A stretch of 64,000 bases of DNA. Origin: Crossaster papposus (lineage: Eukaryota > Echinodermata > Asteroidea > Velatida > Solasteridae). The stretch covers positions 1,178,001-1,242,000 of the forward strand of contig JBAIAA010000120.1 in NCBI GenBank assembly GCA_037893245.1, read 5' to 3'. The notes under the pieces were generated by a model, which saw only the letters and a program-made list of their open reading frames with translations, did no database searches and had not been told where the DNA came from. Position 1 is the stretch's first letter, and the number at the start of each line of letters is the position of its first letter. A program made the position numbers and the translations under genes. Shown piece by piece: positions 1 to 64,000 of the stretch.

Positions 1-255
1 ATAAGAAAGAGAAAACAGTGATGCAATTAATACATTATCTAAAAGTAAAACTTCAATGAGCTTGAAAAAACAAACTGTGCTGTCCGACAGGTTGGGGGCA
101 AATACATTTACACGGAAGGACTCAAACCCAGGAACTTCTGCTTGCAAGTGCAGATGTCTTTCATTTTACAACTAACTTGTCAGTTACTATTAATCAAACT
201 GGATTTGCCCTTCATTGAGTTTCATAAAAACTGTATACTGTCCAAGGTTTTACGA

Positions 256-385
256 GAACAATTCACAGGCTAGCTTGGGTGGGACTTGAACCCACGACTC
301 CTGCCTACTAAATCGGATGTCTTACCACTTGACCACCGAGCTTTTCAGAATCCACTGGCTGGTTCGAATCTTATATACCAGCAGG
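256..385 (-). mobile_element. tRNA-derived SINE-like copy, family S1
   Basis: The minus strand has tRNA-like boxes: 'gctcggtggtcaagtggtaa' (A box) and 'gtgggttcaagtcccacc' (B box). The flanking 'gattcgaaccagccag' is shared with the copy at 4958. It lies outside the L4 exon, 3' of it in laminin orientation. A more decayed copy may lie at 85-160. Confidence 0.7.
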
Positions 386-453
386 TACGGCAACCAGTAA
401 CTGTTTCGATTAAGTCAAAGTTAAATTGATGACAATTTATTGCCAGAGTTTAC

Positions 454-633
454 CTTATCTCCAATGAAAGCGATGGGTAGATTCCAGTAAAGTTCCAGTA
501 CACTCAGAGTTATGAAGGCTTCGGTGGCATTAAGTTCGACACGCTCCATGGTGAATGTAACGCCACGTTGGGTCGGTATGCTGTAGAATACGTCGCTGAC
601 AGAAAAGTCATTGGTTCGGGACGACATCCTTAA
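454..633 (-). CDS. LAMA1/2: Laminin alpha exon 24: start of second L4 domain
   Basis: Encodes [12 protein letters not shown] through [18 protein letters not shown]. The LYWxLPxxFxGDK block is the L4 signature equivalent to [13 protein letters not shown] in exon 11. The acceptor is CTAATAG/TTA and the donor GATAAG/GTAAAC. It is the last exon before the window edge. Confidence 0.9.
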
Positions 634-3600
634 CTATTAGAAAAGAGCAAAGATTACGTCAGATTTAGGAACTTAAGAGGTTTAATGATGATCATTTGAG
701 GTAACTTTGCAGAATTATTTATATAAAGAAAAATATTCTAAACATATTTTGAGCCTACTAGGTTGCAAAACTAGTGTCAATTGAAAACAAATGAATTTCT
801 CGCAATATATATTTTAAATTGCACTTTTTTTTGTATCCACAAAATCCAGTTGTACCAAAGCTTAAACAAAAATGGCAACCAAGGCCATTTTCCAAACCCG
901 AGCTTCGTCTCCGCCTCCATCACCATTGCCAAACTGCATGAATGAAGCCAAAGACGGAGACGAAAGCTTCTTACGGTCCAAATCTTCTTACCTGTTTCCT
1001 GACTAAGTCAGTCTGTCTGCAGTTGTCTGTAATCCCAAAGCAGAAACAACTTGTACATCCCTCCGGTAGAGAAGCCCGCAGACTGAAGGATTTGTTAATG
1101 CATTTATCGCACTTCTTGCCCCTCGCGTTGGCCTGAAAAAAAATTAGGTCTTGTTAGTTTAAAAAAAAAAAACAACGAAGCAACATCAGCTTATAATGGA
1201 TTTTAGAAAAGTTATGAGTAAGAAAATTAAGGTTTGTAAAAAATTGTTTTTGCAAACTCTTAATTACTACCAAATTTAAGAACTTTTTATGTAACTATAT
1301 TTGTGACCTGTTCCAACGAAACCCGGACAAAGTCGACTTTTCAGATTTTGCTTTTTTCAAATTCTCTAGGTTCTCAGCTTTAAAATGATGTATCATTTAC
1401 ATATGTACCCCCACCCTATCTTCCCTGGGGTCTGGATTTAGTGATAAAACCCTGACAACCTAATTATGAGATAAACAGCTTTGAAGTTCAGAAAAGCGTA
1501 TTATTTCTATACACAAATGTTTCACAAAATTGACCAAAAAACACACTTCTGGTAGACGGATTTTGTTCAAATTTGAGGAGATTGTAGATTAATAGTAAGT
1601 GACTTAGGAAAACCTAAAACCTCAAAATGGTAAAATCCATCCCGAAATTACTTCAGGAGTACATTGTGACAAAACACATTGTGCGACTTTGTCCGGGTTT
1701 CGTTGGAACAGGTCACATTTAGTAGTTGAGACAATTGTATTATTACTGAACTTTTCTTTTTGCTCTTTCAGTGCCACCGCCAAGAACCCGAATAGCAAAA
1801 CAAAAAACTAATTTGTTACTTGTACAAAATAGTACATGTAGAATAATACAATAGAGTGATGGCGCCCTCTTGCAATAACCTGAAAAGCTGTACGATTAAT
1901 GGCACTTAGTTCCGGAGTAAATTAAATAGAACGTACATTTACGACCTTGCAATTGTTCCGATGATAGAAAAAATAGAAAATTCAGGTTTTATTTACCTTG
2001 CAGTCGCATTGTGCATCATCAGCACACTGGCACATTCCATTCTGGCAAGAGGTGGGTACCGTTCCAATCTCGTCGCACTTGCATTGTTTACATTTGGGGT
2101 AGTCACGGTAACCGAATGGACACTCGTCGCAACGGCGGCCGACAAACTTCCTCCTACAGCTAGTAATATTACAATTGATGACAAGTTCAACCAATTTAGC
2201 AAATGTGAGGGATTCGAGGCTAGTTTCCCTCGGTAACAATAATTTTAAATATTGAAACAAACTTTCTTGTGGTTTATTTGTGTATTAAACAAAATGCCAA
2301 TAAAGGAATAAATATGTTTACCTGCATTGGCCATTGATTGGATCACAGTCGGATCTCGATGAACCTTCCGTGCTGCAGTTACAAGGCTAGTTGGAGAAAG
2401 AGAAAACTGATTGCATTATAAATACTTGATTTAAACTAATTAATCAGGTCGCGCCAATATTATTTCGACATTGACCAGGCCCTGTCGCGGGATTGTTTTA
2501 CATGAATCTTGATCCAGGCTGGCATCTGTGGGTAGCACACCCTGATATTTCTGGCCTTGATCGCTGCGAGCCGGTCGCTGGCAGATATTTCTGGCCTTGC
2601 TCTTGACGTGTTTATTCGTCATTTGTTTTGAATTCCAGATAAAGTTTGCGTGTATTCACGTCATCTGACACGAATTGGTTAAAGATAAATTAGAGTTTTA
2701 TAAACTGCCCTTGCATAAATTAAGTTCTTGCCAACGAAACTATAATGATATTGGTTTGAAGGATGAAATTATTTATTATTATTGATATATTTTTGTCTAT
2801 TTTTGTATGTTTTCAATGTACATCTGCCCACAATTTAGTCAAATAAACAACCATTAAATAATGAAAGTAACAATTTATTTACAATTTGATAAAAGCCGGA
2901 AATCAAACCATTGCAAAAGGACATCACCAGTTAAGTCTGGTGAATACATTGAGGAATCACATACCTTGCATCCAGTATGAATGTCGTAGCCCCAGTGATC
3001 ATCCGCGCAGTTCTCGCATCTCTGACCAACGGTGTTTGGCGGACAAGAACATTGACCATTGATGGGATTACACCACGCGCTGAACTCGCAATCACAAGCT
3101 TGGCATCCTATAGCATTTAGGTTCCAGAACCCCAGCTCGCACTGGTCACACCTCATCCCGATTACTCCTGGCTTACAGTAACACTCTCCAGTGGTGACAT
3201 CACACCTCTCGTCCAATGAACCCACAGGATTACAGTCGCATGACTGACAGCCACGTAAAAATTCAAGATTCCAAAAGCCGGGCTGTAGATAATAATATAA
3301 AAAGAGATTGAAAGAACAAAATAAACTGATGGAAAAAAAAAGTGTTTGTCTACAACTGGTTTACTAATAGCAGTTTCAAATCAACAAAATGCCAACAAAA
3401 ATATGATTTGTAGAGTACCGGTACCGGTAATGCAAAAAAAAAGTTCTGTCCCAAAGTATGAATATCTTTGTCTGATAATACACATACATATTTTTAACCA
3501 GTTCGCGCCGGGATTATTTTTAACGAAACTTGATCCGAGGCGAGTTCAGGCCAATGATACCGGGAAGCACACCCACGCATTTCTGGCCTTGCTCGTGACG

Positions 3601-6600
3601 TGTTTATGCGTCATCCGTTTTGAATCTGGAGAAAACTGTGCGTGTATATACGTCCTCCGGCGCGAACTGGTTAAGGTGCATTATACAACAATGTTTTTTG
3701 GACGATTTGGAATTTGAATTTCCATTGTACACTTTTGTTTGAATTTCATCTAAAAGACAAAATATATCGTTGTTGGTGTGGTTGTAAATAAACTCACTTT
3801 CTCAAGGGCGAGTTATGATAAATTGATTGCTTACTTACAGCACACTGATCGCACGATAGACCAATGACGTTAGGTTGACACTCGCATTGTCCGGTCTCCC
3901 GATGGCAGAAAGAAGACAATCTTCCATTTTCATCACAACGACACACTGTCAAAATTAAAACAAATGAGAAATAAAGTTAAACAGAACCCAACCTTTAGTT
4001 AGTAACATTATGTACAATAGGCCTACTTGACATATTGTGGTGTTTTTTTGTTGTTGCTAAATTCATCAATCTTTAAAAAAATCACGCATCACTTTTGACA
4101 ATTTGTTTGCTTGTTTAAATATCCCACAATAGCCCCCGCCCCCAAAAAAATTGGGTGGCTTGTGTGTAAAGCGCTCCCCTCTCACCAATGTGGCCCGGGT
4201 TCGATTCCCCGGCCTGGACCATATGTGAGTAGAGTTGTGCGTTAGTTCTCTCCTGTGCCACAAGGGTTTTCCTCCCTCTGAAAAAATCAAACACTTTCGA
4301 TCTCGGGCTGTGCTCCGTAGTCATATTTTTGTGCCAGCGACTCGACTACGTTGTAGCCGCGTCTTTCGCAATTCAGCACCCCAGCTGCGAGTAAGGATGA
4401 TAAGCCTCTCTAATTATTATTACATTGGTTGATTGTCGACTCACCTTGGCAGTTCTTAGCAGTAATCGCATCCCCATAATACCCATCTCTGCAATGCTCG
4501 CAATGAGCTCCCGCGGTATCACCGACGCAGATCAGACACTCTCCAGTCAAAGTGTCACAACTCGCAGGTATTAGCGGGCTGATGTTGTCGTTACAGAGGG
4601 ATGCGCAAGGGCGACAATAACCCCCGACCTCCATAGGGTTGCCATAGAAACCATCAGCACATCTGAGGGAAAAGGATTGTTTAGACGAGCGAGAGGATAA
4701 ATTGACAGGTGTGATTGGTTGTTTATTATGACTTTTCCAGGAAAATTTTGTTTAAGTAAATTTGCCAGAAAACGGTAACAAACTAAAATCGGATCCAAAG
4801 TTTGCTAAGTTTGAACTGTTAATGTTTTGAAAAAGAGAACGTATAGTTCAAGTTTTATATCAAATTTTATTTTCAATTCAATAATTAGATCTTGCCCTTC
4901 ATCGCTGACATGTTTTTACACTGTATACTTATCAGTGTTGTCCTGAGGAATTCTTTCGAAAAAATCACTGACTGGGGTAGGACTCGAACCCACGACCTCC
5001 TGCTTTCTAGTGCAGACGTCTTACCACTTGACCATCGAGCTAGCCGGTGTGGGCTGGCTGGTTCGAATCTGATTAGCATCTGAGGATACATTTGGTTGCA
5101 GAAAGAGCCCTTTCAGCTGGTGAGATGTTAAGATTTTTTGAGGGATAAGCATGCAAGCCAAGGCAGGTGTTTAATCAATTAAGATGAGGCAGAATGAGGG
5201 TGTATGCCTCCAACCTTAACCCCTTACCGCTCACATCTTGGTCCCGTGAAGCCGCCAGGACAAGAATCGCATACGTAGCTAAACTCTGGATCTGATACGC
5301 AGGAGGGACTGAAACTAAATAAAAATATCGAGAAACTAAATTTAGATTAAAGAATAAAGAACAATTTTCAATAAAATCCACATTTAAAATAGAGGAGCAC
5401 AACATTTCATGCAAGTTCAGAAATCAAGGTTTATAGTATGTACGAATACAAGAACCTTCACGTATTACACCTGTCATTATATCATCTTTATAATAGCTGT
5501 GGCTTTTAAAGTAAAGAAAAAAGCATCCACCAGGGCAGATCAAATTCCTTTAAGAAATAGAACATTAAAAGGAGGTTTTCTGAAGACATTCAGAAGATTC
5601 AGTCCAGATGGTCCATGTGATTCTTCTAGCATTAATTGTCTTTCTTGATAGCAAAGGTACTTAAGTTAATTCCAAAAAGAAATTAAGTAAATAAACGAAT
5701 CGAGTACAAGTGAAAGTGCTGTGGCCTAGTGGTCGGAAGCATTGAATTTGTGGTCTAGCTGCAGGTAGTTCTGCAAGTTGGGGGATCAAGTTCGGCTTGG
5801 GCTAGGACATTTCCACACATAATATGGGTAGACGCAATATTAAGGTAATAAATATGTGGCTGGCCAGTTTTAAACGTATGTTTAAAACAGGCTCATGGGC
5901 CTGGATGAGGGCATTAACAATGTCCAGGCCCGCGAGCCGGTAATAATAACAGCCTACTTGTTCTCTGGGTTTTGGAGCGGGCAGGCACATGGCTGGCAGT
6001 CACGTATTGTGCCTTGGACAGGGTAACCATAGAACCCAATGGCACAGAATTCACAGTGGGGGCCTGTAGTGTTGTGAGCGCAGTACTAAAATAAAACAAC
6101 AGAAAAGTATATCAACAATTAAGTAACTATTTTTCAAATTTCGGTTTAGGCTGTGGCTATGATCTCTGCGTCTCCTAAACACTAGTTCCAAACTTAGTTG
6201 CAAATCATCTCCTAAGCTGAATCTGGGTATACAAATCAAGAATTGGAAGACGAAGTTGGAGAAAAACACCACTAGATTTGAGAAACAGGCAAGTACAGAA
6301 CCACAAATTTTGCCAATGGGAAAGTACAGTGCGTCAGTTGAGGTCATAAGTTCACATGGTCTTGTCGATCATGGTGATAAATTTATAATATAAAGGATAT
6401 AGTTAATACAGAGCTCCGATGAGACAGGCCTAACAGCAAAAATCCAATGTTTAGAAACTTGAGTCAAAGAAATTAAACTTAAAAAAAGGTGACTTTTGGA
6501 ATTTCTTTTGTAAAATGCATAAGAAATATGTCTCGTGTACATTTTTGATTTTGACTTTACAAAGTTCAAAGGTCAAACTCAATAAATGCCAGTAACAAAT

Positions 6601-9600
6601 GCTGTCATAAATTTTATGAAATCCCTGACTACAAGTGTCACAAATGCCAACATTTCCCCACTGGTGGCTCTATTTGTGTTGTGTCTGAGTTTAGTGCAAA
6701 TATTATCTCAATCTTATCACAGATTTCAAGTCTTTCATGAACACTGTGCTATCTTCAATGACTGTGCTATCAAACACAATAGTGTTTGGACAAAGTTCTT
6801 TTATTCCGAGCACCAGATATTGACAGATTTGATACCTATATTACTGTTGACATAATTACGACCAACGTTAAAATACTAAAAATACATCCGGAAGAATTTG
6901 AAGTTATCAAACATTTGCAATAAATAAAAGCTTCAAGACTTAGGGATTTAATCTTTTGAAACTAGGACAGGGGAAGATATCAATAGGGTTACAGATAGGA
7001 ATTGACAAGGTTTATTAAACAGGCTTACAACTTACGAAACACTCTGCAGTGAAGTCACTGCACTCTGTTGCGTGGTTGTTGCATTGACAAGGCTCACAGA
7101 TCCCATTTAGGAGTACTCCGTCAACTCGCCGATATCCAATTTCACAAGACTTGGAGTATAGAAAAAAAGGCCAAAATATTAAACTGCATGAATCAAGCTT
7201 AGCAAAATACCAAAATGTCTGCAAAATTCCAAATGCTTACAGAAATTAAAGTATTAGTAGTACAATCCATGGGACTTAATTTGATCAATGGAAGACACTT
7301 CATTACAGATTGAGTTCACAGTGGTTCCTGCAATGTCACCCCCCCCCCCCCCCCTTCCTTCTGTGTGCGTAAGTACCATATAAGCACCCCCTTACCTCAC
7401 ATGAAAGTCCTTCATATGAAGCTGGGCATCTACACTGCTCAATGCTCGCAAAGATGCCGGGATCAGTCGCTTCTTCAGATGCCGTTTCCAGACTGACGTC
7501 ACTCAGTCTTTAAGATGAGAAGAAAAGAAGAAAGCAGAAGCTACAATTTCTTTGTAATTTAACTTTCGTCGTTTTTGAGTGGTTTTTATTTAGAAATAGA
7601 AATGAGATAGAAATGAAGACCTCGGGCGTAAAAGCCGCTATAAACACCAGCCAACAAATATTGATATATCGTTTAAGTATGAGAGTTTTCACTAAGAGCT
7701 TTATCACTTAATATCGTTATCTCACTATTTTATGGAATTGGCGTTTAGCGGCTTTTGCGCTCGAAATCTTCAAATGTTTAAGGAAAAGAAAAAAGCTTTC
7801 TTGCTCGAAGATTGAATCTGTTCTGCACTAAAAACTGTTACATTTGGAATCGTCAATGGCATCTCCAAGCTTCTTGTTTAACTGAGAGGAAGAAAAACCT
7901 TAGATTTCATAAATTGACAGAAAACCCAATCCGGTTCTCAATCTAGGTGGGATTTGAACAAGGGAGACAAAAAAGAGGAGAGTATTGCTTAACGGGATAA
8001 TAGGTACGATTCCTTAATTGATTGATGCATCTTATTTACGTTGTTTCCTACCTGGATTCCACCACGCCAGAACTGTACACTGCTCGGATCATCAGTTTTT
8101 CTAAGCCGCTCAGCACAGACATGAAGTCGGCTTGAGTGGCCGGCTGACCTCGCGACCCATATCCGAGATCAGTGTTAGGAGCTAACCGGTGCCAATCACG
8201 CTCTGTCATGGTTATAACCACCGTCTCCTTGGTATCAGGCATGACTACCAGCGAGTTTTTGTAGATGGAAATGCCGTTACCCTGGAAAATGATGTACAAG
8301 TTGCAATAAATATCAAATCATTAAGTTGTTAAACACAACAAAATTGCTTAGCAATGAAAATTCTACTTTGGCAAAAACAGGGGTACAAGCCAAATCTTAA
8401 GGTGATGTTCATTATTTGCGACTGGTAATCAGCTGGTTTTTGCTCAGCGTGAAAAGCGCATGGAGTTTTAGCTGGTAAGAAGTTTTTACTGAGCTCAGCA
8501 GCTCCATGAAATTAGCTCCAGATTTCTAATGCCAATAAGTTTTTAAGAAATTAATACTCTTTACATATTTTCTAGCGACACTTTCAACAAGGTATACGTT
8601 TTAATATTCATTTTGTTGATGCAAAAATAATAATAAACATACACCAAAACGTGAATAAAGACAGAATATTGACTCCTGACGACGGGCAGAGCATACTGTC
8701 CGAAAAGTTGAGTTTCCTCCTGTTTTTTTCAGAACCACACTTCTCACTAAAGATTATTACCGTGGTGTTGATGCAAACTAGTTATCTTATTGCCTTTCGC
8801 CAATAACCCAGTCAGCCAAACTATGTTTAAAAAAATGTGCACGTCTTGGCGAGATAAAATGAAATATCCAAACACGCGTTTCAAATGGACACGTGTTTAA
8901 CAGTAGTTCAGACACGCATATTACATTGTAATACGTCTAGAACACATTTTAAACGCGTGTTTGGATATTTCATTTGACCTCGCCAAGACACGCGTTTTTT
9001 CTTACTTATTAACCCGTGTTTGATACATAGTTTTGCTGACTGGAAATCTTCAAATATCGTAGGATATTTGAAGGTATTTACCTCCATAATGACGTCAATA
9101 TCTGTGGTTGGGTCAGCTTGGGTGCCCGGCTGATCCTTGTAAGACACCGTAAATTGAAGTCTTCCTCCATAGGCAGTCAACTGCAAAACATTTAAACAAA
9201 TCAATTAATTCTCACAAGTCTAAAACATCGCCTATAACCAAATATCTTTCTCACGACATACTATGACCGTGTGCTAAATTTTACACATTTATCATTTAAC
9301 CAATTCGCCCTGGGATTATTGTAACATTCACTGAGCTGAGGCAAGGAATTATTTTTAACAAAACTCGATCCGAGGCGGGTTCAGGCAGATGGTACCGGGA
9401 AGCACACCCACGCATTTCTGGCCTTGCTCGCTGCTGACAGACATTTTCGGCCTTGCTCGTGGCGTGTTTTTGCGTCATCCGTTTTGAATCTCGGAAAAAC
9501 CTTGCGTGTATATGTCCTCCGGCGCGAACTGGTTAATTGAACATTTTGTCACCAATCTGCCTGACTATTTGAGACTGCTGGGCACAAGCAAACCTACCTT

Positions 9601-12600
9601 GTTTCCCAGGTAGGGTCGGGGAGCTCGCCAGAAGTAGTTCTCAGCCTGTAACTGCTTCTTAGCTTCCAGATGGTTGATGGCAATCATGTTGGGTCCCGCG
9701 ATGCGCGGTTGGACGTAGGCCGAGGTTTCCTGATTGGTCACAATCCAGTCGTTCATGTCTCTGATCTGTTACATTAGTTGGTTGCAGAGAAAGACAGAGC
9801 GATTAAGATGAGCGAAGGAAGAAATTTTGACTTATTATTATATTTTTGGTACTGAAACCAAGGAATTCTCAAGAGCGCCCTAGAGGTGCTGTAAGCTGGC
9901 AAGCCTGAAGGACCCCGTAGAGAAGACAATGAAAAAAATTGAGTTTTAGAGGTGGGAGGAAAACTCCAGAGAAGAGGGGAAAATCCTTGGAATCAGGTAG
10001 GGACTGAAAACCCAATCCACATGTCCACCACTGTGGCCCGGGTTCGAATCCTGCCTTTGGGCAATATATATTTGGATCAGTTCCTGCCTGATTCTGTGGG
10101 TTTTCCTCCGAATGATCTTCTGGGGTTTTCCTTCAACCTCTAAAACTGTGACGTTCTTCACATTATCTTCTCTCTACAGGTTTGCTCATGCTTGTGAGCT
10201 GCAGTATCAAGGGTACTTTTGAGGGATCCTTGGTTTTGTTACCAATAAGAATTAATAATAATAATATGCTAATATTGGCAATCAAATTAAGCACTTATAT
10301 ATCAAAGTAAAATTTAACCAGTGTTACCTTCTCAATACCCCAAGGTATGCTCTCACATACAGTAGTCAATCCAAAACAGAAACACCTGGTACAGCCAGCT
10401 ACCTCCTCCTCATTCAGATTAAAGTACCCGGATTTACACTGATCACAACTTGGTCCGATCACGTTTTCCTTTAAAAAATGAAACAAAATGACAGTATATA
10501 TAATGGTCTTAATTGGAAGACAGAAAAATTGTAATGCACCTGTGTAAATTTAATGAGGGGGTTTTCTGGCTTTTTGAACACCTGATTGACATTGCTGTGG
10601 GCTCAATCAACAGCCCTACGAACTGATGCAGTGCATTGCAGGAAAAAAGTAGAGTCACTGCCAAGAATAAGGCTTGTAAGTTGGATGTTTTATTGTGTAA
10701 ACTCGCAATTTCCAACTTATGTTTAGAGACTGTGGCTCTGGGAAATGTGCAGTAATCATCATTTTTATTTATCTGACATGTCTTTTGGTAAAAAACCACT
10801 CGTATCTATTTTGGCATTCTGCACATAAGTAGAGCAAGCATCGGGCAGTGACCCCTACTGAAAACATGGGTGACGTCATCGCCGAGTGACAAACATTATG
10901 ACAATGCGACTCACTTTACAGTCGCATGGTCCTTCGCACGCATCTGGGTTGCGACTGCCTGCCAGGTTACATTGGCATGGCTGGCAGTACGGATAGCCAA
11001 AGTAACCTCTTGCACACTGATCACATCGCTGGCTGGCATAGCCTGGCTTACAGAAGCAATCGCCTGGATTCTGAAGAATAGAGAAACGTTATTACAATCT
11101 GGTTCGTAATCGTGACGTCACTTCAACTTGAACTACGCATACTGCGCGTTTAGCCAATAAATGCTAGTAATTGGTGGTGCGTTCGCGTGTTTGATGAAGT
11201 AGCTTATGAAACGGATAAATCTCATCATATCATAGGAAATATAATCATCAACATCTATAAAAATACCATCATTTGTCAAATTCTATAAAGTTTTGGGTAA
11301 TACAGTGAACATCTGATAAGTGCTTTTAAACAAAATTTGAAAAAAATTCAATACTTTGATCAAAACATGTTGGTATGGTGCGAATCGGGAATCACAACTT
11401 TGAAAAAGTTAAGTCCCATAACTTACCAATCCCTCATACATGCGGCTTTCATCCTTGGCACAGACAAGAAGTCGATTAGTTGCATCATCTCTACGAGTTC
11501 CGACAACGCTGCAATCACAGGCTGGTCAGAAAATAATACACAGAAAAAAACCAGTCGATAAACTTTACTTAAGATTGATATCAAAATCTCTACTTTTGTT
11601 AGCAAAACTGAAGAACAATAATAGATCTCTCTCAAAGACGCCTATTTCTTTTTTTGTAGAACTGCTTCAACTGCATATTCTACACAAGTGCACGCGCTAT
11701 GCAAGCTTGTTGTCGAAATGTATTCAAGATACAATGGAGGTGTTTCCTACCTCCTTGAAGATACGGTGCAACCATTGCGCGTTACGCAAGTTGACACCCA
11801 AAATGCTGATGCACGATGTTGATCGTGTAGGTAATAATGTCATTTGAGAGAGACCTATCCACTCTCCTCATTCATCTGCTTTAGTAACCAGATTAGAAAA
11901 ATTGAAAAATATTAGAACAAAAATAAAATTTGTTAACCAAAACTCACGGACACAAGGTTGTGGATCATTCGGCTCTATTCCCAGGGGTCTGTACGTCCCA
12001 TCGATACACATCTCACAGTTGATCCCCGTGGTGCCGTCACGGCAACCGACGCAGACTCCGCCTCCTTCATAGTTACCGTGGATATCCAGACTTCGATGTG
12101 CTTTGTTTACTTCCTCGTCGTAGTAACATGTATCGGAGTGGCCGTGGCAGTTGCAGGCTGGGAGAGGATGGGAGAGGATGGGACAAGGCAATTAGGCAAT
12201 GCAGAGGTCATCAGAAGAGTTCAAAAGTTGAAGTAATGGTCAAGATGGTGAGTTTGGTTCCTTCAGATGGATCCCAAGTTCAAATTTAATTTTTATGGAA
12301 CATCACTCTTTCGTTTTACATTAAAAACAACAATTATGACAAGTAATTTACTTGTGATTGATTTGTGATTGATTTGTTATTGAATTGTGAATGAATTGTG
12401 AATGAATTGTGAATGACTTGTGATTCACTTGTGATTTCTTGTGATTTCTTGTGATGTGTTGTGATTTACTTGGGATTTACTTGTGTTATTCTGACAGTGG
12501 CTCTCAACTGAAAATAATATGATACGTATCTTTCTTAATAGTTATTATACTCCAGTATTATTCATTGGCAGATAAATGCTGGCTTACGTTCACACTCATT

Positions 12601-15600
12601 GCTCTGGTCTCTACTGCCTGGCCTCCAAGCTTTCTGGACGAATCCCTGGCAGCACTCGTTACAGCTGTCCCCGCAGGTGTTATGCTCACAGACACACTTT
12701 AGCACCTGTTTATTTCAATTATGCTAATTATTAAGGTAAATGTCAATTATGCTATTCATTAAGGTCAATGTCAATTATGCTAATAATTAAAGGTTGATGC
12801 CAAACTAATTCCTCACTGCTGGTGCACTGAGATTATTTGATGATTATCATGAACAAACTTTCAAATTAAAAAGTGCCACCTCTATTGTAAACAAATTGTA
12901 ATTTAAGAAGAGGTAGAGCTTGAGAAACCATTAGAAACAACTGTTTCAACTGGAAAGTAAATGGCTGGCAAATTTTTGTAAAATATAAAATTTTGTTGGA
13001 AATGTCACAAATAATGATGTTAATTCGTTAATTTAACCCTAACCCTGCCATACCCAGCACAGTGCATCTGTGGTGACTGCTTGACCTTGCTGCACTCTGC
13101 ACACAAATCAATGTGACAAAGTATGCAATCTGTTGTGTCTGGCAGGGTTTCTCTAGCCAAAATACCCTGGAGGGTTATAACTTCTGCACTCATCATAGAT
13201 CAATTTTGGTACTTTTCTAGTAATCTTTGCTTGTGTAATAAAAGTACATTGCCAAACATTTTTGAAATAAACAAAAAAATTTCAGGAAAGTTGTATGTAT
13301 ACCGGCTGATTTTGTGCCACCTCTGGGTCCCGTATGCAAGTTCTGGCATGACCAAAGCATATACACTGCCCTCCGATAGAGATATCCTTGATGGAGTAGA
13401 AATACTATCAACCAAAAAAAAAAAAAGAGAAAGAGGTTGGCCATTAGTGGGGCGGCTTAGCTGATCAATTGTGCACTTTCCCTTAAAAGCATGAAACTTG
13501 GCACATGGTTAGAGTAACACAATACAAAGATTTTTAGTCCAGGGGCCACCGGAAATTGCACCCCGTATGGCGGCCATCTTGGATTTCAAAATGGCCGCCA
13601 TTCTGGATCTGTTTTGTTGAATATCTCCTTAACTGGTAGAGATATCGAGACAGTTGAAACGCCTATACCCACATTTTAGGGGTCTAGGAATCCATTGGTG
13701 ACATCAAAGTTTGAAAATTGTGGCCGCCATCTTGAATTCCAAGATGGCCACCATCCACGAGCTATTTTGCTCAATATCTCATGAAGTAGTAAAGATATCA
13801 ATACATTTTTAACACCTATACCCACGTTTTAGGGGTCTTCTCCTCTCCTGCGAGCTGGACTTGGGCCCATCTGCATCGGCAACCGGGCCGGCCGCGTTCT
13901 CGCGCGGACTGTCCGAGGAGGGGTTCAAACGGGTGAGGTTCCTGGCGGAAGGCGTCAGCGCTTTGACGGCTGCCGGGGAGCGCATCGCCCGCCATTTGCG
14001 GCTCCTTTCCCGGTCGGTCGAGGCTGGCACGCCGCCACCTTGTATCAAGGTGGACGTGCGGCCGCCGCATCTGCGCCGATCTCTGAGGTTTCAGGGTTCG
14101 TTCCGGGATCGTTGGAGCGGTCTCCGGAGGGGAGCATCGTTGCTGTTCGCGGGAATCTCGCTGGAGGGGTGTACGCACCGGCTGCCAGTCGCCGGGGACC
14201 GGCTCGCCGGCGCCGGACGCTCGGCGCAGGAAGGGCTTGCTGGGGGTTTCCAGGGTCGGGACCATTCTACCGCTCGGAGGCTCCTGAGCTTCTTCACGGG
14301 ACCCTGTCGGCCCAACGGGGGCGTCGGGAGGGGGCGACAGCCCTGAGCCGATCTCTGACCACTGCGGGGCCGAGCAGTCCTTTTCGGGGCTGCCACGCCT
14401 TCTCGGGGGAGGTGGGTCCGTCATCTTGCCCTTATTATTGTATGGTGGCTGTAATAAATGAACTGGAATGTGGCCCCTCCTGCATTGTCTGTTGTACTAT
14501 CCGGGCCATTGGTCTCTTGGCTGCCGTGGCGGGAAGAGAACTCGAAGGGAAAGCTGATGGATCGCTTGGTCGGTCGAGGTCTGGCCGTTTCTCGGGCGGG
14601 TGCGGATCGAGAGCCGGGCGAGCCGGCTCCAGTCATTTGCGCTCGCTGGCGGAGCGGTGCCGGTCCTTCGTGGCAGGCCTATCCGGGGCGGCACTGTCGC
14701 GGACCGAAGCAGTTGCTTTGGGAAGGGGTTTAGGTTTCGTGCCTGCTCCTTCTGGGCCAGGCCGCGGGGCGCTTGTAGGTGGCGTGAGTGCCTTCAGTCG
14801 AAGGCTGGGAGTTGCATTCTTGGTGCGTGATGGGCGCTCCAGGGGCCATCCTTTCGGGCCGCCATCGGGCTGGCGACCTGAGTCGTCCCCTGGTGCAACG
14901 CTGGAAAAGTGCTTGGAGGCCGCTGGGTTCGAGCTGGCCCGTGTCGGGCTGGGGAGTCGGCGGGCGGACGTGACCGCGCGGGATTTGTCCGCCATGGGTG
15001 GACTCGGGAACGGTCCTGACATCGTGGTCGAGCCGTGTGGCGGGTGCATTGTGGGCCGCTCGGATTATCTACGGGTGGGTTGCCGCCGCCTTGAGTCCCA
15101 TCGCTGTGCCCAGCTGGACCGGTGTGTTGTTCCGCAAACTGTTGCGATGGTTCGCGGCACACTAGTGGAGGTGAGAGGCGGCAGGCGCATCGGCAGCGAT
15201 GCTCTGAGGTGCCTCGGCCCACTTCTGCGGAGCTGTCAGTGTCCGGCCATGTGTTTTCTCCCCAATGTGCACGGGGCACCGCCACCGGGGGAGCCTTTTG
15301 TTGGACGTCCAATTGTGGGTGGTTGTACTGGCCCTACGGTGGGGTTTCAGAGTGCATAGACTGCTTCCTTCTTCTCATGGTGGCCGCGCGGCCCACATGT
15401 GTCCGCGATACGGCGGACGTTTTGCGCGGGCTGGAGGAGGGACATTTTTCGCGGGATGTCCTGGTCGCGAGTATGGATGTTGTTTCTATGTGCACCGGTG
15501 TCCGACGGGTGGGGGCGGTACAATGTGTTTGCGGTGCCCTAGAGGGCGCAGGCCGTTGCCGCCCAGTCGCGGAACCACCTTCAATGTGCATCTGGGGGCT

Positions 15601-18600
15601 TCTGGAACTCATCCTCGGTCGCGGCTGCTTCCGTTTCGGGAGTGGGTTCTTTCTCCGGAGGGTTGGTTGTGCGGTGGGCTCCGCATCAGGCCCTGAAATT
15701 TGTGACGTCGCCCTGCACGGCTTCGAGGGCAAAGTGGTCCAGGGGGCGGGTGGCATCCTTGCATGGTGGCGCTGTGGAGGCGACATGTTGGTCATCTGCA
15801 ACGGAGCTCTGAACGAGTTCCGGGGTCTCGTCGCGGAGGTGGGCGGGATGCGCCCAACTCTAAGGTTTGCATGCGGGGCCTCTGAATCATCAATCGGCTA
15901 CCTTGACTTGACTATATTTGAAGGAGACCGTTTCCATGGGGCAGGAGTCCTGGACGCCGGGGTCTGCACGGGGCCGGCGGAGGCCTTCCAGTATCTCCGT
16001 GGGGCATCATCCCGCCCACCCCGTATTTTCAAGGCGTTCATGTGCGGAGAGGCGCTCCGCTGCGCTGGGGGCGCCGGCAGCGCGGATGGTTTCCGCAGCG
16101 GAGTCGAGGTGTTCTCGGAGAGGCTAACCACGGGAGGCTGCACTTCCGGTGAAGTCGGAGCGGCAGCAGCCGGGGTCTCACGTGCCGACCGATCGAGACT
16201 GGTGCACGGCGCAGGGGATGGAGAGGAAGCAGGACGGGCTCCGCTTGTCTTCGCAGCCACCTGCAGCCCAGCCATGGATCGCGGTGACATGTGTCGAGCG
16301 GTGGGCAGGCACTGGAGCTTGATCGAGGGCAGTCGGGTGCTCTCGGAGCTTTTTCCGAGGCCTCCTTTTGTTGCCTTCGAGGGGGCCCAGAGCATTCGGG
16401 AGAGGTTGGTGGGAGCTGAGCCGGACGAGGCCCTCAACATGTTGCTCTCCTTGCTGGGGGGGGGGGGGGGGGGGGCGGTCTGAAGCCGGCTGGCGGACGT
16501 GTGGCTCGGTCTAAGCTTGCATGATTGGAGTGTGCCCGGTCCCAGCCGCAACCTCTCTGCGAGTCAGCTTCGATTCTTTTTGGGTCACCCATTTGCAGCT
16601 GACGAGTTCTGCAGCGGGGCGCGAAAGCATGCTGTTGCTGTCGGGGGGGGGTTTGTAAACGTGGTCCTCTGCTCGCACCTCTAGTCACATCTGGTTGTCC
16701 AACCGGCTGGAGTCGCTCAGTCTCTTGTGTCCGCCCAATGTGCATTTTGGTTTGGACGTAGCCGGCGAAGACTGGGTCATGCTTGGGGTCCATTTTGGGC
16801 CGGAACGGGTCGGGAGAGGGGGAGTGTCGCTGGGTGGGATGGTGCCATCTCATTTCTAAAATCAAAAGCAAAAGCTCGAACCACTCCCAACAGACTCTGG
16901 CTTTTTCGAACAACCTACTGAACCAGACGAAACCCTCAACATATTGCTCTCCTTACTGGAGGAACAATCTGAAACCGACTAACAAACATATGGCTCAATC
17001 CAAACTTACATGATTGGAATATACCCAATCCCAACCACAACCTCTCTGCGAGTCAGCTTCGATTCTTTTTGAATCACCCATTTGCAACTGACGAGTGCTA
17101 CAGCAAGGCACGAAAGCATGCTATTGCTATCAAGAGGATTTGTAAACATAATCCTCTGCTCGCACCTCTAATCACATCTGATTATCCAACCAACTAAAGT
17201 CACTCAATCTCTTATGTCCACCCAATATACATTTTAATTTGGACATAACCGGCAAAGACTAAGTCATGCTTAAAATCCATTTTAAGCCAAAACAAGTCAA
17301 GAGAAAGGGAGTGTCACTGAATGGGATAGTGCCATCTCATTTCTAAAATTCTAAAATCATGAGATATTGAGCAAAATAGCTCGTGGATGGTGGCCATCTT
17401 GGAATTCAAGATGGCGGCCACAATTTTCAAACTTTGATGTCACCAATGGATTCCTAGACCCCTAAAATGTGGGTATAGGCGTTTCAACTGTCTCGATATC
17501 TCTACCAGTTAAGGAGATATTCAACAAAACAGATCCACAATGGCGGCCATTTTGAAATCCAAGATGGCCGCCATACGGGGTGCAATTTCCGGTGGCCCCT
17601 GGACTAAAAATCCTTGTATTGTGTTACTCTAACTATGTGCCAAGTTTCATGCTTTTAAGGGAAAGTGCACAATCGACCTTTTTTTTTGAGCTAAGCCGCC
17701 CCACTACATGGTTAATCATAAACTACACATCTTACAAACAATAAAGTTGAACTTTTTATTTCTCCAGTCACAGTTATAGTACCCAAAACTGTACTCCTAA
17801 AATTCGGAAAGTTTATCAGCGAGGTCAAACTAACCACTTTCATTCCTAGTTTATAGATCCCCGGGCAGAACTTGTACCTTAAATTTCTAAGCCTCCAGTC
17901 CTTTAAAGTTCACCAAACACCCATGACAATTTACAAGCTGTAATTCATGTCATTGAATACACTTCACTAACAACTACAAAAACAAACAGTGTTGAAATAA
18001 GTTTGTGTTTTGTGTTGTAAGGGCCAGCAGACATCTGGGCTACTGGCGAGTTAGCACAGGGTTGAACGACCCTTGTCGCAGTTGTTCAAAAGTGGTCTTG
18101 GCGCAAATGCACCAATTGCAAACTCACCGGGGTGTTCCTAAGTGCCTTAAATACACCCCATTCATACGCCCAAACACTGGAAAAAGATTTCGTGTGGCAC
18201 CCAAAAAGTGCGCAGGAACCACACAGGGGTGGGATGAAAACATAAACAAACTGTAGAAGCCGCACAAATTTGTACAAATAAAATTGTATAAAACAGTCGG
18301 TTGTAATAAAAACAAAAATCTAAACAGTCTCCGGCAACAAGGTTGCAACCTTAAAAAATATTTTATGTTCTGGCTAAAACTTAATTTGTAATGGGTTTTA
18401 ATTTCTGCCTACAAAGTGTTTTTCGGAACCACAGGGCTGAGATAGTTTAATGGCCGGAGAATCTTGGGTGTTTAACCGACTAAAAGGCCAATATGAGCTA
18501 TTTCGTCCTACCCGTCGGTATACGTTCTCGTCAATGAAGCCGTTTTTCCCATAAGCCATCAGTCCCCCGTGGAGTGTACGGATCTTCTGCAATCGTAGCC

Positions 18601-21600
18601 TCACAAATCTCGCAGCCATGAATTTCTTGAAGAGATAAAGATTGAAATATAAATTATTTGCAATAATTTTTTACTTGCATAGCTTGTCACTTGAAAGAAT
18701 AAAAAGAGACTTGTGAATGACTTATGACCAACTCGACAGTAGCTCTCAACCCAAACAAGGCTTTCTCAAAAGGCTCTAATTTTTCGGACCCATCTTATCT
18801 TAGATACTCAACTCTCATCTTAGATACTCAACTCTCTTCCTCTTACACTATATCAAAGAAATTTCATTTCATGAAAGCAGGGCCCTGTGCATACCATAAG
18901 CGTTTCGCTAGGGTTCCGTATACTTGGCCGGCCGTTCACAATCGAGGTATGAATCTCGCCATTACTGAGCGGCTCAAGTTGCGAATAATACGACGTGCAG
19001 ATGACTTCGTCGTCTCTGATGAACCGATGCATCCCGATAGCTGGGGGTATCCCGTACAGTCGCAAGCACTCAGCATCTGAGATGGCGTAATACTGCCACG
19101 GTCTGAAGTTAATACCGTCTAGTGAGTGTTCTAAGATCCAGTTGCCAGGCCTTGGGGTGTTGGCTGCTTTGACAATGATGTAGGCTATATTGAAAACCTG
19201 CAAGGTAAAAGAGAAGAAATGAGCTACTCACGTGATTAAGTCGATGGCACTGACAAATATAAAAACTAGTAGTTTCTTGGCACTACCTAATTAAGTAATT
19301 TCTTAGAGTTACAGAGACTTTTTTGTGATGCAAGTTTTAATAATATTAAATAGATTTGGGGTATGACTGTTATGTAACATGTCAATACATTTACTTCATC
19401 GCAGCAAGGTTCCTCAACAGAAACCATTCAGTCTCATTGTTCACACTACTGAACATGAAGATTAAACAAAATTGAGAAGGAAATTTGATTAAAAAGTTAT
19501 ATCTATAAAATGAGGATAAGAAAGGAGTGTAAAAAGTACACTGAGAATCCCATGCAATGGTAAAACCAGGGGCCAATTTCACGGAGCTGCTAAGCACAAA
19601 AATTTGCTTAGCACAAAAAAGTCTTGCCATTAAAAACAAGTTATCAGCCAAAGTTCTACGTGTTTTTCATGCTAAGCAAAAAAACAGCTGAATATCAATC
19701 AAAAACAATAAAGATCACGTGAAAATTTGGTCTGTAACCTTAGTTTTACCAAGGACAAATTTCATGCTAAGCAAATTGTTGTGCTTAGCAGCTCCGTGAA
19801 ATTGGCCCCAGTTCATTTCCCAACTTAAAACTTTTGTTTATTTACATCTGGATGAATTCCTCAGATACTAGAGTGGAAACAAAATACCCAGTGAATGCCT
19901 AAAGCTCCCCACCAGCCCCCCTGATGGGAAAGATCCCCAAGTCACACAGACAGAGAGAGATGTAGATGGAAGACTTCCATCACTTGACACTCGCTCCTCC
20001 TCTGGATCCTGGCTTGTCTTGAGCCACCAGCGGATGAATTATGAAGGCAGTAAGTGATATATGTTTTGACATAACATCTCATCACTGTACCAGGAGTATA
20101 AATAGACTTCACCAGGGTGTTCAAACACACCAGACCACAGCCACAGGCCCTTCTAGGCCACACAGGGGGGAGAGTTTATTCAGAGGATGTGATGGCAGGT
20201 ATACAATATTGGTTGTAAATTTAGCACAGGGCTGGAAATTAACTCCGCTGACCCTTATTACTACTACCAGTCGATGTCATGTAAAGTATCGTTTCTGGTG
20301 GACAAATTTCTTAAGGCAATATTTTGTTAAATTTATCTTCTTCTTTTTATATAAAATGTTACCAGCCTGCCTGCTGAGGTATAAATCAACTCTCTGAATT
20401 ACTGCCAGAGGCAGATGCATCAACGTTAAACTTGGGTAACTTTTTAGGAAACTTAATCCCCCCCCCCCCCCCTATCTAAAAAAATAAAATAAAATAAACG
20501 TTGGCTTTAAAGTAAAACAAATCATCAACAAAACATTTAAATAAAAACAATATAAAAATACTCTAATTTTAATCTGTGATTTGAAACAAGTAGGCCTATA
20601 TATAAAAAAATATACAAAACAAACTCTTGAAAACATGTTTGGGTTCTAACCAAAAATGTTTCAGACAATTCCCCAGAGCGCCCCTTTCCCTCTTCCCCCT
20701 GAGAGGTTTGATTTGATTACAGCACAATCTTCAAAAAGCCTCTTGAGACAAGAGGAACATAAAAAAAATGGGTCGGAAGCCTCCAGAATTTGAAGTTTGT
20801 CAGATTTTGCCAATTGGAGAATTTTGAGAACCTTTATTTTAGTATCTGAAGTGTCACTCGGCTTCTTATTCCTCCATGGGGGAACATGGATTGATTGTCT
20901 CTGTCAGTGAACTGACGTGTGTCATGTTTCTTACTCATGCCCGCCTGGGAAAGTTAACATGGGAAATATTTCCATGTTTAGATCTTTCAGCATGATACAT
21001 TCTGGTGGACAAACGAGAGCTATTTGCAGACAAACTAAGCAGCCATGCCATCGAACTCGATAGGTGCAGTGATGCATTATTATTTTTAGAAAAGTACATT
21101 CTATAGAATCCTCAAGGAGGAAGGTTTACAGTGTCTTTTTTAGGAAAGATATTCTAGGACCAATTTTGCTCAAATAAACTTGCTCAAATGTTGCTAAAAT
21201 AAATATTAACAAGTATGGTCCTCAACACAAAGTTTGTTTGCAGGGAACACGATGTACAACAATTTATGTTAAGTAAAAGTTGATCAAAGTGCAATTTTAG
21301 GTTGTTTTTTTACATATTATTTCTTAAATTGTAGAGTGTTTCATATGAGCAATGTACCAAGCCATAAAAAACTATGTATGAATTATGAGTGAAAACCTAA
21401 TATTTATCTTGCTCTAAATCATATTATTTTGTTTAGTCTGTTCAATGACATTTTTATCTTCTGGCCTACAAAACAGATAGTCCTATCAGTGCTATACTTG
21501 ATGTTTTCCGAGGTCTTAAAACTGTGGCATTTGAATGAACTTTGGTAAGAGGTTTTGGCGGGGAGTCTATTAGGAACTACTTGGGGTGTCATTTATTCAA

Positions 21601-24600
21601 GGTATGATACACCATTTGCTGATATCGAGAATTTTTAATACCGAAATATTAAGAAATATCTTACTTATTTGAATGTAAATAATGATTGTAGGCATCCAGC
21701 AAAATGATTGCGCGAGGTATCCTGTAATTGTTCAAAAAAAATTAGATTTTATTTTAAAAAACATTGCGATCGGCAGAGGGCGATCGCGAAAAAAACACGA
21801 ACATAAGAAACACTGCCCAACGCCGGTTGAAAACGAACGCCGTTTTTTTTCAGCATCCATGATCATAAAACTTCGAACAGGTCAGTTAAACGATATTTAC
21901 TATAAAATACAAACCCCCAAATCCACCCATTCCTGACAATTCAAGCAATTACCAATGGCGTATCCTACCTTTAAACATATAAATGCCTTGATTTTTCTCA
22001 CACAAAAAAGAGAAACAAATGGTATTAATTGAATTAAAACAAAAATGTACAACATAAGAACCACTGCCCGACACCGGTTGAAAACAAACGCCATTTTTTC
22101 TTGCTTTCCTCAGCATCCATGATATTTACTATAAAATACAACCCCCCAAATCCACCCATAAATGATAAAGCAGTTACCAATGGTTGATCTTACTTTTAAG
22201 GGATGTTGTAAATAATGATTGACAAGCAACCCTAACTTATAAAGACACCTGTAGTTCAGGGGTATGATCATGGGGTACCGTATCTATATCAACCCATGGA
22301 GCAATAAACTAGTTTATTTCTCCATGATCAACCTCACTGTTCATGTTTTAAATGGGTTGGTAAATTGCTCCCGACACATTCTGATCTGTGGATGGTTCTG
22401 AAACCAGAAATAATGCCCTGGGGTAAAACATTTCTTAAAAACCGCATTCTTATATCCAACACAGAAAGTCATAGAAGACACTGCCTGTGGTAGTTAGTGG
22501 GTCAGCAGAATTATTTGATGCCAAAAAAAAAATGAATTAAGTTCAAACTAATTAAAGGATTTCTGACAAAGGAACACCTGTATAAATACGGACAAATGTG
22601 ACCCGCTCCATCGTAATCAGGAATAAGTCGCTGAGGCCGTTTTACGCAACCGGCCGTTGAAGTGAACGCATGGGTGAAAATCGTGACCAAGTCGATTTTC
22701 TGAACATTGTATTTTTAGGAAGTGTAGTTATCACAGATTATTGTCATTAATGTCTTGTATGTAAAAACGATCAATAAAGATCAAAATGAAGAGGATTTGT
22801 GTGCGCTGTCCCTATGATTTTGGTCAATTTTGTTTATTTCAAAGCTGTTTTTCTCGGAATGTGGATTCGGCAAATAAATATACACCCGTCATATTCATCA
22901 TACCATAACTCGTTAACCTAAACAGTAACACACTTGTGATGGGTATCATTAGAAAGCTTATAAAATTCCCTTTCTCACCATGTGCATATTTCAAAAAGTC
23001 ATTTCGAGACTTATTCCTGATTTTGATGGAGCGGGTCACAAATGGTAAAGTGGAAAACATCGATGAAACCCGATACTACTGAACTTGTGCTGCTAGATTT
23101 AGGACAAATACAAGCTGGGAATCAACTACAGAATGCCACCGAGTAAAACCATTAAGGACAAGTCTCAAATGTGCAGTCTTAAATATAATTGTTGAAAACA
23201 AAATCTAAGTATTTCTCTCAAACTTAATCTGCACTACACTTGTACTTCAGGTGCGCAAGCTTGGCACCCAAGGGGCAAGGGTAGGGCAAGGGTAGGGCAA
23301 TGATTGTCCACAAAGGGCAGTTGGCACAACCTGTCGATTAATTTTCAGGTTTACACAAAATGTGTTCAAGAATTTGGTCAGGAATTCCTCGGAATGAGTC
23401 TGTGCTTTATGCGAAGGCAGGCACCAAAAGTACCAAGGCAGGTCTGAGATACTAAACAACTCTCAACATCAATGGAATCTCAAATACAAAGACCTGGCAC
23501 AAACAATTCTGAACCACAAGAACACAAGCCTTGAAGGTTCAAAGATAATTTAAACTGCAGCATTTTGTGTTACCATACCCCAAACCAAATGGAAATTCCA
23601 ACGAGATTATATGAAAACTGATACCCAACTCTGAAACTAGCAATTCAAAATAAATCTGAAAATCTGCTTAACTTTTTATTGCACCTAAGCTTAAAACTCA
23701 TTATATACAATGTCTGGGTACTGCAAGCAAATCAGCGATTAGAAACTTGATACATTTAAACCATTCGCCTGGTCCATGTTGCCCGATAAATAGGCAATGA
23801 AAGTCCGGAACAGCAAGTTCACTCGATGTAGGCCTATCTCCCTACTTCTATGGCAGTTATGGATTTTTGTTGTAGTTTTTTACTTTCAGTATTTCACCAG
23901 ACTTTTAGTATTTCACCATGAAAGTTTGGGTGATTCTGTGGGTATACCTTTACAGGTCAGGTCAGTTCATAAATGTTGGGTCCAAACTTGTAAGATTTGT
24001 TTGTGTCGGGAACACTTCTATGTGTCCCGGGTTCTGTGTCCCTAACCCTAACCCTAACCCTAACCCAAACTCCAACCCCTAACCCTAACTGGATGACCCT
24101 GTTTGTGTCCCGTTAAATGCTGATCTGTGTAATTTCCCATGCAAGTGTCACTGAAATTAACTTCAAACTTTTTTTAATTTGTTTCGCAGGTACCTTGCTT
24201 TGCGTATTCACTCTTGGCGACAGAAGACATCAAAGAATGTGTCCTGAATTTTTAAAATGTCAGACGGGGACACAGCAAAATTTGATAGATGATACTGTTT
24301 TAAATGAGAAATGTTCTCTTCGTCCCAAAAAATTATACCATGGGATATATTGTGATTTGGGGCTCCAGCATACCTTTCCTTTCAGTCTTTTATGAATGAA
24401 CTCAATCACACCCCCTTCTAATTCTGAACGGAGTTGAACTTTTACCCTCTGTTGGCACCTAAGGTAGAGCTGGCTCTGGCTGGTAAAAGAAAAAATCCCC
24501 AAGCTGGAGCAACTAAATCTCTGGGAGAACTCAAAGGAATATGATCCATAAATACCCCCAGGTTAAAGCTTGAAAAAATGCTTCCGATTTATAGGGGCAA

Positions 24601-27600
24601 TACAGACAAAAATTGGCTCTACTACTCATGGGACTTGGGAAAAAAATTGCAAGAACCAAGGTGTGATAAGAGAGATCACATGTGCACTCCTGACAAGTGT
24701 ACTTAACATTAACAGTAATTTTCAGTTGAACTAAGAAATTTAGTAAAATGGGAGGTTGAACCTGCAGCCTGCGAAACACCCAGCCTTTTATTTCTGATGT
24801 CTTTGTTTTGTAGTTTTTGAAACATGGCGATGGAGAATGAACAAATGTTTTTAATCTAAAAATATCAATGCACCATTTCCTAGACACAATCTGGCAAAAT
24901 AAAAAAAAAAATTAAAAAAAAAGCTAAAAAAAAGATTGGTCAAACATTCTCTAAGCTGTTAACAAAAGTTCAAGAAGCAACAAAAGAGAACAAAAAAAGG
25001 ACTGACCCGAGAAATATAAGATGGTTGGTCACCTTGCTCTGGTATAAGGTACGATTGATGCCTGGTTATAATCCAAATCAGTAGGAGAAATATGACCCCT
25101 ACATCTTAAAAATTCCAAACCAAAGCTATTCAACTCACAAGTCTACAGTAAGCATCATTTTTGCAACCAAGAACCTGAATACTTGTGTTAAATTGTATTC
25201 TGGACGTAAACAATAAATCCAATTTGGCTAATGGCCCTGATTCAGCCCTATGTTTACAACATAACCCTTTCAAAAGTTTATTTACAAAGAAAACAGAATT
25301 TTGCTTTGACTTTTAATAGGTATTTTAATTTAAATAGGTATAAGATATACATGTACATTGTACAACTCCACCTTTTAGCAGGCTCCAATCTGTCACAAAC
25401 TAAGGCCAGACTCTTTTTTTCCTTCAAAATTCTTTCATTCAGTGTCAGATGTGATAACAAGCTCAACATTCTTAGCCCTAACTCCCCAGAGAGTGTGTGA
25501 AAAATCTTAGTAAATTTGAAGGATTCAGGACTGAAATATAAAAAGAATTCAGTGTTGTTTTAATGGCTAAACATGAACTGGCATGTGAGCAGCAATTCAA
25601 AAAGTAAAACAAAAATTGATCAAATTAATAAAAATATTTGACAGGATTAATCTTTGAAAGACAGATTTACTTTACAGAAAAAGAAGAGTATTGGTAAACT
25701 AGATAAAAATATCAGCTGTTGTGTTTGTTGTCCTAAAAAGGGATACAAATTCAATTTTCTTAGACCAAATAACTTTAATTTTTGCACTCCCATAGTTCTA
25801 TGGATAGAATGTGATGTACAAAAATATATAAACCAGTACTTTGCTAGTCACACGTGGGTATACAAGTCTATAGTTGGTTCCTTTGATCTTTGTTGCTTTG
25901 TTGAAACAACTTTCAAAGAAGACATCCTTTTATCTGCTTAGTGCTGTATAAACTAAATTCTTAAGGAATCTGAGAAAGAGAGAATGACGAGACGAGACCA
26001 GAACTTGACACATTTTTGTCCATAGTTATCTTCAATTGAATGAATCCTACGCACAGCGGTTTAGCATCTGAAGGTGCCAAGGGTGATTGGCCTCAACTAC
26101 CTGTAACTGGGTCACGAGCCCCTTAGGGTGCACCCTTCCGATCCATATTAAGGCAAGCAGTGAATAGAAACAGCCCAGTTGAACCAGTCAAAGAATACTG
26201 GAGCCTTAAACATGAACCCAGGCCAATAACAGAAGTGCACACATGTGGGAAACAGGCCTAGGACTAGGAGGGCCTGTTTTAAGACAGAATGGCGCCTACA
26301 GTACTAATTGTACAAGAACATTTTGCTAATGATGTTCTAACAAAATTGAAGTAACTTTATTTTGGCTCAGATTTAAACTAATCTAACGTTGAAACTAATC
26401 TGTGAGTTTGTTTTAATTTTCATTTCATTGTACCAGTTAACATGAAAAGCCTGATATTTTGGAGATGGTACAAAAAAACGCTGAATTTTTTTCTTCTGCA
26501 TTTTAATCAATTTGCTTCTGTAAAATATTTCTTGACATTTTATAGGTTTTTAATTAATACTTCAATGCTGGATAATAATTAAGTGGATGTCAATTTTGCT
26601 ACTACCGACCAAATATCCGACAGGAAACCATGAAAGGAAATAAATTGACCAAGAATTTGTAGACAACCGTTTTACGACACTAGCAAGAGCTCCTAGTCTT
26701 GCAGCCATCGTCCATCTTATGGATTCCGTGGGAAACGCGTGAACATTTAGTTTTGAACATTGAAACTTGATCTTTGGACTCTAATGAGTTGATCTAGATT
26801 TGGTGCCATTTTTTCGGACACAGTTAACGCCTATTTTTATGCAAATTAGTTATGACGTCATAAAACGTCATAAAATCGACTGTTTCAGTCATTAAAAGAC
26901 ATATTTTACCATTATCACACAAACAAAACATACTTTAATGGCATTTGTAACATTAATGTTGTTGTTAAGATTTAATATTTTCTTATGTTAGGTGTATAAA
27001 GTATAACACATGTTTTTTTTATGCATAAATTTACTTATTTTATGCAAATTAAGGATATTACATCAAATTAAATACCTCTGACGTGAAATAACATGTGGAA
27101 TTGGCATGAAACAAATACCTTTTGATCACATTTAAAACATCGTACTTGTTTATTTTTAATCTTGCTTAACATCTGATTATTAAATTGCATAATGTCCTTG
27201 TTTATGCAAATTAGGAATGACGGTGTGAAGTTAAATATTCAAAACATAAAGTGACATGTTTTGCAATTGGCAAACATAGAAATGCACTTTGAAAAATTTG
27301 AACTCTATTGTTCAAATGTAATTTTGTCTGAAGCTATGAGTGTAGAGTTTAATATGCATACATTGATTTGGAGAGTTGTTTATGCAAATTAGGAAGGTTG
27401 TTAAACAAGACATAATATATGTTGACTGTTACATAATGAAACATTTTGAAATTTGCATAAAATGATTGTGTTTATTGGGAAGCAGCGTAATCATACATGT
27501 TACTTACGTTTTTTTTTAATTTTTAGAACGATTCTTGGTCACCTGGGAAGGACATTAACGTGAAGGACGTGTAATACTGGGTTTTGTGGATTTTTTTTTC

Positions 27601-30600
27601 TTTTTCTGTGAGACTATTAGGTTTTTTAAAATTCTAATGGGAGTGCTTTTGCAAGAAGGTATAGCACAGAGAAACCGGTTTATGCAGGCATACTTCAAGA
27701 AATGATCAGTATATTTTTTGTTTTGAAAAAAAATCAATTCTAGAGTTAGCTGCAGTGAATCAGAACTCATTCTATATGGGAAGGGGAGGGTGTTTATGGG
27801 AGTTGTCACAAGTCATAACTTTTTCTCATCGTTTTCGTTATTTATTTTGGAGATGCTGAAGCAGTTCTGCTGCGTGAAGTATCATTGGATTTTAGGTGTG
27901 TGGCTTGGTCTGCAGAGATAAGTCTGTATAATTTATGATGTGCTATATGCCAGCAGTGTGGTTGCGTAACTATCCTGCCCATGAGCGTAAATCTTAATTT
28001 AATTTTTTTTTCTAGTGATATACGCTTCATGGGAGGTCAGTTCAGGCCACATTATTTTCTGCGAGATTGCAGTCTGTAGAAATGGGGGGTGGGGGGGGGG
28101 GTGTTTCGTGTACAAGTTTCAAAAGAACCCCTCCGTGCTTTTCGTTATTTTTTTGAGACGCGGAAAAGGTTCTGCTGACAAGTATCATATGGATTGTATT
28201 TGTGACTGGTCTGCAGAGATATATCTGTAATTGTACGTTAACTAGTGGGTATGCTAGAAAGTGGTTGTTTAACTGGTCTCTCCAGAGCGTAATTCTTAAC
28301 TCTTTTTTTTCCTTTTTGTGTAAGACACGCATCTGGGGGTCAGTTCTAGCCACATTATCTCTGCTAGATGACAGTCTGTGGTTGGAGTTCGTGGACGGGA
28401 AAATTCATCAAAGGTCTGCAGGCCAATTTGGTTAGACATTCCCTAAAAGCAGGAGTTTCAAACCCTGTCTCTAGTTTGGGGGACACGATGACTGGTTTGT
28501 GTATTGCAACAGTGGTCCCTTTGTTTTTAGTTTACACAGTGATTGATTATTACCGGTGATAATATGCCGTCCCCTCTTTTTTCCCCTTTTTTGGAAGGGG
28601 AGCAGGGCATATTTTCTGTGCTATATCATGCACGTCATCAGTCACCATCTTATATAGTTCATTTTCCTTTCCTTGTTTTTATTTGTGTGTCGGTTTATAT
28701 GACACGTGGCAAGGACAAATACCGGATTTTGGGGGGGTTTTTTGGGGGGGGGTGTCTTGACTTATTTATTTTGTTTTAGTCTTGAGATCCATTTCTTTGA
28801 TCATTGTTTTGTTCTTCCAATAGTCCCAATAGAATTTGCAGATTCTCCTCATCAAGATTTTGTTCCTCTTGGTTGGATTGTGGAGATGCTTTAGTCCTAG
28901 ATCGAACAAGTTCATCTTTTATGTTTTTGTGCCGTTTGTATGCCAGGATGGGTTGGGTATCAAATATCCTATTTAGATATTCGTTTTCGCTAATCAAGGG
29001 CCAGTGTTTGAGGATAGCCCGTTTGAGGGCTGGGTGCGCGACATGTGGGTAGTATGGTAGGACGAACACCAGTGGGATATTGTTGTGTTTTTTTTCACGC
29101 TTAGGGTCCGCGGGAGTCTTGCCCCTTTGAGAAAGGAGGGCTAGGTCTTCGTTTGTGTATCCGCGCTTTTGAAGTTTGTCTTTGAAGAATTCAACCCTCT
29201 CCTCAAAGTCTTTTAAATGGGTACATATATGTTTGTATCTGGTCACTTCGCCCTTGATTAATCCGCCAAATACCGACATAGGGTGTGCTGAATCTCGAGC
29301 TAGGTACCAGAAAATGGCACCATGACTCAAATTTCATCTACGGCTATAAGCTTTGTTTTCTTGCATAGAAAACAAAATGTTCATGAATAGGGTTAGTATT
29401 TTACAGTCAAGATGTAGCGTGCAAAGAGAATACATTGAAAACCCTATGTAAAATATAGCAATTTATGACGTCATACTTAATTTGCATAAAAGTACACTTA
29501 TTAGTGCTCCGAAAAAATGGCACCATGACTCAAATTTCATCTACGGCTATAAGCTTTGCATTCCTGCAAAGAAAACAACATGTTCATGAATAGGGTTAGT
29601 ATTTTACAGTCAAGATGTAGCGTGCAAAAAGAATACATTGAAAACCCTATGTAAAATATAGCAATTTATGACGTCATACTTAATTTGCATAAAAGTACAC
29701 TTATTAGTGCTCCGAAAAAATGGCACCATGACTCAAATTGTATCTACGGCTATAAGCTTTGTATTCCTGCAAAGAAAACAACATGTTCATGAATAGGGTT
29801 AGTATTTTACAGTCAAGATGTAGCGTGCAAAGATAATACATTGAAAACCATATGTAAAATATAGCAATTTATGACGTCATACTTAATTTGCATAAAAGTA
29901 CACTTATTAGTGCTCCGAAAAAATGGCACCATGACTCAAATTTCATCTACGGCTATAAGCTTTGTATTCCTGCAAAGAAAACAACATGTTCATGAATAGG
30001 GTTAGTATTTTACAGTCAAGATGTACCGTGCAAAGAGAATACATTGAAAACCCTATGTAAAATATAGCAATTTATGACGTCATACTTAATTTGCATAAAA
30101 GTACACTTATATGTGCTCCGAAAAAATGGCACCAAGACTCAAATTGTATCTATGGCTATAAGCTTTGTATTCCTGCAAAGAAAACAAAATGTTCATGAAT
30201 TTCCCACGGGATGACAATGGCTGCAAGACTATCCAAGCAATGTTATGGAACAGATTAAGAAAGTGTGTTTATATGGAAGAATTCAAGCAAATTCCAGACC
30301 CTGGAATGTTAGGGATGGCAGGCACAGATGTGCGGCATATTTCAAGAATTCTCCACTTGACTGATAGCTTTTTGGCAAGGGAGAAATATTTCTGCTAGTT
30401 TTTGAACATATATGGCAAATTGCGAGTCTTAATGAATAAAAATTGTATTGATCTGGTTTTCAAAGTCAGTAGAATGTAAAACAATGTGACAGAGATGTTG
30501 CTCTAGTCTGGCCACTTCAAATAAATCACCACTAAGCTTACCTTGAACCATGGAGGAATAATGCTTGAACTTGAAGAAAGAAATCTTTAAAAATACTTTA

Positions 30601-33600
30601 AGCCAAAACAACTCAAAGAGGCAAACTCAACATTACTGCAGTCATGCACAACTCTTTCTTTTTTAAACATTTAACTTCCGCAGTTTCTGGTGAAGCTGAA
30701 CACACATGAGCCCGACAAGGAAAAATAAACCAACACACTTGTGTAAATGTAGAACAAACGTGAGACTAGAAAAAAAAAGGAAGACAGATGGTGCTGTTCT
30801 TGAGTAAATCTTTGGGCAGCAAATCAATCTAGAAGATGAATCATCTGCTGTTTTTACCTAAACACGCTACAAAGCTGATGACAGCCAGAATAAACCAAGT
30901 CCACCCTCTGCTCTGAGGGAATTCTATTTGCTCTATATATGGAGTATTGAATAAATAATTATTGGACCTGATAGTGGAAGCCGCCAGTCAAACCTGGGTT
31001 AAAGGTAGGATACACCATTGGTAATTGCTTGAGTTATCAGGAATGGATGGATTTTTTTAAATTTTTTTTATAGTAAATATTGTTTAACTGACTTGTTCAG
31101 TTTTACAATCATGGAAGCCAAGGAAAGCAAGAAAAATATTGTTCGTTTCCAACCGGTGTTGGGCAGTTTTTCTTATGTTGTTCTTGTTTTTTTCGCATGA
31201 TTTTTGGTTTATACAATTTAAATTTTCGGAACAATTACAGGATATCTAGGGCAATCATTTTCCTAGTCGTAGCGTTTTCAGTTCCCATAAAACTTATTGC
31301 ACAGCCAGAGTTGAGAATTTTAATCCAGGTTAAAACTCTCGCCCTGGATTTAAAATGGTAGTAACTGATCAGAATAGTTTATACGAAGCAAGTGTGAAAT
31401 GACACCGGGTTGAAAAATAAAAAAATTGACCCGGGGTGGCAGCAGGTTCGCCTAAGATTGAGTTCAACCTGGGTTTAGACGCTGTAGTGTGTAAAGCTTT
31501 GTTAATGTGTATTTGGCAACCCCTTAATTAAATTCACCTGTTGTAGATCCAGCGTGATAGTGACCCAGTGGTAATGCTTCCCGTTGGCTAAGGTAGGGCT
31601 CTGCCACCAGGAGTTGGTCCCGTCGATGGCGCTGTAGATCCAATGTCTCTGTGTGACGTCTTGGCTGTACAAGTTACAGAACTGGCACTGGGCGTGGGCT
31701 GGCTCCATCTCCATCCCGCCCATCGGCACGTGTTCCACCAGTCGGCAGTACGTCTCGGGTTGCCCCTCGCCGCAGGTGGCATTGGTGGTGATGCGGGCCC
31801 TGGTAGCGAGGTTAAAGATGTGCGGAAATAGACCTGAGAAAGAACAGAAAAAAACTCAACATCTGTGGCGTAACTATTAGGAGGGGGGGGGGGGGGAGGG
31901 GCACCCCGTTTAAGATTGTCTGCACTGATTGCCAAAATAAATCATAGGCAGATTGCAATAGTGCCTCAAAAAGGTAGAGCTAGTAATTTCTATTGAAAGC
32001 TTGCAGTGTTAACCATAAAATCCAACACCAAATATTTTCAGAACTCACTAACCAAAAAAAGGGCAAACAATTTTTTTCACAAGATCTCATACTGGAGATT
32101 CCTATGGTTATACAATTATTTGAAAGCATAACAAAAGTTTAGAGAGCTAGAGCAAACAGAACACCTAATCCTATTCAGGTTCAAACACAGAAACCATTCA
32201 CAATTACGGGCAATACGAAACTAAACTCTAATCCCTCAGTAGTAGAATTTCCTTTCAATCAGATAAACAAAATACTCTTGACTCAGACTTTCGGACTCAC
32301 CCCACCATTACTTCTTCCCAGAGGAGATGACTTCAATGGATTAATGGACCAACAAGCCCAACTCGACAACATTCTAGGGCATCGTTAATATTCACAAGGG
32401 GTTGATAGTCATTTCAATAGGGTTTATTTAGACCACTAAAAACCTTTTAATAACAAGAGTTTAATCTACTGAGTGAGAGATGCTTTTATGCCCAGTCTAG
32501 ATCAAGCTCATTTGTTTGCTTCTGTGGGGTCTTTTATGGATTTGTTTCCCAGGGTGGTCTTTTAGAAGAAATGAAACAGCAGTTCTGTACTTTTTGGTCA
32601 GTGCAAATGGTTTTCAAGGACCAGAAAACAGTAACAATTTGTCACAGAGTTTTATATTGCTCTTTTAACCATTTTTGTGTTCCTGAGGTTCTGAAAACAC
32701 CAGTAAACGTTTCCACTGACAGGAAAAAAACAACATAGAGTTTAGTAAATATGTGACCCGCTCCATCGTAATAAGTTATAAGTCGCTGGGGCCGTTTTAC
32801 GCAATCGGCCATTGAAGTGAACGCATGGGTGAAAATCGTGACCAAGTCGTTTTTCTGAACATTGTATTTTTAGGAAGTGTAGTTATCACAGATTATTGTC
32901 ATTAATGTCTCGTATGTAAAAACGATCAATAAAGATCAAAATGAAGAGGATTTGTGTGCGCTGTCCGTAGGCCTATTATTTTGGTCAATTTCGTTTATTT
33001 CAATTTTTTTTTCTCTCGGAATGTGGATACGGCAAATAAATATACACCCGTCATTTCATCAGACCATTTAACTCGTTAACCTAAAAAGATACACACTTGT
33101 GATGGGTATCATTAGAAAGCTTATGAATTCCCTTTCTCACCATGTGCATATTTCAAAAAGTCATTTCGAGACTTATTCCTAATTTCGATGGAGCGGGTCA
33201 CATATAGAAACTGAACTAAAGATGGCTGTAGGAATCTGCAAGTCTCCTGAGGAATCCTTTCCAAAAGTATTTGATTGATTTCTGCTATGTCATTATCATT
33301 TTTAGTTTCAATGAAAACAAATTCCACGGTTTCCCAAAATACATAACTGATAACATGTGTGGACCACTACCTACTTCAGGACTTCTATATTTTCACGAAT
33401 ACCTTCACGTATTGGCAGTTTTGCTGCATGTGCAATATATAATAAGTAAATTCTTTTAAATGGAAAAACACTAATTAAACACGAATTTATAACAGATTAT
33501 AAATGCCAGGTAATAGAGCATATAAACAAGCTATTTATACACAATATTTATTTGTCTTTAAGCTGTTTTTAAAGTTAATACCCATGGTCTAGACCTTTTT

Positions 33601-36600
33601 AGAATTCAAAATGGTCTGGATCACTTCAAACTGAGTATTTATGTTATTGTCGCTTCACAAAACAGGGTCTGGAGCTAAAACTACTAGCTCAAATCAAAAT
33701 ATCTTGGTATTATTTTTTTCTAGAAAGATTCTCCATCAAATGGTTTGTAGTTTGGGCCTCTAGGTAGTGGAAGTATATGCTTGTCTGATTTTATGGGCCA
33801 CCCTGCACAGATGTAAAATCTCCAAAACGTGGAAGAATCCAGCTTGTAGAATTATCTCCTTCAAGGGCAATGCTCTCTAGTTTAGGCCAAGCCAAATCTC
33901 GAAGTATTTGAACAAGAAATGATCTGGAGACAAGAAGTCGGTTCCCCTGGGGGCTCATTAGAGAATAAGCCAGAAACCTTGCACATTTTTGTTTATAAAT
34001 TGGGACAATGTTGATCGGTCCCAAGCAAATGGGTGCAGCTATAACTTAGAAGTAGTAGTGCGTAGGAGTGAAATCATAGAGATCCTGGTTTTGTTGATGT
34101 GGCAGTTTCTATGGTGGGGAGGAGGGGCAGAGTGGGAGTTGGTTGGGTGGGGCCGAAAAGGGAGATGGCAGGCCCCCCAAAAAGTACTTTCGGCAATTTT
34201 TTACCCCCAAATATAACTTTACAAGGTGAACAAATTGTTCTAATACCCCAAATTTATGAATAGATTTGTCTTATACTGGCGCTATACAAGTTTGTATTAT
34301 TATTATATTAAAGTTTTCAAACCATTTTGTATTTTTTCCTATTCAAGGAAGAGTAACACTGAGAAATAGACACTTCAAAACATGACTTTCTGACTGAGAA
34401 AGTTCTTTCGAAAATGGGTAACTTTTGGGGGGTTTGGGGTGGGAATGAACAGGTATGTTCATCGGAGGATTTAGACGTGAAAGAAGTGAGTTTGTCTTAT
34501 GAAGCCATGCTGTTATCACCTCATTGAAAGCTCCTAGGATGGTTGGATAAATGTTTGCATTTCCTTGGAATTATTTTCTACTCTTTCTGAGCCTTTAAGA
34601 CGGTGAAAGAGTTCCAACCACCTTGGGATATTGACTTTACTCCCCCCCCCTAAACTAAACCTAAAAAAACAGGATAAAGACTTGAAAGAGGTTGGAGTTT
34701 TCTTTGTAAATTCCTTCTTGATTTCACTGAATCAATTGTAAATCTTGGTCACGGATTCATTACCCTGGGCTTTGAGTATGACTCTGAGACAGTGTCGAAA
34801 CTGTAAGACTCAAGAAAAAGATGGGTTAGGCCTATATGTGTAAACCAGTTGGTGTAATTAACAAGGACTGTTTGGGGGAAGGGTGGGGGGGGGGAAGGGT
34901 GGGGGGGGGGGTCAGGGTGGGTAGGCATCATATCAAACTTTGGCAGCATTTTAGAGCCAGTTCAAACCACAACCCTTACCCTATAAAAACAATGCATTCA
35001 AGCCCATCTCCAAAACCACAAATTTCTATTTTGATGTTTATAATGTCATGTTCGTAAAACAACTTGAACACGGAGCAAGGTTACAACCCCTGTCATTTGG
35101 TTTATTTCATATACCTCACCACATGAAGATCATCAACCCAAGAGTCAACCCCTTGTACTCATATTCCCAAACCTTTTAACCCCGCCAACAGTAAATTGGC
35201 GAAGGCATGGTCCATATTATGCAGAGCCTGGGGATATGTGGTTAACCACAATGTGAGCAGTTTGTTCAGAAGGTTTATAGCATTCATGTATTTCTTAACA
35301 TGCACAATTTATACACATATAAAAGTATCAAATCAATGATTGATGGGATTGCAAGTTTATAAACAAAAGGCTGATATATTTTCTCCCTTAGGGACCAAGG
35401 AGGAGACAGTATGCAAACAATCTATACAAAAAAACCCAGCTTCTTTACACATTTTTCCTTTGAATTGTTTCTTTTTCTAAATGCTTTTAAAGAAAATGTT
35501 TTGGATCACTTACAGGTGTGGCAGTGCAGGTTTAATGGAAGAGTTTACAACATGAGTTAAAATGGTCAGGTCTGTTAACCAGTTCGCGCCGGATGATGTA
35601 TATAAACGCAAAGATTTCCCCAAATTCAAAACGGATGACGCATAAACACGCCAAGTTCAAGTTCGGAAATGTATGTCAGCAGCGCGCAAGGCCGGAAATG
35701 CGTGGGTGTGCTACCCAGCACTATCGGCCTAAACACGCTTCGGATCGAGTTTCGTTAAAAATAATCCCGCCCGTCGGCTCGGCGATGTTAAAATAATCCC
35801 GGCGCGAACTGGTTAAAGGTAGTATACACCATTTGCAGACATCTAAAATATTTACTACTGAATTATTTAGAAATATCTTACTCATTTGAAAGTAAGTGTT
35901 GATTCTAGGCATCCAGCAAAATGATTGCGCTAGATATCCTGTAATTATTTTGAAAAATATAATTTTATAATAAAAAAATTCGCGATCGCCGGACGGCGAT
36001 CGCGAAAAAACAAAGATAACATAAGAATAACTGCTCGACGCCGGTTGAAAAAAACCCGCTGTTTTTCGTGCTTTTCTCGGCATCCATGATTCTAAAACTT
36101 TGGACAGCTCAGGTAAATGATATTTAATATAAATACAACCCCCCAAATCTACTCATTCATGATAATTCAAGCAATGACCAATGGTGTATACTACCTTTAA
36201 GCGGTGGCGATATTGATTTTTTGTCATTTTTTTTGCCGATATGGCGATAAAATCATCAACTTTTTTCAACATGAATACATTTTTGTTTAAGAGATGTTCC
36301 CACACCCTGGAGTTTTGTCTGTTTAAACATTGTTTTCCTTAAGATTTTGTTTACATTGTTTTCATGATTTTTTTAAAATAAACCACACCCAAGTTTACAA
36401 TGCCACCAAATTAATCTTACATTATTTAGCAACTAGTTTGACTGTAACAGCTCACTGTAAACTCAGTTAAGACGTTCTTATTCTCCTCTATTTTGAAGAC
36501 CTCAAGAAAAAAGTAAGCACTTTTGACACTTGGAAATGAGCCAGCAGGGAATTCCTTTTTATTAGTAGCATTGTGATTCACTTAGTGAGATTTCTATCAC

Positions 36601-39600
36601 TGAGGAAAACTACAGCTTCCCATGAGGAATGGATTGTCAATTTGATTTCATGATATCGGATAGTAATCTACCACATGTTCTTATAAATAAAATCACTCTG
36701 CCAAACACACACTCGTATGTGACGTTTAGGAATCTGTAAACAGAAAATTGGGAAATGTTACGGGAAAAATTACTGAAACAAGGTATGGCCAACAAGTTAT
36801 ACAATTTGTGTTGGCTCATAAATTGGACAAATCAATTATAAAGAAACTTACTTTCAGACTTGCAAGTCAAAGTTTTCCCAGTTTCCTGGCTACTCAGTTA
36901 TTCCCTCTTTCTATTCACATTCAATGCTTTAACCAAATATAACAATGATTCCTATGCTCTATATTCAAGGGTTTACACGTGGTTCGTGAACTTTTCAAAT
37001 GAACTTCTGTCACACCTGTTTGTGCTAAATTTAGAACATAATGTGTGCACTCCACGTCAATGAGTGAATGCCCCTTTGTAAGTACTGGCTGGAAAGAAAA
37101 AGTACAAAACGGTAGGGCTATTATATTCTTTAATATGTTGAAATGGAATTTAGAATCCTAGCTCTCTCAATGGTACCGAACATAACCTGCTCTACTGTCC
37201 AAAATTGATCAGAATACAGCAAAACCTCATGATGGATTATGGTAAAATATTACATTACATTACATTACATTACATTAATATTTATAATGCGCTTTTCCCA
37301 AAAGGCTCAAAGTGCGTACAATTATAAAATGTTACTTAGATATACTTACGATAAAATAGTTACATTAAAACTAACAATTGAAACAATGATTGCAGAATAA
37401 TACAAAGGTAGGAAAATTATACAAAAAGATGCGTTTTCAAAGATTTTTTGAAGTTATTTACAGAGGTAGAAGATCTAACTGAGATCGGGAGATTGTTCCA
37501 TGCACGGGAGGCACATACAGTGAAAGTTCCATCACCGGCCTGTACTCTTGTTCTAGGATATTCAAGTCGTAGGATATCATCTCCAGATCTCAGGTTATTT
37601 CTCTCAAATATTGATTGTATTCTCTTTTGTGACAGCAAATCACAAATTTCTAAATTGAGTATTTGAGAACCATTCTATCCAAGCATGAAAACGGTTGTGG
37701 TAAGCCGCTTCTATTTAACAACACAACCCACCCTTCCATCATAATAAAACAAAACCTCATGATGGATTATGGTTGAAGTTAGGCAAAATATCTCAATTAT
37801 TGATTTATATTTTCTTTTGTGACAGCAAATCACAAATTTCTAAATTGAGGATTTGAGAACCATTCTATCCAAAATGAAAACAATTCTTGGGAAGCCTCTT
37901 CTACTCAACGACCATAACCCACCCTTGGGCCTAGCTGTGTGCAGGTATGTTGGTCAATAGGTAACTCTAATGTATACCCCTGAGGGGACACCAAGAACAT
38001 CCATACCTGTCATCACTGACTGAAATTGAAACCTTGACAATTTCACTGTTTCATTTTTTGGATTCCTACAACATATTGCTGAAAGGCACTGGATGATAAC
38101 CCGATATCTTTGTACAATGCCGTAAATAACTCGGCATTGGTTTATAGTACAATTAGGTTACACAAACTGTTGTCAAAAATTCCAATAGTTGAGACTTTGC
38201 ACACATACCTGTATAATGTGTTGAGAGAGAACGGCAATTCAGTGATCATGGTATTAAGTATAAAGTTACACCAATTTTACATTTTGTTTCTTAACCAGTT
38301 CGCGCCGGAGGACGTATATACACGCAAAGTTTTCCCCAGATTCCAAACGGATGACACATAAACACGTCACGAGCAAGGCCGGAAATGTCTGTCAGCAGCG
38401 AGTAAGGCCAACAATGCGTGGGTGTGCTTCCTGGTACCATCGGCTTGAACCTGCCTTGATACGAGTTTCGTTAAAAATAATCCCGCGCCTCGGCACGGTG
38501 ATGTCAAAAAAATTTCGGCACAAACTGGTTAAACTATGGCTTATACTGTATCAAGTATTTCTTGGCCGAATAATTATTTCTTGGCCGAATAAATAATAAT
38601 AAGTCCACCACTGTAGTCTGTAGATTGTGCATTAGCTTATTCAACACAATTATAATTGTGTTGAGAAAGCTGAGGAAAAAACTACAGTCTACAAGTTAAC
38701 TTGAAGTTCATAAGTATTCTCCAAACAAATTCTAACCCTTGAATCCAGCTGACTTTAGAATAAATAAAAAGACCCAACAGTTGGATTTCTCTTCGAATAA
38801 AATAATCATCTCCAGGGTTCAAAGAACTCTTGGGAATACTAAGGAAAACTTCTAGTTCTTCCCTAGTGAAAAATCTGAGGGAAATATCAAAATCTGGACC
38901 CACCTGTTTTCAGCGCACCCCTCCAATAAATCATCCAATTTATTATATTGATGCAATGGCCCTGTACCCTTATACAACAGTTGCCTTGGGGTCATTGCTT
39001 TTGAGACTGACACCTGCTTACTCCTGGTGATACTGTATATTTTGGTTGTGGAGAGAAAGTTTATTGTTCATTTCATCAAAATTGCTAACTTTACAAAGTG
39101 CAGTGTTCTGGATCACATACACCCGGTTTATATTGATTGTTTTTAGGGTTGGTTTTTAGGATCTTGTTTACATTTCAACAGTTTAGAGAACTTAGAACTG
39201 GTTATTTTCTGCAACCATTCAATTTAACAAAAGTTGGGATTTTACTCTTAGTTAACCAGTTCGCGCCGGGATTATTTTAACAACGCCGAGCCGACGGGCG
39301 GGATTATTTTTAACGAAACTCGATCTGAAGCGTGTTCAGGCTGATAGTGCCGGGAAGCACACCCACGCATTTCCAGCCTTGCGTGCTGCTGAGTGCTGAC
39401 ATACATTTCCGAACTTGAACTTGGCGTGTTTATGCGTCATCCGTTTTGAATTTTGGGAAATGTTTGCGTTTATATACGTCATCCGGCGCGAACTGGTTAA
39501 TAACGGTAGGATACATAATTTGCAGATATCAAAACAAAATTACTACCAAATTATTAATTATTTAATAATATATTACTTATTTCAAAGTAAATAATGATTA

Positions 39601-42600
39601 TATTTATAGGCATCCAGCAAAATGATTGTGCTAGATATCCTGTGATTGAAAAAAAAAAAATTTACCAGACGACGATTACAAAAAAAACCCAAGAACAACA
39701 TAAGAACCACTGCCCGATGCCAGTTGAAAACAAACGCGTTTTTCTTGCTTTTTTCTCGGAATCCATGATTGTAAAACTTCGGACAGGTCAGCTAAACGAT
39801 ATTTACTATAAAATACAACCCCCAAAATCCACCAATTCATGAAAACTCTAGCAATTACCAATGGCGTATCACACCTTTAGGTCATAGATTAGATGAACTC
39901 AAAAACTATCAGAGGAGCTCAAAATTTCCAATCCTAAACAAAATAATTAATTAAAGAAATTCATGGTTAAAATAAGAATTTCCCCTAATGTTGTTTGCAG
40001 CTTCTCACTTCCTATGACATCAAGTCCACTTTATTTTCCAGAGTTTATCATAAAAATATATTTCAAGACCAGTCCCCTCCTGATGAAAAATCTCAAGTTT
40101 GCTGGAAAGTCCATTTCCTTTTTCTGGAATGTTCTGAAGTGTTGACAGTTCATCACAATTAAACTCTCAACAACTCCTGGATCTTCAGTTGTCAGCATAT
40201 CTATCAACCACCTGATTTCAGCCCCCACAGAACATGGAGGTAGCACAGAATGACCTGGGTCAACAGGGGACAAATATACATGTGCCATCCAAAAAACTTC
40301 TGTCTGCAGGTGTCTCATACACTGATGATAATTGATTGGGAAACAGCCAAATCAGTGTCTGAAGAAGACAAGTGCTTAATTAGCCAAGATCTGTGGTGGT
40401 AAGGACCCCATGTGTCAAGATGTGTTCCTCTACACTCCACCCACTCCTTTTCCTCCATTTCAAAAAGTACAAAAGTACTATTTCGAAAGAGTACAATTCT
40501 ATCACTAGATTCATGTCGGTAAGGTCAAGGACCAGAAATTAGTAGAAAAATACTCTTAGTTTGAATGGGTTTGAAGTATACATACTTCAGAGAAAACCAT
40601 CTTCTGGTATTTCCAGTATCTTGTCCCCAATTAAAACTGTTGTAACAAGAAACTTGGCTAGAATGACAGGTACTGCAATAATGTTGTGCCTACCCACCCT
40701 AGTGACCCTCTATTTTCTTTGGCTTCCCTGGGTGTACTGAACTTCTACTTCTTAGAGCTACCCTGGATCATCCTTTCTCTATGCCTGGATCAACCCAAGA
40801 CCCACGTTTGCAACAGTGCCTCTACTCCAAAACAACCCCTCTCTTGTACTTGTACTGACTGCCCTGGCTGTTTAACAAAGGTAGCCAAGTTAATTGAAGT
40901 CAATTTTCTACTCCCAATTTTCCCAAGCATGCAAACCATCAGCCTCACTCCCTGCCTGTTTTAATTAAGCCGACGGGTTCTTTATGGGCCGTGATAACCT
41001 CCTGACCAGATACAACTTCAAACTCAAAGGAGAGGTCCGACTGAAAATACCGCTTTTTATTGGACCATAGAAATGGTGATGATGGATATATTGCAGACCA
41101 AGTAAAATATATTGGCCCAGCAAAACCCAAATCTGTACAAACATTTGAACTCAAGCAGGGTTTGTTTCACTTGGAGCTTGCCTCCTCCTAAGAACTGAAC
41201 TTCAAAAACTTGCCCATCTCAGATGTTTTAAAACTGTCATTGTACATATGAGATTAGAAGTAGAACATTTAATTCATTTTGCGAACCAGCAGGCATTTCT
41301 TATTTCTTGTTTCAAATACCAAGATTCAGCATTGCTGCACCTGATCTCCAATAGAACTATTATACTGTACACATTTATTATCTTCTCAGCCTCAGACAAT
41401 TGCCTTGACTCCAGTTACTGCCACTTGGCCAGACTGATCACTGATTGGTGATACTTGGGAATCTCTTCATTTGCATTTCTTTTTTGGCCAGGAGGCATTT
41501 CAATTAGTCTGATGATGAGGTCCCAGTATGTCTACCCCTACTTAACCAGTTACCAGACACCTGCAGAATAGCCTCATCTAGTGGAATGTTCCTTGACAGT
41601 TTTAGCTTCTTATTGATTGTGATAAGCTGGAGACAGAAGAGTTCCCACATTCAGACTCCAACCACTCCCAGGTGTACTATTTAATGGTTAGCATATGTAC
41701 ACATGCTAAGCAAAAACATGCCAAGCACTGAGAGAACAACAACAAAAGTGGTAATACTTTAAAATCCCTCTAAAACTATCTGTTTAGTTCCAAACTTATA
41801 TAGTTCCAAGGTTATATACTTTCTTCAATCTTCCCCATGTTTTCAAGATTTGCAACAGTGTTGTGTTGTCTTTTCTGTCATTATTTCCCTCTTAATTAAA
41901 AAACCCCCATATGTCTTATTTCTACCGCATTCCTCTTGCTCTAATTTCCAACATCACCAGCTATTCTGGCGAGTCCCAAAAAAGTGTATTTTCGTTGTAG
42001 AAGTGGTCCCAAAGTATTCTTTTTAATCACAAAAGGTTACACTTGAAGCTGATTTTGCTAGGCACACTGTTTTGTGCAAAGCAAGTCAATGTGTTCTTTG
42101 GATTCTTCTATAGCTATCAGTCACCACTGCCAGCCTTATTAAGTTATTTTCCCTGTCTCCAATCTATGATTGATGAGGTGGCTGGTGCCAGAGAAGCTAA
42201 GCCCATGTCCTGAAACACCCACACAGAGGTCACAATGACCCTCACAAACAACCAAGCAAATATACACAGCAGATCAAAGGGAAGGGGCTACTGATTTTTA
42301 TGGTATTAAGATATGGAGTCTGACTTATAAACAGCAACATATTTTTCAAGAAGAAGGACAAAACTGACAAGAGTTGGGCATGATGTTTGACAAAATTCTT
42401 GTCTTAAAAATATTATGGCTGGATTCATACACTGATATAAGATTTGTATTCATATTTTTCTCACACTATTGACTCAGTCAATAGTGTGACAAAAATATGG
42501 ATACAAATCTTATCCAAAGAATAAGAAATATTTGACTGTTTCTTCCGGAATAACCAACACTGACATTTAAAACTTAGCAGATTAAGTTAAAGCGAACAGA

Positions 42601-45600
42601 TTCAATCATTTCATTCACAGCAGTATTTTAAATTAAAAAGAAAACTATCAGATTTCAAACCACCCAAACTTGAAATGTCCAAGGTTTGTAGAGTATCCTA
42701 ATCTTTCTCAAAATCAGATCAAGTGTAAATGTAGAAGTTTTGATAAGAAATAAATAGTTTTGAAACAAAATTCTCAGTGTATGCACATTCAAGGTTTTCC
42801 ACCAGAAAAGTAATTTTTTTCCCTCTCAGTTTGCAAACTAAACTAGTTTCTTTAAGTTAATATCTAAACTGCCCCTGGCAACAACTCTTTGAAATGATGA
42901 CCTTTGTAGATTATGCATTTACACAAACCAACAACTGGAATTCAAGAAACCACTTACAATTTATAATGTATTTACGTAGATAGTGTATACTACTAGCTCC
43001 ATGGTTTAAGATCACAGCATTCAGGAAGTACTTGGAGATTTGAAGTGTTTCTGGGGACATTACCTCTGACATAAACAGATTCAGAATGAAATGGGCTCTT
43101 AAATAACTCCTACATCCTGTGACCTGTCCTGAGTGGTCACTCGAGGGTCATTGTGTTAAATGAATGACCCTGATTGTTAATGATTGATATTTTGCTGGGA
43201 GTCCCATAACTCTTTACAATTGTTTGTTCTCAAATGTTTGAGAAGATAGGCCTGAAATTTCATACCTGGGAAAAGATAATAATAATAATACCAATTTCTA
43301 TTATTATTTTTGAGGGGGGGGGGGGGGTGTTTCTGAACAGCAGTTCAGCAGGCAATTAGTTAAACCATGAAGGAATGAAAACACATAGGCCAATTTTTTT
43401 TCTCAATTTCCAGGCCAATCAATGAGTTTAAAATAAGATAATTTGTGAAATCATGAACAGTATCAGAACACACAGTCGTGAACCATATAACGATTGAGGC
43501 TCGATATTGTGTTTTCCTTTATTCCTATGTTATACCCAATCCCTTTGCTTTGCGCTTGCACCGTCGATCGAGGACCGAATTTTTCTATTCATACCGCCGA
43601 CCGAGGGGCTTTTGTTACCTTTGTTCTCCTTTGTGTCTCGCCCTCGGTCGTTATGTGGTGCCGGAACAGAGATACTGACAATTTGGGAGATCCGCCAAAA
43701 TAGGGCAAAATAGCTCAGTTGGTAGAGCGCCTGTCCGGTATTCCGGAGGTTGCAGGTTCAAGTCCCGCCTTGCCAACTTCTTTGTTCACTTTTAAATGTT
43801 ATTATATTAGTCAGCTTTTCTGCAAATGTAATGTGTTAACTTTGTTGCACATTGTTCACAAACTCAGATCATTCTTAAGATTGGCTGAAGTGGTACATAA
43901 TTTAATAATACAGCCCTGGCCGGAATAAAAATAGTCATCAGAAATCCTGAAATTCCTGGGATAGGATGCAAATCTCAAGTTCTCCAGCGCCACCCACACA
44001 GTAATCACACGAGACCACTCTGCATGACAGTAACCTTAGCTCTATTTTAAACCAACAACTAGCTTCTGTTAACCCTGGACTCAATTTGCCTCCCGATCTG
44101 CTCTCCGCTGGGTTGACTTTGTAACATCATCTTGGGACTTGTGTCAGAACAAGTGGAAGATAAACAAAACCAAATGTTTGAACCAGGGCAGATTGTTGTA
44201 ATGATGCTAGAGAAATTCTAAGATATTGGGGTCCAGAGAGAACCTTGGTGGGCTCCTGTAGGTTAAATGGTCAAAGTGCAGGATTTCTCAAGTCTACAGG
44301 TGGTACTTATTATTTTAAGTTCTTAAACACAAAAAAACTCGATCGACACCAGCTCACATTTTAAAAGTAAAATGTTCTCATAATTCTAAATGTTCCTGCC
44401 TTTAACCCTTTTTCTCAAGTTGGCATGCAATATTTATTTCTAATTTTTTTTTGCTGAGGGTGTCCCTTTTTTTTTTTTATGGTTCTCATATTTGTATGAC
44501 TTTGAAGTTGGCCAGTCAGTCAGGATTTTTTTTTTATTTAAGGAAACAAATATTGCAGTTCCACCTGATTGGATGGCTAAAATAAATGATGAGAAGTGTG
44601 TATTATTATCTTCAGTTGTGAGTTTATCATGAGTTGATTAACGACTGCATTAAAATAATCTGTTTTTGGCAAGATGCAATTGACTTAGGTTCTGCACAAT
44701 GTAGCTCCATTTTGGCTGTAGTACGTGGCAGTCATGGTATACCAATAAGGTTTACTATAGACACCTTTAATGAGAGGCGATATAATTGCATCCTTTCATC
44801 TTCTGGGATTCCACAGATTGTTGTACGTCATAAACAACTTCAATGGCAAGTGCCATCTTAATGTACTGTGTCAGTGAATTGCTGCAACCCAAAAAATGAA
44901 GATCTGGAAACCAAGAATGGTGATCTGGGGTGTCAATGAAGATGATGAAAAATCTACCCCATGAAAAACACCCCAGGCTAAGACTAGAGCTTCAGTTTGA
45001 TTTTTAAGGAACATTATGAAGGAACAGCTGGATAATTGATGAGATGACAGGTGTCATAATGCAAGTCCCAAAAGGCAACAATATATGCAATTTTTTTTTG
45101 AGAAAATAGAATATGTGAAAAAATTGCTTACGTTTTCATAAACATAAAAAACATATTAAGCAACAATTGATTAATGTTTGCATCTATGGCTGGAAGTGAT
45201 GCCAGCATGGACTCCCAATTCTGTGTAAAGTCTGGGTTAAGAATTCATGGTGCCAGGCTGTGAAATGACTGCCTTTTTCCCCCCTTCTTTGATTTTCCTT
45301 GTTCTCCGGTTCAAACAAGGGTTATAGCTCTTACAAGGGTTCCTGCTGGATACTGTAATGAGCAGGTGTATAACACCTGCAGAGAAAACAGAGAGAGCTC
45401 ATTCAATCACAACATGATTGATTCATACAATTCGGAAGTCGGCCCAGTGGGTAACTAAACTTGACACACTTGTTGTACAAGACGTAATACAAATAGCTTG
45501 TAGGAATACACAAAATTACAAGCCATGTAAAGGCTAGCAATTCAGGGGAACATTTTATGTTTGTCACTTCTAATAAATAACAGTAATTAAATGCTTGTCT

Positions 45601-48600
45601 GAAGACCTACATCCCTTATCATAATGCCATAAGATTGGCAATAAAGCCTAAAATCCGGAATATTTGAAACAAAATCAAGGGCAGCACATGTGCTTGAGCG
45701 TGTGAAGGAAAGGCTTTTTTCTTTTACAAATCTAGAAGTGTTCCCCTGAAACCCGCCTAAACCTTCTCTTCCATCCCAGCCGTGCCCTCTTGTTGTCCAA
45801 GACAAAAAGTCTCTGATAATAAACCAATGCAGACAGCACCTGTTTTCTTGCCTCCAACCATTGACCTCTGATCCCACATTAAAACTCTTGAACCTGTTCA
45901 TCATTCATTGGAAGCCCTTTCAGTTCTTTATAGCATTCCTATATATACACTGCATATTAACTTATGCATACTTTATGCAACACAGCATGTCAAATGGCCA
46001 CACTTGAGGGAGGTTTTGCCTTCAAGTTTAAACACAAATTAATTTCCAACTGTCAAAACAGGGGTATGACAAAAACGTGACCCATAAGCTACCAAGATGA
46101 AACTTGTTATGGTAGTCAAGATTCATGACTGCAGAGATTTTATTTTCCCAAGAGCTGGGCTCAGTTAGGACATAGGGGGAAAACACCAGAGTATACAATT
46201 ATCCCAGTCTTAGTAAAATATACAGTTGAGGAGGTACAGCTACATAAATCAAAGTATATTATTACAGGAAATGAAAATAAATGCATTACTTTGTGAGTGT
46301 ACAACAACAGCAGTTTTAGAATTTCCATTGATTTTTGCAAAGTAATTTCGGACCCTAATAGCTATTACAGCATACATGTAATTAGCAGGTGGACAATTAT
46401 ATTTTGTTCCAATGTTCATTCTTTGTCAACTATTACTTTTTAAAGTTTCACTGTTATTTTTAATGTGTTTCAATGCAAGTTACATCAGAATGAGTTGTCT
46501 TCTGAAAAAAAAGAAAAAAAATCCTCAGAACAAGTTAAATTAATGTAAAATGTTGCAAGCTGGACTGTATCAATGTAAAAACATCTGTTTTGTTTTACTT
46601 TTCTTCCCATGAAGAAGATTTTAATTTCTGAGACCTAATTCTGAGGTTTTACATTTTACAGCCGCCCACATTTTCCTCCTAATCCTCAAAATTACACAAC
46701 ATATGTTTGAGATCACTTCACTGCAACTTAAGGGAAAGTGTGTGAAGCAGTCTCTGGGCAGAAATGATTTATTTGTAGTTTCAAGGTGGCAATAAACAGA
46801 TCAGAGGTCAGGAGAACATTCCCAAGGAACAAGTAGTTTCAATTACTCTTTTTTGAAAGCTAAATGGTGGGGCCTTTTGCAATTTTGTTTTTGTTAACCC
46901 ATCTCACACTATGTTCACAATACAGTACAAAAACACTCCTATGTGTCCCAGGTTCTATGTGTCCCGGGTTCTATGTTTCCCGGGTTCTATGTTTCCCGGG
47001 TTCTATGTTTCCCGGACCCTAACTCTAACTCTAACCCTAACCCCTAAACCTAACCCTAACCCCTAACCCCTAACCCCTAAAACCTAACCCTCACCTAAAC
47101 TGGGACACATAGAACCCGGGACACATAGGGATGACCCCCAAAATGAGGGTCAGGCACATTCATAACATTTCAGTTCAGAGTCAGTAAAATTTAACTTTCA
47201 AATTTCAACGGAGTAAAACAAATTATTACAGAAAAGAAAAAAACCTTTTACCCTTTCCTTTACCGCTTTTTGTTCTCAACGCAATGCTAAAAATGGTCGA
47301 GCAAACTTGACAAAAAGAGTTTTCAATTTTATTTAATTTATTGGAATATTCGCCAGCATAACTTTCAATACTGTATTTTTTTTCAAACTTTATGAATAAG
47401 ATTTACACTGTTTTTATTGTTACCCAAGAAATGACTTGTTGCTATGTCAGGCCTTTTGCTATTGACAAAAAAATGTATAACTTCCTACATCGCAGGAGAA
47501 AAGCTCAACAAATTGTATGACCATTATTCCTCAAAACCGCGACAGTTAAAGCATAAAGTCATATCTAAATAGGTCCATTATATATTATGACAAAGATGTT
47601 TTTATATTTTTGGTTGCCCTTAGGACAAGAAGTGATATGTTCTGTTTTTATAGAAACCACAGAGAGAAAAAAGTGTCCTTTTTCTAACTTTACTGTATTT
47701 GGTTTTATGGAACATGAACCCCAACTGAACTTCTAGCAGCGCTGAATATAGTGACTGGCTGCCCAACATATCTGGTAATTCAATGTCAACACCAAGGTTA
47801 GATTAAGAGTGGTGAGTTTGTGGATGGTCATCAAAACTTCCATCAGAGCAGTCCTGATCAGACAGGTTTACTGCACATGTAAGGGTGACAACTGACAGAG
47901 TTTAGGAGCATGTTTATTTTGTTTATGACTACACCTGGTTTTATAAGGATTAGGGGGAAATGTTGCAAACACAAAGCATATGCAATGCCAAGTTTGCGGT
48001 AATTTCTGCACTTGATTGAGGAACTTGCAAGTCTGAAAGAAGGATAATGACCGAAGTCAAAAGAACATGTTCACCATAAATTTGATTGACAATTTTTTAA
48101 TTTTCTTGCCAATCTTGAAACAGATCATTTTCTTGAAGCCTTAATTCTTCAATTTGCATAAATGAAGGTTTTTTTTGTAGATGTTTTTGTTTTTTTGTTG
48201 TTTTTGAAAATGTACCAAGGCTTGTTGTACAAACTCCAAGAGTATTGTATCTGCTGATGATGTTGATAAAACAATTAAACTAAATTTTTACAATTTTACT
48301 AATTATCATTTCATTGACTTTCCGGCTGAACTTCTGACCATTTAAACCCAATCAGTAACCATTTGAAACCCAATGACAGCTAAGCCGTTACTAGAGGGGA
48401 CTGTTTTTCAGACTTTAAAATCCCCAACTCTAAATCTGCAACATTTGTATTTTCTGAGGGAACAAATTTGGGGTCTTTTCACGGCTTGATAGTGGTACAA
48501 GTATCAGGTTACACTCTCTAAGCCACTGTGAAATGGATATTTCGGGGGCTGGGGGTGTTGCTAACTGTTACAATTGTGCTTATTTTAAGTGAGGCTTTTG

Positions 48601-51600
48601 AAAAGAAATTGCCAAGAAAATGCTACTGTACACAGCTTCCAAAACTGTACAGCATTCACTCCGTAGGCCCACAGATCAACAGGAGAGTCTCTTGACAATG
48701 AGAAGAAATTAAAGTTTTAGAGGTTAGAGGAAAATGCCAAAGGAGTTTTGTGAGAAAACACACAGAATCAAGCAGAGGCTGGAAACACAATCCCAGGTAC
48801 CCGGTGCATTGTAGACCAGGAGAACTTGAGACCATTTTGAGTAAGGTGCAAGAAATTCCACCAAATATCTTGAGATCCTACTGAGCAATTTAAAAGGAAC
48901 AAGCACAAACCAAACACATAGCCAAATCTTAACTCTAAACATAGTTTTGCTCTATGATTTTACTAAACTGTGGTCCAAAGTTCTAGTAGGTCTACACACT
49001 TCAAATGGGTCCTTTTTAATTTCCCCCACAGAAACACTTAGATGGACATTTCAGGGTGGGCTGGGTGATGACTCCATTCTCGCCTTGTACCTTCTGGAAG
49101 ACCACCTTACAGTGTTTTTACTTCTTAAATGCCAATGCAGGTTGGTGCTGCACCTCCTTCAATTCAAATTACCGGACACAAATGCACCAACACTGGTTGT
49201 ATTGACAAAGATCTAAGATGTTTGCTCCTCCCCCCCCCCCCCCCTCCCACTCAACAAATGACCTTTATTGATGTGACAACATGAAAGAGGAAGAAAGTTT
49301 CAAACAAGTAAAGATTAGTACGTCTCAAATTACTGGGGCACTATGAATCATCTCAATCATCTCAAATTTGTTTGGCCTTCTTCTAAAATGCTCCTTTGTT
49401 TTTAAGATATCACACTAGTGCACCAGAATTATAAATGAAATATCTGAAGTAACCATTCTCCGTACTAAGATGCAACTAGACTGGGATTCAACCCCCAAAA
49501 GGAAAAATACCAAGTTCCAACCTAAAATTCCAGTGATTTTCAAGTTTTGAAGGCAAAAGTATAAAATGACAAGTGAGGAAATCCGTTGATCCCAGGAAAA
49601 TTGCACTCCTATTGCCTTATACTAGAGACAAAATGTTGAAAAGTTATTATTTGCACTTTCGGCAGCATGACCCTACAACTGTCAATTCCTATCACGCAAA
49701 CTATTGAAATGTTCCAGCCAATTTCTCCCTGTAAATGTCAGTCAATTATTTCAATATACTAAAAGAGAAACACTTGTTGAAGAGGTAAGTTTTCGAACAC
49801 AGACGTCATTCAAAGGTTTTGCTGTGGACAACAGAATAGCCAAGTCAAAGGGCAGGCCAATCTTTCAAATTCCATGCACAACACTTACCGGTACTCCTAG
49901 TTTTGTGGGCATTGTTGCACTTTGGGTATTCATTCCCTACATTCATTTAAATTTATACAAGTGTGGGATTTTGCCCCGCCCCAACACCACTAAAATAAAA
50001 ATGGGAAAACTTGGGTTGTTTGGTGAGAGAGGGAATTAAGAACCGGAATCCCAGAGGGTTGAGTAGCTACAGTACCTGCAGCCTGTCGGTGAGGACTTTG
50101 TAGGATTTGAGAGGTCAACATCCGCTGCGCAAGGTTGAACGGGCATTGCTGCAACGTCAATAGATATTTGTTTCCTTTTATAAAACCACAAAGATTGTGC
50201 AGTAATTTCATACAAAAAAATGTTGTTTGACTAAGTTCTATAGGGTGATTATGTAACAAGCTCAGGTAAAATATTCAGGGCTGTTTGAGGGAAAAGTGCA
50301 AAACTATTGTAACAACATGATCATCTGGGTTCTGTACATAAAATTCCAAATCAATAAAAGGACAAACTGTGTGAGCTTGCAAAAAAAAATGCAATAGGAA
50401 ATTTAAAATTCACCGTGCCGGAAATGTTATAGAAATGCGAGATTCAATTTCCTAATCTGTTTACATGAAAAACGTTTTTGTTTTCTTTTCAATATTGCAC
50501 CTAGGTCGGAAGAAGTGCAGGTGGAATGCCAAATTTTACAAACTCAAGTTGTAAAGAAAAGGCAACATAACAGGTATGGGTGGTAGTCACCTTGGCACCT
50601 TCTCATGTCCATCAACTATAGGGCTTACGGAAACATTTGTGCAACCACTGGGGTGTTTCCCAAAATTCACCTCCAGCATGGAGTAAGGGAGGAAACAATT
50701 GATTAACCAGTACCAGCCATGGAGCACATGGAGCACGTCCCAGATGTCAATCAGTAAGGGTTGGATTAGGTCCAACATGTGGGTGAAGGGATCTCCGGAA
50801 ATAATTATTGCCACATCAAAATTGTTAGATGGCTACAGCCGAAAGATCTGTGTACACGCGAAGAGAAAAACAACCACTATACCACACAGGGCTCTTGTAA
50901 TCCCAGCTTTTCTATGCTTACAACATACTTGACAGTTTAAAGGTAGGATACATTTGCAGATATCGACAAAAATTACAATCAAATTATTAAGAAATATCTA
51001 ACTTATTTGAATCAAGTAATGATTCTTCCAGGCATCAAGCAAAATGATCGCGCTAGATATCCTGTACTTGTTCCGAAAAATTTAATTGCGAAAAAAACAA
51101 GAACAAGAACAACTGCCCATTTTTCTGGTTTTTTTTCTCTGCATAAATGATAGTAAAACTTTGGATAGGTCAGTTAAACTATATTTACTATAAAATACAA
51201 CCCTCCCAAAAAAAAATCCACCCATTTCTGATAATTCAAGCAATTACAATGGTGTATCCTACAAGTACTTTTAACAGCCCCACCGCTACCAACAAGAATG
51301 AAAAATAAATGATCATGACAATGCTCTTGCTGCCAGGAAGTTTAACAGTTACTTCAATTTGTCAGGAGCACCAGAATATGGGTATTATCTTGAGAAAGAC
51401 ACTGCCTTTTTAATAATACATTGTAGACAACTACCCATAAAAAAACACCAACTGTAATAAATTCAAAGGACCAAAATGTTGAACTATTTTTGTTGTTGTA
51501 AAACCCACACAAGGTGTAAGCTTTACCAAACCAAAAGAAAAGTTTGTTTTCTTTGGGGATTTCCTCTCAGAAATAAGTTGTGACGTACTGAGGCTAAATG

Positions 51601-54600
51601 AGGAATCTCCCCCAATACCTTGTTTCAACTTAAGTAATCGGCACCTAAAGTTGAAAAATTGTGAAAAATCAATTCTGATTTATTTTTTTTAGTTGGCAAG
51701 GTATCTAAGATTCACACTGTGCATTTTTATTGTGGAAATTTACCCCCAAATGTGGAGAAAAAATGTTCACTGCCATAGGTGGTAGTTTAAAAAAAAAATC
51801 CTTTTTCTGAAAATAAGATAGCTAAAGTTTGGCAGGCCATTGTCAACTTTCCTGTGGTGTATCTTTGGAATTGATTGAGCTACAGACATATCATTAGTAT
51901 CAATGTTTTGGATTTCTGTAAATATCCTTGTACATCTGTAAAAATTATGTTTGTAATTTTGTGTAAATGTTGTTGTATTTATGTGTACTGTTATTTTATT
52001 TAATGGTGTATGCAGGGTCCCAATGAAAACCAGTTTTAAAGTGCACCTCTAAGTAAAAATTGTTTTCTCTGATTTTACATGTTGGAATAAAATATGGAAG
52101 TATCCAAACCGAATGCAATATCATTGGTCTTTATATAGCCCGCCTAAAAATAGTTTAAATACCAAAACTACAACTTTGTTAGAGGTGCTCTTTAAACTGT
52201 TTGGGCACACCCTGGAGAAAGAAATGGAATAAATAAATAAATATTATTGGAAAGCTAATGAACTGCTCTTTATTATGGTGTAGAAAACTTGACAAATCAA
52301 AGGTGGGGTTTATTCCCCATTATGCCATGGCAGGTCACATTTACACCAGCTCACTCACTGTGATTGAGTGAGGGTAGTTTGTGGTCAGTTTTTTGTACCA
52401 TATAAAGGTAAACATAACAAGTTTGCAGTTTACAAGCACAACAGCACCAAAGCAAAAATATCAAAGGATCCAAAAAGCTCAATTCTTCAAAGAAGAATAA
52501 ACTATTTTAACAAGTGCTCACACATGTGTGAATACAGCAAGAAAAAAAGGAAGAAAGCTTGGCGATCATGCGGGGAATAACCTCATATGAAAAGATGCAA
52601 TATTTATTATTTCTGGGCTTTTCACAGACTTAGTGGTAGCATGTTTTCTTACTGGTTTTATGTCAACTAAAAAACAAACTTACAGAGAGTTAAATAACAA
52701 AATGGTGGGTTCATTCTTTTGCAGGTACGGTACAGCCTCGGGAACAATTTCACCAGAGGGAATATTTGGGGAAACTGTTTGCTTTGCAGTTTCCTAAATA
52801 TTTTTGCTACCAAAGTGATCATTTTTTTTCACAGTTGCATAAAAGAATTATTACAAAAAATCTGTAATGCCTGTAGCACTTTATTAAGGTAAAAATTAAA
52901 CATATTAATGCTGTTTTTCAACAAACTAATCTCTATAAAGAAATTGTTAAATCCGCTAAAACATTGACCTGGAGCAAAAGTCTTCACCCAGAATAAATGA
53001 AGTTCAATATTCACTGAAGTCATGGAAATGTAACCATAAGATCTTCACACCTGAATACAAGTACATTTTAACCCATTACTTCAGTTCTTCCATTTTGTAA
53101 ATGCAAAGTTCAATTAATATCTAGAAGAAAAACATTACACAAAATTATGTTCTCTACAGTACAGAGGGACTACGTGTAGGTTTACAAAACTTGACGGAGC
53201 TCTAGTGTGGTACAATTTTCAGTCAAGTTCTGTTTGTTAACTTTCTTGTGTTCAAGCACCAGTTTTGTGTATTGTTAAATTTGAAAGCCTTTTCTTGCCT
53301 TTTCTTTAGTTGGAGCACTACATAAATCACTCACAAAAATTGAGCTAAATGTTGTTGAGATCTTTAATAAATAAATGACATTTAAAGAATGTGATTTTGC
53401 AAATGTATTTCTGTATTTGAAATTATATTAACCCCTACCCCTAGACCTTTTTGGCTAGAAATCATCCTTAATTCTTCCAAATCCTTATTTACCAGTATAA
53501 ATTGGATTCATCCTCAATCCTTCAAAATCATCGTGTTTTTTTACATTTGTTCAGTGGATGGGTGACCACTGCCTCAATCCTCCAAAATCCTCATTCAACC
53601 AATGCTATGGGCTGAGTCAGTGCCAATGGCATCTTAGAATCAGTGTGGGTGGTATGAGCATAATGAAGGGTTCCGTTATGCATGGCTGAACATAAAGAAT
53701 GCTGGGTAGGGCCTATGACCTTGACCAATTGCATCCTCCAAAATCAACTTTCCCTCTTTGCCATTCATCCTCAATCCTCAAAAATCCTCCAAAACTGAAA
53801 TTAATAATAGTGAAGGTCGTTTGGGAAAGAAATCCAAACCATTCTTCACATTTCTCTTATATGAAACTTGAATTTGAAAGAAACTTTCAGATCTCATTCG
53901 AGCAGCTCTAGAGAAAGGCACTCTGCCACTCCAAGCCACCCAACCCCTCTTCTGTAACAATAATGAGCACACGTTTTTTTGACCTTGGTTGTGCTAGGGG
54001 CCATTCCCTTTCGGCGCTAATGCTCAGCATAGCATAGAAATCCCATTCAACCCTCTTGTTTGTGTGCATATTTGAACAGGGTGCCTTTTTCGGCTCAAAT
54101 TCCTGCATTATGTGAAAACCTGTGTGTTCAGTCCAACCATAAAGTGCTTTAGTTATAAACGGAAAAGAACTGCTGATTTTCTGCTGGATCAATGGAGCAT
54201 TAACAAAGAAGGAATCGGCCTACTATGTTTTTTCCCTTCCTCAGAGTCACCGCGGGTGGGAATACATGCCTTTTGATCAATGGCATACTTATTACTTGAA
54301 GGAAAAAGGCTGTACAGTCACAAATAAGATAGTTTGGGGTAACACCATGTGGTAATTCTCTTTGGCGAGTTGTGTGGTTCTGAAAAGGACCAGAGGGAAC
54401 TCAAAGTTTCGGACAGTATTTAAATAAAATGAAATTTCATTTAAGGCTAGCTGCTTTGTACTTTGCCAACCTGTTCCAAACATAAACTTCTGAAGCCAAT
54501 TCAAAAACATGAAACAATTCATATAGGCCTAAATTAAATTTAATTGTTTCGACAGCATTGATAATTTAACAATAAATAATAGATTAATAATAATAATAAT

Positions 54601-54920
54601 AATACCTAATCATAGACCTACTGAAATGATTAGTCTCGTTTTTATCCTCTTTTTTTCATACCGCCGGCTATTCAGGCAGCTACAAAAGTTTCATTGAACA
54701 AGAAGTTGGCCTATGTCAAGTGTAATAAAATTCTTTGGTCGATTGAACAAAATGCGGTTGGACCCCTAAAACCACAGCCGAAAACCGCAGTGAACGAAGC
54801 CGAATACCACAACATAAATAAACACAACTTACCTGAGGTGTCCTGGGCAGCTAAAAACCGTAGTCTTGACAGCAAAACCGCTGCAATAACCGTCGAAATC
54901 AGCAAGAATCGCTGCAGCAT
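454..54920 (-). CDS. LAMA1/2: Laminin subunit alpha (alpha1/alpha2 type), 5' part, 24 coding exons
   Basis: Secreted basement-membrane protein: the long-arm chain of the laminin heterotrimer, whose LamNT domain drives network polymerisation outside the cell. I joined 24 exons at GT/AG sites (each listed separately). They give a continuous 3747-nt frame, 1249 residues, with every phase matching. Order: signal peptide, LamNT (residues ~30-275), LE repeats, L4 domain (~540-730), LE repeats, then the start of a second L4 (from ~1185). The order LamNT-LE-L4-LE-L4 is that of vertebrate alpha1/alpha2 and fly wing blister; alpha3/4/5 types differ. The gene continues beyond base 1 (rest of L4, more LE, coiled coil, LG domains). 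Introns 1 and 2 are very long (about 23.0 and 12.3 kb). Family assignment is near certain; orthology to LAMA1 versus LAMA2 cannot be settled, since invertebrate deuterostomes may have a single pre-duplication gene. Confidence 0.96.
634..991. other. Laminin intron 23: no gene
   Basis: AT-rich, with an inverted pair 'cgagcttcgtctccgcctcc' / 'agacggagacgaaagcttc' at 899-970. Nothing else recognised. Confidence 0.6.
992..1132 (-). CDS. LAMA1/2: Laminin alpha exon 23: LE half-module before second L4
   Basis: Encodes [18 protein letters not shown] and [16 protein letters not shown]. [14 protein letters not shown] is the same LE-to-L4 entry motif seen in exon 10 and announces the second L4 domain. 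The acceptor is TTTTTCAG/GCC and the donor AAACAG/GTAAGA. Confidence 0.93.
1302..1717. mobile_element. Inverted-repeat element with TGTGACCTGTTCCAACG ends
   Basis: About 34-bp inverted ends: 'tgtgacctgttccaacgaaa' + 'cccggacaaagtcg' and the reverse complement at 1683-1717. The TGTGACC tip recalls family R3, but the interior differs. Fills laminin intron 22. Confidence 0.9.
1997..2159 (-). CDS. LAMA1/2: Laminin alpha exon 22: LE repeats
   Basis: Encodes [31 protein letters not shown] and [15 protein letters not shown]. The acceptor is ATTACTAG/CTG and the donor TGCAAG/GTAAAT. Confidence 0.93.
2322..2386 (-). CDS. LAMA1/2: Laminin alpha exon 21: LE repeat
   Basis: A short exon encoding [20 protein letters not shown] and C, followed by a split Ser codon. 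The CNCSxxGSxxxxCDPxxGQC pattern starts an LE module. The acceptor is CAACTAG/CCT and the donor TGCAG/GTAAAC. Confidence 0.92.
2440..2682. mobile_element. MITE family R1 (TTAACCAGTTCGCGCCGG ends), copy 1
   Basis: Flanked by TTAA, diverged ends (ttaatcaggtcgcgcc ... cgaattggttaa). The interior has the family's 'gcaaggcc.gaaat.tctg' motifs. Lies in laminin intron 20. Confidence 0.8.
2965..3282 (-). CDS. LAMA1/2: Laminin alpha exon 20: two LE repeats
   Basis: The largest exon here (106 codons). It encodes [37 protein letters not shown] and [19 protein letters not shown], ending DIHTGCK. The acceptor is CTACAG/CCC and the donor TGCAAG/GTATGT. All LE cysteines are present at regular spacing. Confidence 0.96.
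3494..3674. mobile_element. MITE family R1, copy 2 (internally shortened)
   Basis: ttaaccagttcgcgccggga ... cggcgcgaactggttaa at the ends, 181 bp, in laminin intron 19. It lacks one of the two interior 'ccttgctcg' blocks present in the ~245-bp copies. Confidence 0.88.
3839..3945 (-). CDS. LAMA1/2: Laminin alpha exon 19: LE repeat
   Basis: Encodes (V)[19 protein letters not shown] and [16 protein letters not shown], with the canonical LE '[18 protein letters not shown]' core. The acceptor is TTGACAG/TG and the donor TGTGCT/GTAAGT. Confidence 0.95.
4140..4400 (+). mobile_element. tRNA-derived SINE-like element in laminin intron 18
   Basis: 'taaagcgctcccctctcacc' and 'gcccgggttcgattccccgg' resemble a tRNA head. 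The body 'gggttttcctccctctgaaa', 'cgactcgactacgttgtagc' continues to about 4400, near the exon 18 donor. Confidence 0.65.
4445..4662 (-). CDS. LAMA1/2: Laminin alpha exon 18: LE repeats
   Basis: Encodes [39 protein letters not shown] and [13 protein letters not shown], nearly two LE modules. The SCDxLTGxCLxC and GD(A)xxAKNCQ signatures match alpha1/alpha2 chains. The acceptor is CCCTCAG/ATG and the donor CCAAG/GTGAGT. Confidence 0.95.
4958..5085 (-). mobile_element. tRNA-derived SINE-like copy, family S1
   Basis: Minus strand: 'gctcgatggtcaagtggtaa' and 'gtgggttcgagtcctacc', with the same upstream 'gattcgaaccagccagc' as the copy at 256. In laminin intron 17. The acceptor stem does not close, so it is not a tRNA gene. 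Confidence 0.72.
5228..5308 (-). CDS. LAMA1/2: Laminin alpha exon 17: LE repeat
   Basis: Encodes [20 protein letters not shown] and TGPRCE, a compact 27-codon exon inside an LE module. The acceptor is TTTCAG/TCC and the donor GAGCG/GTAAGG. The split Arg codon is completed by exon 18. Confidence 0.93.
5714..5800 (+). mobile_element. tRNA-like SINE head
   Basis: 'gctgtggcctagtggtcgga' and 'gggggatcaagttcggctt' resemble A and B boxes of a Leu/Ser-like tRNA head, in laminin intron 16. Weak. Confidence 0.45.
5958..6085 (-). CDS. LAMA1/2: Laminin alpha exon 16: LE repeat
   Basis: Encodes [20 protein letters not shown] and [14 protein letters not shown]. The acceptor is TTTTAG/TAC and the donor AACAA/GTAGGC, ending in phase 2. 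The CxCPL segment is followed in exon 17 by SCVSD, as in the conserved LE modules after the first L4 of alpha chains. Confidence 0.93.
6086..7035. other. Laminin intron 15: no feature seen
   Basis: 950 bp of AT-rich sequence with no repeat, RNA or coding signal that I recognise. Confidence 0.6.
7036..7149 (-). CDS. LAMA1/2: Laminin alpha exon 15: LE repeat
   Basis: Encodes [27 protein letters not shown] and FTAECF. The acceptor is TCCAAG/TCT. The donor TTTC/GTAAGT leaves phase 0 and joins YCAHNTTG in exon 16, preserving LE cysteine spacing. Confidence 0.92.
7396..7507 (-). CDS. LAMA1/2: Laminin alpha exon 14: end of first L4, LE resumes
   Basis: Encodes (R)[10 protein letters not shown] and [16 protein letters not shown]. 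The 'LxxVxLExA' strand closes the L4 fold, and CRCPxxYEGLSCE resumes the interrupted LE module. The acceptor is CTTAAAG/ACT and the donor TGTGAG/GTAAGG. Confidence 0.93.
7508..8051. other. Laminin intron 13: no feature seen
   Basis: 544 bp containing a short inverted pair ('cgtaaaagccgc' near 7627 and 'gcggcttttgcg' near 7749). No gene. Confidence 0.55.
8052..8281 (-). CDS. LAMA1/2: Laminin alpha exon 13: first L4 domain, C-terminal part
   Basis: Encodes [22 protein letters not shown] and [20 protein letters not shown]. The TERDWHRL...F(M/L)xxLxxLxxLxIRA pattern is typical of the L4 core. The acceptor is TTCCAG/GGT and the donor TCCAG/GTAGGA, ending in phase 2. Confidence 0.94.
8808..9043. 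mobile_element. Palindromic element with CCAGTCAGC ends in laminin intron 12
   Basis: Begins 'ccagtcagccaaactatgtt' and ends 'aacatagt'-type inverted sequence '...atacatagttttgctgactgg'. An inner inverted pair 'gaaatatccaaacacgcgtt'/'aacgcgtgtttggatatttc' surrounds the centre. Confidence 0.85.
9082..9180 (-). CDS. LAMA1/2: Laminin alpha exon 12: first L4 domain, middle
   Basis: Encodes [19 protein letters not shown] through DIDVIME. LTAYGGxLxFTVSY is the conserved L4 strand that follows LGNK. The acceptor is TTTTGCAG/TTG and the donor ATGGAG/GTAAAT. Confidence 0.94.
9296..9536. mobile_element. MITE family R1, copy 3
   Basis: ttaaccaattcgccctggga ... ccggcgcgaactggttaa, in laminin intron 11. 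The interior repeats 'ccttgctcg' twice. Confidence 0.88.
9598..9765 (-). CDS. LAMA1/2: Laminin alpha exon 11: first L4 (laminin IV) domain, N-terminal part
   Basis: Encodes [12 protein letters not shown] through [17 protein letters not shown]. The YFWRAPxPYLGNK block is diagnostic of laminin IV type A/B folds. The acceptor is GTAACAG/ATC and the donor AACAAG/GTAGGT. Confidence 0.95.
9918..10250 (+). mobile_element. SINE-like repeat S2, copy in laminin intron 10
   Basis: A B-box-like 'gcccgggttcgaatcctgcc' is followed by a body shared with 60770-60990: 'cctgcctgatt', 'ttctctctacaggttt', 'gtgagctgca', 'agggatccttggttt'. The left flank 'gttttagaggtgggaggaaa' is a near inverse of 'ttttccttcaacctctaaaa', so the unit is partly palindromic. 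Confidence 0.72.
10328..10468 (-). CDS. LAMA1/2: Laminin alpha exon 10: LE repeat leading into L4
   Basis: Encodes [18 protein letters not shown] and [16 protein letters not shown], the LE half-module that opens into the first inserted laminin IV domain. The CxCFG...C pattern is where L4 domains interrupt an LE module. The acceptor is TTAAAG/GAA and the donor GAGAAG/GTAACA. Confidence 0.94.
10469..10914. other. Laminin intron 9: no feature seen
   Basis: 446 bp, no coding or repeat signal recognised. Confidence 0.6.
10915..11070 (-). CDS. LAMA1/2: Laminin alpha exon 9: LE repeats
   Basis: Encodes [34 protein letters not shown] and [12 protein letters not shown]. It covers the end of one LE module and the start of the next. 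The acceptor is TTCTTCAG/AAT and the donor TGTAAA/GTGAGT, phase 0 at both ends. Confidence 0.95.
11071..11426. other. Laminin intron 8: no feature seen
   Basis: 356 bp, AT-rich, nothing recognised. Confidence 0.6.
11427..11521 (-). CDS. LAMA1/2: Laminin alpha exon 8: LE repeat
   Basis: Encodes [11 protein letters not shown] through [13 protein letters not shown], the first half of an LE module. The acceptor is GACCAG/CC and the donor TTG/GTAAGT. A longer open frame across this stretch in another frame is a shadow. Confidence 0.92.
11522..11947. other. Laminin intron 7: no feature seen
   Basis: 426 bp. An open plus-strand frame crosses it, but it is antisense to exon 8 and has no recognisable content. 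Confidence 0.6.
11948..12157 (-). CDS. LAMA1/2: Laminin alpha exon 7: LE repeat
   Basis: Encodes [36 protein letters not shown] and [13 protein letters not shown], an LE module with the usual eight-cysteine spacing. The acceptor is CCTCTCCCAG/CC and the donor GTCC/GTGAGT. The phase-1 codon joins exon 6 through a Pro. Confidence 0.95.
12342..12486 (+). repeat. Minisatellite of 10-14 bp TTGTGA-type units
   Basis: Repeats of 'ttgtgattga', 'ttgtgaatgaa' and 'cttgtgatt', in laminin intron 6. Imperfect tandem array. Confidence 0.88.
12588..12705 (-). CDS. LAMA1/2: Laminin alpha exon 6: LE1 to LE2
   Basis: Encodes [20 protein letters not shown] and then [11 protein letters not shown], the highly conserved laminin LE1 core ([10 protein letters not shown]). 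The acceptor is AACAG/GTG and the donor GAAC/GTAAGC, leaving phase 1. Confidence 0.95.
13034..13178. mobile_element. CCCTAA-ended short repeat R4, copy 1
   Basis: About 145 bp: 'ttaaccctaaccctgcca', 'cagcacagtgcatctgtggt', 'gacaaagtatgcaatctgtt', ending 'ggcagggtttctctagccaa' + 'aataccctggagggtt'. Lies in laminin intron 5. Confidence 0.88.
13303..13404 (-). CDS. LAMA1/2: Laminin alpha exon 5: end of LamNT, start of LE1
   Basis: A 34-codon exon encoding [20 protein letters not shown] and continuing RTCIRD. This is the universal LamNT-to-LE1 junction, where the Cys-x-Cys begins the first EGF-like repeat. The acceptor is TTGATAG/TAT after a run of T; the donor is CCG/GTATAC. A 4.3-kb inverted-repeat element ends only 40 bp upstream of this acceptor. 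Confidence 0.93.
13445..13838 (+). repeat. Left inverted arm of element 1 with 153-bp sub-repeat
   Basis: Positions 13445-13784 match the reverse complement of 17357-17706. A 153-bp period is visible: 'gccatctt' at 13573 and 13726, 'ttttaggggtct' at 13674 and 13827. Only the left arm keeps the end of the second sub-repeat (13785-13838). Base composition is ordinary; the A-to-G depletion begins directly after it. Confidence 0.9.
13839..16483 (+). pseudogene. Penelope-like reverse transcriptase, A-to-G hypermutated and frameshifted
   Basis: Remnant of a Penelope-like element (PLE) RT in three frames: an N-terminal region around 13861-14150; the segment with [34 protein letters not shown] and PDIVVEP (about 14680-15090); and the palm and thumb (about 15360-16483). 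Visible are RT motif A as SMDVVSMC (metal-binding Asp kept, 15472-15510), motif C as CGGD where PLEs have YxDD (15773-15784), GYLDLTIF, the '[13 protein letters not shown]' thumb and the C-terminal '[21 protein letters not shown]'. The body is unusually poor in A and rich in G, with Lys/Asn/Ile/Thr positions turned into Gly/Arg/Glu/Val/Ala. The long open frames on both strands come from loss of A and are not evidence of function. There is no GIY-YIG endonuclease. Confidence 0.88.
16412..16862 (+). repeat. Hypermutated copy of the PLE 3' end (copy 1)
   Basis: Aligns base for base with 16917-17353. Differences are about 80 A-to-G changes (copy 2 to copy 1), one C-to-T, one G-to-T, and a lengthened G run at 16456-16475. 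There are no G-to-A or T-to-C changes that I can see. It ends at the shared 'ccatctcatttctaaaat'. Confidence 0.93.
16917..17353 (+). repeat. Unmutated partial second copy of the PLE 3' end (copy 2)
   Basis: Head-to-tail partial copy directly after copy 1. It reads [20 protein letters not shown] and then Asp-stop, resembling the end of the PLE fragment at 28776-29330 ([13 protein letters not shown]). It therefore keeps the ancestral state, and copy 1 is the altered one. Partial tandem copies are typical of PLE integration. The 55 bases before it (16863-16916) I cannot place. Confidence 0.88.
17357..17706 (-). repeat. Right inverted arm of element 1
   Basis: Reverse complement of 13445-13784 with few differences. 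The main one is about 10 extra bases, mostly T (AAAAAAAAAGG when inverted), near the tip. It is not hypermutated. Confidence 0.92.
17707..18511. other. Laminin intron 4, part upstream of element 1: no feature seen
   Basis: About 800 bp between the right end of element 1 and exon 4. I searched both strands for laminin blocks and found none. Confidence 0.6.
18512..18625 (-). CDS. LAMA1/2: Laminin alpha exon 4: LamNT, late part
   Basis: Encodes [20 protein letters not shown] through ENVYRR. The [10 protein letters not shown] block is the end of the LamNT beta-sandwich. The acceptor is TTCAAG/AAA and the donor CGACGG/GTAGGA, both in phase 0. Confidence 0.93.
18895..19197 (-). CDS. LAMA1/2: Laminin alpha exon 3: LamNT, middle part
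   Basis: Encodes [59 protein letters not shown] and [13 protein letters not shown], all hallmark LamNT blocks. The acceptor is TTGCAG/GTT. I place the donor at ATG/GTATGC because it leaves phase 0 and joins to [13 protein letters not shown] in exon 4 as in relatives. Confidence 0.95.
19569..19809. mobile_element. Palindromic MITE R5 (GGGGCCAATTTCACGGAGCT ends), copy 1
   Basis: About 36-bp inverted ends 'ggggccaatttcacggagct' + 'gctaagcac' and the reverse complement at 19773-19809. The interior again repeats 'atgctaagcaaa'. Lies in laminin intron 2. Confidence 0.93.
19810..21598. other. Laminin intron 2 segment: no gene seen
   Basis: AT-rich sequence with a poly-C run at about 20458-20472 and simple A/T tracts. 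No coding homology recognised. Confidence 0.55.
21599..21974. mobile_element. MITE family R2 (AGGTAGGATACACCATT ends), copy 1
   Basis: Ends 'aaggtatgatacaccatttg' and 'accaatggcgtatcctacctttaa'. The interior has a short palindrome 'gcgatcggcagagggcgatcgc' and 'catgatcataaaacttcg'. Followed by a partial second copy at 22047-22200. Lies in laminin intron 2. Confidence 0.82.
22047..22200. mobile_element. MITE family R2, partial copy
   Basis: Right part of the family only: 'aacataagaaccactgcccg', 'catgatatttactataaaat', 'cagttaccaatggttgatct'. Confidence 0.75.
22598..23040. mobile_element. MITE family R3 (TGTGACCCGCTCCATCG ends), copy 1
   Basis: 443 bp. Starts 'tgtgacccgctccatcgtaa' and ends 'gatggagcgggtcaca', with longer imperfect inverted ends (caggaataagtcgctg / gagacttattcctga). 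Lies in laminin intron 2. Confidence 0.93.
23041..26693. other. Laminin intron 2 segment: only telomere-like repeats recognised
   Basis: Apart from 23990-24115, I see no repeat family, RNA or coding similarity. Many short open frames are AT-rich chance frames. Confidence 0.55.
23990..24115. repeat. Interstitial telomere-like repeats with TGTCCCGGG flanks, copy 1
   Basis: (CCCTAA)n at about 24041-24090, interrupted, preceded by 'tctatgtgtcccgggttctg' and followed by 'ccctgtttgtgtcccg'. In laminin intron 2. Confidence 0.88.
26694..27480 (-). repeat. Left arm of element 2: decayed copy of the 203-bp repeat
   Basis: Carries inverted, diverged versions of the array unit: 'ggtgccattttttcggacac', 'tatgcaaattagttatgacgtcat', and further tatgcaaatt copies. 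Spacing runs 203, 162, 178 bp, so indels have accumulated. Confidence 0.75.
27481..27825. other. Non-repeat spacer inside element 2
   Basis: T-rich sequence between the decayed arm and the direct repeats. I see no coding or structural signal. Confidence 0.5.
27826..28385. repeat. Two diverged ~290-bp direct repeats in the 3' region of element 2's PLE
   Basis: 27826-28075 and 28130-28385 share, in order, 'cgttatttattttg/cgttatttttttgag', 'aagtatcat.tgga', 'tggtctgcagagata', a T-rich run and 'ggtcagttc.gccacattat.tctgc...cagtctgt'. They lie 3' of the RT stop codon, so they are probably part of its untranslated tail. Confidence 0.75.
28776..29330 (-). pseudogene. Penelope-like RT C-terminal fragment (5'-truncated)
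   Basis: An open frame whose recognisable part starts near [19 protein letters not shown] (about 29293). It continues with the RT thumb ([20 protein letters not shown]), then [40 protein letters not shown] and the tail [12 protein letters not shown]. The palm (motifs A-E) is missing. The first ~12 residues come from the adjacent 203-bp repeat. There is no GIY-YIG domain after the RT: the stop follows an acidic/Gln tail, as in element 1. It is not hypermutated. The reading frame is intact over about 180 codons, suggesting relatively recent insertion or copying. Confidence 0.85.
29311..30190 (+). repeat. 203-bp tandem array, about 4.3 units
   Basis: 'atggcacc' recurs at 203-bp steps (T at 29315, 29518, 29721, 29924, 30127). 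Units are nearly identical and carry 'tatgacgtcatacttaatttgcataaaag'. The array abuts the truncated PLE frame at 29311 and forms most of the right arm of element 2. Confidence 0.97.
30232..31537. other. Laminin intron 2, end nearest exon 2
   Basis: Holds the truncated R2 copy (31001-31268); otherwise unremarkable. Confidence 0.55.
31001..31268. mobile_element. MITE family R2, copy 2 (truncated)
   Basis: Opposite orientation: starts 'aaaggtaggatacaccattg' and runs through 'ggatatctagggcaatcatt' but lacks the other end. It lies about 270 bp from laminin exon 2. Confidence 0.8.
31538..31833 (-). CDS. LAMA1/2: Laminin alpha exon 2: LamNT, first part
   Basis: Encodes (G)[20 protein letters not shown]..., the classic start of the alpha-chain LamNT domain. 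It includes the conserved NATCGEG motif with an N-glycosylation sequon, [21 protein letters not shown] and [13 protein letters not shown]. The acceptor is TTCTCAG/GTC and the donor CAACAG/GTGAAT. It is separated from exon 1 by a 23-kb intron and from exon 3 by a 12.3-kb intron. Confidence 0.95.
32752..33202. mobile_element. MITE family R3, copy 2
   Basis: Same ends and interior as copy 1, about 450 bp, in laminin intron 1. Differences are scattered single bases and small indels. Confidence 0.93.
33203..35574. other. Laminin intron 1 segment: no gene seen
   Basis: Includes the LINE tail at 34250 and G-rich runs at 34872-34910. No coding similarity. Confidence 0.55.
34250..34312 (+). mobile_element. 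LINE/SINE 3' tail remnant
   Basis: 'actggcgctatacaagtttg' followed by (tat)n, the 'GCGCTATACAAxT' terminal motif common to CR1/L2/RTE-type elements. No coding part seen. Confidence 0.55.
35575..35816. mobile_element. MITE family R1, copy 4
   Basis: TTAA-flanked with matching 18-bp inverted ends. It abuts a family R2 copy at its right TTAA. Lies in laminin intron 1. Confidence 0.92.
35814..36200. mobile_element. MITE family R2, copy 3
   Basis: 'aaaggtagtatacaccattt' to 'caatggtgtatactaccttt', with an inner palindrome 'cgcgatcgcc'/'ggcgatcgcg' at about 35981-36005. Confidence 0.88.
37250..37640 (-). mobile_element. LINE (CR1/L2-type) 3' end fragment
   Basis: The minus frame at 37638-37417 ends [20 protein letters not shown] and then [11 protein letters not shown], the C-terminal 'WNxLPxxxR...FKxxLKTHLF' block of CR1/L2-like LINE reverse transcriptases. 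It is followed by a 3' UTR ending 'aaaagcgcattataaatatt' and a (TGTAA)n tail seen on the plus strand as (attac)n at 37252-37280. Heavily 5'-truncated and non-functional. Confidence 0.88.
38291..38532. mobile_element. MITE family R1, copy 5
   Basis: ttaaccagttcgcgccggag ... cggcacaaactggttaa, in laminin intron 1. Confidence 0.92.
38606..38695. repeat. Short palindrome (ACTGTAGTCTGTAGA ends)
   Basis: 'actgtagtctgtagattgtg' to 'aactacagtctacaag' with a centre 'caacacaattataattgtgttg'. Probably a small MITE. Confidence 0.75.
39252..39500. mobile_element. MITE family R1, copy 6
   Basis: ttaaccagttcgcgccggga ... ccggcgcgaactggttaa, in laminin intron 1. It abuts an R2 copy on its right, as copy 4 does. 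Confidence 0.92.
39500..39879. mobile_element. MITE family R2, copy 4
   Basis: 'aacggtaggatacataattt' to 'caatggcgtatcacaccttt'. Directly adjoins R1 copy 6. Confidence 0.85.
42436..42517. repeat. Near-perfect 80-bp palindrome
   Basis: 'ataagatttgtattcatatt' + 'tttctcacactattgact' is followed after 3 bases by its near reverse complement 'tcaatagtgtgacaaaaata' + 'tggatacaaatcttat'. In laminin intron 1. Confidence 0.93.
43707..43779 (+). other. tRNA-like sequence (probable pseudogene or SINE head)
   Basis: 'tagctcagttggtagagcgc' gives a perfect D arm and A box; 'ggttcaagtcccgc' is a B box; 5' ggcaa can pair with 3' ttgcc. One base is missing in the acceptor/T-arm register, the T stem has an A-C mismatch, and the anticodon stem is irregular, so I do not call an active tRNA. 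The flank 43480-43706 is unusually GC/Py-rich and may be the same element. Confidence 0.5.
46935..47135. repeat. Interstitial telomere-like repeats inside inverted repeats, copy 2
   Basis: Several 'ctatgt(g/t)tcccgggtt' units at 46940-47015, then a degenerate (CCCTAA)n tract at 47016-47092, then the inverse 'gggacacatagaacccggga' + 'cacatagg'. In laminin intron 1. Confidence 0.9.
48708..48945 (-). mobile_element. Decayed S2 relative
   Basis: 'aaagttttagaggttagagg' ... 'gaatcaagcagaggctggaa' matches the left half of the repeat at 9918. The rest is unrecognisable. Confidence 0.5.
50938..51275. mobile_element. MITE family R2, copy 5
   Basis: 'taaaggtaggatacatttgc' to 'caatggtgtatcctacaag', in laminin intron 1. 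Preceded by TTTAA. Confidence 0.85.
52035..52200. mobile_element. Small MITE (TTTAAAGTGCACCTCTAA ends) nested in a LINE-like tail
   Basis: Ends 'tttaaagtgcacctctaa' and 'ttagaggtgctctttaaa'. It interrupts 'atgcagggtcccaatgaaaa' and 'gggcacaccctgg...aataaataaataa', which together look like a LINE 3' UTR and tail. Confidence 0.8.
53450..53800. repeat. Degenerate 'atcctcaatcctccaaaatc' repeats
   Basis: 'catcctcaatccttcaaaat' and variants recur at about 53455, 53510, 53570, 53730 and 53765, separated by unrelated sequence. In laminin intron 1. I do not recognise the element. Confidence 0.55.
54833..54920 (-). CDS. LAMA1/2: Laminin alpha exon 1: start codon and signal peptide
   Basis: Begins ATG CTG CAG, encoding [20 protein letters not shown] and then RFLAAQDTS. 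This is a hydrophobic secretion signal with likely cleavage near Ala-Ala/Gln. The donor is CACCTCAG/GTAAG. It ends in phase 1, supplying the first base of a Gly codon completed by exon 2, which starts Leu-Phe-Pro as in known laminin N-termini. No in-frame homologous sequence lies upstream, so this ATG is chosen as the start. Confidence 0.88.
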
Positions 54921-55756
54921 CTTGCAAAGTTGCAGTCAAGTTCGGCACTACGCTGTCACTGCGAACACCACGACCACGTTTAGGTTGACTTCAGTTGAAT
55001 ACTACCGCCAAAAACAAACCTTGCACTCGCGTTTTCTCTCGACTGCTCAACTGAGCCGTCAAACCTTCTGCTCCGGCGGGGCGAGTAAAACCCTAAAAAT
55101 CACGAAAGCTGACAAAAGCTGGGAAGAAACAGGTCATAGAAATAATGATGGTGCGAGGTGAGCAGAGAGGTGGAGAGATTGTTTGTAGACACTAGTTATG
55201 CGACCGCAAAAAGGGGTCTGCAAAGAGAGAGGGGTACTGCAAAGAGGGCTACTAGTAGTACCCCAATTTGTGCACACACGTACACGCGCGCGCCACTATA
55301 AACAACGACCGGCACAGCAGCTTTTGAAGTGTACCGCTTGTTGACAGGTGGAATCGTCCATTCATCGCGTAGGGGATACTTCAATCCAAACGAAATAAAA
55401 TCCAACATTTTATGCTGTTTAAAGGTATCTTGCGCAATGTGGTGACATTTGAGATTTAAATATATTAGTCAAATCTTGTATTGATATACAAAAGTAAACT
55501 TTTGATTTGTTTTGCAAATCTAAGCGAATTATTTTACGGAATGTTTACCTTTGAGTAAAGTCTTAAAGACTTAAGGCCCTGCAGATAAGTTTTGTAGCGT
55601 ATTTCCGGTCCACAGTCCGTTTAATTCCATTCATACAATCAGTGACGTAATCTGTGGGCGGCCGCAGTAGAGTGTGAAATTTGCTCCGTTAGGTGGTCTG
55701 AACTCTCCAGGGTTCGATTACTTTATTTCACACTCTTGTTGACATCTAGCTTCAAG

Positions 55757-56370
55757 AGTAATGTGACCTGTCACCACAATAATGAGAGAAAAGTCGGGAA
55801 AATTGAAAATTGAGATATTGGTATTTTCAAATTCTTTAGAAAGAGAGCTTTCCAATGGTACATAACACTTGGGGGTTTTGAGATAAATACATTTGACAGC
55901 GCTCCAGAAAATCATGGGTTTCACAAAACATGTTTGTGAGAAAACTTACTTAATAAACGTCTTCAACAAAACACGTAAAAGATTGACAGGACAAGTAAGG
56001 TTCGGTTGAGCATAGTTTATGTTCTATATACGAACTTTTGTATAAACAACAAAATATCAAAATTTCGAATCATGGGATAGTTTCAAGGACCTTTATTTAA
56101 TTACCGTGTTAATTAGACCACCAATGGACTTTATTTCAAACCCTAACTACGCATACACTACGTAAAATTGCGTAATTTAAGAGGTTTTCGATCATCTGAT
56201 CGCACCCCCAAAATGGGAATATGTACAGGAGGACTTAGGATTTCCAAATTACGCAAAATCTCAAAATTGCCCGCCCGTACCCCTTCATATTTTGACTTTG
56301 GATGGCCATATCTCAGAATCACATCGTCTGACTTTACTCTCACATTATTGTGGTGACAATGTACGGTACC
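55757..56370. repeat. Inverted pair around 'gtcaccacaataatg'
   Basis: 'gtcaccacaataatgagaga' near 55771 and the inverse 'actctcacattattgtggtg' near 56337 could be the ends of a ~600-bp element about 0.9-1.4 kb upstream of the laminin start codon. Moderate similarity only. Confidence 0.45.
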
Positions 56371-56646
56371 TTGGATCTATCCCTTTTCCCCTCGATTGTT
56401 TAAGTTATTATAGGTTAAATATCCCTTTATACAAAAAAAGGCAATTTTTGCCATTACTGAGATACTTAGTGAACAACTTTTTTATTGGACTTTTAAAAAA
56501 CCACCTATTTTTTAATATAAATTGAGCGATAAAATTACTCCACACAAAATCGTCTCATATTAGACGATTATTTGCTATCAAGAATTATTTCTCTTTTTAT
56601 AAATCGTAATGTTTCTCATTTTGCACAAGTATAATACCATGAACCT

Positions 56647-56889
56647 GGGGCCAATTTCACGGAGCTGCTAAGCAAAAACATTTGCTTAGCACAAACAAGT
56701 TTTGCCCATTAAAAACAAATTATCAGCCAAAATTAAACGTGTTTTTCATGCGAAGCAAAAAAACAGCTGATTATCAGTCAAAAACAATAAAGATAACGTG
56801 ACAATTTTGTCTGTAACCTTGTTTTCGCCAAGGACAAATTGTTATGCTAAGCAAATTTTCGTGCTTAGCAGCTCCGTGAAATTGGCCCC
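56647..56889. mobile_element. Palindromic MITE R5, copy 2
   Basis: Same ends and interior as copy 1, in the laminin-TFIIS intergenic region. A decayed relative may lie at 8405-8540 in laminin intron 12 ('cagcagctccatgaaattagctcc'). Confidence 0.92.
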
Positions 56890-58005
56890 TGGTTGGTGAT
56901 CAAGGCCGTTTTCCAAACACAAGTTTCGGTCCGCGTCCAAACAGGTTTGTAGATAGGAAATATGAGGGAACTTATTCGTTTCTTGTCAACAGAGGTCGCT
57001 GTTCATAATTTACGGTCGTGCTTTCGGTTCGCTCGTACCCGTGCAGGTGTGATATGAAATTAAGGGCTTTTCGAAACCTTTGCCTCGGCTTCGGCTCCAA
57101 ATTCCTAATCACTAAGAAGCAAATAAATATAAATAAAATGTAGAAGCAAACGAAAATATTCGGACTTTTGGGTTTATATCAACGGACTGCGTATTTCTGA
57201 AGCACAAACAGGCACCAAAATATGGCTGGAGTTCCCGAAGATGAGAGATTAAAGCCTCCCTAAGCCACAGACGAAGACAGGGATTCGAAAAAGCCCTTAA
57301 ACTCCTGTGAAAATCGGACTTTTCCTATTATTGGTTTAAACCCTCTCACGTGACCGGGCACGGTCCTCGTTAACTCTACTTGAATACTGCCAATGAGTCA
57401 GGATTTCGTAGTATTTAAAATACATTCCCCAACTGCCCCCCGTTAGGTTTTGGGTTTTGGATCTCTAAAGATCTTGTTAAGATCAAAATATTAGGCCCTC
57501 TTAACTTATTTGATTTGTATATTTCAGGTCATTCCAGCCAGTAAGCAGTTTGGCAACCATTTTATCCTTATTCAGGTTTTGGGAAAAAATAAGAAAAAAT
57601 TAGGGGGGGGGGGGTCCCGGTCCGTATTTGAACCTGATTTACTAATGTAGACAAAATATTCACAATCGCACATTGATGTTTCTGTTTCTGATTTTTAATG
57701 GTTAGTTTACAAAGTACTTAAAATTTGTACAACTTTGTCACACAGTGTCTAAACTTCGCCTCATTCTAACCATAAGCAACTATTTTTGTTTTACTATCCA
57801 GCAATAGTTAGGCTATTCAACAAGAAATTGGGGAAATGAATAAGAAGAAGAAACAATGGCTGAACTATTTCAACATGCAACTCCAAATCAGTTGTTTTCC
57901 TTTCGCCTGATTTTTTACAAATTAAATAGGGAAGGGAACAGGGAACAATATAGGATGATTTAAAATTAATTGCCATGGAGAAACTAAATCATGGGAAGAA
58001 TTTCC

Positions 58006-58256
58006 TTAACCAGTTTGCGTCAGAGGACGTGAAAAAACAAAACAAATTAAAATTCCCGGAATTCTAAACAGATAACCACATCATGAGCAAGGCCGGAGAT
58101 ATCTGTCGGCAACCGGCTTGCAGTGAGTGAAGCTGGAAGTATAAGGGTGTGCTACCCACAGATGCCGGCCTGAACTCATGTCAAAATGTCAAATATTTTG
58201 ACATTAACCGGCCCGGGCCCGGTTAATGTTAAAATAATCTCGCCCAAACTGGTTAA
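58006..58256. mobile_element. MITE family R1, copy 7
   Basis: ttaaccagtttgcgtcagag ... cgcccaaactggttaa. It contains an inner palindrome 'attaaccggcccgggcccggttaat'-like block near 58204. Lies in the first unit of the 787-bp duplication. Confidence 0.9.
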
Positions 58257-58501
58257 TTTATATTATCATCCAGTAAAAAATAAATAAAAATTAAACACAG
58301 AAAACTAAATCTAGAAGGAAACATTGGAATTAAGACAGACTTCTCAGTCACTTCTTTAGCAAAGCACTTCGTCACGTCTCTTATAGCTAAGATGTCGAGT
58401 CATATTCAGCCAAATTATGGGTTTTGTCAACACCCAAACCTCCAAATTTTATAATATAAATACAGGAACTACACTCAAAATTGGGTTAAATGTGATAAAC
58501 A

Positions 58502-58661
58502 CCTTAAAGAGGGTACTATGTCCTGGAATCGCCCAATTGGGCTACAAAACACGTTTTGAACGAAATTACGTTAATCTCTTTCAACCAGATGTTTGAAATG
58601 GGATAAATAAAAAATCCAAAACATGATATTTTGGGGGATTTCAGGACATAGTTCCCCTTTA
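58502..58661. mobile_element. Small inverted-repeat element (TTAAAGAGGGTACTATGTCC ends), duplicated
   Basis: Ends 'ttaaagagggtactatgtcc' and 'ggacatagttcccctttaa'. A second copy at 59289-59448 comes from the 787-bp duplication. Confidence 0.85.
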
Positions 58662-58792
58662 ACACACAAAATGGCCCCCCTCACAAAAATAAAATGATTT
58701 TTTACAAATTAAATAGGGAAGGGAACAGGGAACAATATAGGATGATTTAAAATTAATTGCCATGGAGAAACTAAATCATGGGAAGAATTTCC

Positions 58793-59043
58793 TTAACCAG
58801 TTTGCGTCAGAGGACGTGAAAAAACAAAACAAATTAAAATTCCCGGAATTCTAAACAGATAACCACATCATGAGCAAGGCCGGAGATATCTGTCGGCAAC
58901 CGGCTTGCAGTGAGTGAAGCTGGAAGTATAAGGGTGTGCTACCCACAGATGCCGGCCTGAACTCATGTCAAAATGTCAAATATTTTGACATTAACCGGCC
59001 CGGGCCCGGTTAATGTTAAAATAATCTCGCCCAAACTGGTTAA
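58793..59043. mobile_element. MITE family R1, copy 8
   Basis: Same as copy 7, shifted by 787 bp in the second duplication unit, so not an independent insertion. Confidence 0.9.
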
Positions 59044-59914
59044 TTTATATTATCATCCAGTAAAAAATAAATAAAAATTAAACACAGAAAACTAAATCTA
59101 GAAGGAAACATTGGAATTAAGACAGACTTCTCAGTCACTTCTTTAGCAAAGCACTTCGTCACGTCTCTTATAGCTAAGATGTCGAGTCATATTCAGCCAA
59201 ATTATGGGTTTTGTCAACACCCAAACCTCCAAATTTTATAATATAAATACAGGAACTACACTCAAAATTGGGTTAAATGTGATAAACACCTTAAAGAGGG
59301 TACTATGTCCTGGAATCGCCCAATTGGGCTACAAAACACGTTTTGAACGAAATTACGTTAATCTCTTTCAACCAGATGTTTGAAATGGGATAAATAAAAA
59401 ATCCAAAACATGATATTTTGGGGGATTTCAGGACATAGTTCCCCTTTAACACACAAAATGGCCCCCCTCACAAAAATAAAATGTAAACTCAAAACGCAAA
59501 ATTGCAAAATATAGTAAAAGCTTGCAAAGATAATCCTTGGTAAAGGGAATACTCTCAAAAGTCAGTTCAGCTTTCAAAACATTTGTAAGTCTTAAAAGTA
59601 AAATTATTTCCCGTTATTGCGGTCATTGTACTGACCATCCAGTTGTAACCTTGAGTATGCTGTACAGTATCTAATGACCGGCCCTTGAATAACTTCAAGG
59701 TTTTTATTAACCCTGACTCCCATCCTGACAAATTCCAACACCATAGCAAACTGTACACACTTATTACCCTAACTTCCTTAGCGTAATTTACTAGGAACCA
59801 TACCCATCCTGGCAAATCCCAACACCATATGGTAAACTGTACACAAAGATTGTTGACTTCAATCCTTGAGGTATGCCTAACCCAGTGTCAATGACTAGGG
59901 TCCAGTACCCATCC

Positions 59915-60057
59915 TTAAGGCCGGTTCATACTTCACGCTAAAGCGAATACGAAGCGAATTTTATGACGTCAACGATTGAAGTTTCATTGCGACGTTCTCC
60001 GTTACCTTAACGAATTCACTTCGCAGTGACATTCGCGGAAGTATGAACCGGCCTTAA
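59915..60057. mobile_element. Small TTAA-flanked MITE (TTAAGGCCGGTTCATACTTC)
   Basis: 143 bp with 'ttaaggccggttcatacttc' at the left and its near reverse complement 'gaagtatgaaccggccttaa' at the right. Confidence 0.93.
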
Positions 60058-60110
60058 CAGATTCCAACCAAACCTGGTGTTGGAATTTGACTGGATAGGG
60101 ATTGTCAGGC

Positions 60111-60368
60111 TTAACCAGTTCCCGCCGGGATTATTTTAACATCACCGAGCCGAGGCGCAAAATTATTTTTATCGAAACTCGATCCGAGGCGGGTTGCAGA
60201 TGGAGGCGGGTTCAGGCAGATGGTACCGGGAAGCACACCCACGCATTTCCGTCCTTGCTCGCTGCTGACAGACATTTCCGGCCTTGCTCGTGGCGTGTTT
60301 ATGCGTCATCCGTTTTGAATCTGGGGAAAACTTTGCGTTTATATTCGTCCTCCGGCACGAACTGGTTA
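60111..60368. mobile_element. MITE family R1, copy 9
   Basis: ttaaccagttcccgccggga ... ccggcacgaactggttaa, just downstream of the TFIIS stop, probably in its 3' UTR or flank. Confidence 0.9.
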
Positions 60369-60528
60369 AGAACCCAAAACTATTTTTTTACATTTCTGCT
60401 TCATTTTGTTCGAGTATCAGTTCACATTTTTGTACAACATCTTCAAAATTCTGCAGACAAGTTCCTTTACACGTTAGTTGAGCAGCGAGTGAATTACAAA
60501 CCTTATGTACAGAAAGCCGCTGCCACCA

Positions 60529-60537
60529 TCAACAGAA
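60529..60537 (-). CDS. TCEA: TFIIS terminal coding exon: Phe-Cys-stop
   Basis: TFIIS proteins end RWKFC. The exon before this ends at RWK in phase 0, and here the minus strand reads CCCACAG/TTC TGT TGA behind a pyrimidine-rich tract, supplying exactly F-C-stop. The 3' UTR continues to lower coordinates, where a TTAA-flanked inverted-repeat element sits at 60111-60368. I did not find a clear AATAAA signal before that element. Confidence 0.8.
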   Translation of the reverse strand, partial: FC

Positions 60538-63500
60538 CTGTGGGAATAAAACAGACAAGTTCATGAGAATCTTCTTTTTTTCTTAGTCGTTCACATATTA
60601 AATTGCAGGCCAAGTTGGCTGTGGTCAACGCAGCTTTGATATGATAGACACAGGCATTATTATTAAACCGACGAGGGGGAGGAGGGGGAATTACCAGCCC
60701 TTGGTTAGTTGCAGAAGTCTACAATTTGTGAAGGAGTCGAGTTGGCTTTAGCGGCTTTTTCCTCGCCTTCCACCGCTGTGACCCGGGTTCGAATCCGGCC
60801 TGGGCCAGTAATGTGGATTGAGCGTTCAGTCCCTGCCTGATTTCGTTGGTTTTTCCCAGGATATTCTCCTAGGGTTTTTCTCCCAACTCAAAAACTGTAC
60901 CTTCTTCTCATTGTCTTTTCTCTACAGGTTTCTTTAGGCTTACGAGCTACAAAGCTTTCGAGGGATCCTTGGTTTCATTATCAGAGTCCGCTAAATGAAT
61001 ATATGACTCACACAGCCTCCAAACAAGATGTGGCACAAAATGTAGGGTGGGAAAGGGGGTGATGGGAAAGGTGGTGGTGGGAAAGGGGGTGGTGGGGCTG
61101 AGGCTGAAGGGGGCAAGCAAACAAATTTAACATACCTTCCACCTTTTCCCACAATCATGGCAATATGCAAATGTTGTCATTGGTTCATCCGCACTTCTTG
61201 TCTGCACCTGTGAATGAAAAAGTATTAAGAGAACTAAGAAGAAGCCTGACTTGTGGGGCAATTTGCCACCAAACAAAAACCCGACGATTCAAAGGGCGCC
61301 GCCAGTAATCCCTCCTGCGGTCTACTGTTGTTAGCGACTCATTGCTGATAGCTGCTATTGTTGACCTGGAGTGCCACTCTAGCCTGCTGAGTGTCACGCA
61401 TGAGTAACAGTGAGTAACAGTGTAGCGGGTGGGAGCGTACAGAGTGGTCGAGATCGCCCGCTTCTCGAACGGTCCCCTTAACCCTAACCCTGCCAAATCC
61501 AGCACAGTGCATCTGTGGTGACTGCTTGACCTTGCTGGTCTCTGCACACAAGTCAATGTGACAAAGTATGCAATCTGTTGCGTCTAGCAGGGTTTCTAGC
61601 CAAAATAACCTGGAGGGTTAAGGACCGTATCCCTTACCTGGTTATAAGAGCAATTTCTCCCTTTGCATTTGCTACACTTCAGGAGATCGGTCTTGGTTCC
61701 TCCAGTGACGGCCATCTGATGTTCCTTGATAGCCTCCTTAGTGATGCCATCGCGGATGCTCTTCAGCTCTTTACTCGCCATTTCCTGAAGGAGTTTAAAT
61801 CAAATTCGTCAATTGAAGTGTGAAAGATGCAAATCGAAGAAGTAAGGGAGGCTTCGCCGCCTCGCCCCAGTTTAAGGGAGGACGGGGTGATGATGCATGA
61901 AAGGCCTGATTACAAACAATTTGTGGTTGTACAATTCGTGGACCAAGTAAAGTTTTGGACAGAGTGTAGCAGAGTTTAGGGCGTTTTTGTTCTTTTCAGA
62001 CTTTGGTTTTTGATTTTAAACTTTGGGTCCAGACTTTATCGCTTGTGTCCTTAAGCAAGGCACTTTACTAAGATACCTCTCACAACCAGAAAATAGCTGC
62101 CGAGGCATTGGAGAGGAAGCAGGGGGTAAAACCCTCGCTGAGCAAAAATCTGCTGGAAACCATTCACGTTGCATTACAATCCGGCTGGTACCCTCTATTG
62201 CTCAGCTGATAAGGCTGTGTCCAAATTTCTTGGCTATGACTAGAAATAACACACAGGTCTATAGGAAGTGGCTGCAGGTCTATAGGAAGGGGCTGCAGCC
62301 ATTTCCCATAGGTGCGCGTGTAATTGCCAGCTGTATCCAAGTAATCCAGACACGGCTTAGTTTCAGTGCTAAGCACATTTCTGCATTTGGCAGCTGGATT
62401 GGTTCCTGATTACGTTTAGGAGAGGTCGGTCATCTTACTTCAGAGGTCATCTTGGCGATTTGGTCCGGGGGGATTTCTCGGGTCAGGACCCTCCTCCTCA
62501 GCTCGGGGTTACTGGCATCTTTCAGGTTGGAGACGCGACTCCGGATGCGATGCTTGTACTTCATATCCGTGTTGACAAACTCGGTGTAGACACGTGCAGA
62601 ATTGGTTAAAGAAGTTACAGTGGTTACCGTGATGGAAAGTGCGGTTGAAGTTTCTCCTTTCACTAATGAATCGTTTCACGCATGATCAGTCAAAAGTATT
62701 TGAAGTGGATAGAAACACAACCGGACCTAGCAACCGTGTTTGTTATATCAGAATTTTGTATAAACCCTAACCCTGCCAGATGCAGCACAGTGCATCTGTG
62801 GGGACTGCTTGACCTTGCTGGACTCTGCACACGTCAATGTGACAAAGTATGCAATATGTTGCGTCTGGCAGGGTTTCTAGCCAAAATACCCTGGAGGGTT
62901 AGGGTTAAGTGGAGTGTCAGTCCCATTCATTGTGCACATGAATGCAGAGTGGTGACCGAGGCTTTTTGATTGCTAAAACCAAAATTTGTAATAACAATGT
63001 TTGTATTATAACGAGAGTCAACTGTACCACCTCATCTCAGTTTTGTCCAAAATATAAATTAAACTTTTACGAAGTTTCCTAAAATGAATTGAAATTTTTT
63101 TCAAGAAAAGTATTTGTATAAAAGAATTTAACAAGTTTTTAAAAAATATCTGGTCCTTTTTCTCCACCATTTTTGCTGGTTTAGAATACAAATCATATAT
63201 TAATAATATATAATAATTGTTTCGGTTAACAGATGAATTTTAGCGTGGCATCGTAACAAAGGATATAATCTTCAATCTCGCCTGCGATTTCATCAACGTC
63301 TCCCAATACTTCTGTGTCGCAACCCTCAACTAGAAAAAAATGGGATTGAAAAAAAAAAGTACAGCATTTGTTACGGGTTACATTTATTACAATTCCTTTC
63401 CAACTCGTATTGTATCCCAGCAAAGGGTACAGAATCCTCCGACTACACTCAAGGAACTTACTGGGTACTTTGAGAGACTCAACAATCATCTTCACACATT

Positions 63501-64000
63501 TCTCCCTGACGACATCTTTGCCCTTCTCAGACCCGCCGGATTTACCGTCGCCACTCCCGTTAGGCAAAGGCGGAGACGGCTCCCGCGAATCATCACCGCT
63601 GTCTTTCTTCTCCTGGGAACTGTTGGATTTGTTGGCAGCTGGAGAAAAAAAAAGTAAAATAACAATCTTTCTTTTTTGCATTCAATATTAAAAAAAAAAC
63701 ACATGGCCTTCCAAGGAATGCAAAAAAATAAAAATAAGGTCAACTGGGTCATGCTGCTAGTCCATTATTATAACCCTAACCCTACAGGGTATTTTGGCTA
63801 GAAACCCTGCCAGATGCATCAGATTGCATACTTTGTCACATTGACTTGTGTGCAGAGTGCAGCAAGGTCAAGCAGTCACCACAGATGCACTGTGCTGGGT
63901 CTGGCGGGGTTAGGGTAATAATAATAATGCGTATGGACCGAAGTCCTGATTGGCAGCTTTAGTTCGAGAGGTCTTTTTTCTCTTAGCCGGATCACCACGA
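60529..64000 (-). CDS. TCEA: Transcription elongation factor TFIIS (TCEA), 3' part
   Basis: Nuclear RNA polymerase II elongation factor. Its zinc ribbon inserts an acidic Asp-Glu pair into the polymerase to stimulate transcript cleavage and rescue backtracked complexes. Five firm exons, a terminal three-codon exon and one tentative exon at the window edge join in frame. They give a Ser/Pro-rich linker, the central three-helix Pol II-binding domain (VREKCVKMI... through [12 protein letters not shown] and SNLKD), and the C-terminal zinc ribbon with SADEPMTTF. The N-terminal TFIIS/LW domain lies beyond 64000. The gene is tandem to laminin alpha in the same orientation, about 5.6 kb between stop and the laminin ATG. 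Paralogue class (TCEA1/2/3) is not resolved. Confidence 0.95.
60757..60990 (+). mobile_element. SINE-like repeat S2, copy downstream of TFIIS
   Basis: 'tgacccgggttcgaatccgg' then 'ccctgcctgatttcgttggt', 'tctctacaggtttctttagg', 'gagggatccttggtttcatt'. Same order as the copy at 9918. Lies in the last intron of TFIIS. Confidence 0.75.
61136..61207 (-). CDS. TCEA: TFIIS exon: second half of zinc ribbon with catalytic Asp-Glu
   Basis: Encodes [19 protein letters not shown] and GKRWK. SADEP carries the acidic pair that reaches the polymerase active site; CHDC is the second zinc knuckle. The acceptor is TTCACAG/GTG and the donor TGGAAG/GTATGT. Confidence 0.97.
61479..61620. mobile_element. Short repeat R4, copy 2
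   Basis: Same order of blocks as the copy at 13034. Lies in the TFIIS intron before the zinc-ribbon exon, ending 18 bp from the exon at 61638. Confidence 0.9.
61638..61784 (-). CDS. TCEA: TFIIS exon: linker helix and first half of zinc ribbon
   Basis: Encodes [37 protein letters not shown] and [13 protein letters not shown]. The CxxC pair is the first zinc knuckle. The acceptor is CTTCAG/GAA and the donor AACCAG/GTAAGG, phase 0 at both ends. Confidence 0.97.
62439..62593 (-). CDS. TCEA: TFIIS exon: central domain core
   Basis: Encodes [35 protein letters not shown] and [13 protein letters not shown], the most conserved TFIIS block. It starts just after an AC dinucleotide with a U12-like branch sequence upstream and ends GAA/GTAAGA. 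An open frame extends upstream but is intron. Confidence 0.93.
62594..63266 (-). other. Putative U12-type AT-AC intron in TFIIS
   Basis: On the minus strand the intron begins ATATCCTTTG, identical to the minor-spliceosome AT-AC donor consensus. It ends TTCTTTAACCAATTCTGCAC, with a branch-like TTCTTTAAC at 62605-62613 about 13 nt before the terminal AC. GT-AG alternatives break the conserved TFIIS reading. The intron also holds a CCCTAA-ended repeat at 62761-62907. Confidence 0.78.
62761..62907. mobile_element. Short repeat R4, copy 3
   Basis: Same family, inside the putative U12 intron of TFIIS. Confidence 0.9.
63267..63329 (-). CDS. TCEA: TFIIS exon: central domain helix
   Basis: Encodes (I)[20 protein letters not shown]. 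The acceptor is TTTCTAG/TTG. No good GT donor fits; instead the exon ends at GAAGATT followed by ATATCCTTTG, the U12 AT-AC donor consensus. That join gives IEDCVYTEF, matching the 'IEDxIYxEF' of TFIIS relatives. Confidence 0.85.
63462..63638 (-). CDS. TCEA: TFIIS exon: linker and start of central domain
   Basis: Encodes (A)[11 protein letters not shown], a Ser/Pro/Gly-rich linker, then [18 protein letters not shown], the first helix of the TFIIS central domain. The acceptor is TTCTCCAG/CTG and the donor CCCA/GTAAGT, phase 1. Confidence 0.9.
63771..63916. mobile_element. Short repeat R4, copy 4 (inverted)
   Basis: Same family in the opposite orientation, in the next TFIIS intron upstream. It runs from 'taaccctaaccctacagggt' to 'tgtgctgggtctggcggggt'. 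Confidence 0.9.
63939..64000 (-). CDS. TCEA: TFIIS, possible linker exon at window edge (tentative)
   Basis: The minus strand reads [20 protein letters not shown] in the phase needed by the next exon. A basic, Lys-rich linker is plausible for TFIIS. The only candidate donor (TTCG/GTCCAT) is weak, and the start is outside the window, so this call is provisional. Confidence 0.4.

Follow-up and report, generated by a model that had tools for sequence, protein, structure and literature searches.

What kind of process can turn most adenines of a retroelement into guanines and leave a second copy, lying directly behind it, unchanged? This question is raised by a stretch of 64,000 nucleotides from Crossaster papposus (hereafter the window), in which both the edited element and its unedited, 5'-truncated partner sit within one DNA transposon (Table 1).

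Table 1. Features of the window discussed in the text
Feature	Position	Strand	Remark
Complete DNA transposon	13445..17706	+	4262 bp; ends TAGTGGGG...CCCCACTA
Left terminal inverted repeat and inner part	13445..13838	+	
Hyperedited retroelement copy	13839..16862	+	5' end slightly truncated; some 64% of A now G along entire length
Edited ORF1 remnant	13839..14346	+	ORF1 is 213 aa in L048
Edited equivalent of histone-type 3' stem-loop	14371..14417	+	Between ORF1 and ORF2 in unedited sibling
Edited ORF2 remnant (reverse transcriptase)	14526..16493	+	681-aa stop-to-stop frame in L048
RT catalytic motif	15770..15784	+	RCGGD; RYRDD in unedited relatives
Copy 1, edited 3' end of retroelement	16416..16862	+	Aligned against copy 2
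Copy 2, unedited 5'-truncated copy of same retroelement	16865..17353	+	Directly head-to-tail
Right terminal inverted repeat	17354..17706	+	
Unedited fragment of more distant relative (679-aa family)	28776..29333	-	Similar C-terminal tail

Mismatch types in the edited copy

Alignment of copy 1 with copy 2 within the window gave 433 columns with 87 mismatches: 85 A>G, one C>T and one G>T, while G>A and T>C were absent. Columns 434-437 of copy 2, with three extra mismatches (T>C, C>A and T>A), lie beyond the end of homology and were excluded. The preliminary description of this DNA had counted about 80 A>G, one C>T and one G>T, likewise without G>A or T>C, and its tally of the bases preceding edited adenines (32 A, 21 T, 19 C and 8 G) is close to our recount of 35, 21, 20 and 8. 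GpA adenines are mostly spared, as it had said, with 17 spared and 8 edited. Its start for copy 2, at 16917, has to be moved to 16865, because the 54-bp 'spacer' before 16917 is itself sequence of the Penelope-like element (PLE) and has an edited counterpart in the longer loci L016, L017 and L042. Relative to these longer loci, about 69 bp are missing from the window copy at the junction of copies 1 and 2.

When the majority base was taken (33/40 loci), 98 of 98 differences between the copies over 485 sites were A>G, and non-A sites never differed. A mixture of mismatch types on alignment of copies had been named in advance as speaking against editing; no such mixture appeared. APOBEC-type editing of retrotransposon DNA also leaves one-way clusters in genomic retroelement copies, according to the accessible part of PMC2873906, but these are G>A, whereas the present ones are A>G; APOBEC had been judged ill-fitting from the start, and the counts agree.

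The whole of 13839-16862 was also compared with an unedited sibling (L048), to which copy 2 is 93% identical (488 columns). Among 2997 aligned positions there were 839 mismatches, including 690 A>G (82%) and 7 G>A. An A>G share above 90% had been named as support; this holds against copy 2 (85/87) and fails against L048, where the 149 other mismatches (5.0%) amount to ordinary sibling divergence. As T>C and C>T number 32 and 38, a few dozen of the 690 A>G may also be ordinary changes, and we place the edits in the single molecule at some 650 to 690. Their density is even along the 3.1 kb, and their border coincides with the junction of the two retroelement copies, with edits stopping at copy 2.

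These data bear on deamination at the DNA level, in which either ADAR would act on the DNA strand in an RNA:DNA hybrid or an unknown adenine deaminase would act on single-stranded DNA. The reference list of PMC12925331 includes a paper on the editing of DNA by ADAR in DNA/RNA hybrids. However, first-strand cDNA is antisense, and its editing would therefore read as T>C on the sense strand, where T>C (32) is not above C>T (38) relative to L048; moreover, the edits end at copy 2. We regard this explanation as very improbable.

Direction of change and reading frames

The polarity A to G follows from the unedited relatives L048 and L047 and from copy 2. L048 and the outgroup L047 have open frames of 681 and 679 aa that carry A and RYRDD, which bears out the direction first proposed, and both are A-rich (A content 0.38 and 0.35), so that the G-rich unedited consensus named as a possible refutation is not what the two unedited relatives show. 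At A/G sites L047 has A 241, G 82, C 100 and T 61; where the residue is conserved between the two unedited elements, the figures are A 126, G 12, C 14 and T 8. In the catalytic motif the codons CGC TGT GGA GGC GAC at 15770-15784 stand against CGC TAT AGA GAC GAC in L048, and A>G changes alone explain RYRDD becoming RCGGD, in agreement with the CGGD reported earlier in place of YxDD. The reverse polarity, in which the G-rich form is ancestral and a cytidine deaminase acting on the antisense strand changed copy 2 and its relatives G>A, draws on the symmetry of a pairwise alignment and nothing further. We reject it, as extremely unlikely, on the A:G ratio of 241:82 in the outgroup and on RYRDD in the open frames of L048 and L047. 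A G-rich PLE family with intact RT motif was not seen in the genome.

In the edited ORF2 the start codon changed from ATG to GTG and the stop codon from TAA to TGG. A>G changes destroy stop codons and therefore produce long artificial open frames, here of up to 928 codons. Selection on these frames was considered and rejected, since the 435 variants within them (132 synonymous, 291 non-synonymous and 12 stop) match expectation (133.8, 288.3 and 13.0); for the copies aligned, we show that edited copies evolve neutrally. The edited frames gave no useful match in Pfam, NCBIfam or PDB, and the predicted fold of the edited RT region was unusable (pLDDT 36).

L048, which lies in tandem arrays, matches RVT_1 above cut-off (6.1e-10), and the reverse-transcriptase match of L047 (28.5 bits) falls just below its cut-off of 29.6. 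The L048 ORF contains strings of the types KPxDKG, LPK.HK and RY.DD, and L047 has KQFDKG; such strings may mark PLEs. The ORF1 of L048 matched no Pfam family above cut-off. ORF1 and ORF2 of L048 and the ORF of L047 gave no match to a GIY-YIG endonuclease, and no hammerhead ribozyme was matched in Rfam in window positions 13400-17800, L048 or L047. For the unedited window fragment at 28776..29333, Pfam gave two weak matches, both below cut-offs, and neither it nor L048 had a match in PDB. The element family occurs in tandem or partial tandem, similar to Pen2_Av (PMC3846280) and PAc (PMC11167929) in the accessible text of both sources. For Pen2_Av that text describes partial tandems in which a full Penelope copy is joined to a 5'-truncated one (PMC3846280), and here, too, a full copy and a 5'-truncated one lie head-to-tail. 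Unlike the Penelope-like elements compared, the present element has a separate upstream ORF1 and no detected GIY-YIG or hammerhead ribozyme, although PLEs without endonuclease exist (PMC3846280).

The neighbour rule and the probable editing enzyme

The share of adenines edited relative to L048 depends strongly on the 5' neighbour (T 0.80, A 0.76, C 0.59 and G 0.27; p=8e-32), with the same order in copy 1 against copy 2 (p=4e-5). This matches the ADAR preference for 5' U/A over C over G that the preliminary description invoked, and the depletion of GpA among edited sites holds along 13839-16862 (44/164 edited). The 3' neighbour had no significant effect (T.61, A.63, C.70, G.64; p=0.1). The available portions of PMC5625713 report that, across the animals surveyed there, G is under-represented just before adenosines hyperedited by ADAR, and that ADARs of invertebrates favour A as the following base. 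The latter preference was not seen here, where C is slightly highest, and this may speak against ADAR. Hyperediting of repeat RNA as described there resembles our case in clustered A-to-I changes in mobile-element RNA and in avoidance of upstream G, but it takes place at the RNA level, whereas the edits here are fixed in genomic DNA (PMC5625713).

The neighbour data also bear on a burst of RT or repair errors, in which a reverse transcriptase or another polymerase, supplied with nucleotides in unequal amounts, put G in place of A throughout. Such a burst would be one-way as well, arising at the moment of copying, and would end at the two-copy junction, as the edits do. However, 98 of 98 changes are of one kind. 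An excess of dCTP during minus-strand synthesis should, through the next-nucleotide effect, promote changes at A preceded by G, while GpA is the most spared context (44/164 edited), and the 3' neighbour lacks a significant effect (p=0.1). An error burst is therefore highly unlikely.

The genome contains 16 matches to the A_deamin domain above cut-off, two of them over the full model. These matches do not prove ADAR activity, and the domain is shared by ADAR relatives for which RNA editing is not proven. From the sequence signature we infer that ADAR was the responsible enzyme. It is very likely that one sense RNA was hyperedited by ADAR, reverse transcribed beside an unedited copy and then amplified by a DNA transposon. 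In this account, a sense RNA covering nearly the full length of the tandem-array Penelope-like retroelement would have become double-stranded over about 3 kb, probably with an antisense transcript. Speaking against this, among the matches listed for the 681-aa family there was no inverted copy, and the arrays on C653, C48, C297 and C1227 are each unidirectional. To judge by the signature, an ADAR-type enzyme would have deaminated about two thirds of the adenosines to inosine, which the retroelement RT would have read as G. The edited molecule would then have been inserted in head-to-tail order with a 5'-truncated, unedited copy of a second, otherwise identical RNA, presumably through a template jump or sequential tandem insertion. 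The DNA transposon, presumably moved by a transposase from elsewhere, would then have taken its dead cargo to dozens of sites. The original proposal of A-to-I hyperediting of a sense RNA followed by reverse transcription is supported by the one-way A>G changes, the 5'-neighbour rule, the polarity, the border at the junction and the deaminase domains.

Amplification by a DNA transposon and significance

The transposon is flanked by a 3-bp target duplication, CAT (13442-13444 and 17707-17709), and an exact 3-bp duplication was found in 35 of 40 transposon copies. Its inverted repeats are about 350 bp, with 13465-13784 pairing with 17357-17676 (320 nt, 99%). No transposase was found for it, a search of a plasmid collection gave no match, and copies of the inverted repeats outside the elements were absent from the window and loci examined, except for the other member of the tandem pair L037.

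The edited frame is present at 64 places in the genome, and the edit sites are common to the 42 copies compared; 80 of 85 are G in at least 35 of 40 loci. L049 and L050 share 489 and 425 edit sites with L017, with 3 and 9 private to one side. Changes after editing follow an ordinary spectrum (9 A>G of 853), and the G run at 16456-16475 of copy 1 differs in length among loci. Only a single editing event, followed by many copies within a DNA transposon, is documented, a context absent from the preliminary description. Mutagenic retrohoming as in diversity-generating retroelements, in which copy 2 would serve as the template and copy 1 as the variable repeat, would fit the near-invariant, template-like copy adjoining an A-mutated one at 40 of 40 scored places. 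However, the substitutions are common to the mutated copies (80/85 sites; also L049 and L050 against L017), the loci vary chiefly in G-run length and ordinary mutations, the changes are exclusively A>G, and the entire 3 kb is altered. With the edit sites shared, it is ruled out for the copies compared, and we assign it next to no probability.

ADAR editing followed by reverse transcription is already known from avian retroviruses. In the text of PMC12925331 available, Rous-associated virus and avian leukosis virus show A-to-G changes at nearly 50% of A in the affected region, and Hajjar and Linial 1995 and Felder et al. are cited for ADAR-hypermutated avian retroviruses. These viruses and the present element share ADAR-characteristic A-to-G clusters in a reverse-transcribing element. 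The viral cases are regional (U3, inverted repeat), whereas ours is an unusual form, a retrotransposon edited over nearly its full length of 3 kb, found in an assembled genome and amplified. In partial literature listings judged by title and abstract, no paper reports a genomic A-to-G hyperedited retrotransposon family. It is a speculative and rather improbable idea that the edited RNA, perhaps escaping PLE-directed silencing RNAs, became the cargo of a DNA transposon that then multiplied, and that ADAR editing is a germline mutational route founding transposable lineages.

As a fossil of RNA editing, the locus is unusually complete. The edited copy, its adjoining unedited twin and the unedited tandem siblings are found in one genome, so that the neighbour rule followed by the editing enzyme can be worked out from genomic sequence only. 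Edited families can be missed or misread, as they have no Pfam match and contain long artificial open frames. Our results indicate that reverse transcription can make hyperedited RNA heritable, and genome searches aware of A>G changes offer a way to test how frequently this happens.

Extent and direction of the A>G change

Within the window, the alignment of the edited 3' end of the retroelement (copy 1, 16412-16862) with the unedited, 5'-truncated copy behind it (copy 2, 16917-17353) contains 433 columns and 87 mismatches, i.e., 85 A>G, one C>T and one G>T. This confirms the almost purely A>G difference claimed in the preliminary description, and the ADAR-like neighbours proposed there are also seen, with edited shares of 21/25 after T, 35/54 after A, 20/43 after C and 8/25 after G. 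A majority sequence, taken as the commonest base per site in 33 of the 40 loci, differs from copy 2 of the window at 98 of 485 sites, and all 98 differences are A>G. This majority omits six loci in which copy 1 carries an indel (L013, L020, L037a, L037b, L045 and L046), as well as L039, which has the flanks of L038. Edited shares by 5' neighbour were here.85 for T,.70 for A,.48 for C and.29 for G (p=3.6e-5; permutation of the trend, n=20,000, p=5e-5), and no significant effect of the 3' neighbour was found over the 485 sites (p=0.61). Since majority copy 1 and copy 2 are identical at non-edited sites, they stem from near-identical RNAs.

Base content agrees between the body (13839-16415) and copy 2 for A+G (0.51 and 0.49) and differs little for C and T, whereas A is 0.133 and G 0.373 in the body versus 0.342 and 0.145 in copy 2. 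The most depleted dinucleotide in the body is TpA (observed/expected 0.41 versus 0.64 in copy 2). CpG was raised by editing (0.93 versus 0.54).

When the edited frame was searched against the genome, 92 of 2747 candidates were scored and yielded 96 matches. Among the matches listed, 64 places at 77-100% belong to the edited family (counted from the listing; contigs C718 and C1611 are one locus and others may be allelic) and 28 form a group at 49-57%, with none between. Tandem arrays with 681-aa open frames, on C653, C48, C297 and C1227, fall in the latter group; one member, the unedited sibling L048, was used for comparison. Its frame matches RVT_1 at 6.1e-10 and ends in the same 12-residue C-terminal tail as read from copy 2. 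Over 2997 sites, window 13839-16862 differs from L048 by 690 A>G, 7 G>A, 38 C>T, 32 T>C and 72 other changes, which supports the proposed span of the hypermutated element. The expected 90% share of A>G was thus exceeded against copy 2 but not against L048 (82%), because L048 has 5% ordinary divergence. The edited share of A is 0.64, with 135/168 after T, 326/430 after A, 185/315 after C and 44/164 after G (p=7.8e-32). Along 3.1 kb of the edited locus L017, the share per 200 nt ranges from about 0.56 to 0.75, with no significant 3' neighbour effect (p=0.1). No clear downstream A preference, as reported for invertebrate ADARs (PMC5625713), was seen at the edited sites, a point against this enzyme.

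On sequence comparison, the more distant unedited family of L047 (679 aa) fixes A>G as the direction of change. At the A/G sites, L047 has A 241, G 82, C 100 and T 61 times; where the two unedited families share the residue, the counts are A 126, G 12, C 14 and T 8. RYRDD in both unedited families has become RCGGD in the edited element.

One event, probably multiplied by a DNA transposon

The genome searched comprises 1.02 Gb in 1841 contigs. At every one of the 40 first-look places scored, among 1199 candidates, an unmutated copy 2 follows a full or partial mutated copy 1, and for 80 of the 85 edited sites at least 35 of the 40 loci carry G. Two more divergent copies, L049 and L050, are 95% identical to L017. 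They have 489 and 425 edited sites in common with it, respectively; 3 and 9 sites occur on one side only. Differences between loci are mostly G-run lengths, deletions and ordinary mutations. As judged by the edited sites common to the loci, all edited copies compared derive from one event. For the copies compared, the first impression of a mutagenic retroelement with a template and variable repeats is ruled out by these common sites.

The border of editing falls where the two copies of the element meet, and both copies lie in a DNA transposon with 320-nt inverted repeats (99%; ends TAGTGGGG...CCCCACTA). In the 40 loci, where carrier structure was checked, the edited copy and copy 2 alone were recognised between the repeats, and exact 3-bp target duplications occur at 35 of 40 carrier copies. 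The tandem pair L037 has a single outer duplication, TTG. The 38 aligned carrier copies (L031, L037a and columns near G runs excluded) differ pairwise by 1.5% on average, and identical copies are found at separate sites (L017 and L021), which makes the spread of the carrier look recent.

The many copies, as far as aligned, are in neutral decay. Changes in the body, counted per copy against the majority, total 853, with 252 C>T, 251 G>A and 9 A>G, the last to be read with A now just 13% of the body. The edited body is no longer subject to the A>G process. The loss of stop codons through A>G accounts for the long open frames, which reach 918 codons in L017, L019, L021 and L022; no selection on them is apparent, and variant counts match the expectation without selection. 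Variation among copies at CpG sites in the body is about double that at other sites (0.0163 versus 0.0072), and the editing-made G run at window 16456-16475 varies strongly in length across loci.

Stem-loop and neighbouring features

In L048, a histone-type stem-loop lies about 24 nt past the ORF1 stop and ahead of the RT ORF (31.1 bits, below the gathering score of 34; E 2.7e-7 in 301 bases, 6e-6 in 6602). The purine-rich AAAAGAGAGAAA 3' of it resembles a histone downstream element, and ORF1 RNA may be 3'-processed in the manner of histone mRNA. No such stem-loop was found in L047, where 184 nt upstream of the frame were covered. The repeats of about 180 bp sit directly upstream of the truncated Penelope-like element (PLE) fragment, and the three tRNA-model matches are possibly SINE heads.

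Coordinates of features in the window and in the unedited sibling L048
Feature	Location	Strand	Basis
Histone-type 3' UTR stem-loop (RF00032)	L048:386-432 and 3619-3665		Rfam match
Edited form of the stem-loop	window 14371-14417		
Member of the second family (L047, 679 aa), fragment	window 28776-29333		
Several head-to-tail repeats, ~180 bp, aatacaaagcttatagcc...	window about 29320-30180	minus	by eye
tRNA-model match	window 271-342	-	44.6 bits
tRNA-model match	window 4969-5041	-	34.5 bits
tRNA-model match	window 43704-43775	+	39.3 bits

Proposed mechanism and known parallels

The change is one-way on the sense strand, follows a neighbour rule and is nearly full length. We propose that the whole unit of the retroelement sense RNA was double-stranded, that the editing enzyme was an ADAR, and that inosine was read as G by RT; two RNAs would have been joined head-to-tail via a template jump or tandem insertion. 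Among A-deaminase domains, the genome has 16 matches over the cut-off, two of them across the full model. The matches listed in the edited-frame search include no inverted array of the 681-aa family, a point against the proposal. The second, 679-aa family is very numerous, with at least 150 matches scored among 3357 candidates. Its arrays have a period of ~6.57 kb on C943 and in parts of C700. Its copies occur in both orientations within some kilobases on C546, C691, C723 and C790, and such opposed copies are a possible source of double-stranded RNA.

The assignment as Penelope-like rests on the RT, the tandem arrays and motifs resembling those of PLEs; GIY-YIG and a hammerhead ribozyme were looked for and not found. 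For Penelope, partial tandems in which a full copy is joined to a 5'-truncated one have been described (PMC3846280), and tandem organisation is described as usual for PLEs (PMC11167929). Among the papers listed in literature searches aimed at edited retroelements, none reports an A>G case that is nearly full length, lies in an assembled genome and was amplified by another transposon. ADAR-like A-to-G change is already known in retroviruses (PMC12925331), whereas here it is nearly full length, stands in an assembled genome and has been multiplied by another transposon. Likewise, one-way G>A is already known in genomic retrotransposon copies (PMC2873906), while the change here is A>G instead.
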